Source: an uncultured bacterium (GTDB taxonomy: Bacteria > Verrucomicrobiota > Kiritimatiellia > PWTM01). From it: 40,986 bases of DNA. The notes below the pieces were generated by a model. That model made no database searches and was not told the origin of the DNA. It saw only the letters and a list, made by a program, of their open reading frames with translations. Position 1 is the first letter of the stretch; every line of letters begins with the position of its first letter. The DNA lies in assembly GCA_938005705.1 (NCBI GenBank), contig CALLML010000037.1, forward strand, positions 1 through 40,986, in the 5' to 3' direction. Positions 1-40,986 of this stretch are shown here, one piece after another. The position numbers were made by a program, and so were the translations under genes.

Positions 1-813
1 GACCACCGTAGGCATCGACGAGACCTCGCGCGCCAGAGGGCACGATTATATCAGCGTTTTCACCGACAGGAGTCCGGCGTCGCCCCGGCGCGTGATCTTC
101 GCATGCGCGGGTCGGGACGCGGACGCGGTGCGGCTTTTCGCCCAGGACTTGCAGGCGCATCCGGGCGCCCCCGAAAAGGTAACCGACGTCTGTTGCGACA
201 TGTCCAAAGCGTACCTCCGCGGGGTGACCGACCACCTGCCGCGCGCGGCGATCACGTTCGATCGCTTCCATATCATGAAATGGGCGGGGGACGCCATCGA
301 TCAGGTCCGACGGGCGGAAGTCGCGGAACGCCCAGAGTTGAAGAAGACCCGGTACTTGTGGTTGAGAAACGCCTGGCACGGTCTACCCCCCGGCCCGAAA
401 GCGCGATGGGAGCAAGTCCGCCGATTGCGCGGCCGGACCCATCGGGCCTGGATGCTCAAGACCGTCTTGCAGGACATTTTCGAGCACTCCAGCCCTGAGC
501 AGGGCCCCGAACTGCTGCAAAAATGGTGCGCGTGGGCCGCGCGATCCCGCCTGTCGCCGATGGTCGAGGTCGCGCGGACGTTGCGTCGGCACTGGCAGGG
601 AGTTGTACGATGGTTCCAATCTCGCATCGCCAACGGCGTCGTAGAGGCCATCAACGGACTGATCCAATCCGCCAAGCGGCGCGCCCGAGGATTCCGCTCC
701 GTTCGCAATCTCATCACGATGATCTATCTGCTCCTCGGCAAGCTGGACCTACAAGTGCCGTCCATCACTCCCGCGCCCGTCCCATGAGCTACCCACACAA
801 AACAGCGAAGAGG
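1..813 (+). mobile_element. Partial ISL3-like insertion sequence; putative right terminal inverted repeat at about 790-813
   Basis: Transposase ORF followed directly by tacccacacaaaacagcgaagagg, which resembles ISL3-type ends (reverse complement CCTCTTCGCTGTTTTGTGTGGGTA). The left end is outside the window. Confidence 0.55.
2..787 (+). CDS. ISL3-family-like transposase, 5'-truncated by the window edge
   Basis: Frame is open from base 2 (TTVGIDETSRARGHDYISVFTD...) through the listed ORF to the stop at 787. DDE-type features: GIDE, DMSKAY, FDRFHIMK and C-terminal NGVVEAINGLIQSAKRRARGFRS are typical of ISL3 transposases. Confidence 0.88.
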   Translation, partial: TTVGIDETSRARGHDYISVFTDRSPASPRRVIFACAGRDADAVRLFAQDLQAHPGAPEKVTDVCCDMSKAYLRGVTDHLPRAAITFDRFHIMKWAGDAIDQVRRAEVAERPELKKTRYLWLRNAWHGLPPGPKARWEQVRRLRGRTHRAWMLKTVLQDIFEHSSPEQGPELLQKWCAWAARSRLSPMVEVARTLRRHWQGVVRWFQSRIANGVVEAINGLIQSAKRRARGFRSVRNLITMIYLLLGKLDLQVPSITPAPVP

Positions 814-953
814 CGTCAAGTCTGGCCTCATTCTCCGCATAGCCGGCATATCCTTGTCAGGGGCAGCTCCCCTCCGGATTCTCCGCTTCACGCTTCCAAT
901 GGTCGGCGTGCGTATCTCGATTCCCCGCCAGAGAAAGCCGCGGGGAAGAAGCT

Positions 954-1649
954 CTATTCGAATGTTTCCGGGTCGCGGACCATGTACACGAGCGGGATGC
1001 TCACAACCGTCACCGCCATTTTGACCGCGACATTGAAGACGAAAATCTCCCAAACCGTCTTCCAAGGCAGGTCCCATCCAAACGCGCCCGCCGCAAAGAC
1101 CAGCGAATCCAGCGGGATGGCGACGCCGTTGCTGATGAGCGTGCGGAGCCACTGATGACGACGGGTGACGCGCGTGACAAACCACTGAAACACCTCCGTG
1201 TTGGCCATCTGGCTGGCCACCTCCGCCACGATCGAGGCCAGGACGATCCGCAACAGCCGCTGATCCAGCGCGAAAATGGTGCGGAACGCCTCCCCCTGAC
1301 CCCAGGACGGATCGCTGGGCGCCAACGCGCAGATCAGAAGGTATCCGGCCATGAACAAATTGATCACCGCCGCCATGACAATCAATAGCCGCGTCGCCGC
1401 TCGCCCGATCACCTTGTGCGCCATGTCCCGCAGCGTAAAGGTGATCGGATAGATGAAGGTGCCCATATCCACGGCCAGACCCGCCACTACGCCGATTTTC
1501 AGGCTCGCCACGTCCGCCAGCATTTGGGCCGCGATATAGGCCGAAACAACCATGACGATGGCAAAATGGGGATTTAACCCGCCACGGCGGGAAGCGGACG
1601 CCATCTCCGTTGACGCCACAGGAATTGAACCGGAACCCGAAACCTTCAC
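954..1649 (-). CDS. VUT family / queuosine precursor transporter (YhhQ-like)
   Basis: 231 aa polytopic protein with QMLADVASLKIGVVAGLAVDMGTFIYPITFTLRDMAHKVIG and LISNGVAIPLDSLVFAAGAF, typical of the VUT/YhhQ family. Confidence 0.85.
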   Translation of the reverse strand: MKVSGSGSIPVASTEMASASRRGGLNPHFAIVMVVSAYIAAQMLADVASLKIGVVAGLAVDMGTFIYPITFTLRDMAHKVIGRAATRLLIVMAAVINLFMAGYLLICALAPSDPSWGQGEAFRTIFALDQRLLRIVLASIVAEVASQMANTEVFQWFVTRVTRRHQWLRTLISNGVAIPLDSLVFAAGAFGWDLPWKTVWEIFVFNVAVKMAVTVVSIPLVYMVRDPETFE

Positions 1650-1718
1650 GTGAATGCTCCTATCGTCCTGATTCGTATCCTTCAGTGAAATACTAAGTCT
1701 TTACATGCTCGTTCCCGC

Positions 1719-1738
1719 GGCGCGAGCCAGCTCGCGCC
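1719..1738. repeat. Perfect 9-bp inverted repeat GGCGCGAGC-CA-GCTCGCGCC
   Basis: Read directly; lies between the 3' end of the TPR-like gene and the 5' end of the VUT gene. Confidence 0.7.
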
Positions 1739-1829
1739 CTACGCCCGAAGAATGCAAGGCCTCCGCGTGCTGACACCGCGACACCCTAAAGAAACGAGTA
1801 TGCCAGGATAATGATGAAACGCCCCCGTA

Positions 1830-2303
1830 TCAATCCACGGACTGCGAACGGGCTTCCGCAAGAAGAGGTCGATACCGCGGATGATCGGCGTATCGCGCAA
1901 TTTCCGCTCGCGACATCGCGCGCAGCACGGCCCGCGCATCCAGCAACATCCATTCGTGGAGCGCGTCAAACAGCTCATCGTCCCGCTCGCCGCCGGCGAG
2001 CGCGATGGTGAGATGCTCCCGGCATTCGTTGTCGAACGGATCGAGTTCCAATGCGCGCCTCCCCGCCTCGATGGCGTGTGCCCACCGTTTCGCTTCGGTC
2101 AGCGCTCGGGCGAAACGACGCCAATCTTCCGCGCCTGCGCCCGGCGCTGCCGCGGCCCGATGCAATTCATCCAACGTTGCCGGCGAGGATTCCAGATCCC
2201 GCCCCCGTCCCTGGCGCGCCCCTTGAGCGAGCAAAACCGTGCTGCCCGCGGCGCCAATCGCCAGCCAAATCGCGGGCCCGCGTCTTGTATGCTTGATTGC
2301 CAT
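1830..2303 (-). CDS. Hypothetical protein with TPR-like helical repeats and an N-terminal hydrophobic segment
   Basis: 157 aa ORF; RFARALTEAKRWAHAIEAGRRALELDPFDNECREHLTIALA resembles TPR units. Confidence 0.55.
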   Translation of the reverse strand: MAIKHTRRGPAIWLAIGAAGSTVLLAQGARQGRGRDLESSPATLDELHRAAAAPGAGAEDWRRFARALTEAKRWAHAIEAGRRALELDPFDNECREHLTIALAGGERDDELFDALHEWMLLDARAVLRAMSRAEIARYADHPRYRPLLAEARSQSVD

Positions 2304-2327
2304 GGTGTCTTAACATACACAAAAAGT

Positions 2328-5300
2328 ATGGCCGGCCGCCATAACGATATAAAAGCAGCCTCCCCGCCCTTGTGGATCATCTGCGTGATCATCGCCGCGG
2401 TTCAAATCTCATGGGCGGGCTATGCGTTCGGTGTCGGCAACCAGTCCATTCAGATCCCCTTTCTTCTGCATTTGCGGGATCCTTCGCTTTTTGCCTCCGA
2501 TGATCTGATCTCGACGCTGCCGGCCTACCCCGGCCTCTTTTTCCCTATCCTCGCGCGGTTACTCCCGTCCTTTTGGCCGATCGAAACCGTCTATCGCCTT
2601 CTCCATTTCGTGGTTACCTGGGCCACACTGCTGGGGGGCGCACGGTTGGCGGCGGGTCTCAGCGGGCGGCGATGCGCGGGTGTCGTCATGGCGCTGCTTA
2701 TGGCCGCAGGCCACCATCGGGGCCTGGCCGAATCCGGTCTCTACGCGCTGGGATTCACCCACACCGGCATCGCCATCGCCCTGGGGCTGATCGCTCTCTC
2801 GCTGGCGGTGCAAGGCCGAGCCGTTCCGGCATTTCTCGTTGCGGGCATGCTTCTGCACATCCATGCGATGCACGGCGCCTTCATCGGGCTTATGCTGGGT
2901 GCCTGGAGCCTCGCCGCCTGGCCGCGGCTCGGCACGCAGCGTATCCTCTTCGCCTGGGCCACCGGCTTGGCGCTGGCGTTGCCCGCAGTCGCCGGCGTGC
3001 CCGAAACCGGCGGTAGTTTCGACGCCGCCTGGCTGCGTCTGGTCCGCAACCGCTCCGCCCATCATGTTTTTCCATCCGAATGGTGGCGAGCCGGAGATCC
3101 TCAGATTCCACGCCTCGCCGTCCTGGGCGGACTCGCCGCGCTCGCATGGAGTGTGCGGACGCCCTGCCGGCGAGGTGAAACATGGGCGCTTGTCGCCGTC
3201 CCGATCCTTGTGGGGCTTGCCGGATGGTGGTTCGCCGAGGTCCATCCTGTCCCGATCATCGTCCGCCTTCAACTCCTCCGCTCATCCGTCTTTCTGGCGG
3301 CTCTTCTGTTGGCGATCACCGCCGGCGCGCTCGACGCCGCATTTCGCTATGGCATGGTTTTGCTCCGCCGGCGCGCATTCTCGAAAGGCGCCTTCACCTT
3401 ATTCGCGTCGGCAGCCACGGGCGCCGTCCTCGCCCTGCCCGCATTCGCCGACGCCCGCGCGGCGATCATGGCGGGCCTCGCCTTCCTCCTTCTGTCCGCC
3501 GGACGCCTGAGCACGCCCGCCGCGGCGACGGTCGCCCTGGCCGGGCTCGCGCACACTTTAGGCGCGGTGCGGTTGGGCCTGCCGTGGTTCGCCATCCCCC
3601 GCGGCGGCTGGCTCCAAGGCGCGAGTGGAACCGCGCCGATAGCGGCCCTGAGTTCGGCGGCCATCGGAATGCTGCTGAGCTGCGCCTTCGTGCGCGCCGG
3701 GCGCCGAACCGCCGCCGTCGCTATCGGTGTGCTTCTCGCGTTGTACCTGGGATTAGATGACCTTGTCGCGCCGGATCGCCCCGCGTTTGTTGGAAATGAC
3801 TGGATCGACATTCAACGCATCACCGCTCAACGAACGCCTCTCGACGCCCGTATTCTGACCCCTACCGTGCCCGGCGGTTTTCGCATTCATTCCCGCCGCG
3901 CCGTCGTCGCCGAATGGCGCGACGGTACCCAGCAATTTTTCGACCCGGCCTTCGCCGAACGCTGGTGGCGGCGAATGGAACGCATTCGCCACAACGCCGG
4001 TAACCGAGCAGGCGGCGATCTCGCCGACTTGCCCGAAGAAGAAATCCTTCGCATCGCCGAGGAAGAAGGCGCCGACTTCGTCGTGTTGCCGACGCATCGG
4101 GACGCCCAGTTGCTCGAAATCGCCCGTAACGCGACCTGGGCCCTTTACCGCGCCGCACCGAAGCCTCCTCCGCCCCCAGACGCCATCGCAGCACCCGACA
4201 TTGTCTGGGCCGAGCAAGAGCGCTTTCTACGGGAGGTCGTCTGGCCCAACATCGAACGATACCGACAGCGCGATCTGACGCTGCGGCTGCTGGACGAAAG
4301 TGGGCGCCCGCTCACCGATGTAACTGTCCGAATTCGGCAGATCAAGCACCTGTTCGGATTTGGCTCCTCCCTGCCGCATTTTCATCCGCCGGCTGGTATA
4401 GGTCGCGGTTTTCGCGCCCCGTTGGTGGACCCACGCCAACTCCCCCTGTTTCTCGATCTCTTCAACTATTCCGTCATCAGCTTTTCGGGTAAATGGGAAA
4501 ATATCGAACCGGAACGCGGAAAACCCGACTATCGCGATTTGGACGCCTATATCGAGTGGTGTCACCAGCACGGCGTTGCTGTCGAGTTTCATTTCGTCAC
4601 GGGCTATCCGCCCGCCTGGTTGAAGGATTTGCCGCTGGAAGAACAACGGGCGGAGCTGCTTCGTCACGCCAACGCCCTGATCGACCGCTATGGCGATCGC
4701 GTCGCTGCCTGGCAAATCGTCAATGAACGAGTCCTGCTTCCGTTCGCGCCCGATGTGTTTCGTCTGTTTCGCGAACGACTGCCCCACGTTCCCCTCGGTG
4801 TCAGCAACTGTTCGCGATTCTATTCCGAGCGCACAGGCGCCGCGCGGCGCGAGGAAATGCTCAACGGCTGGCGCGAGATCGAATGGTTGCGCGGCCAAGG
4901 TGTGGAACCGGACTACTTCGGCTACCACGGCCACCGCCCCTTCCAACTCTGGGCCGACTTGCGCAATGTATATGAGGCCTTCGACGAATTTCAGAAAATG
5001 GGCCTGCGCGTGCGCTTGACCGAGTTCGGCATCAGCCCCCTCGGCCCTATCATCGGCCCCGTGCGCCGCGGCGTCTGGACGCCCGAATTACAGGCCGAGT
5101 ATTACCGCCTGATCTATCTGACCGCGTTCAGTCATCCGGCCGTGGACGCCGTCAACATTTGGGGCATCGAACCGCGCACCTGGATGGCCGGCGCAGGCCT
5201 GCTGGATGCCGAATTCCGTCCCAAACCGGCCTACGAGGCTTTGCGAAAGCTCATCCGCGACGAGTTAACAACCGCCCTCGCCCGCCGCATCCCCTTGGAC

Positions 5301-5462
5301 GGTGTCGTCCGTTTTCGGGGCTTTTACGGCGATTATCACATCGAGCTCGACCAGGATCGCCTCCGAGCCTCCGGCACCTTTCATCTTCGCCCCGACACGC
5401 CTGCCGAAATCACGGTGCGTCTTCAGGCCGACGGACATTTGGCGATTGCCCCCTCGCCATAA
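2328..5462 (+). CDS. Polytopic membrane protein with C-terminal GH10 (endo-xylanase-like) domain
   Basis: In-frame ATG at 2328 (MAGRHNDIKAASPPLWII). The N-terminal half is many hydrophobic segments. The C-terminal half has GH10 hallmarks: ENIEPERGKPDYRDLDAYIEWCHQHGVAVEFH, AAWQIVNER (acid/base Glu region), RLTEFGIS (nucleophile region), NIWGIEPRTWMAG...PKPAYEAL. Confidence 0.85.
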   Translation: MAGRHNDIKAASPPLWIICVIIAAVQISWAGYAFGVGNQSIQIPFLLHLRDPSLFASDDLISTLPAYPGLFFPILARLLPSFWPIETVYRLLHFVVTWATLLGGARLAAGLSGRRCAGVVMALLMAAGHHRGLAESGLYALGFTHTGIAIALGLIALSLAVQGRAVPAFLVAGMLLHIHAMHGAFIGLMLGAWSLAAWPRLGTQRILFAWATGLALALPAVAGVPETGGSFDAAWLRLVRNRSAHHVFPSEWWRAGDPQIPRLAVLGGLAALAWSVRTPCRRGETWALVAVPILVGLAGWWFAEVHPVPIIVRLQLLRSSVFLAALLLAITAGALDAAFRYGMVLLRRRAFSKGAFTLFASAATGAVLALPAFADARAAIMAGLAFLLLSAGRLSTPAAATVALAGLAHTLGAVRLGLPWFAIPRGGWLQGASGTAPIAALSSAAIGMLLSCAFVRAGRRTAAVAIGVLLALYLGLDDLVAPDRPAFVGNDWIDIQRITAQRTPLDARILTPTVPGGFRIHSRRAVVAEWRDGTQQFFDPAFAERWWRRMERIRHNAGNRAGGDLADLPEEEILRIAEEEGADFVVLPTHRDAQLLEIARNATWALYRAAPKPPPPPDAIAAPDIVWAEQERFLREVVWPNIERYRQRDLTLRLLDESGRPLTDVTVRIRQIKHLFGFGSSLPHFHPPAGIGRGFRAPLVDPRQLPLFLDLFNYSVISFSGKWENIEPERGKPDYRDLDAYIEWCHQHGVAVEFHFVTGYPPAWLKDLPLEEQRAELLRHANALIDRYGDRVAAWQIVNERVLLPFAPDVFRLFRERLPHVPLGVSNCSRFYSERTGAARREEMLNGWREIEWLRGQGVEPDYFGYHGHRPFQLWADLRNVYEAFDEFQKMGLRVRLTEFGISPLGPIIGPVRRGVWTPELQAEYYRLIYLTAFSHPAVDAVNIWGIEPRTWMAGAGLLDAEFRPKPAYEALRKLIRDELTTALARRIPLDGVVRFRGFYGDYHIELDQDRLRASGTFHLRPDTPAEITVRLQADGHLAIAPSP

Positions 5463-5504
5463 GAAAGTGCACTCTTCCGAACGCACCGGTATAGTGGACG
5501 CATA

Positions 5505-6005
5505 TTGAAGGCCGGACAGAACATCATCCTGATCGGTATGCCGGGCGTGGGCAAGAGCACCGTTGGCGTGCTCCTCGCCAAGGCGGCCCAGCGGCAGTTC
5601 CTCGATACCGATCTGGTCCTGCAGGCCCGCGCTGGTCGCACCTTGCAGGAGGTCATTGACCAGGACGGTCTGGAGGCGTTTCTTCGGCTCGAAGAGCAAT
5701 GCATCCTGTCGCTGGACCTTACCGACCACGTCATCGCCACCGGCGGCAGCGTCATCTACTCCGAACCGGCCATGCGGCATCTCAAAGAAACCGGACTGGT
5801 GATTCATCTCGACCTTCCGATTTTCCTGCTCGAACAGCGCCTCTCGAACCTGGATGTCCGCGGCGTCGTCATGCCGCCGGGATGGACGCTTTCCCGGCTT
5901 GCGCAGCAACGATTGCCGCTGTATCGGCGGTGGGCGGATTTCACGGTGGATGGCGCCGGCAAGACGCAGGACCAAATCGTAGCGGAAATCCTACGCCGCC
6001 TCTAA
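5505..6005 (+). CDS. aroK: Shikimate kinase (TTG start)
   Basis: 166 aa; P-loop GMPGVGKSTVG, LDTDLVLQ, GGSVIYS and lid region RLPLYRRWADFTVDG. Confidence 0.9.
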   Translation: MKAGQNIILIGMPGVGKSTVGVLLAKAAQRQFLDTDLVLQARAGRTLQEVIDQDGLEAFLRLEEQCILSLDLTDHVIATGGSVIYSEPAMRHLKETGLVIHLDLPIFLLEQRLSNLDVRGVVMPPGWTLSRLAQQRLPLYRRWADFTVDGAGKTQDQIVAEILRRL

Positions 6006-6028
6006 AGCCTGTTGGCGCGACGCATATA

Positions 6029-6172
6029 TTCCAAGCCTTGGAAGAAGATCGTCCAAAATTTTCCAAGGATTGGAAAAAACGACCTCAAATTTTCCAAGGC
6101 TTGGAAGAAAACGGCCCCGGTTTTTCCAAGGCTTGGAAAACCTTCCGTGAGATTTTTCCAAGGCTTGGAAAA
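6029..6172. repeat. Array of five near-identical palindromes, consensus TTTTCCAAGGCTTGGAAAA, centre spacing 32, 31, 32, 32 bp
   Basis: Copies at 6029-6043, 6059-6077, 6090-6108, 6122-6140 and 6154-6172, read directly, between the convergent aroK and lpd genes. Confidence 0.93.
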
Positions 6173-6188
6173 CGGCGGGAAGAGCCTA

Positions 6189-7586
6189 CTATTTTTTTCG
6201 TGGCGGGGGCAGATGAATCGCGTTGCCATGCGCCGCATGAGCCGCTTCCATCCAGGCCTCCGCAAAAGTCGGATGCGCGTGGATGGTCCGCCCCAGTTCC
6301 GTCGCGGTCAACTCCGCCCGTACCGCAACGCCCGCCTCCGCAATCAGTTCCGTCGCGTGCGGACCGACCGCCTGGGCGCCGAGCAACTGGTCTGTCTCGG
6401 CGTCCACGATCCATTTGACGAATCCGGTGGTGGCCCCCGCGGCCTTCGCCTTGCCGAGCGCCAGGAACGGAAAACGCCCCACCCGCACGGTCCGCCCCGT
6501 GCGGCGGGCCTCCTCTTCCGTCATTCCCGCCACCGCCACCTCAGGCATGGTGAAAATCACGCCGGGAATAATCGTCTCGTTCGGTTTGGGCTGCCCGCCC
6601 GTGGCATCTTCGGCGGCCACCACGCCCTGCGAGGTGGCCGCGTGCGCCAACATGCATTTGCCATTCACATCGCCGACAGCATAAATGTTCGCCGCGGAGG
6701 TGCGATTGCGCTCATCCGCGCGTATGAATCCACGCTCATCCGTTTCGACGCCGACGCGTTCCAAACCGAGTCCTTCGGTATAGGGCCGACGCCCCACAGC
6801 CGCGAGCAGCACGTCTGCGGTCACCTTCTCACCGCCGACCGTCGCCTCGATCCCTTCCGCCGTCTCGACGGCCGATTCCATCGCGTGGCCGGTCAGAATG
6901 CGGATGTTCAGCTCGCGCTCCATGTGCTTGCGCACCTCCGCGCGGGCGTCGGCGTCGAGCAACATCAGGATGTCTTCGAGCATCTCCACCAGCGTCACTT
7001 CCGCGCCGAGCGAGGCCGCCAGGCAGGCCAGCTCGCAACCGATGTAGCCGCCCCCCATGACCAACAGCCGTCGAGGCAGCTCACGTAACGCCAGAAACGC
7101 CTGGCTTTCCACGACCCGCGAACTTCGAGGAAGGGTTTTCGGGACGATCGAGGCCGACCCCGTGGCAAGAATGATCTTTGCCGTGCGCACACGCACCACG
7201 GCGCCGTCGTCCGGTCGAATCACGATCTGCCGGCGCGACTCCAAAGACGCCCGGCCCTTGAACACGGTCACACCATGGGCCTTGAGCAGCGAAGCCACGC
7301 CCTTTCGCAGCTCGCCGACGACGCGATCCTTGCGCTCCACCATCGCCGCGTAATCGGGCTCGACGGCGCCCACGTGGATACCGAACGTTGCCGCCCGCTT
7401 GATGTGTTCGTACAGATCCGCTCCGGCAATGAGGGCCTTGGTGGGAATGCATCCCCAGTTCAGGCAAGTACCGCCCAACGGCCCGAATTCGACCAGCGCG
7501 GTTTTGGCGCCGCGCCGCGCTGACGTGATCGCCCCCGGATAACCGGCCGGCCCACCGCCCACCACTACCACATCAAACTCGTCCAT
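6189..7586 (-). CDS. lpdA: Dihydrolipoyl dehydrogenase (E3)
   Basis: 465 aa; GGGPAGYPGAI, redox-active GGTCLNWGCIPTKAL, GGGYIGCELA, C-terminal HAHPTFAEAWMEAAH. Confidence 0.95.
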   Translation of the reverse strand: MDEFDVVVVGGGPAGYPGAITSARRGAKTALVEFGPLGGTCLNWGCIPTKALIAGADLYEHIKRAATFGIHVGAVEPDYAAMVERKDRVVGELRKGVASLLKAHGVTVFKGRASLESRRQIVIRPDDGAVVRVRTAKIILATGSASIVPKTLPRSSRVVESQAFLALRELPRRLLVMGGGYIGCELACLAASLGAEVTLVEMLEDILMLLDADARAEVRKHMERELNIRILTGHAMESAVETAEGIEATVGGEKVTADVLLAAVGRRPYTEGLGLERVGVETDERGFIRADERNRTSAANIYAVGDVNGKCMLAHAATSQGVVAAEDATGGQPKPNETIIPGVIFTMPEVAVAGMTEEEARRTGRTVRVGRFPFLALGKAKAAGATTGFVKWIVDAETDQLLGAQAVGPHATELIAEAGVAVRAELTATELGRTIHAHPTFAEAWMEAAHAAHGNAIHLPPPRKK

Positions 7587-8962
7587 ACGTTTCGATCCTC
7601 CAGTCGTTTGCGAATCGCGTTGAGGAAATTCGCCGCCGTCGCGCCGTCAATCAGCCGATGGTCGCCGGAAACCGTCATCTTCATGATCTGCCGCACCACT
7701 ACCCGGCCGTCCCGGACCCATGGGCGCGGCAATGTGCTGGAGACGGCCAAAATCCCACTCTCGCCCGGATTGATGATGGCGGTGAAATTCTCGACCTCGA
7801 GCATCCCCATGTTGGAGATCGTGAAGGTGCCGCCGGTCATTTCATCGGGCTGCAGCCGGCCCGCGCGCGCCTTCTCCACCAGCGCGACGGATGCGTCGTG
7901 CAGTTCCGCCAGCGACAGGTCCTCCGCGCGCCGAATCACCGGCACGACCAGCCCGTTCTCGAGCGAGACGGCCAGCCCCAGATGGACCGACGAGCGACGA
8001 ACCACGGTGCGACCGTCGGTGACACTGTTGAACACCGGAAATTCCGTCAGGGCGCGGACAACCGCCCAGGCGATGCAGTCGGTGACCGTATAAGGAGCGC
8101 CGCGCGCCTTCGCCTCTCGACGGACCTCCATCAGGTCGGTCATATCCACGGCCACCGTCACAAAGAAATGCGGCGTGGTGGTGAAGCTGTGGGTGAGGCG
8201 ATGAGCGATGGTCTGCCGCATCCGGCTCATCGGCTGCGGGCGCTCGAAGATCGCGCGGCGCACGTCGTCCACCGTGATCCGATCGCCGGCGCCCGTACCC
8301 GCGATCTCCAGCACATCGACTCCTTCTTTCCGCGCCAGTTCCAGCGCCGCCGGCGTAATGCGCAGGCGGTCGTACCCGCGCTCGGCCAGCCAGGCGCGCA
8401 CATCCTTTTCCGTGACCCGGCCGCCGGGACCCGTGCCCGGAATCCTGCTCGGATCAACCGCCTTCTCGCGCGCCAATCGCCGCGCGCGCGGACTGATCGG
8501 GCGAGAGATCGGCGGCGCGGGCGGCGCCAACGGTGGAGGCATACCCGAGGGGGCGGGCGCAGGCGTTGGAGGCGATCCGGCGGCAGCCGGCGCCGTACGA
8601 GGCGAAGCGGGCACCGACGGAGCGGACGCGCCCGGCACCGATGTCGGGGCCGAGGGAGGAGCCGCCGCGGGCGTCGGTGGGGATTTCGGTGGAGGGGGCG
8701 GCGGAGTTTCCGGCACGGGCTCACCAGGCCGGCCGACATAGCCGACGATCGTCTGCACCGGCACGGTGACCCCTTCGGGCACGACGATCTTCAGCAGCAC
8801 GCCCTCGACAAAGCTCTCGACCTCCATATTGGATTTGTCGGTCTCAATCTCAAAGAGGATATCCCCCTTCGCGACGGGATCACCCTCCTTTTTCCGCCAT
8901 TTGAGAATGGTGCATTCCTCGGTGAACTGTCCCGGTTTCGGCATGGCAAGTGGAGATGGCAT
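7565..8962 (-). CDS. 2-oxo acid dehydrogenase E2 (dihydrolipoamide acyltransferase); one lipoyl domain, two peripheral subunit-binding-like segments
   Basis: 465 aa; lipoyl motif ETDKSNMEVES, Ala/Pro-rich linker, two PSBD-like segments, catalytic SGDHRLIDGA. Confidence 0.93.
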   Translation of the reverse strand: MPSPLAMPKPGQFTEECTILKWRKKEGDPVAKGDILFEIETDKSNMEVESFVEGVLLKIVVPEGVTVPVQTIVGYVGRPGEPVPETPPPPPPKSPPTPAAAPPSAPTSVPGASAPSVPASPRTAPAAAGSPPTPAPAPSGMPPPLAPPAPPISRPISPRARRLAREKAVDPSRIPGTGPGGRVTEKDVRAWLAERGYDRLRITPAALELARKEGVDVLEIAGTGAGDRITVDDVRRAIFERPQPMSRMRQTIAHRLTHSFTTTPHFFVTVAVDMTDLMEVRREAKARGAPYTVTDCIAWAVVRALTEFPVFNSVTDGRTVVRRSSVHLGLAVSLENGLVVPVIRRAEDLSLAELHDASVALVEKARAGRLQPDEMTGGTFTISNMGMLEVENFTAIINPGESGILAVSSTLPRPWVRDGRVVVRQIMKMTVSGDHRLIDGATAANFLNAIRKRLEDRNVWTSLMW

Positions 8963-8994
8963 AACGCTGGCCTCCTGTGATCACCCGATCGCTT

Positions 8995-11289
8995 TTAAAG
9001 AATCCGCCGCGCCGCGGCCACAATATCGTTCGCGTTCGGCAGGAAAGCGGCTTCGAGAATATGCGATTGCGGCGCAATGCCGTTTTTGGCTCCGACCCGC
9101 AGCACCGGTGCATCGAGATCATCGAATGCTTTCTCCACGATGCGCGAGACGATTTCGGCAGTGAAACTGCCGATATTGATAGCATGGCTGGCGACCACGC
9201 ACCGGCCCGTTTGGGCGACCGACCGCAAGACGGTTTCCTCATCGAACGGAACCAGGCAACGTATATCCACGACTTCCGCCTCGACACCGTTTTCTTTCTT
9301 CAGCGTTTCAGCGGCTTTCAGGGCATCGTTCACCGCGGGACCCCAGCAGACGATCGTCAGGTCACTGCCGGCGCGCTTGATATCGGCCTGGCCGAGCGGC
9401 ACCAGGTAGTCCTCCGCCGGCACGACGCCCTTTTCGCCATAGAGCAATTGGGACTCGACGAACAGAACGGGATTATTGTCGCGGATCGAGGCCTTCAACA
9501 GCCCCTTGGCGTCGTACGGCGTCGCCGGATAGACGACATACAGACCCGGAATGTGAGCGAACACGGATTCCAACGTCTGGGAATGCTGCCCGCCGTAGCC
9601 TTTGCCGCCGCCGACGGAAGCGCGTATGACCAACGGCAGTTCGGTCTGCGCGCCGGACATGTAGTGCCATTTGGCCGCCTGGTTCGCGATCTGATCGGAC
9701 GACATCAGCGCGAAATCCATATACATGAGTTCCACCACTGGACGCAGACCGACCATGGCCGCGCCCACGGCAGTGCCGCAGATGCACGCTTCCGAAATCG
9801 GCGTGTTGAAGACGCGCCGGCGCCCGAACGTCTCGAGCAGCCCTTTTGTCACCTTGAAGGCATTGCCGTAATCGGCGACGTCTTCGCCGTAGAAAATCAC
9901 GCGGCCGTCTCGCATCATTTCCTCGATCAGCGCCTCGCGGATGGCGTCCTTATAAAGGATGCGGCCCTCAGCATCGCGTTTGATGACCGGCGGCGGCTGT
10001 CGGAGCGCCGGCCTGGCGAACAGCTCGGGCACGGTTTCAGAGACGGTGTCCGTGTACATGAACTTCAGGACATCTTCAGCGGGCGGATCGGCGGCCTCTG
10101 CCGCGCGCACCGCCGCGCGCGCGTTGCGATCCTTCACGCGCGCTTCGATCTGCGCATACAGAGCGTCGTCGAGCCATCCGACCTCCATCAACTGTAGCTT
10201 GAAGGTCTCGATGGGGTCCACCGCCCGCCAGGCATTCTGCTCTTCCTTCGTGCGGTATTCCACGCAGGGATCCGACAGAGAATGGCCGTAGTAGCGATAG
10301 GTGTCGATGTCGAGCAGCACCGGCCCCTGCCCGCGCCGACAAAGCTCCGCGGCGCGCGAGACCGCATCACGCACGGCTAGCACATCCATGCCGTTGACGA
10401 CCTCGGCGTGCATCAGATGATCGGCGAAACCGGCGGCCCGCTGCACCAGCTTGCGCACGCCCATGACCTCATCATCGGACCGGTGCGTCATGCCGTAATG
10501 GTTGTTTTCGATGGCGAAAATGATCGGCAGGCCGAAAGGTTTATCCTCTGCGAGGTGGTTGGTCCACTGCGCCTGGGCCGCCCAATTGAGGGCCTCCAGC
10601 ACGACACCGTTGGCGAAGGCGCCGTCGCCCGCAAAACAACAGACGATGCGTCCGCTTTCAAGGTAGCGCTGGGCCATCGCCGCGCCGGTCGCGATCGGCA
10701 CGCCGCCACCGACGATGGCATTGGCGCCGAGATGACCGATGCGGAAATCCGCGATGTGCATGCTGCCGCCCCGCCCGCGGCAATAGCCGTCGTCCTTGCC
10801 GAAAAGCTCCGCAATGGTGCGATAGACGTGGTCATCGAGCGCGGCCTCGAGCCATTCCGCAGGCGTACTCGCTTTCGCGTCCGGCACGCGCGCGCGCAAC
10901 TGCTCAACCGTCATGCGGCGGATCGCCTGGGTGCCCTTGGCGAGACTGTCGCCGTGGCCACGATGGGTGCTGGTGATGTTGTCATCCAGCCGCAGCGCGG
11001 CGCAAGCGCCCACCGAAGTCCCCTCCTGACCGATCGAGACGTGCGTGGGCCCACGATAGTTGAACGTCGGGATCGGCTCATACGCCCCGGAACGAAGCTT
11101 GACGATCATCTCCTCGAGCTCCCGCACCATCAACATATCTTCCAGCAGTTCCAGCGCGATCTCGCGCGTGAGGGTCCCCTTCTCTTTCTCTGCGGCCACT
11201 CCGCCGTCATACCGATAGGCGGGAATGGTCCCCAATTCGATAGTGAAAGGCGTGAAATCCGGTCGTTTATTGCTCAGATACGTGCTCAT
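8995..11289 (-). CDS. Fused alpha-beta E1 of a TPP-dependent 2-oxo acid (pyruvate/acetoin-type) dehydrogenase
   Basis: 764 aa. The N-terminal half is E1 alpha-like ([21 protein letters not shown]). The C-terminal half is E1 beta-like ([56 protein letters not shown]). Confidence 0.93.
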
Positions 11290-12128
11290 GGTTGATGTTC
11301 CTTTTTCCCTCGGTTACGAAGCTCTCCGCGACCGGCGACCATCCATCGCACGCCGGCCTTTCTCAAGATTTTTCGCCACCCCCGATCCGGGGTCCGATCG
11401 GTGATCAGCCAGTCAATATCTTCCAATGCGCCGGACCGGGCAAATGAGACGGCGCCGATCTTGGTGTGGTCGGCCAGCAGGACGACCTCGCGCGCCCGGC
11501 TCATGGCCAGTTCCTTCGTGAAGGCCTCGGCGGGATCGGTCGTGGTCAACCCCTCCGCGGTCACGCCGATGGTTCCCATAAATGCACGGTCGAAATGTAA
11601 CTGTTCGAGCATCAGCCGCGACAGGGGCCCCACCAACGTTTCGCTGCGCCGCCGCAATTCGCCGCCCACCAGCCACGTCCGGGGGCCGCCGCCCGCAAGT
11701 TCCACCGCGGCCCGCAGCGAGTTGGTGACGACTGTCACATCGGTCCGACCGCGCAATCGGCGCGCCAGTTCCAGGACCGTGCTGCCGCCATCCAGATAAA
11801 TGGTTTCCCCGGCGCGCACGAACGTCTCCGCTGTTTCCGCGATGCGATGTTTTTCCGCCGCGTGCAACCCCGTCTTGTCGTCGAACAACGGCTCGTCCAG
11901 CCGGCTTTCGACACTGACCGCGCCCCCGTGGACCCGCCGCACACGTCCCCGCGCCTCGAGTCGCGCGAGGTCTCTGCGGACCGTCGCCGGCGACGCGCCC
12001 AGCGCCGCGCACAATTCGCTCAGCCGCACCGCCCGGCGCTCGCGGATCATCGCCAGCATCCGCTCCAGCCGTTCCGGCGCGAACGGCTGTGGTAAAACGG
12101 TTGCGACCTGAGATCCGGCATGTTTCAT
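11286..12128 (-). CDS. DeoR/GlpR-family transcriptional regulator
   Basis: 280 aa; N-terminal HTH ([48 protein letters not shown]) and DeoR C-terminal sensor ([15 protein letters not shown]...VVTNSL). Overlaps the E1 start by 4 bp. Confidence 0.92.
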
Positions 12129-12158
12129 ATTGAGCGATTTTAATCATGTTCAATCATA

Positions 12159-12183
12159 TCGCAACTATTTTCTATCATTGCGA
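12159..12183. promoter_or_regulatory. Candidate operator: inverted repeat TCGCAA-N13-TTGCGA
   Basis: Read directly in the divergent DeoR/URO-D intergenic region; function inferred from position. Confidence 0.4.
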
Positions 12184-12330
12184 CGGGTCGCGCCACCAAC
12201 GGGCAAGCGATGAAACGGAATGTCGCCGATCCAGCCGTTGACCGCCGGCGCGCCGGGCGCTTCATCGAAATTGTCTTTCCTGATGAATCGGGCATACTGG
12301 GGCAGACGGGTTGTATGGAGGAAAATAAAC

Positions 12331-13587
12331 ATGACCGGTCGAGAACGTATTCTGACCGCCCTTGCCCATCGAGAGCCCGACCGCATTCCCGTGGATTTCG
12401 GTTCTACCGCTGTGACCGGTCTTCATGTATCGGTCGTGGCGGCGTTGCGCGAATACTATGGTTTGGATCGCCATCCAGTTCGCGTTATCGAGCCCTATCA
12501 AATGTTGGGAGAAGTCGAGGATGATCTCAAAGAGGCACTGGGCATCGACACCGACGGGATCATGGGCCGCCTCACCCTGTTCGGGTTTCCGAACGAGGGT
12601 TGGCGGGAATTCCGGTTGCCGTGGGGCCAGGTGGTGCAGGTGCCCGAAAATTTCCGGATCCGAACGGATGCCAACGGCAATTGGCTGATCTACCCCGAAG
12701 GCGATCTCGACGCTCCTCCCAGCGGACGCCTGCCGGTGGGGGGCTATTTTTTCGATACCATTATCCGTCAGCCACCGTTGGACGAAGATCGTATGGACCC
12801 AGCTGATAACCTGGAAGAATTCCAGCCGATTTCCGAAGCGGATCTCGACCATTTCCGACAGAGTGTCGAGCGGTTGTCGGCCTCTCCCCGCACGGTTGTG
12901 GCGGCCTTTGGAGGCACGGCCTTGGGCGACATCGCCCTCGTGCCCGCCCCGTTTCTAAAGCACCCTCGCGGCATTCGGGATGTCGCGGAATGGTACATGG
13001 CCATTGTGGCACGCCCCGACTACGTGCGGGCGGTTTTTGAGCGGCAGACCGCGATCGCGCTCGAAAATCTGGAGCGGATTCGACGGGTCGTCGGGCATCG
13101 CGTGGATGTGGTATTTACCTGCGGCACCGATTTCGGCACACAGACCTCGAGCTTTTGTTCCGTCGAAACGTTCCGCACGCTGTACGCCCCCTACTACAAA
13201 AGAGTGAATGATTGGATTCACGCCCACACCACGTGGAAGACCTTCAAGCATTCGTGCGGCGCGGTGGAACCGTTTCTGGAGTCCTTCATCGAGGCGGGAT
13301 TCGACATCATCAACCCGGTCCAATGTTCGGCGGTCGGCATGGACCCGGAAACGTTGAAGAAAAAATACGGCGATCGGGTGGTCTTTTGGGGCGGTGGTGT
13401 CGATACGCAAAAGACCCTGCCCTTCGGCACGCCGGCGCAGGTCCGCGAAGAGGTGCGGCGACGGTGCGAGATCTTCGGACGCGGCGGGGGCTTCGTGTTT
13501 AACTCCGTCCATAACGTCCAGGCCCGAACGCCGATCGAAAATGTCGTCGCCCTATTCGACACCCTTCGCAGAATTAACGGCGGATGA
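12331..13587 (+). CDS. Uroporphyrinogen decarboxylase-family (URO-D) protein, possible corrinoid methyltransferase type
   Basis: ATG at 12331 with upstream GGAGGA. MTGRERILTALAHREPDRIPVDFGSTAVTG, FKHSCGAVEPFLESFIEAGFDIINPVQ and VFWGGGVDTQ are typical of the MtaA/URO-D superfamily. Confidence 0.88.
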   Translation: MTGRERILTALAHREPDRIPVDFGSTAVTGLHVSVVAALREYYGLDRHPVRVIEPYQMLGEVEDDLKEALGIDTDGIMGRLTLFGFPNEGWREFRLPWGQVVQVPENFRIRTDANGNWLIYPEGDLDAPPSGRLPVGGYFFDTIIRQPPLDEDRMDPADNLEEFQPISEADLDHFRQSVERLSASPRTVVAAFGGTALGDIALVPAPFLKHPRGIRDVAEWYMAIVARPDYVRAVFERQTAIALENLERIRRVVGHRVDVVFTCGTDFGTQTSSFCSVETFRTLYAPYYKRVNDWIHAHTTWKTFKHSCGAVEPFLESFIEAGFDIINPVQCSAVGMDPETLKKKYGDRVVFWGGGVDTQKTLPFGTPAQVREEVRRRCEIFGRGGGFVFNSVHNVQARTPIENVVALFDTLRRINGG

Positions 13588-13602
13588 GTAATCGGGGCGC
13601 TC

Positions 13603-14364
13603 TCAGCCTTCTGACTTCCTGTGAAGCTTGCGGGTCAGATCGCGACTGAGGAAGGACTGGATTTTCGAATACAGCGGCGGATTGAGCGCGTGCATCATTC
13701 GCAGCTTGTCCTGTTCCCACGATATCACCTTGAGGACGCCGTCGGCCTCCACATCCGCCGAGGCCGGCTCGCCGGTGACGAAACTCATCTCTGCAAAGAA
13801 CTGCCCGCGTTTCAGCCGCGCAATCGGCCGGCCTTGTTTTCGGACAACGGCTTCACCTTCCAACACCAGCGAGATGCGGTCAGGCCGGTCGCCCGCGCGG
13901 ACCAAGCGGGTGTTTTCAAACCGGTCGATCCGGCCCGTCTGCCAGAAGGACATAAATTCACGCCTGGAAAGCATTGGAAAGACCTCATGGTAGAGATCCG
14001 CGATGTCGTCCGGAATCTCAATGGGGCGACGTTCTCGCCACAATCGGAGGGTCCAGAAAAGATTGATCAGGCAGAAGAGCGCCTGCCAGAGCGCCGCGTT
14101 AAAATTGCCGTGCATCGCGGCGGCGACGGATAACGATGCTTGAGCCAGCGCCAGCAGCGACCGCAGTCCCAGCGCATGTCGCACCGCCAGCGCCAACGCC
14201 ATGAGGATAAAACCGGTGTTCAGCAACAGTGGATACCACATGATCCCATCATGCGCGGAAGCGCCATCGGAATCAACCAAGCGAGAAAGGGATCGTATCG
14301 CCGGCGCCGTGAATGGGTACACGAATCGGGATCGGACCTTCTCCGACAAGGCGTCAGTCGGCAT
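13603..14364 (-). CDS. Membrane protein with C-terminal cyclic-nucleotide-binding-like (Popeye/CNMP-like) domain
   Basis: 253 aa; hydrophobic N-terminal segments, then RLVRAGDRPDRISLVLEGEAVVRKQGRPIARLKRGQFFAEMSFVTGEPASADVEA, a cupin-like CNMP fold pattern. Confidence 0.7.
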   Translation of the reverse strand: MPTDALSEKVRSRFVYPFTAPAIRSLSRLVDSDGASAHDGIMWYPLLLNTGFILMALALAVRHALGLRSLLALAQASLSVAAAMHGNFNAALWQALFCLINLFWTLRLWRERRPIEIPDDIADLYHEVFPMLSRREFMSFWQTGRIDRFENTRLVRAGDRPDRISLVLEGEAVVRKQGRPIARLKRGQFFAEMSFVTGEPASADVEADGVLKVISWEQDKLRMMHALNPPLYSKIQSFLSRDLTRKLHRKSEG

Positions 14365-15925
14365 CCAGATGGCGGTAATGCACCCCGTGCCGATTTAGCC
14401 GCAGAAGGTGAACAGCCAGCCGGCGGCGGAATACCTCCCATTGGCGTGCGGTGCGAGGGCTCCACACGACTTCGGCCAGGGCGCATAAACGCGGAAATGC
14501 CATGTATTCGACCTGCCGCTCGTCGGCCATGTACTCGGTCCAGAGCTGCCCCTGCGCGCCCAGAATGTGAGGCGCCGCCGCGGGCGGGAGATCCGCGGGC
14601 ACGGGTTCGTAGGCATAAACCTTTTCCAATGGAGTCAGTCCACCGATCGCCAGCGGTTCTCCCGCCGGATCAGCCTGATAATAGTCAAAGTAAACATGGC
14701 TTTTGGGCGCCATGATGACATCGTGGCCTGCTTTGGCCGCTTCGATACCGGACGCCTCATGACGCCATACCATCACGGTGGCACCAGGCGCCAAACCTCC
14801 TTCCAGAATCTCGTCCCATCCAATCAACCGCCGCCCATGTTTTTCCAGATAGGCGGATACGCGTCGAATAAACCAGCTTTGGAGTTCCTGCTCGTCCTTC
14901 AATCCCTCCGCGCGAATACGGGCCTGACAACGCGGACACTCCTTCCAGCGGTCTTTGGGACATTCGTCGCCTCCAATATGGATATAGGGAGAGGGGAACA
15001 AGTCTAGGACTTCATCCAGTACACGTTCGATAAAATCCAGTACCCGATCATTGCCGGCGCAAAAGACATCCTTAAAAATTCCCCAGTCGCAGGCGACCTC
15101 GAATGGACCACCGGAACAGGATAATTCGGGATAGGCCGCCAGGGCCGCGCGAGCGTGGCCCGGCATTTCGATGGCGGGCACAACCCGGACATGTCGTTGA
15201 GCCGCGTAACGGACGACGTCAAGGATATCCTCCCGACTGTAAAACCCTCCATGGGGGATACCGTCGTATTTTTTTTCCGCATCCCTTGCGTGCCCGACAC
15301 CTGTCTCGGCACGCCACGCGCCGATCGTCGTCAGCTTCGGGAAGCCCCGCAACTCGATCCGCCAGCCCTGATCCTCGGTCAGGTGCCAATGAAACACATT
15401 CATTTTGTGCATCGCCAGCAGATCAATGAATCGCTTTATGAAGGTGACCGGCATGAAATGGCGGCCCACATCCAAATGCATGCCGCGCCAAGAGAAGCGG
15501 GGCTTGTCTTCGATTCGTCCGACCGGCAAAAGCCAAGAGGCGCCATCCCAGGCGGCAACGCGCGGTGGGCGCAGTGGCAGCAATTGAAGTAGGGTTTCTC
15601 CCCCATAGAAAACACCGGCGGGGGCGGAAGCGAGAAGCCGCGCTTCTGCAGGCCTAATTTCCAACTGATATCCTTCAGGCGATGGAATCCTGTCGGACTC
15701 CACGGCCTCAAGCACGATATCCGTCGTCTGGCGACGTTCCGCACGGGAGGTCACCCGCCATCGAGCCCCCGTGGCGCGAAAAAGCCGATCCGACAAAAGG
15801 GTGGCTTCTTGACGCAACCAGGCCGGACCCTCCTTCAGGCGGATTCGCGAGCGTGATGTCAAGCGCAAAACCCCTTCCGACTGTTCCACTTGCCTTGGCC
15901 ATGGCAACAAATTGGCATCTTTCAT
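14354..15925 (-). CDS. Beta-N-acetylhexosaminidase, GH20
   Basis: 523 aa; MHLDVGRHFMPVTFIKRFIDLLAMHKMNVFHWHLTEDQGWRIE, catalytic HIGGDECPKDRWK, LIGWDEILEGGLAPGATVMVWR. Confidence 0.95.
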   Translation of the reverse strand: MKDANLLPWPRQVEQSEGVLRLTSRSRIRLKEGPAWLRQEATLLSDRLFRATGARWRVTSRAERRQTTDIVLEAVESDRIPSPEGYQLEIRPAEARLLASAPAGVFYGGETLLQLLPLRPPRVAAWDGASWLLPVGRIEDKPRFSWRGMHLDVGRHFMPVTFIKRFIDLLAMHKMNVFHWHLTEDQGWRIELRGFPKLTTIGAWRAETGVGHARDAEKKYDGIPHGGFYSREDILDVVRYAAQRHVRVVPAIEMPGHARAALAAYPELSCSGGPFEVACDWGIFKDVFCAGNDRVLDFIERVLDEVLDLFPSPYIHIGGDECPKDRWKECPRCQARIRAEGLKDEQELQSWFIRRVSAYLEKHGRRLIGWDEILEGGLAPGATVMVWRHEASGIEAAKAGHDVIMAPKSHVYFDYYQADPAGEPLAIGGLTPLEKVYAYEPVPADLPPAAAPHILGAQGQLWTEYMADERQVEYMAFPRLCALAEVVWSPRTARQWEVFRRRLAVHLLRLNRHGVHYRHLDAD

Positions 15926-15959
15926 CCGTGTTCCTCTCCTGCATGGGTTATATTCCCGT

Positions 15960-16931
15960 TCAAGCCTTCTCGCCGACGATTTCCGCGATCACGTCGCTCA
16001 ACGTGATTAATCCGACAACTTCGAGACGATCGTCCACAACCAACACCATCGGCTGCCGCGTCACGCGCATACGGGGCAAAACATGATCCACGAGCATATG
16101 GGCCGAGACGAGTTGTGGCGGATGAGTGTAATGTTCAACCGTCCATTGTTCGCGGTGGCGATCCCGCAGCACATCCAGCACGTGCACGACGCCGATAAAG
16201 GCATTCTTTCCCCGATGCCATACCGGAAACCGGTTGAAACCGGAGGCGCGCGCCCGCTCGATCAGGCCGGCGGAGGAAAGATCATGGTCCACAACGACCA
16301 TGCGCGCGCGCGGCACCATGATTTCGCGGCAAGTCATGCCGCTCAAATCGAAAACGCCGCGAATCATCCGAATTTCGACACTCGTCAACAGCCCCCCCGC
16401 CTCACTTTCGGCGGTCAGATGTAGAAGATCTTCCCGCGTCAGCCACGGGCGCGGCGGCACCGCACATCCCATCACGCCCAACAGCTTTCCCACGCCGATG
16501 GCCAAAGCCCATCGCGCCGGAGCAATCAAACCTGCGAAGAACGTCAAAAGAGGAGCCAGCGGTAGGACCCGGCGGGCGGGGAAGGCCTGGAACCAAGCCT
16601 TAGGAATATATTCGCACAAAACCAACACCGCGATGATGAGCAGCACGCCCGCAACGGTTGCGCCACGATCGCCGCCCACTGCCTCACCAATCCCCGCGGC
16701 AAATACGGAGGCGGCGACGTAGCTGAGGTTCGTCCCGATGAGCGTAGTGCCCAACAGCCGCTCCGGCGATCGCACAAACCGCTCGATCTGGCGCGCCCCT
16801 CGCACACCGCGTATCACCAGATGTCGCAGGCGCAGACGGTTGATCGCCACTACGCCCGTCTCCATCCCCGCGAAGAACGCGCCCGCCAGAAGACAGAGCA
16901 CGAGGCTCAACACCGCAGCCCCTATACTCAT
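15960..16931 (-). CDS. CNNM/CBS-pair membrane protein (CorC/HlyC-like), short version
   Basis: 323 aa; FAGMETGVVAINRLRLRHL transmembrane domain and CBS pair (EIMVPRARMVVVDHD...VLVVDDRLEVVGLITLSDVIAEIVG). Confidence 0.88.
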   Translation of the reverse strand: MSIGAAVLSLVLCLLAGAFFAGMETGVVAINRLRLRHLVIRGVRGARQIERFVRSPERLLGTTLIGTNLSYVAASVFAAGIGEAVGGDRGATVAGVLLIIAVLVLCEYIPKAWFQAFPARRVLPLAPLLTFFAGLIAPARWALAIGVGKLLGVMGCAVPPRPWLTREDLLHLTAESEAGGLLTSVEIRMIRGVFDLSGMTCREIMVPRARMVVVDHDLSSAGLIERARASGFNRFPVWHRGKNAFIGVVHVLDVLRDRHREQWTVEHYTHPPQLVSAHMLVDHVLPRMRVTRQPMVLVVDDRLEVVGLITLSDVIAEIVGEKA

Positions 16932-18172
16932 GCGACGCCATCCTTTCCCGTCACCTTTTCGATTTGCGCGAGCATGATGCGGGCTTTCTCAGCTTTTAGA
17001 ACAGTGACGCGCACGCCTTGCGCCTCGACGACGTCGCCCTTTCCCGGCACGCGGCCCAAATGATGGGTAATCCACCCCGCCAGCCGATCGGCGCCTTCCG
17101 CCTCAAGATCCAGCCGCAGGCGACGGTTCAAATCGTCGAGGCTGAACGTCGGATCCACCAGCCACCGATGAGGGCCGGCTTCCTGAAAGACCGGACGGGG
17201 CCGTCCCAATTCATCGTAAATATCACCGGTGATCTCTTCCAGGATATCGCCGCGGGTGATCAAGCCGGCAGTGCCGCCGTATTCGTCCACGACCACGGCC
17301 ACGCGCACGTGGTGTTGCTGAAATTCCGCCAACAGACGATTGAGGGGAGCCGTTTCAGGGACGTAATATGGCGGAAGGCGGGCCACATCGAGACGGGACT
17401 TCGAATCGAGCAAATATTTGCGAACATCCAGAAACCCCTCCACATGGTCCATGTCGCCGCGGTAAAGGAGGAGAAACTTGAACGGAGCATCGAGAACATA
17501 CGCGGTCACATCGGAGGGAAGCGCGTCGAGGTCCAACCCTCGCAGGTCCACGCGGGGCGTCATCACATCGGCGGCTTTCATGCGCTCGAGGTCTATGATG
17601 GCCTTCACCATCGCCAACTCCTCGGCGTCGAGCAGACCTTCGTCGTTGCCCAAATCGAACACGGTCCGCAGCTCTTCGCCGCTCAAGGTACGCCCCCGCG
17701 CGCGGAAGAGAGGCTCAAGCCGATGTGTAATGGCTGCAAGTAACCGGTGAAAGGGTTCCGTCGTCGGCACAAGCACACACAACACCGGTGCATAGAGGCG
17801 GGCGAGCGGGTCGGTAAACATTAACGCCGCTCGCTTGGGGCCGTATTCGCCGAACACCAGCAGCAAAGCCGTCATCCCAAAAATCGCCAGAAACTCTGCC
17901 TGCGCCGGCCAGACACGGTGCGCAATGCGATAAGCCAGAAACGAGGCCGCGATATTGACGATCGTGTTGCAGATCAGAATGGTGGCCAACAGTCGCGTGG
18001 GTTGAGCCGTCAACATGCGGACGCGGCGAGCGGTGAAAGGATACCGCTCGGCGAGTCGGCGCACATCGATCGGATTCAGCGAAAAAAAGACCGTTTCGCT
18101 GCTCGAACAGAAGCCGGAAATAATCAGCAGCAGCGCCAACAAGATCAGTTGAAGCGCCAGTTGAATTGCCAT
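16928..18172 (-). CDS. CNNM/CBS-pair/CorC_HlyC-domain membrane protein
   Basis: 414 aa; SGFCSSSETVFFSLNP, VMTPRVDLRGLDLD, VVDEYGGTAGLITRGDILEEITGDIYDE, C-terminal DPTFSLDDLNRRLRLDLEAEGADRLAGWITHHLGRVPGKGD. Confidence 0.92.
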   Translation of the reverse strand: MAIQLALQLILLALLLIISGFCSSSETVFFSLNPIDVRRLAERYPFTARRVRMLTAQPTRLLATILICNTIVNIAASFLAYRIAHRVWPAQAEFLAIFGMTALLLVFGEYGPKRAALMFTDPLARLYAPVLCVLVPTTEPFHRLLAAITHRLEPLFRARGRTLSGEELRTVFDLGNDEGLLDAEELAMVKAIIDLERMKAADVMTPRVDLRGLDLDALPSDVTAYVLDAPFKFLLLYRGDMDHVEGFLDVRKYLLDSKSRLDVARLPPYYVPETAPLNRLLAEFQQHHVRVAVVVDEYGGTAGLITRGDILEEITGDIYDELGRPRPVFQEAGPHRWLVDPTFSLDDLNRRLRLDLEAEGADRLAGWITHHLGRVPGKGDVVEAQGVRVTVLKAEKARIMLAQIEKVTGKDGVA

Positions 18173-18190
18173 GGTTATTTTGAGACTATA

Positions 18191-18196
18191 TATAAT
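18191..18196 (+). promoter_or_regulatory. Candidate -10 element TATAAT for yjbQ
   Basis: Perfect TATAAT ending 9 nt before the ATG at 18206; no convincing -35. Confidence 0.45.
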
Positions 18197-18205
18197 CGTT
18201 GTGGC

Positions 18206-18601
18206 ATGAAACGGCTATCGCTTTTGTCACGGCAAAGAACAGATTGGTTGCCGATCGGCTCTGCCATCCGAGCGGCCGTGCGGGAATTGAAGGTGCGTGA
18301 CGGTATCCTCACCATCTTTGTTCCGCATACGACAGCGGCGGTAACGATCAACGAAGGCGCAGATCCCGATGTGCTGGCGGACCTGACACGAGCATTGGAT
18401 CGTATTGTGCCTTGGAATGCGGATTATGCCCATGCTGAGGGCAACTCGGCCGCCCATATCAAGGCGTCGCTGATCGGCTCGTCCGTCCGCGTTCCGGTGC
18501 GTGAGGGAGAATTGCACCTCGGGACCTGGCAGGAGATTTTTTTCTGCGAGTTTGACGGCCCACGGGAGCGCGAGGTGTGGGTCCTCGCGGATCCCCTGTG
18601 A
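18206..18601 (+). CDS. yjbQ: YjbQ/UPF0047 family protein (secondary thiamine-phosphate synthase-type annotation)
   Basis: VRDGILTIFVPHTTAAVTINEGADPDVLADL and GNSAAHIKASLIGSSVRVPVREGELHLGTWQEIFFCEFDGPR, the YjbQ family signature. Start chosen from family length. Confidence 0.93.
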   Translation: MKRLSLLSRQRTDWLPIGSAIRAAVRELKVRDGILTIFVPHTTAAVTINEGADPDVLADLTRALDRIVPWNADYAHAEGNSAAHIKASLIGSSVRVPVREGELHLGTWQEIFFCEFDGPREREVWVLADPL

Positions 18602-19611
18602 TCCGACACACGCTCCAAGTGGCCACAGGGACGCTGGTCGGCGTCATCGTGGCGGCCGGGGGATGGGTCCTCGGGTTGGACAGGGCACAACAACAGCGGT
18701 CGGTACCGGTCCTGATGTATCACAATATCACCGAAGAGGCTGGGGACGACGTCTGGGCCGTCGAAGCGGAAGAGTTTGAACGACATCTGATTTGGCTGCG
18801 GAAGCAAGGATATCGCTCGATCCGTCCCTCCGACCTGGTTCAGGCCGCTCGGCGCTGCCGATGGTTGCCCCGCCGTCCCGTCATCATTACCTTCGATGAC
18901 GGCCTCGAAAACGTCCTTCGGCTGGCGGAACCTCTGCTGAAAAAATACGGTTTTACGGCGACCGCGTACGTGATCACGGGGCTGGTTGCAGGCGCCGGCG
19001 AAAATCGCCGCCTATACCGGAACGATCCCGTCATGACGTGGGCGGAAATCGCCGCGATGGACCGACGCGGCGTGATCCGCGTCGGTTCGCACAGCCACAC
19101 GCATTCCCGTTTTCCGAACATCGTCGCAACGGAAGCGGCGAAAAGCCGACGGCTTTTGCGGGAACATACGGGCGCTGAAATCCGAGATTTCTGCTATCCG
19201 TATGGCGCACATCCGCCCGCGTTGGTCGAGGCCGTGCGGGTCGCCGGTTTTCGCACGGCGATGATCTGTGAAGATCGGGTCGCTGTCTTTTCGAGAAAGA
19301 TGGATTTACTGCGTATTCCGCGCATCTCGGTTTATGGGGGCCGACACCGTTTTGTCGTTGAGCGCGTCCCACCTCTGCCGGAAGAGGGCGATGCGATCGT
19401 TTTCAGTGGACGCAACGATGGATTGCCGGTGCCAATTTTACCGGTATTGGTGATTCAGGACCGTCGTTTCCCCTTGGCCGATCCGATCGAACGCCTCGGT
19501 CCGGAGCCACAACGCTGGCGTTGGCCTCGCGCGATGGTTGACGAGGCAGGGGCTACAACAATGAGGCTGGAATTATGGGATCGCCATCAGGTTTTGAGGC
19601 TTTACCCATGA
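18598..19611 (+). CDS. Polysaccharide deacetylase family protein (NodB-like), probable GTG start overlapping the yjbQ stop
   Basis: SVPVLMYHNITEEAG, PVIITFDDGLENVLRLAEPLLKKYGFTATAYVITG, VGSHSHTHSRF, FCYPYGAH. The GTG at 18598 gives a GTGA overlap. Confidence 0.9.
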   Translation: MIRHTLQVATGTLVGVIVAAGGWVLGLDRAQQQRSVPVLMYHNITEEAGDDVWAVEAEEFERHLIWLRKQGYRSIRPSDLVQAARRCRWLPRRPVIITFDDGLENVLRLAEPLLKKYGFTATAYVITGLVAGAGENRRLYRNDPVMTWAEIAAMDRRGVIRVGSHSHTHSRFPNIVATEAAKSRRLLREHTGAEIRDFCYPYGAHPPALVEAVRVAGFRTAMICEDRVAVFSRKMDLLRIPRISVYGGRHRFVVERVPPLPEEGDAIVFSGRNDGLPVPILPVLVIQDRRFPLADPIERLGPEPQRWRWPRAMVDEAGATTMRLELWDRHQVLRLYP

Positions 19612-22600
19612 AAGAAGGCCACCGCATCGGCACCTGCGTTGTCCTCGCCGCGATTTTTGTGTTCGGCTTGCTCTTGCGCATGCACGGCATGGCGCGTCCG
19701 ACCGCTTTACATCCTGATGAGCGGACCATTCTGCGTTGGATGGAACACACCCGTTCACGCGGATGGCTGGAACACACCTACGCCGGCGGCTACTTCACAT
19801 TGGCTGAGCAAACGCGTCGCTGGTTGGAAATTCTCATCTTCCGACCGCGAGAATGGCTGCGCCGATGGCGAGGCGAAACCGATCGTGCTGCGGTGATACT
19901 AGAAGTGTCCGATTTTGCCCGTCCATTTAACGTCGGCCTGGGCGCCGCGACGATCTTTTTAATCTACGGCCTCTGTCGAGCTGTGGGGGCGGGACGTCCA
20001 GCCTCATTGCTGGGCGCGTTGCTTTTCGCCGGTGCCGCCTACCCAATCGAACACAGCCACTATATCGAAAGCGACACGGCCGCCGTCGCCGCCCTGACGC
20101 TGGCGCTAATACTGTGGGCGCGCCATCGCGCGAAGCCGAACTTTGCTGGTTTCGTCTTAGCTGCGTGGGCCACAGGCTTCGCCACGGGAACGAAGTATCC
20201 CCTTGCCGTGCTGATCCCACTGGTTTTTGTCGCCGCGGTGGAGAGCGCGGCCGCACAGTCTTTATCCGCGTTGGGGCGCATCAAACGTTTCTTGGGCCGC
20301 GCCTTTGTGGGCTGTTTGATCACGGCCACAGGTTTCCTCACGGCCTCGCCGGCACCGATCAAAATGCGCGGATTTTTCCAACAGTTGCGTATGCACGGCC
20401 GCCGTGTCGCCTCCGAGACCGCCGGCATCCTCGGCGCGGCGCACGCCGAACCCTGGGCTCGGCAAGCCTGGCACGGGCGTGAACTGCTGCATTTCTTTGG
20501 CTCCATGGGGATCGGATGGATCGCGATGGCGGTCATCGGCCTCGCGCTGCAAGCCCTGCCGCGACGGCGCCGTCCCTGGCCTGTATTGATCCTCTATCCG
20601 GCTTTCTTTCTATATTACTGGTTCTTTTCCGCCCCGTTCGTGCGCACCCAGGAATTCATGCTCTTTATGCCCGCTTTTGCCGCGGCGGCGTCGCTGGCGG
20701 CCGATGCGTTAATGCGCTACACTCTGCGTCCGTGCCATCACGTGGCCATTGGCGTTGCTCTTCTGACTCTTGCGCTGCCAACGATTCGCCTCGGGATGAT
20801 TGCGTCGGATCGCTGCGGCTGGTCGGACACTCGGTGGATGGCGCGGGACTGGATGGCGCGGACCCTGCCGTCGGAAGCGGTCGTGGCTTTTGAAACCTAC
20901 ACCCCGCCCGGCGGCGAACGTATGCCTTTCATGGTGCAACGCGCGGGCACGGTGGAGGAAAACGGAGTCGAGTATTTCAGCGAGATCGAATGCGACTATA
21001 TCATCCGCAACGCCAGTTATCTTGGACGCGGCCTTCGCAACCCTTTTAACGGGCAGCGCTATCCCAACCTGCAGACTCGACTCGATGCCGTACGCCGTGT
21101 TTCGGCTCCCCTCCGGAGCTGGGCGCCACTCGAGCCTGTCCAGCCACGCGTCACTTTCCGCAGTCCGGCGATCGAGATGTGGGCATTCAACGCTCCTTCG
21201 AAAGGTCCGAGGATACCGATCCCTGTTCCCCGTCCGTCTTTTATCGGCGAGGGCGGCCGTGAAACGTTCAGCCCGATTGGCGAGGAGCTGGGAGCGGCGG
21301 AGATTATCCAGGTGACCCGCTACGAGCGCGAGATCGCCATCAGCGGTCCGTTGCCGCGCCGTGCCATTATCTTTGTACTGCTCGAAACGGAAGAGCGGGA
21401 AGCTGAAATTCGTGTGTGCGGGCTCGGACGGCGACGAATCGTTTCCCTCGCGGCCTATGACGCTGCCGTCGTCGCGTTACGCCGCCCGGCATGGCTTCCT
21501 CGTTTCCTTGCCTACGAACGCGTGCGGCTGAGCGCCCGACCGCAGCGTTTTATTGTTCACATCCCGTGCTGGGCGCGGCTCACAACCGATCCCATTGTTG
21601 CCGCCGATTTCCTACTCGAACGCGGACGCGCTCGCGAGGCCTGGGCATTGCTGCGCGAACACGACTCCATCGATCGCGCACCCGAGCTTTCCTTCCGCTG
21701 CGCGACGGCGGCGGGCGACCTGGGGGCTGCCTCGGCGCTGGCGGACGTCGCATCCGCGCAACGGCGGCTTCTGGAACATCTGCTGGACCGACCGCACGCG
21801 AATTGGCAGATCAACGGGATTCCCTTCGCGCAAATCGAGCGCTTGGCCCGCATCCGCATCGTCGCGCCCCCGAAACGGCCGCTTTGCGTGGAGCTCAAAC
21901 CAACGGAAAAAGAGCCCGGCATAGCCGAAGCCCGCGCGGAGACGGTTTTCCCTTTGCCGATTCGGTCGGCATGCCCCTTATCGTTGACGATGGACGTGCG
22001 CGTCCGGTGGCCTGACCTTGCAGACACCGAGGACACGATCGAATTGCTCGACTCGGAGGGACGCCGATGGCATGTCTTCTGCCGAAGCGCGTCCTGCCAG
22101 GTGGATCTGACGCGTGTTCAATTGGAACTGCCCGGCGGAGCGCGGGAGCGCGACATTCACCTTCGGTGGCGAGCGAGCACCCACACGATTGTTGAGATTC
22201 ACCGCGCCGAGGTGACATGGGATCCGAGGCGCGCCCTCGCAGCATGGATCCGACGACCTCTGCTTGTGTTCAACAGCATCGCGACCGAAAAGATGCCGAT
22301 TTTTGAACCGTTTTTGGCTATACGGGGCGTGGAACGTGTCGAATCCGACCTCCATATTCATCTCGAGGTATTGCGCCAAGACCTCCCGCCGCTCGTTGTC
22401 GTCCTGCAGCAACGACGCCTGTGGCGCTGGCGCGTCGTCCAACGCCTTGCATTGATTCGTAAAGAGGATGACAACGCGAATCGCCGGCTCATCGTTGTGC
22501 CGGAACATCTCTTGAAACGAAACACCTTTTTGTCGATCACCGCCGATGTCGCCGTGCGGCCCGGTGCCTTGCGAATTCAAGGGGCCACACGGATTCCGCT

Positions 22601-22709
22601 CTCTCTCGTCGAAGAGCGGTTCTCGAAGATCTCGAACGAAAATCCCGTTGTCGCCCCCGCCCATACGGAAATGTCCGGCTCTTCGGGCGGAAACGGGGGA
22701 AATCCATAA
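19608..22709 (+). CDS. Large membrane glycosyltransferase-like protein (GT39/ArnT-like N-terminus) with a long uncharacterised C-terminal region
   Basis: ATG at 19608 overlaps the deacetylase stop (ATGA). HPDE motif in TALHPDERTILRWM after the first TM, HYIESDTAAVAALTLALILWAR, many TMs; the C-terminal half has no family I recognise. Confidence 0.72.
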   Translation: MKEGHRIGTCVVLAAIFVFGLLLRMHGMARPTALHPDERTILRWMEHTRSRGWLEHTYAGGYFTLAEQTRRWLEILIFRPREWLRRWRGETDRAAVILEVSDFARPFNVGLGAATIFLIYGLCRAVGAGRPASLLGALLFAGAAYPIEHSHYIESDTAAVAALTLALILWARHRAKPNFAGFVLAAWATGFATGTKYPLAVLIPLVFVAAVESAAAQSLSALGRIKRFLGRAFVGCLITATGFLTASPAPIKMRGFFQQLRMHGRRVASETAGILGAAHAEPWARQAWHGRELLHFFGSMGIGWIAMAVIGLALQALPRRRRPWPVLILYPAFFLYYWFFSAPFVRTQEFMLFMPAFAAAASLAADALMRYTLRPCHHVAIGVALLTLALPTIRLGMIASDRCGWSDTRWMARDWMARTLPSEAVVAFETYTPPGGERMPFMVQRAGTVEENGVEYFSEIECDYIIRNASYLGRGLRNPFNGQRYPNLQTRLDAVRRVSAPLRSWAPLEPVQPRVTFRSPAIEMWAFNAPSKGPRIPIPVPRPSFIGEGGRETFSPIGEELGAAEIIQVTRYEREIAISGPLPRRAIIFVLLETEEREAEIRVCGLGRRRIVSLAAYDAAVVALRRPAWLPRFLAYERVRLSARPQRFIVHIPCWARLTTDPIVAADFLLERGRAREAWALLREHDSIDRAPELSFRCATAAGDLGAASALADVASAQRRLLEHLLDRPHANWQINGIPFAQIERLARIRIVAPPKRPLCVELKPTEKEPGIAEARAETVFPLPIRSACPLSLTMDVRVRWPDLADTEDTIELLDSEGRRWHVFCRSASCQVDLTRVQLELPGGARERDIHLRWRASTHTIVEIHRAEVTWDPRRALAAWIRRPLLVFNSIATEKMPIFEPFLAIRGVERVESDLHIHLEVLRQDLPPLVVVLQQRRLWRWRVVQRLALIRKEDDNANRRLIVVPEHLLKRNTFLSITADVAVRPGALRIQGATRIPLSLVEERFSKISNENPVVAPAHTEMSGSSGGNGGNP

Positions 22710-22841
22710 TGGCCAATGGTCATGTCGCCGGTGGGGTCGCACCTCCCCTGCGGGAAGTCGGTCATCCAAAAAGGCACTACGCCAAATGCGGCAACACGAT
22801 GCACGCGCAAAACCGGAGACCAGAGATCGGTCGAGCGGTGA

Positions 22842-22869
22842 TTGACGCATTCCCTTCGACCGCTATAAT
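22842..22869 (+). promoter_or_regulatory. Sigma70-like promoter TTGACG-N16-TATAAT
   Basis: TTGACG at 22842-22847, TATAAT at 22864-22869; the -10 ends 6 nt before the ATG at 22876. Confidence 0.65.
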
Positions 22870-22875
22870 GACCCT

Positions 22876-23391
22876 ATGAAAGCATCTCTATCGCGTTTTG
22901 TCGCGCTGACCCTAATGGTCTTGACGCCCCCCGTCTGGGCGCAAATACACACGTCGGCCCTGGTTGGCGCTCGGCGTCACCAACCAGGACACCTGGCGTC
23001 GGTGTTGCCATATGGTCGCAACGACTATTCCGTTCTTGCAGCGCTGCAGTTTCATGACCGCGATGCTTACTGGCAGATCGGGCTCGACTTTGGGTGGGAT
23101 CCGACTGGAAGCCCGACGGCGGAATACGTGTTGACGCCTCAGCTTCATCTCTTTTTCAAGGGCAATGTTATCGCGATCGGACTGGGGGTCATGAAGAGTT
23201 ATATTCGTGACGATGCACGCGACAAGGACTGGTCTCCGATCTACTACGAGGCAAAGGCGGGCTTCGAAATCCCTATGGGACGGCTGGGGTTGACAGTCAT
23301 GGCTGCCCATCCTTTTCGAAAATGGGCGGATATCGGAAATATTAAAGAACGGGATTTGGAATACACGGCCGGGCTCTCCTGGCGGTTTTAA
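22876..23391 (+). CDS. Small secreted/outer-membrane beta-barrel-like protein
   Basis: 171 aa; signal peptide MKASLSRFVALTLMVLTPPVWA, alternating beta-like segments, C-terminal aromatic (LSWRF). Confidence 0.65.
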   Translation: MKASLSRFVALTLMVLTPPVWAQIHTSALVGARRHQPGHLASVLPYGRNDYSVLAALQFHDRDAYWQIGLDFGWDPTGSPTAEYVLTPQLHLFFKGNVIAIGLGVMKSYIRDDARDKDWSPIYYEAKAGFEIPMGRLGLTVMAAHPFRKWADIGNIKERDLEYTAGLSWRF

Positions 23392-23400
23392 TGACTCGCT

Positions 23401-24096
23401 ATGAATAGAATCGCGGCATGGTTTCGCGGCCTCGTAACTAGAGGCGGCGGCGAAACGGTCTCCCCTACCGATAAGATCTATCTTCTGGACGGTGCGTCCT
23501 TATCGGCGAACCGAGGCGACCGCAATCCGATGCCTCCCCGAGAAGTGATATCGTGGATTCAGCGGCTGGAGAAATTCAATCAGCTTGAGCGCATCCACAT
23601 CGCGGCCATGTTTCCGAGCGAACCCCTTCGCAAGGCGCCGGACGGCGCCGAGTTTGGGGGCCTGGAAATCTACTACGCAGAAAACCTCAGAGAACTGCCC
23701 GAGGCTGCCGGTCGTCTTATACAAAAACTTCGCCGAGGGCGACGGATCGTGACGGTCATCACCTCCGATGCCGTCCTCGAACAGCGGGCCCAAAGCCTGG
23801 GATGCCCGGTGATGCGCACCGCCACGTTCCGTAAGGCGCTGGACATGACCACGGGCGCTGCGCCGCGGGAACGCGAGGGTTCATCGGATCGGCGCGGGAA
23901 CCGACGTAGGGCTCGCCCACCACGTAACGGAGCTGGCGGCGCGGAGGTTTCTCCGGATGTGGCGACTGCCGCCGAACCGGCTTCCGCTGCCGTCGCACCT
24001 GAACCATCTCCCCTCCGTCCCGACGCCGGGGATACGCCAGAAAAGCCGCCCCCCGTTTCCGACGAGATTCGCAAGCTGATTGATCCAGTGGAATAA
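23401..24096 (+). CDS. Hypothetical protein with NYN/PIN-like N-terminal domain and low-complexity basic/Pro-Ala tail
   Basis: 231 aa; IYLLDGASLSANRGDRNPM... and RIVTVITSDAVLEQRAQSLGCPVMRTATFRKALD follow a NYN/YacP-like nuclease pattern; the tail is disordered. Confidence 0.55.
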   Translation: MNRIAAWFRGLVTRGGGETVSPTDKIYLLDGASLSANRGDRNPMPPREVISWIQRLEKFNQLERIHIAAMFPSEPLRKAPDGAEFGGLEIYYAENLRELPEAAGRLIQKLRRGRRIVTVITSDAVLEQRAQSLGCPVMRTATFRKALDMTTGAAPREREGSSDRRGNRRRARPPRNGAGGAEVSPDVATAAEPASAAVAPEPSPLRPDAGDTPEKPPPVSDEIRKLIDPVE

Positions 24097-24154
24097 CCGC
24101 GACTAGCGCACGTGCTGTCTTATATTACTCGCACACAATACCCCAGGAGGCCAA

Positions 24155-25210
24155 ATGAGTTCACCTCGAAAGGCTCTAATCACAGGCATCACGGGCCAGG
24201 ACGGCTCTTATTTGGCGGAATTCCTTCTGGAAAAAGGATATGAGGTTCACGGCATCATACGACGGGCCAGTTCGTTTAACACCGAGCGCATCGACCACGT
24301 CTATCGAGACCGCCATGAAAGCGGCGTGCCGCTGACCCTCCACTACGGTGACCTGACCGATTCGAGCAATTTGAACCGCCTGCTAGAAAAAATTGTCCCC
24401 GATGAACTGTACAACTTGGCGGCACAATCGCATGTGAAGGTGTCGTTCGAAGTACCCGAGTACACCGCCGAGGTAGATGCCGTTGGCGTACTGCGGCTTT
24501 TGGACGCAATTCGTGAGACGGGCGTGCGCTGCCGGTTTTACCAGGCTTCGACCTCCGAGCTCTACGGCAAGGTGCATGAGATTCCCCAAACCGAAACGAC
24601 GCCCTTTCACCCGCGCTCTCCTTATGGGGTGGCGAAGCTTTATGCCTACTGGATCGTCCGCAACTACCGCGAGGCCTATGGCTTACACGCAAGTAATGGA
24701 ATTCTGTTCAATCACGAATCGCCTCGGCGCGGGCCTACGTTCGTCACCCGCAAGATCACGCGAGCAGTGGCGCGCATTGAGCGCGGTCTGCAGGAATGTC
24801 TCTACATCGGCAACCTAGACGCGAAACGGGATTGGGGCTATGCGCCGGACTACGTCCGCGGGATGTGGATGATGTTGCAGCAGCCCGAGCCGGATGATTA
24901 TGTGCTGGCAACGGGCGAATCCCACTCCGTACGCGAATTCATCGAAGCCGCCTTCGCGGAAATCGGGCGCCAGATCGAATGGCGCGGCAGCGGCGAGCAG
25001 GAAGAGGGCTACGAAGCGGAAACGGGCGTGGCCCGCGTCCGCGTGGATCCGCGCTACTATCGCCCCGCGGAAGTTGATTTTCTACTGGGCGATGCGCGCA
25101 AGGCACGCGAAAAACTGGGGTGGAAACCTTCCGTGGGCTTTCGTGAACTCGTGCGGATTATGGTCGAGGCAGACCGGCAGGCGCTCACAACGTCCGCAAG
25201 CGGTCCTTGA
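24155..25210 (+). CDS. gmd: GDP-mannose 4,6-dehydratase
   Basis: 351 aa; [111 protein letters not shown] upstream. Confidence 0.97.
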
Positions 25211-26324
25211 CATCACGAAGGTCCTCGTCTTCGACGTCGTTTGCCCCATGGCGGGCGATATTGACGAGGATCCCGACCATGAGCCCGTTGACCAGCAGGT
25301 TGGACCCGCCGTAACTGATAAATGGAAGCGCCAGCCCTTTCGTTGGCAGACAGCCCGTGACCACCCCAATGTTGATGAGGGCTTGGACGGTGATCGCCAT
25401 GGTGAGCCCATAGGCGATCACACGTCCGAAAAAGTCAGGCGCTCCGAAGGCAATGCGCAAACCGCATACGAACACCGTCCCAAAAAGTGCTAACACGCCC
25501 AGTGTGCCGACCAGACCGAGCTCTTCGCCGATGATGGCGAAGATGAAATCGGTGTGCGCCTCCGGAAGATAGAATCGCTTCTGCAATCCGTTGCCGAGCC
25601 CCGCTCCCCAAGCCCCTCCGGCCACAAAGGACGTCAACCCCTGCATGAGATGGAAACCTTCCTTTTGCGCGTATTTCTCCACGTCGAGAAACGAGAGCAC
25701 ACGCATCATGCGCACCGGATCATGGAGCACCGCGAAGGCGAAGGCCGACAATCCGAGCGCCGCAGCGATGATTAAGTGACCGAAACGTGCGCCGCCGATG
25801 AAAAGAACGCACCCAACGATAATCGCCAACAACAGGGTGGCGCCAAAATCCGGCTCGATAAAAACCAGCCCCATCATCAACGCCGGCGGTATTCCAGGGA
25901 GGATCAGACCGTAAGCGAGGGTGCTCGCCCGCCGACGGTAACGATCGAACCACCAGGCCAACCAGAGCACGGTCGCCGGTTTTGTGAATTCGGATGGCTG
26001 AAACGTCAACCCTCCGGCACGCAACCAGCGCCGACTCCCATTGACCATGACGCCGACTCCCGGAACAACCACGAGAACCAACAGAGCAAGAAAAAACAAC
26101 TGCAAAGGAATCGCGGCCCACCGATAGTGGTGATAATCCACTTTGGCGGCCACCAACGCCCCCACCAGCGCCACGACCAACCAGATGCCCTGACGAATAA
26201 CAAAATAGTTGGGATTGTTGTAGCGCGCCTGAGCGAGCGCTTCGCTGGTGCTGGCGAGCATCACAATGCCCAACGTCAACAGCATCAGCACCGCGCCGAT
26301 TAAAATACTCGCAGTTCGCCACAT
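25185..26324 (-). CDS. ftsW: FtsW/RodA-family SEDS protein, probably FtsW from its dcw context
   Basis: 379 aa; [85 protein letters not shown]. Confidence 0.92.
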
Positions 26325-26367
26325 GCGCCTTCACCACGCAAGCCCGGCATCACTCAAAAACCTGCGA

Positions 26368-26408
26368 AGAAAAAACACTCCATGGGCGGAAACCGGTGTC
26401 TTTTTTCG
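26368..26408 (-). terminator. Candidate imperfect stem-loop flanked by A6/T6 tracts between the LysM gene and ftsW
   Basis: Minus strand reads AAAAAAGACACCGGTTTCCGCCCATGGAGTGTTTTTTC; ACACC can pair with GG(A)GTGT and AAAAAA with TTTTTT. Folding was not computed. Confidence 0.3.
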
Positions 26409-26514
26409 AAAGCCATCCGGAGTGCGTATCCAGGACAGGCACCCGCTTCTTTGTCACCGCGACCTTAGCGATAGCCTCTTTTCGTGTGGTTACATTCGTT
26501 TTTTTTGCAGGGCC

Positions 26515-27453
26515 TCAATCCGAAGGAATCTGAATGCGTTGTCCCGCTTTCACTTCGGCACCCGGTGGAAGATTGTTCAACCGCCGCAGGGAATCCACGC
26601 GCACCATGAATGTCCTGGCAATCGTCTCCAGCGTGTCTCCTTCATGAACGGTATACATGAGCGGTGCGGTTCCGCCTGTTGGAGGCCCGGCGGGCTCCAC
26701 GGGCGATTCCTTGCGAGGTGCTTCAGCGGACCTGTTCGGAGGGGCCGCCGGAGCAGGCGTCGGCGCAGGTGCAGGCGCGGCCGCGGATGCGGACGGTTTG
26801 GTGTGCGCCACGGGCGCCGACCCGGAAGGCACGTTCTTCGGATGCGGTATGACCAGACGGTCGCCGGCCCGAATGCGATCGGACCCCAGACCGTTGGCCT
26901 CCATGATCTCTGATACCTTTACGCCGTATCGCTGAGCGATGCGACTGAGGCTTTCGCCAGGCATGACGACATGTTCGATGGAGCCCGCCGGCGTTGTGCG
27001 TGGCGACGGCGAAGGCGGCGCGGGCGTTGCTACCTCTCGTTCGCGCACATGAGCCGGTAGGAGGATTTTTTGGCCGATGCGAATGCGATTCGGATTCTCG
27101 ATTTTGTTCAACTCGATCAGCTCGCGCGTCGTGATCCCATACCGCTGCGCAATGCGTCCGAGGCTGTCGCCGGGGCGCACCTCATAGGTCTTCAACTGTT
27201 CTTCCGGCAATGGTTTCGGCACCGGAGAGAAAGGAGCGGGCGGGGGCGGCTTGGGCGCCGGCGCGAGCGGTTGCACGGCGCGCGGCGGCATGACCGGCGC
27301 CGGCGGCGGCTCAACGCGCGGCTGGCTTGTGCCGCATCCCTGAGACAACAACAAAATCCCGAGCCCCGCTAAATGAGCGGCTGCCACGATTCCCCCCATG
27401 ACCGTCATTTTCATTTTCGCGTTCCTCCGCTTTGTTGCCTTTTCATCATTCAC
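26515..27453 (-). CDS. Triple LysM-domain protein with N-terminal hydrophobic/lipoprotein-like signal
   Basis: 312 aa; three LysM units (YEVRPGDSLGRIAQRYGITTRELIELN, HVVMPGESLSRIAQRYGVKVSEIMEAN, YTVHEGDTLETIARTFMVRVDSLRRLN) separated by Pro/Ala linkers; ...LLLSQGCGTS near the N-terminus. Confidence 0.92.
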   Translation of the reverse strand: MNDEKATKRRNAKMKMTVMGGIVAAAHLAGLGILLLSQGCGTSQPRVEPPPAPVMPPRAVQPLAPAPKPPPPAPFSPVPKPLPEEQLKTYEVRPGDSLGRIAQRYGITTRELIELNKIENPNRIRIGQKILLPAHVREREVATPAPPSPSPRTTPAGSIEHVVMPGESLSRIAQRYGVKVSEIMEANGLGSDRIRAGDRLVIPHPKNVPSGSAPVAHTKPSASAAAPAPAPTPAPAAPPNRSAEAPRKESPVEPAGPPTGGTAPLMYTVHEGDTLETIARTFMVRVDSLRRLNNLPPGAEVKAGQRIQIPSD

Positions 27454-28793
27454 GAACTAGCCGCGGTCCCCTCCGCATCCGCGGCGCGGACCAAACGGGC
27501 GAACCGGGCGCCTCGTTCGGCATAGCTTTCAAACTGATCGAAACTCGCACATCCCGGCGAGAGCAACACCGTCTCGCCTCTACGAGCTTCCTGACGCGCA
27601 CGCTCCACGGCCTGATCCAAGTCACCGCATAGCTCACAAGGTACCACCTCCGACCAGGCCTGCGCCATCGCCGAAGCTGCCATTCCGATTAAATACACCT
27701 TGACCGCCCGTTCGGAAAGCACATTTGCCACTGTGGCGTAGTCCTCGCCTTTAGGAAGACCGCCGGCAATCAATCGCACCGGCCGCCCGGCCATGTGCAA
27801 CGCCGCCGCCATCGCCGCCGTGCACGTGGCCTTCGAATCGTCCACATAGCGCACGCCGCCGATTTCCGCCACTAGCATCATACGATGGGGCAGCGGACGG
27901 AACGCGCGAGCAGCCTCTTCGGCGAATCGTAGGGGGATATCGGCGGCTTCAAGCGCCGCCGCCGCGGCGGCGGCCGTGAGTCCCAGCACGGGATTGTCAA
28001 ACCAGGTGCCCCGTATATCAAGAACGGCTCCCTCTTCATACCGGACCACGCCGTCTTCCCACGCATACCTCGCTCCCTCCCCCGTGGCACCAAATGTGAC
28101 GATACGCGGTCCAGAGGCCGGCGCCTCGGATCGCAGCGGCGAAGGAATCACCGCCGTGTCCGTCGGGCCCATATGAGCAAAAAGCCGCCACTTGAGTGCG
28201 CGATACGTTTCGAAATCGCCATGCCGGTCGAGATGATTGGGATGGATGTTCAGCAGTACGCCGATATTCGGCCGGAATTGATCCACTGTCTCGAGCTGAA
28301 ATGAACTGACCTCCAGCACCAACCACTCGGGGGCGGGCGCGGCGCCGACCACTGCGCAAACCGGTGGCCCGTAGTTGCCCGCGATGGCGACCGTCCGACC
28401 GGCCCGCGCAAGGGATTCCGCCAGCCATTTGACCGCTGTACTCTTGCCACTCGATCCCGTAACTGCGATGGTGCGTCCCGAATGTCGTCGCCATCCGATT
28501 TCAAGCTCCGAAATCACCGGCACACCGCGGCGGCGCAAGTCAAGAATCCAAGGCGAGTGAACAGGAATGCCGGGACTCACAACAGCCAGTTCGAACGGCT
28601 CCTCCGGCACGAGGCCATCTCCCAGACACACAGCGACCCCCACGGAGCGAAGCGCCTCGGCCCGCGCCGACACCACCGGGCCGCCGTCCGCGTCGAATAC
28701 CGATACCGCCCATCCTTCCGCGTGCAACAGACGGGCCGCCGCTTCTCCGCTGACGCCCAGTCCCAGCACCGCCGCCTTATGATTCTCACTCAT
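27450..28793 (-). CDS. murD: UDP-N-acetylmuramoylalanine--D-glutamate ligase
   Basis: 447 aa; VLGLGVSGEAAARLL, VTGSSGKSTAVKWLAESL, NIHPNHLDRHGDFETYRALKWRLF, YVDDSKATCTAAMAAAL, LLSPGCASFDQFESYAERG. Confidence 0.95.
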   Translation of the reverse strand: MSENHKAAVLGLGVSGEAAARLLHAEGWAVSVFDADGGPVVSARAEALRSVGVAVCLGDGLVPEEPFELAVVSPGIPVHSPWILDLRRRGVPVISELEIGWRRHSGRTIAVTGSSGKSTAVKWLAESLARAGRTVAIAGNYGPPVCAVVGAAPAPEWLVLEVSSFQLETVDQFRPNIGVLLNIHPNHLDRHGDFETYRALKWRLFAHMGPTDTAVIPSPLRSEAPASGPRIVTFGATGEGARYAWEDGVVRYEEGAVLDIRGTWFDNPVLGLTAAAAAAALEAADIPLRFAEEAARAFRPLPHRMMLVAEIGGVRYVDDSKATCTAAMAAALHMAGRPVRLIAGGLPKGEDYATVANVLSERAVKVYLIGMAASAMAQAWSEVVPCELCGDLDQAVERARQEARRGETVLLSPGCASFDQFESYAERGARFARLVRAADAEGTAASS

Positions 28794-28803
28794 CCGGTCA
28801 CGC

Positions 28804-29940
28804 TCAACGAATCTTTAGTGTCGCCACGCCCAGCAATGCGCAAATGATGCTGACAATCCAAAAGCGGATGGTGACCATCGTTTCCACCACCTCCACATCG
28901 CGGCCTTCTGCCACTGCGTGCTGCTTGGCGATCTGCTCGAAGTGATGATGGATGGGCGCGCAATAGAATATCCGACGCCCCCCGGTCAGTTTGAAACAGA
29001 CGACCTGCAGAATCACGCTGACTGCTTCCAGCACAAAGACGCCGCCGACAAAAAGGAGCGTGATTTCCTGCTGAATCATGATCGCCACCGCCGCCAGCGC
29101 GCCGCCCAACGCCAGGCTGCCGGTGTCGCCCATGAAGATGCGGGCCGGATGGCAGTTGAACCAGAGGAATCCCATCCCCGCCCCGAGCAGACATCCACAG
29201 AACACCGCCAGCTCGCCCGCGCCCGGCACATGGGGAATCAACAGATAACGCGCGAAGACGACGTGGCCTGTCACATAAGCCAACACCAGATAAGCACCGG
29301 CGACCGCGTTCGTACAGCCGATGGCCAATCCATCCAGACCGTCTGTCAGATTGACAGCGTTGGCGCAGCCGACCATCACCAGCCCCGCGAAAATGAGGGC
29401 CGCGGAATAATCGAGGCCGACCAAGAACGGTTCCTTTAAAAATGGCAGCGATACGTTGGCGACCAGCGGCCGAGTTCCGGAATCCAGCCAAAGATACGAG
29501 ACAAACGCGATCGCCCACATGATTTCCAGCGCTAGCTTCCAACGGCCATTCAAGCCGGCTGAGGATCGGCGGGTGAGCTTCCGATAGTCGTCCCAGAACC
29601 CGACGGCCGCCATGAAAACGAGGGTGCCGAGGGCGAGCCTCACCAGCCGGCTTGCTGGTGCGGCCCACAGAAAAACGGAAACTGACATGGTCGCGAGGAT
29701 GAGCAGCCCCCCCATCGTCGGCGTGCCGGATTTCCCTCGCTGATGCGCGAGGACAGCGTCCTGGCGGACGACCTCTCCGATTTTCCACCGGCGCAGAGCT
29801 CGAATCACCGGCGGCCCGAGGAGGAGACTCAGCAAAAACGCGGTAGCCGCACCGCCAAGAGCGCGGAACGTAATGTATTGAAAGAGCCGAAGCGGCGAGA
29901 ACCATTCGACCCATTCCGGCGATGAAAGCAGATACAACAT
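28804..29940 (-). CDS. mraY: Phospho-N-acetylmuramoyl-pentapeptide-transferase
   Basis: 378 aa; KSGTPTMGGLLIL, GFWDDYRKLT, NAVNLTDGLDGLAIG, FNCHPARIFMGDTGSLALGGAL, PIHHHFEQ. Confidence 0.97.
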   Translation of the reverse strand: MLYLLSSPEWVEWFSPLRLFQYITFRALGGAATAFLLSLLLGPPVIRALRRWKIGEVVRQDAVLAHQRGKSGTPTMGGLLILATMSVSVFLWAAPASRLVRLALGTLVFMAAVGFWDDYRKLTRRSSAGLNGRWKLALEIMWAIAFVSYLWLDSGTRPLVANVSLPFLKEPFLVGLDYSAALIFAGLVMVGCANAVNLTDGLDGLAIGCTNAVAGAYLVLAYVTGHVVFARYLLIPHVPGAGELAVFCGCLLGAGMGFLWFNCHPARIFMGDTGSLALGGALAAVAIMIQQEITLLFVGGVFVLEAVSVILQVVCFKLTGGRRIFYCAPIHHHFEQIAKQHAVAEGRDVEVVETMVTIRFWIVSIICALLGVATLKIR

Positions 29941-29943
29941 ATG

Positions 29944-31401
29944 TTACTCCGCGCGGGCGCCGTCCCCTTCTGATTCCGAGGCGGTGGGGGTCTCCATCCG
30001 GCGCCATTCACTCAGAACCTCTTCGATACGCTCCGACCTCGAACCTTTCAGCAACACGGCGTCTCCTGCAACCAGGTGACGGCGCAAAACATCGGCGGCC
30101 GTCCGCGCATCGGCGCAGGGAGTGAGACGATCGGACGGCCAGCCTGCGGCGGCGGCCGCCTCGGCAATTTTCGCTCCCAGTGTCCCCACCGTCACCAAGC
30201 CGGCCCAGTCGCCCGCGGCGATATCCCAGCCCAGCGACTTATGCTCGGCATCCTCGTGAATTCCCAGTTCGCACATGCCGCCAAGCACCAGCCAGCGCCG
30301 GCGCACGCCCGGCATTTTTTCGAACGTCTGAAGCGCCGCCCTCATGCTGAGCGGATTCGCATTATAGGCGTCGTTGATCCACAGAACCCCCCGAATTCGA
30401 ATCTCCTCCCACCGCATCGGGGCCGGACAAAAACGAATCAGAGCGTCCGCAATCTTTTCCGGCGCAATCCGGGCCTCCCGCGCAACGGCGATGGCCCGCA
30501 GCGCGTTGACGCGCATCGGATCGCTTCCTTGCGGTAGCCGATATTCCGCGATACGGCCGTCCCGTTCCCGCACGAGCAGGCGGGCTGGGGACTGCGATGT
30601 CGGCAAGACCGTGTAGTCCGCCGGCGCAGTTCGGCCGACGGTCACAATTCGGCAAGGGGTGCGAGCGCACAGCAAATCAAACCATGGCTCGTCCACCGCC
30701 AGCACGGCCATACCATCGGGCGATAGCGCGCGCAAGAGCTCGGCTTTTTCTTCCGCGATGGCTTGTTCGCTTGGGAAGAATTCGATATGAACGGGGCCGA
30801 TGCGGGTCATGACGACCCAGTCGGGCCGTAGGAGTGCGGCGAGAGGCGCGATTTCTCCCGGATGATTCATGCCGAGCTCAAATACGCCGAACGCATGTTC
30901 CGGAGTCATTTCCAGCAACGAAAGCGGCAGTCCGATGTCGTTATTCCAATTGCCACGCGTGCAGACCACGGCGCCGGCAGATTCTAGCAGCGTGGCGATC
31001 AAATCCTTAACGGTCGTCTTTCCCACGCTGCCTGTCACGCCAATAATCCGACCGCGCAACCGGCGGCGATGCCCCGCCGCGATGGCTTGCAACGCATGAC
31101 GGGTGTCGGCGACGCGCAGCAGAGGGCCGCACCCTTCGGGAGCCCGCCAGGATGCCTCGACCATCGCGGCGGCGGCGCCTTTTTGAAAAGCCTGCACGAC
31201 AAAATCGTGGCCATCATATATCGCGCCGCGCAGGGCGACATACAGGCAGTCGGGACGGAGTTTCCGGGTGTCGTGGTTTACTCCCCGCACCGGACGCGGG
31301 ACGCCTGACCAAACCCCGCCACTCCAGGCCGAAAGATCGTCCGGTGATATTATCGTCATGATTCGTCCTCTCGCGTCCGGTCTGCTCGTTCGGCCATTCA
31401 A
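29944..31401 (-). CDS. murF: UDP-N-acetylmuramoyl-tripeptide--D-alanyl-D-alanine ligase (start may be 31359)
   Basis: GVTGSVGKTTVKDLIATLLE, NWNNDIGLPLSLLEM, FELGMNHPGEIAPLAALLRPD, INDAYNANPLSMRAAL, VLLKGSRSERIEEVL. Confidence 0.95.
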   Translation of the reverse strand: MNGRTSRPDARGRIMTIISPDDLSAWSGGVWSGVPRPVRGVNHDTRKLRPDCLYVALRGAIYDGHDFVVQAFQKGAAAAMVEASWRAPEGCGPLLRVADTRHALQAIAAGHRRRLRGRIIGVTGSVGKTTVKDLIATLLESAGAVVCTRGNWNNDIGLPLSLLEMTPEHAFGVFELGMNHPGEIAPLAALLRPDWVVMTRIGPVHIEFFPSEQAIAEEKAELLRALSPDGMAVLAVDEPWFDLLCARTPCRIVTVGRTAPADYTVLPTSQSPARLLVRERDGRIAEYRLPQGSDPMRVNALRAIAVAREARIAPEKIADALIRFCPAPMRWEEIRIRGVLWINDAYNANPLSMRAALQTFEKMPGVRRRWLVLGGMCELGIHEDAEHKSLGWDIAAGDWAGLVTVGTLGAKIAEAAAAAGWPSDRLTPCADARTAADVLRRHLVAGDAVLLKGSRSERIEEVLSEWRRMETPTASESEGDGARAE

Positions 31402-32858
31402 CCGAGCAATCGGCGCGCGACCTCACGGTCATCAAAGGGCGTAACCGTCCGGTCGAACTCCTGATAGTTTTCGTGTCCTTTGCCGGCGATCAAGATCGTA
31501 TCCCCCGACCGCGCGCGCGCGATGGCGCGGGCAATTGCAGTCTCGCGGTCGAGTTCTGCCTCCCACGATGCTCCAGCCGGAATGCCCGCCGCGATCTCCT
31601 CGATAATGCGCCGTGGATCCTCGCTGCGAGGGTTGTCCGTGGTGAGAATGATGTGGTCTGCCCAGCGCGCCGCCGCCGCACCCATGCGGGGTCGCTTGCC
31701 TCGATCGCGGTCCCCACCACAGCCGAAGACGACCATCAACTTTCCCGTCGCAAGGCCGCGTAGGGTCTCCAGGACGCGTTCGAGGGCGTCGTCTGTGTGT
31801 GCGTAGTCCACATACACACGCAGCCCGCGGGCGTTGGACACGGGCTCTAGCCGCCCAGGGGCGGAGACAAATGTGCGCAACGCCTCCACAGTGCGCGCCA
31901 GCGGAATGCCGATCGCTCCGGCGGACGCAATTGCGGCCAATGCGTTCTGCACATTGAAAGCGCCCAGGGTTTTCAACCGCACCTCCGCTTGACCCCAAGG
32001 ACTGCTCACCCGAAAAACGGTGCCCCGCTCATCGAATTGAGTCGCATCGGCGCGCACGTCCGCGGCGGGGTGGAAACCGTAGGTAATCAGCGCTGCCCAT
32101 CCGCCGCCAATTCCGGCCAGGCGCTGACCCCAGTCGTCATCAATATTGATGACGGCAGCGGCCCGTTTTTCCATTCGGCCCAGTCCCTGGAAGAGCAGGC
32201 TTTTCGCGGCGAAATACTCGTCCATCGTTTTATGGTAGTCGAGATGGTCGCGGGTCAGATTGGTGAACACGCCTACATCGAAGTCTACCCCCCAGACCCG
32301 TTTCTGGACGAGCGCGTGAGAAGACACCTCCATCACGGCGCTGTCGCACCCTGCATGGAGCATTTGATCAAGCATCGCCTGAATGTCTGGTGCTTCCGGC
32401 GTGGTGCGGCTGGCGGGAATGCAGCGTTCGCCCATTTCGTACATAACAGTGCCGATCAAGCCCGGTTTTCGGCCCGCCGCGCGAAGAATACCGCGAAGCA
32501 TGAACGCCGTGGTGGTCTTGCCGTTTGTGCCGGTGATGCCGATTGTGGTTATTCGGACCGACGGATGATTATGGAACGCGCAGGCGATCTCGGCGAGGGC
32601 GCGGCGGGCATCGTCCACACGGATGTGCGTGATCGATCCACGGCGAATGGCGGATTCCTCGGAAACCACTGCCACCGCACCGCGGCGGATCGCCTCCTCT
32701 ATAAAATCGGCGCCGTTGTGCCGCGCGCCTTTTAACGCCACAAAAAGATAGCCCGGCCTGACCTGTCGCGAATCATACGCGATGCCCTTGATATCCAAAT
32801 TCCGGTCGCCGCGCACGGTGACCGACTGGATAACCTGGAGAATGGACTCGATTCTCAT
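31398..32858 (-). CDS. murE: UDP-N-acetylmuramoyl-tripeptide synthetase, DNPR type (meso-diaminopimelate)
   Basis: Start trimmed to MRIESILQVIQSVTVRG at 32858. GITGTNGKTTTAFMLRGI, FTNLTRDHLDYHKTMDEYF, TTDNPRSEDPRRIIEEI, GKGHENYQE. Confidence 0.95.
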   Translation of the reverse strand: MRIESILQVIQSVTVRGDRNLDIKGIAYDSRQVRPGYLFVALKGARHNGADFIEEAIRRGAVAVVSEESAIRRGSITHIRVDDARRALAEIACAFHNHPSVRITTIGITGTNGKTTTAFMLRGILRAAGRKPGLIGTVMYEMGERCIPASRTTPEAPDIQAMLDQMLHAGCDSAVMEVSSHALVQKRVWGVDFDVGVFTNLTRDHLDYHKTMDEYFAAKSLLFQGLGRMEKRAAAVINIDDDWGQRLAGIGGGWAALITYGFHPAADVRADATQFDERGTVFRVSSPWGQAEVRLKTLGAFNVQNALAAIASAGAIGIPLARTVEALRTFVSAPGRLEPVSNARGLRVYVDYAHTDDALERVLETLRGLATGKLMVVFGCGGDRDRGKRPRMGAAAARWADHIILTTDNPRSEDPRRIIEEIAAGIPAGASWEAELDRETAIARAIARARSGDTILIAGKGHENYQEFDRTVTPFDDREVARRLLG

Positions 32859-32865
32859 CGTTTCG

Positions 32866-34641
32866 TCACAGAGATTGCCCAGAATCACGGTTGCTCTCCG
32901 GAAACGCTGGGGGTGAGTATTCGATCGTTGGATCAATGACGCGAGGAGGCCCGTCCGGGCTGATGCCGAGATGGCGGACCGCGCGCTGCGCGATTGTCGA
33001 GAAAATAGGTGCTGCCGCCGCGCCGCCAGTACGCAGCGGCTGCGGCTCGTCGAGCACCACGATGATACCAATTTCCGGCCGATCGGCGGGGAGCACACCC
33101 ACGAACGATGCGATGTTGCGGTCATCGGAATAACCACCGGGGATCGGCTTTTGAGCGGTGCCGGTTTTGCCTGCGACGCGAAATCCCGGCACGGCGGCCT
33201 TCGTCCCCGTACCGCCCGGTTCGGTCACGCGTTCGAGCAGGGCGCATATGCGCCGCGCACCGGCCGCCGACAGCGGCCGGTCGAGAACCTCCGGCGCAGT
33301 TTCCCGAAAAACGCGTCCGCGCGGGTCTGTCACGCGGCTCACGATCGTCGGACGCAGCAGAAATCCGTCATTCGCGATTGCGCATAGGGCGTTAAGCATC
33401 TGTAGAGACGTCACGCCGACCTCATGCCCCATCGCGATACGCGTCAGGCTGATCGAGGTCCAGCGCGAGCGCGGATGCAGAATTCCGGCCTCCTCCCCCG
33501 GGATTTCCACACCTGTGCGCCGGCCGAAACCGAAGCGACGCAGGGCCTCTTCCACACGCACCTCGCCCAGTTCCAAGGCGATCTTCGCCGCACCGATATT
33601 GCTCGACTTCTTGAGGATATCCGCCACGGTCAACCGTCCGTGGGGATGATAATCGCGCAAAGATTTGCCTCGGTAATGCCACAGTCCGTTTTCACAATCG
33701 AACACCTGATCCGGACGCACCACGCCCGCATCCAACGCCGCGGCAATGACGGCGACCTTGAACGTCGAACCCGGTTCATAGACATAACCGATAGCACGAT
33801 TCAATCGCCGATCTTCCGGTGCGCGACCGTATGCGTTCAGATCATAATAAGGTCGCGAGGCCATCGCGAGGATTTCGCCGGTGCGCACACGTTGGACAAT
33901 CACCCACCCTCCGACGGCGCCGCTGCCCGGAAGCGCCTCGTCCAACGCCGCCTCGACCATCTCCTGCAAATCAAGGTCCAGCGTCAGGTGGACGTCGGCG
34001 CCCTCCTGAGCGGCAATTTCAAGCAAACGGCGTCCGTACAATTCCCGGCCAAGCCCGTCCTGCTCGCTGATGCGAAGACCCTCGCGACCTCGCAAATAAC
34101 GATCAAACTGTTGCTCGATTCCGGCCCCGCCAACTCCCTCCACATTGGAAAACCCCACCACATGACAGGCCGTCCCGCCGTACGGATAGGAACGGACCGA
34201 GGCCGGTTCGAACCAGACATGTGGAAATTTCATAGCTTCAACCGCCCGCAGCTCTTCGTCCGGAACGGCCCGACGCAGGCGAACATACCGACGGCCCGCC
34301 TGACTGAGCCGTCCAACCACCATCGCCGGCTCGAGCTGCAACATCAAAGCGAGACGGGCCCCGATAAATTCATGGTGTCCCTCCCGCAACAACGCGGCGG
34401 GGTCGGCGCAAACGTCATGCAGAATGAGGTCCATCGCGAGGATGCGACCATGGCGGTCTAGAATGCGTCCGCGACCGACCCGCATGGTCTGCCGTACCGT
34501 GCGTGCGCGGGTCACCCGCTGTCGAAGCGATTCATTCGTCCCCAGGTGTAGCGAAGCGAGGCGCACCATCAGCACTGCGAAGGCCACCCCCATGACGATG
34601 GTGGTGATCCAGAACCGCAGACGTTGACGTATCAGACTCAC
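32866..34641 (-). CDS. ftsI: Division-type class B penicillin-binding protein
   Basis: 591 aa; GRGRILDRHGRILA, SxxK in YEPGSTFKVAVIAAAL, KSSNIGAAKIA, GKTGTAQKP; dcw position. Confidence 0.95.
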   Translation of the reverse strand: MSLIRQRLRFWITTIVMGVAFAVLMVRLASLHLGTNESLRQRVTRARTVRQTMRVGRGRILDRHGRILAMDLILHDVCADPAALLREGHHEFIGARLALMLQLEPAMVVGRLSQAGRRYVRLRRAVPDEELRAVEAMKFPHVWFEPASVRSYPYGGTACHVVGFSNVEGVGGAGIEQQFDRYLRGREGLRISEQDGLGRELYGRRLLEIAAQEGADVHLTLDLDLQEMVEAALDEALPGSGAVGGWVIVQRVRTGEILAMASRPYYDLNAYGRAPEDRRLNRAIGYVYEPGSTFKVAVIAAALDAGVVRPDQVFDCENGLWHYRGKSLRDYHPHGRLTVADILKKSSNIGAAKIALELGEVRVEEALRRFGFGRRTGVEIPGEEAGILHPRSRWTSISLTRIAMGHEVGVTSLQMLNALCAIANDGFLLRPTIVSRVTDPRGRVFRETAPEVLDRPLSAAGARRICALLERVTEPGGTGTKAAVPGFRVAGKTGTAQKPIPGGYSDDRNIASFVGVLPADRPEIGIIVVLDEPQPLRTGGAAAAPIFSTIAQRAVRHLGISPDGPPRVIDPTIEYSPPAFPESNRDSGQSL

Positions 34642-35030
34642 GGGATACGGCTCTCCGCGCGGAAGGGTTGAAACACCAATTGTGGAGCCGCCGCCAGCGG
34701 TTCGACATCCTCAACATCCACCGGACGAAGGAGGCGAAGGATTCGGCGTTCCTCCGGCGCTTCCATGACAATGCCGAAGTTCGCGAGGGCCGCACGAATT
34801 CGACTCAGCGTATTCATTTGGGCCCACCGATATTCCTCGGCCACCAGACGCCGCCGCAACTCCACTCGCCGATGTTCTATTTGTTGAATCTCGGCGCTGA
34901 TCGCATCGCATCGGCCGCACAGCCACAAGTAACTCAGCGCAATCAGGGCCGCGAGGGTCAACACCCCCGCCAACGGCGCCGGGAACAGAGGTCCTTGGCG
35001 AATCTTACGATTGACCCGGTACCGCATCAT
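34638..35030 (-). CDS. FtsL-like bitopic division protein
   Basis: 130 aa; single TM then coiled-coil-like AISAEIQQIEHRRVELRRRLVAEEYRWAQM; located between rsmH and ftsI. Confidence 0.65.
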   Translation of the reverse strand: MMRYRVNRKIRQGPLFPAPLAGVLTLAALIALSYLWLCGRCDAISAEIQQIEHRRVELRRRLVAEEYRWAQMNTLSRIRAALANFGIVMEAPEERRILRLLRPVDVEDVEPLAAAPQLVFQPFRAESRIP

Positions 35031-35931
35031 TTGACCTTTCCTCCTGCTCCAATTTCTCCAACACGCGCAGGCGCGCGGATCGCGCGCGCGGATTGCGCCG
35101 CCGTTCCGCGTCCGAGGGCGTTTCCCCTTTCGGTGTGAGTAACCGCCCCCTCGGCGACTCTCCCCGCACCTGATCCCGCATGAAATGCTTCACGATTCGA
35201 TCTTCAAGACTGTGAAACGTCAGCACAGCAAGCCGCCCCCCCGATCCCAACGCGGTCCAGGCCGCTTCCAATCCGGCGACCAACTCGTCGAGCTCGCGAT
35301 TGACAGCAATCCGCAGCGCCAAAAACGTCCGCGTCGCCGGATGGCGCGCGGCACCACGCCGACCGCCGACCGCCGCGGCCACGCAGGCGGCAAGGTCGAG
35401 CGTCCGCTCGAACGCCTGCCGTTCCCGCCGTCGCACAATGGCCCGCGCGATGCGCCCCGCCCGCGGCTCATCGCCGTACTGCCGCAACAAGGCCGCGAAG
35501 TCCCGCTCCGGCAGCTTGTTCACGAGATCCGCGGCGCGCAGGCCCGCCGAGGGATCCATGCGCATGTCCAGCGGCCCGTCGAGCCGAAAACTGAACCCCC
35601 GCTCTGCATCGTCGAGCTGAAACGATGACACGCCCAAGTCCATCAATACCCCATCCACATGCGCCCAGCCGATCTCTGCCAACACGACCTTCAAATCAGA
35701 GAAACACCCTTGGCGAAGAATGACCCGTGATCCGAACTCGGCCAACCGCTCGGCCGCTCGGCGCACCGCCACCGGATCTGTATCCATCCCCAACAGCTGT
35801 CCCTCCGGTCCCATCCGCGCCAGCAGCGCTTCCGCATGACCGGCCCCGCCGATGGTCGCATCCACCATTCGCCGCGCAAATTCCGGCCGCAGTCCCCGGA
35901 TGGTTTCCTCCAACATGACCGGTTCATGCAT
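35005..35931 (-). CDS. rsmH: 16S rRNA (cytosine(1402)-N(4))-methyltransferase
   Basis: Start trimmed to MHEPVMLEETIRGLRPEFARRMVDATIGGAGHAEALL at 35931; DGVLMDLGVSSFQLDDAERGFSFRLDGPLDMRMDPSAGLRAADLVN, FHSLEDRIVKHFMRD. Confidence 0.96.
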   Translation of the reverse strand: MHEPVMLEETIRGLRPEFARRMVDATIGGAGHAEALLARMGPEGQLLGMDTDPVAVRRAAERLAEFGSRVILRQGCFSDLKVVLAEIGWAHVDGVLMDLGVSSFQLDDAERGFSFRLDGPLDMRMDPSAGLRAADLVNKLPERDFAALLRQYGDEPRAGRIARAIVRRRERQAFERTLDLAACVAAAVGGRRGAARHPATRTFLALRIAVNRELDELVAGLEAAWTALGSGGRLAVLTFHSLEDRIVKHFMRDQVRGESPRGRLLTPKGETPSDAERRRNPRARSARLRVLEKLEQEERSNDAVPGQS

Positions 35932-35956
35932 GCCACCTCCGAACCGCCGGAACAAC

Positions 35957-36181
35957 TTAGAACAGGATCGCTCGTGCGTACCGTCGTGGCAGACCGCTGC
36001 GCTCCACCGCGGCCGCGCGCCCGGCGTCGTACACCGAGCCGACCGCCCCGTGGTGTACGGCACAGGCGGCGAACCGGCCGGCGCGCCGCTCGGGCAGCCG
36101 CCACAACGTCTCGCCGTCGCGCACCTGGGCAATCGAACGATTCACCTGCAGAAATCGGACCATGCTTGAGTGATTCATCAT
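35957..36181 (-). CDS. Candidate small protein (about 74 aa) between mraZ and rsmH
   Basis: ATG at 36181 preceded by AGGAAAGGG; MMNHSSMVRFLQVNRSIAQVRDGETLWRLPERRAGRF... fills an otherwise empty 267-bp gap. No family recognised. Confidence 0.4.
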   Translation of the reverse strand: MMNHSSMVRFLQVNRSIAQVRDGETLWRLPERRAGRFAACAVHHGAVGSVYDAGRAAAVERSGLPRRYARAILF

Positions 36182-36198
36182 GTTTTCCCTTTCCTGAA

Positions 36199-36678
36199 TT
36201 AAAAACCAATTTGCTTGGATCCCATCCGCAAATCGCGCGGCGTCACCCGTCGCGCTGCGGCTTCCCAGTGCCGCGGATTCCACAATTCAAAACCATCGAA
36301 GTGCGAAACGAGCATCACCTCATCCGTGATGTGCGCGTGTGCCAGCAGCTCGTCTTTCACGCGAATACGGCCCTGCACATCCCAGCTCAGCAACTCCGAA
36401 CGCGACGCCAGCGTGCGGAGAAACTGCCGCGCCTTGTCGTCCGCCATCGAGAGCTTCCGAATACGTTCGATGCGATCGCTCATGAACCGCGCCGGATACA
36501 CGACCACGCACGGATCTGTGACGCTCGGCAGCACAAAGACCTGCGGCGGTTGACCGATCACCTCACGCCACGGCGCGGGTATCGTGATGCGTCGCTTCGG
36601 GTCGAGCGCATGGCGGAACTGGCTGACGAAAAGCCCCGTTAGCGGCGCTGCCGACTCCGCTGTGACCCGATCACCCAC
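36199..36678 (-). CDS. mraZ: MraZ transcriptional regulator / SpoVT-AbrB fold (GTG start)
   Basis: 159 aa; FVSQFRHALDPKRRITIPAPWREVIG and RQFLRTLASRSELLSWDVQGRIRVKDELLAHAHITDEVMLVSHFDGFELWNPRHWE (two MraZ repeats). First gene of the dcw cluster. Confidence 0.95.
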   Translation of the reverse strand: MGDRVTAESAAPLTGLFVSQFRHALDPKRRITIPAPWREVIGQPPQVFVLPSVTDPCVVVYPARFMSDRIERIRKLSMADDKARQFLRTLASRSELLSWDVQGRIRVKDELLAHAHITDEVMLVSHFDGFELWNPRHWEAAARRVTPRDLRMGSKQIGF

Positions 36679-36693
36679 GACGATGTACTCCTA

Positions 36694-36751
36694 TGACACT
36701 ATTCCACACTTTGCCCCACCACGTGTCAACCGTTTTTCGAAAAAATTTTTT
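36694..36751 (-). promoter_or_regulatory. dcw promoter with MraZ-box-like 10-bp repeats and upstream A6T6 tract
   Basis: Minus strand: TTGACA (36724-36729), 17-bp spacer, TGGAAT (36701-36706); GTGGGG, GTGTGG and GTGTCA at exact 10-bp steps (36714-36719, 36704-36709, 36694-36699); AAAAAATTTTTT at 36740-36751 upstream of the -35. Confidence 0.7.
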
Positions 36752-36830
36752 GTGTGTCCTGGCCTTGTTTCAGCAGGCGGTTTCGACGCGCTTGCGGACG
36801 CCCGCCCATCTTGTACACTCGTGCCCATCC

Positions 36831-38120
36831 ATGTCCCCAGAGCAACTTCAGAATGCCCCTTCGAGAACGGTGATTGCGCGCCTGCTCACCGAATGGCTGC
36901 AGTCCGGCGCCTTTCCCGATCGGATGCTCGAATCCGTCACGCGAGACGCCCCCTTCATTCGGGAAGTGACGCTCGGCGTCGTTCGGCGGCTGGGGACATT
37001 GCGATGGCTGCGGCGTCACTTCGCACCACGCGAGCCTGAACCGCCTGTCGCCGCCGCGCTTTATGCGGGCTGGTATGAGCTGCTCTACATGGAAAACCCC
37101 GCGCCACACGCCGTCGTCAACGAGTCGGTCGAGGCGGCGCGGCGACTGGGCGCCGTGCGCGCAGTGGGTTTCATTAATGCCCTCCTGCGACGAGCGGCAC
37201 GAGAAAAAACGGAATGGTTGCGGACCGTCGAACGTCAAGCGCCGCCTGTGCGCCTGTCGCATCCGCCACAGCTATATGATCGGTGGATACGGCAATACGG
37301 ACAGCGCAACGCCCTGCGCCTCTGCCAATGGAACAACGAACGCGCGGAGACGATCATCCGTCCCCGTCCCGGCCGGGCGCCAACCGGCGAGTACCGCGCG
37401 CGGCTTCGCGCCGCGGGAATAGACGCTACGCCACATCCGTTCGATCCCGACCGTTTTCTCGTGTTGCCCCTTGGCGTTTCGCCACCTGATCTGCCCGGAT
37501 TTGCAGATGGCGACGTCTATGTCCAGGACCCGGCCACGGCGGCGGCTGTGGACCTCTTGAATCCGCGCCCTGGCGAGCACGTGCTAGACGCTTGCGCCGC
37601 GCCCGGCGGCAAAACGATCCTCATCGCCGAGCGCCTCGCAGGCCGGGGATGCCTCGTGGCCACGGACCTGCACGAGGATCGTCTGGAACGACTCCGAGAA
37701 AATCTTGCGCGATGCGGACTTCCGGAAACGGCTATTCTGCGCGCCGATGCGTCTGACGCCAACGCCCTTCGCCGCGCCGCCCCGGCCGGCGGATTTGATG
37801 CCGCCTTGCTCGACGCTCCCTGCACCAACACCGGCGTCATCCGACGCCGGCCCGACGTCCGCTGGACCTTCTCGTCGGCCCGACTGACACGGTTGAGGAA
37901 TTTACAGGAGCGCCTCCTCGACGGAGTCTCGCAGGTCATTCGCGCTGGCGGACGAATCGTTTACAGCACCTGCAGTCTCGAGCCCGAAGAAGACGAGGAA
38001 ATGGTCCTCGCCTGGACCGCACGCCACCCCGACTGGAAGGCCTCGCGCGCGCGAAAACTTTTCCCCCCTGACACGCGCACCGACGGCGCGTATGTGGTTC
38101 TTTTGCGACGTGCAGGATGA
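36831..38120 (+). CDS. rsmB: 16S rRNA (cytosine(967)-C(5))-methyltransferase (NusB + Fmu domains)
   Basis: Start at 36831 (MSPEQLQNAPSRTVIARLLTEWL). NusB-like N-terminus; VLDACAAPGGKTILIAERL, LLDAPCTNTGVIRRRPDVRW, GRIVYSTCSLEPEEDEEMV. Confidence 0.95.
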   Translation: MSPEQLQNAPSRTVIARLLTEWLQSGAFPDRMLESVTRDAPFIREVTLGVVRRLGTLRWLRRHFAPREPEPPVAAALYAGWYELLYMENPAPHAVVNESVEAARRLGAVRAVGFINALLRRAAREKTEWLRTVERQAPPVRLSHPPQLYDRWIRQYGQRNALRLCQWNNERAETIIRPRPGRAPTGEYRARLRAAGIDATPHPFDPDRFLVLPLGVSPPDLPGFADGDVYVQDPATAAAVDLLNPRPGEHVLDACAAPGGKTILIAERLAGRGCLVATDLHEDRLERLRENLARCGLPETAILRADASDANALRRAAPAGGFDAALLDAPCTNTGVIRRRPDVRWTFSSARLTRLRNLQERLLDGVSQVIRAGGRIVYSTCSLEPEEDEEMVLAWTARHPDWKASRARKLFPPDTRTDGAYVVLLRRAG

Positions 38121-38323
38121 ATTGCGGTATGTGCTGCATCTGTTGAGCACAAGGGACTGCCCACGTTATGGCGGCAATTATCCCCCGCGGCCAACGATCG
38201 CCGTCACAACGATCAATGGTCGGGATGGAGCAAAGGACGATTGCCGCCTTTTCGCCGAGTATGACGGCCTTCGGCGCCTCGCAGCGAGGCGGGGGGCGAT
38301 GTATCCCAAAACCTCGAAAGCAT

Positions 38324-38372
38324 TTTTCCAAGCCTTGGAAAAAAGTGTGATGAAATCTTCCAAGCCTTGGAA
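38324..38372. repeat. Second cluster of the TTCCAAGCCTTGGAA palindrome, two copies, centres 32 bp apart
   Basis: TTTTCCAAGCCTTGGAAAA at 38324-38342 and TTCCAAGCCTTGGAA at 38358-38372; same core and spacing as the 6029-6172 array. Confidence 0.93.
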
Positions 38373-38488
38373 AACGAATCGGAGAATGAGGTTTCGATTC
38401 CGACGCCGTTTCTCCGCGAGGCGCGGGAGGAAAGAAGGCGCCCTTCATGGAGGCGGGAAACGGCAGGCGAAATGCCAAATCCGTGTTT

Positions 38489-38517
38489 TTGGCAAAATAA
38501 CGCACACCGCGTATTAT
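38489..38517 (+). promoter_or_regulatory. Sigma70-like promoter TTGGCA-N17-TATTAT for the GH88/sulfatase genes
   Basis: Five of six matches in each hexamer with 17-bp spacing, 31 nt upstream of the GH88 ATG. Confidence 0.65.
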
Positions 38518-38548
38518 ATTTCAAACATCATAACCGGAGACGCTCGTC

Positions 38549-39937
38549 ATGATTCATTCGCCTATAAACCTATGCCCCGAAGACCTTCGCGCCGACCTGA
38601 ACCGGATGTGGGATCGCTCCGCCCGATGCATTGAGGCCATCGAGCGCGAGTTCGATCCCGATGCTGGCGCGCCCGTCTTCACCGTGGACGGACGCTACAC
38701 CGCTCGCGGCTGGACGGAGTGGACCCAGGGCTTTCAGTACGGCGCCGCCCTGCTGCAATTCGACGCCACCTCCGAAACGCGTTTTCTCGAGATCGGGCGA
38801 CGCCGCACGATCGAACGCATGGCCCCCCACCTGACGCATTTTGGCGTGCACGACCATGGCTTCAACAATGTCAGTACGTATGGGCACCTCCTCCGACTGG
38901 CGTGGGAACGACGCCTTGACGCTTCCGATTGGGAAATCCGATTCTACGAACTCGCGCTCAAAGTGTCGGGAGCCGTGCAAGCTCGCCGCTGGACCACGCT
39001 GCGGGATGGCATGGGTTACATTTATTCGTTCAATGGCCCCCACTCGCTCTTCGCTGACACCATCCGCTCGCTGCGCGCCCTGGCCGTTTCCCACCTGCTG
39101 GGCCACGTATATTGTGGCGAGAACGATGAACGTGTCTCTTTGCTGGAGCGCCTCATCCGTCATGCCGAGGCGACGGCCCGCTGGTCGGTCTATTATGGCG
39201 AAGGCCGTGACGCCTACGACGTGCGCGGGCGCGTTGCGCATGAAAGTATTTTCAACCTGAATGACGGGCGTTATCGCTGCCCGAATTCACAGCAGGGATA
39301 CTCACCGTTCAGTACCTGGACCCGCGGTCTTGCGTGGGTCATGCTGGGTTTCGCCGAACAACTGGAGTTTCTCACCACACGCCCGGAGGGGGAACTGGAA
39401 TCATTCGGCGGGCGTGCGGCAGTGGAGAGATTCCTGCGACGAGCTGCGGAGGCGACCTGCGATTTCTATATCGAGAACACGCCGACCGACGGCGTGCCCT
39501 ACTGGGACACGGGCGCTCCCAACCTTCACCGGCTGGGCGACTATCTGAACCGGCCGTCTGATCCGTTCAACGATTGGGAACCGGTGGACAGCTCTGCCGC
39601 CGCCATTGCCGCGCAAGCGCTGCTGCGCTTCGGCCATATACTCGGCGAGAACGATGCGGGCCGTCGCTATTGGCAGGCCGGATTGACCACGTTGAGGGCA
39701 CTGCTCAACGAGCCCTATCTGAATCACGACGATCGGCATCAGGGCCTGTTGCTGCACTCTATTTATCACCGACCCAACGGTTGGGATCGCATTCCCCCCG
39801 GCGCGCGCAGTCCGCGCGGCGAATCCAGCATGTGGGGCGACTACCATGTACGCGAGGCGGCCCTGTATGTGCAGCGCCTCATGGACGACCGACCGTACCT
39901 GACCTTCTGGCCGAGTGGAAAACAGGATGAGCGATGA
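38549..39937 (+). CDS. GH88-family unsaturated glucuronyl hydrolase-like protein
   Basis: 462 aa; HDHGFNNVSTYGHLLRLA, SRGLAWVMLG-type segment STWTRGLAWVMLGFAEQLEF, VPYWDTGAPN, DSSAAAIAAQALLRFG, SMWGDYHVREAAL. Confidence 0.9.
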   Translation: MIHSPINLCPEDLRADLNRMWDRSARCIEAIEREFDPDAGAPVFTVDGRYTARGWTEWTQGFQYGAALLQFDATSETRFLEIGRRRTIERMAPHLTHFGVHDHGFNNVSTYGHLLRLAWERRLDASDWEIRFYELALKVSGAVQARRWTTLRDGMGYIYSFNGPHSLFADTIRSLRALAVSHLLGHVYCGENDERVSLLERLIRHAEATARWSVYYGEGRDAYDVRGRVAHESIFNLNDGRYRCPNSQQGYSPFSTWTRGLAWVMLGFAEQLEFLTTRPEGELESFGGRAAVERFLRRAAEATCDFYIENTPTDGVPYWDTGAPNLHRLGDYLNRPSDPFNDWEPVDSSAAAIAAQALLRFGHILGENDAGRRYWQAGLTTLRALLNEPYLNHDDRHQGLLLHSIYHRPNGWDRIPPGARSPRGESSMWGDYHVREAALYVQRLMDDRPYLTFWPSGKQDER

Positions 39938-40986
39938 ACGTCCTGCTCATCACCAGTGACCAACAGCATTGGAGCACGCTAGGCGTGTTGAATCCCGAAA
40001 TCCGCACGCCGGCACTGGACGCGCTGGCGTTGGAGGGATCACTTTTCGAGCGGGCCTATTGTCCCAATCCCACCTGCACTCCGACGCGCGCCTCGATGAT
40101 CACGGGCCTCTACCCCTCCCAGCATGGCGCCTACAGTCTCGGCACCCGGCTGAATGAGAAGGTTCTGGCGGTGGGCGACGTGTTTCGTTCGGCGGGCTGG
40201 CGCACCGCCCTGGTGGGCAAGGCCCATTTCCAGCCGCTGGCAGGAACAAAGGAGTATCCATCCCTGGAGTCGTATCCGATTTTGCAGGACCTCGAGTTCT
40301 GGCGCAACTTCCATGGCCCTTTCTACGGCTTCGAACATGTGGACCTGGCGCGCAATCACACGGACGAACCGCATGTCGGCCAGCACTATGCCATCTGGCT
40401 GGAAGAAAACGGTTGCGCCAACTGGCGCGACTATTTTCGGAAGCCCACCGGTCATGTGAATCGCCACGATTTCCACTGGCCGATTCCGGAGCGCTATCAC
40501 TACAACGCATGGATTGCGGAACGGGTCAATGCCCTTATGACGCAGTACGCCGAGCGAAAAGAACCGTTCTTCCTCTGGGCCAGTTTCTTCGATCCCCATC
40601 CTCAGTGCATGGCGCCGGAACCGTGGGCCACCCTGTACGACCCCGACCGCTTGACATTGCCCCGCGGCCGCCCCGGCGAACATGATCGCAATCCGCCTCA
40701 TTTCCGTTTGACTCAGGAAACAAATCCCGATTTCAGCGCCTACCGTTTCCCGGGTTCGCAAGGGCTACACGGGATGCATTCGCACCTGACCTCCGAGGAA
40801 GATAAACGACGCACGCTCGCCGTCTATTACGGCATGGTGAGTTTGCTGGACAAATATATCGGCATCATTCTCGATCACCTGCGACGCCTCGATCTCGCCG
40901 ATGACACCCTGATCGTATTCACCTCCGACCACGGCCATTTTCTAGGCCAACACGGATTCGTGGCAAAGGGGCCGTTTCATTACGAG
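39934..40986 (+). CDS. Sulfatase (formylglycine-dependent, Cys-type), truncated by the right window edge
   Basis: ATG at 39934 overlaps the GH88 stop (ATGA). MNVLLITSDQQHWSTLG, CTPTRASMITGLYPSQHG matching CxPxR, VGKAHFQP, FTSDHGHFLGQHGFVAKGPF. Frame open to the window end. Confidence 0.95.
   Translation, partial: MNVLLITSDQQHWSTLGVLNPEIRTPALDALALEGSLFERAYCPNPTCTPTRASMITGLYPSQHGAYSLGTRLNEKVLAVGDVFRSAGWRTALVGKAHFQPLAGTKEYPSLESYPILQDLEFWRNFHGPFYGFEHVDLARNHTDEPHVGQHYAIWLEENGCANWRDYFRKPTGHVNRHDFHWPIPERYHYNAWIAERVNALMTQYAERKEPFFLWASFFDPHPQCMAPEPWATLYDPDRLTLPRGRPGEHDRNPPHFRLTQETNPDFSAYRFPGSQGLHGMHSHLTSEEDKRRTLAVYYGMVSLLDKYIGIILDHLRRLDLADDTLIVFTSDHGHFLGQHGFVAKGPFHYE

Follow-up and report, generated by a model that had tools for sequence, protein, structure and literature searches.

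What purpose might be served by a row of evenly spaced palindromes lying between two converging genes? The question arises from a stretch of DNA of 40,986 nucleotides (the window) from an uncultured bacterium of the class Kiritimatiellia. The original prediction described five such palindromes and interpreted them as a helically phased set of sites for a protein that binds cooperatively, with tandem RNA hairpins and a repeat-expansion element as alternatives.

Palindrome arrays in the window

Mapping of the cores confirmed all five of the predicted centers (6036, 6068, 6099, 6131 and 6163), and the steps between them are exactly those claimed: 32, 31, 32 and 32 bp. The sites, to which no strand is assigned, occupy 6029–6043 (TTCCAAGCCTTGGAA), 6061–6075 (TTCCAAGGATTGGAA; step 32), 6092–6106 (TTCCAAGGCTTGGAA; step 31), 6124–6138 (TTCCAAGGCTTGGAA; step 32) and 6156–6170 (TTCCAAGGCTTGGAA; step 32). 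Other details needed adjustment. The second copy departs at one position from the core with S at its center, and the 19-mer TTTTCCAAGGCTTGGAAAA that had been proposed for the set is exact in copies 4 and 5 but not in copies 1–3. The spacers do vary in sequence between copies, as claimed; their length, corrected, is 16–17 nt between the 15-mer cores. A scan of the window also revealed a second array that had escaped the original prediction: two cores 32 bp apart, at 38326–38340 and 38358–38372 (both TTCCAAGCCTTGGAA).

Array 1 is flanked by a shikimate-kinase-family gene (5505–6005, + strand; Pfam SKI), whose stop codon lies 23 bp before the array, and by lpd, encoding dihydrolipoyl dehydrogenase (6189–7586, − strand; TIGR01350 above cut-off), whose stop codon lies 18 bp beyond it. 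The convergent arrangement (stops at 6005 and 6189) and the name lpd stand. The name aroK given to the first gene is not certain, because its best NCBIfam match is the shikimate-kinase-like homoserine kinase NF040667, at 172.6 bits and below the cut-off of 197. Array 2 (38326–38372) sits between an RsmB-like 16S rRNA methyltransferase gene upstream (36870–38120, + strand) and a downstream gene that has no Pfam or NCBIfam match (38549–39937, + strand).

Allowing up to three mismatches, the window holds eight matches, compared to a mean of 0.73 and a maximum of 3 in shuffled windows: the five sites of array 1, the pair of array 2 and one at 40321 (three mismatches, inside a gene). The palindromes of the window are thus not a product of chance. 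Two reading frames, 6012–7088 (+) and 6002–6265 (−), cross array 1 and match no family. They can traverse it since the palindrome is free of stops in every frame (FQGLE, SKAWK, PRLGK), and both are likely spurious. Elsewhere in the window, positions 92–787 resemble a fragment of an ISL3-type transposase, as judged by reading the sequence.

Phasing and site anatomy in the home genome

The original prediction had called for a genome-wide scan and named two observations that would speak against it: spacing not clustered near 31–32 bp, and no excess of the palindrome. The scan returned the opposite on both counts. The assembly to which the window belongs (2.76 Mb) has 208 sites at up to two mismatches, vs. 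4 for the reversed control. When any gap of 2–32 nt between cores was admitted (steps of 17–47 bp), there were 93 neighboring pairs, and 87 of them (94%) had the fixed 17-nt gap that corresponds to exactly 32 bp. We also read 489 kb of this genome directly, in stretches of which 20 had been selected around arrays. This sample contained 36 arrays vs. 5 isolated cores, with 52 steps of 32 bp and three of 31 bp. Of the readings considered, the best supported is thus the predicted one, in which phased sites are filled cooperatively by a protein.

None of the 36 sampled arrays fell in a called gene; all are strictly intergenic. (Genes were called with a simple custom script after the arrays had been masked, and start codons are approximate.) By type of gap, 24 arrays were tandem, 6 convergent and 5 divergent, and one was at a contig edge; the available gaps numbered 115, 36 and 48, respectively, so that the split among arrays roughly follows the background proportion.

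The site consensus is TTCCAANNNTTGGAA, with G or C at its central base almost without exception. The arms TTCC/GGAA are fixed, the fewest changes being tolerated at the CC of the arm; the spacer is conserved weakly at most. As the central triplet, GSC predominates in the home genome and TSA in G404, an uncultured relative with a 6.7-Mb genome. T-rich and A-rich shoulders reach to about 9 bp from the site center, with GC-rich sequence midway along the spacer. The spacers of G404 follow a weak consensus that has a direction, and this direction is independent of the gene strand (33 vs. 29). Copies at the ends of arrays carry more mismatches than those in the middle, although the definition of an array itself biases this comparison.

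Could the arrays be an artefact of chance or low complexity, or a degenerate CRISPR array? The layout of repeats and unique spacers is superficially CRISPR-like, and CRISPR and direct-repeat (iteron) arrays also place their units at a constant step. Those systems, however, occupy one or a few loci and have longer repeats (about 21–40 nt for CRISPR), whereas the repeat here is 15 bp, with 2–7 units at each locus, and a genome has dozens to hundreds of such loci. The original prediction had found no fit to CRISPR or REP geometry. Together with the reversed control above, the controls for pairs, which were zero in nearly all genomes, exclude an artefact of this kind.

Distribution, genomic context and arm types

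The exact pair pattern occurred in 30 of the 388 genomes of a sample of the phylum. All 30 belong to Kiritimatiellia, and none of the approximately 250 sampled genomes of the other classes had it. Within the class, the arrays are spread over many families; at three mismatches, 94 of 288 class genomes matched, with controls again at zero in nearly all. Contigs with three phased copies were titled Kiritimatiellia or Kiritimatiellae, “Lentisphaerae”, “Verrucomicrobia”, “uncultured bacterium” and, once, Bacteroidales. The last is a 5-kb contig (L092) that carries a triple array under a Bacteroidales MAG; it is probably misbinned Kiritimatiellia DNA. Among 2.9 million viral contigs, a single one had a pair (L150, 7669–7715, within a reading frame of 2549 aa).

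The step is constant across these genomes, and the number of sites is not. Fifteen genomes pooled gave 313 steps of 32 bp, 32 of 31 bp, 9 of 33 bp and 4 others. Among relatives, the number of pairs ranges from a few to the 1760 of G404. In 541 kb sampled from G404, we found 148 arrays (one per 3.7 kb) and 7 isolated cores, with steps of 32 bp (149), 33 bp (31) and 31 bp (2). Arrays in general comprise 2–7 sites; in G404, two is the commonest number. Nine of the 148 arrays are inside called frames, and of the intergenic gaps in G404 that exceed 100 bp, about half or more hold an array, whether convergent, tandem or divergent.

Short palindromes that recur over a chromosome and are each read by one protein are familiar from parS, the Noc-binding sites and matS. 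The arrays resemble these in being short, chromosome-wide repeated palindromes, but the known sites are mostly single and biased to the origin or terminus, while those described here come in phased groups. A check for origin or terminus bias was possible in G081, an assembly of one contig: its 45 pairs were uniformly distributed along the contig (KS p 0.84). This even spread in one single-contig genome lends no support to a segregation site centered on origin or terminus.

Neighboring genes gave no common theme. Arrays showed no preference for gene direction (159 on the 5' side vs. 165 on the 3' side). The 78 proteins that have an array on their 5' side fell into 115 Pfam families, none of which appeared more than twice, and no array-adjacent family was common to more than three genomes. 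A conserved locus is seen in family f6, six genomes of which have an array between the rpsI terminator and the start of argJ, overlapping the presumed argJ promoter; its TTCC...GGAA arms and a TTTAAT within the spacer are kept, and a separate terminator with a T-run precedes it. Arrays between argG and lysA are likewise common to f6 genomes. Outside f6, argJ lacks an array in most families, the exceptions being G404 and G065.

Family f6 differs in another respect: about half of its examined sites are inside genes, for example a dinB-like gene identified by reading its sequence. In three f6 genomes of one genus (L276, L286 and L298), the phased pair within this gene is under coding constraint as well. 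Several f6 arrays (L279, L280, L277) adjoin genes that look like ones for amino-acid or nitrogen metabolism: gdhA/gltD, ilvD, argJ and lysA, names that we assigned by reading the proteins. An amino-acid regulon in f6 is a hint only, for genes unrelated to it contain many of the other f6 arrays.

These data bear on whether the palindromes work as RNA, that is, as tandem hairpins that end transcription or stabilize mRNA. Array 1 does lie between convergent stop codons and folds strongly (z −6.5), as any palindrome set must, and 16 of the 24 tandem arrays of the home genome are nearer the upstream stop (p 0.15). The arm sequence is fixed, however, and among 734 sites none of the 19 with two changes carried them as a mirror pair; there is thus no sign of stem compensation. 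Nor did the spacers, considered as RNA loops, display mirror covariation; they tended rather to anti-pairing. Divergent promoter gaps hold arrays just as commonly (27 in the G404 sample), orientation is independent of the gene and the 3' side is not preferred. A terminator scan counted no more than in shuffles, a promoter scan was also without excess, and no family was found in an Rfam scan of the window. At argJ, the T-run terminator is separate from the array, and a 32-bp step would be meaningless for hairpins. We therefore consider this alternative of the original prediction very unlikely.

Do relatives that seem to be free of arrays truly lack them? When a looser pattern (TTCC-N7-GGAA twice at a 32-bp step) was applied to such genomes, G047 yielded 52 pairs, nearly all of them TTCCATNNNATGGAA. 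G265 had a few TTCCATNNNATGGAA pairs, and in G240 there were three pairs of the TTCCA[TC] type. The pairs of family f4 were of TTCCGANNNTCGGAA (33 in G015, 29 in G184 and 23 in G405). Arms of TTCCAT..ATGGAA thus occur in three families, and TTCCGA..TCGGAA in f4. A TTCCAT scan of the class gave 52 pairs in G431, 41 in G047, 4 in G404, 3 in G265, one each in G240 and G436, and zero in the others. Conversely, the TTCCAA scan gave one pair in G047 and none in the f4 genomes G015, G093 and G184. Families f5, f11, f12, f14 and f19 had no matches or isolated ones. In general, then, each genome has one arm type, which changes between lineages while the 32-bp step stays; the rule is not absolute, as G404 has 4 T-type pairs and G431 has 9 A-type pairs (at up to three mismatches) beside its 52 T-type pairs. 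We take this lineage-wide switch at constant step to be the strongest evidence for a trans-acting protein that reads the sequence.

Arm switching can also be viewed as replacement by a new repeat family. On that account, the arrays are selfish or mobile intergenic repeats of the REP/BIME or MITE kind, copied and functionless, and the arm types are successive families of them. In most genomes the arrays are indeed intergenic and clustered, with hundreds of copies, and copy number differs strongly between relatives. Spacers in G431 are near-identical within and between arrays, suggesting recent expansion there by copying of a 32-bp unit, and G404 has a clear excess of spacer similarity with some identical pairs. 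In the home genome and G047 the excess is mild, and no two spacers are near-identical: in the former, 26 spacer pairs matched at 12/17 or better, compared to 5.7 expected, but the best pair (13/17) is within the null range, and the spacers bear no mark of recent copying. In the f4 genomes G015 and G184, spacer similarity is no higher than in column shuffles.

Copying alone does not explain why arms are kept while spacers are not. That the arms outlive common spacers in some genomes argues for selection on the arms. Numbers of the RAYT transposase family (PF01797) are unrelated to the arrays: 10 in G265, which has few arrays, 3 in G404 with its 1760 pairs, and 0 in G007. Although REP/BIME elements are also intergenic palindromes in many clustered copies, the arrays differ from them in their symmetric 15-bp site, their fixed 32-bp step, their mostly unrelated spacers and the missing link to RAYT. 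The argJ locus is kept in six f6 genomes, and a phage origin is disfavored by the near-absence of pairs from viral contigs. The repeat-expansion alternative thus survives in part: near-identical spacers show that some of the increase came by copying in at least two genomes, G404 and G431. As an account of the whole, we regard functionless repeats as unlikely.

A proposed binding protein

The arm sequence, the step, the genome-wide excess, the intergenic placement in the home genome and the lineage-wide switching of arms at constant step are the observations from which we infer that a protein binds the arrays. We think it probable that the palindromes are homodimer sites, that neighbors 32 bp apart lie on the same face of the DNA and are filled cooperatively, and that the protein is a global organizer of the nucleoid type as well as a regulator. 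A sequence-specific DNA-binding protein would occupy each palindrome as a homodimer. Since 32 bp make about three helical turns, adjacent dimers would stand on the same face and in contact, giving rise to cooperative binding; two sites would be the working minimum, and the bound dimers may bend or wrap the DNA. The protein would presumably co-evolve with its sites. Given the hundreds of arrays that occur between genes of any orientation, a genome-wide intergenic lattice and a global organizer and regulator are the most likely role, and an array over a promoter, as at argJ in f6, would act as an operator.

Some findings run counter to a binding protein. The number of sites varies enormously between relatives, as would seldom be expected of a nucleoid protein that is essential; spacers have been copied in G404 and G431; f6 has intragenic sites; arm types can be mixed; and the best prior candidate, discussed below, does not follow arm type.

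A bolder form of the binding-protein reading, which we put forward tentatively and hold to be possible rather than probable, is a sequence-directed bacterial chromatin. Here, phased particles of several dimers would form on the intergenic arrays, and the specificity of the protein would have shifted several times, the arms being rewritten and the 32-bp lattice kept. If true, such chromatin would extend to as many as 1760 site pairs in one 6.7-Mb genome. The switch of arms at constant step would be a natural record of a regulator evolving together with its whole set of sites, an open question in regulatory evolution; the arrays pose the question of how dozens to hundreds of sites come to be rewritten in one genome. 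The motif strings occur in no paper of the open-access literature that was searched, and topic searches there returned nothing relevant. A genome-wide protein–DNA lattice in this large, mostly uncultured class is apparently undescribed.

Could the binder be a class-wide protein of the Lrp/AsnC family, acting as a feast/famine global regulator? The Ss-LrpB sites have a 15-bp palindromic consensus (PMC4046817). Clusters of Lrp-family sites lie on one DNA face with center spacings of two or three helical turns, and binding is by cooperative dimers with DNA wrapping (PMC2995911). The same geometry was found here, with 15-bp sites at a 32-bp step, so that the array architecture matches Lrp-family operators (PMC2995911, PMC4046817), down to the unconstrained center of the palindrome; cooperative dimers are a feature of Lrp that we suppose for the arrays. 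Some f6 arrays, moreover, are at argJ, lysA, gdhA/gltD and ilvD. The likeness ends with number and quality: Lrp has few, degenerate operators, whereas hundreds of near-perfect sites per genome occupy all intergenic contexts here.

Only one Lrp is common in the class, and its gene neighbors one for an aminotransferase. This candidate was at first suggestive and then failed. The protein is also present in array-free genomes, such as those of f5 and f12; its recognition helix differs greatly from genome to genome even where the arms are all TTCCAA; and many f6 arrays are inside unrelated genes. The A-type genomes all lacked a helix signature, VRRR, that three T-type genomes had, and VRRR was therefore predicted for G431, the strongest T-type genome. 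We found VAGR in G431 and VAAR in G436; the helix does not track A or T arm type. Following the failure of this prediction, we do not class the arrays as sites of Lrp, though the architecture is alike, and we judge the class-wide Lrp to be a quite improbable binder. Some array-bearing genomes of the class, among them L242, L244 and L247, have a second, short Lrp-like protein that apparently consists of the RAM domain only; its open frames of about 90–140 aa seem to leave no room for a helix-turn-helix.
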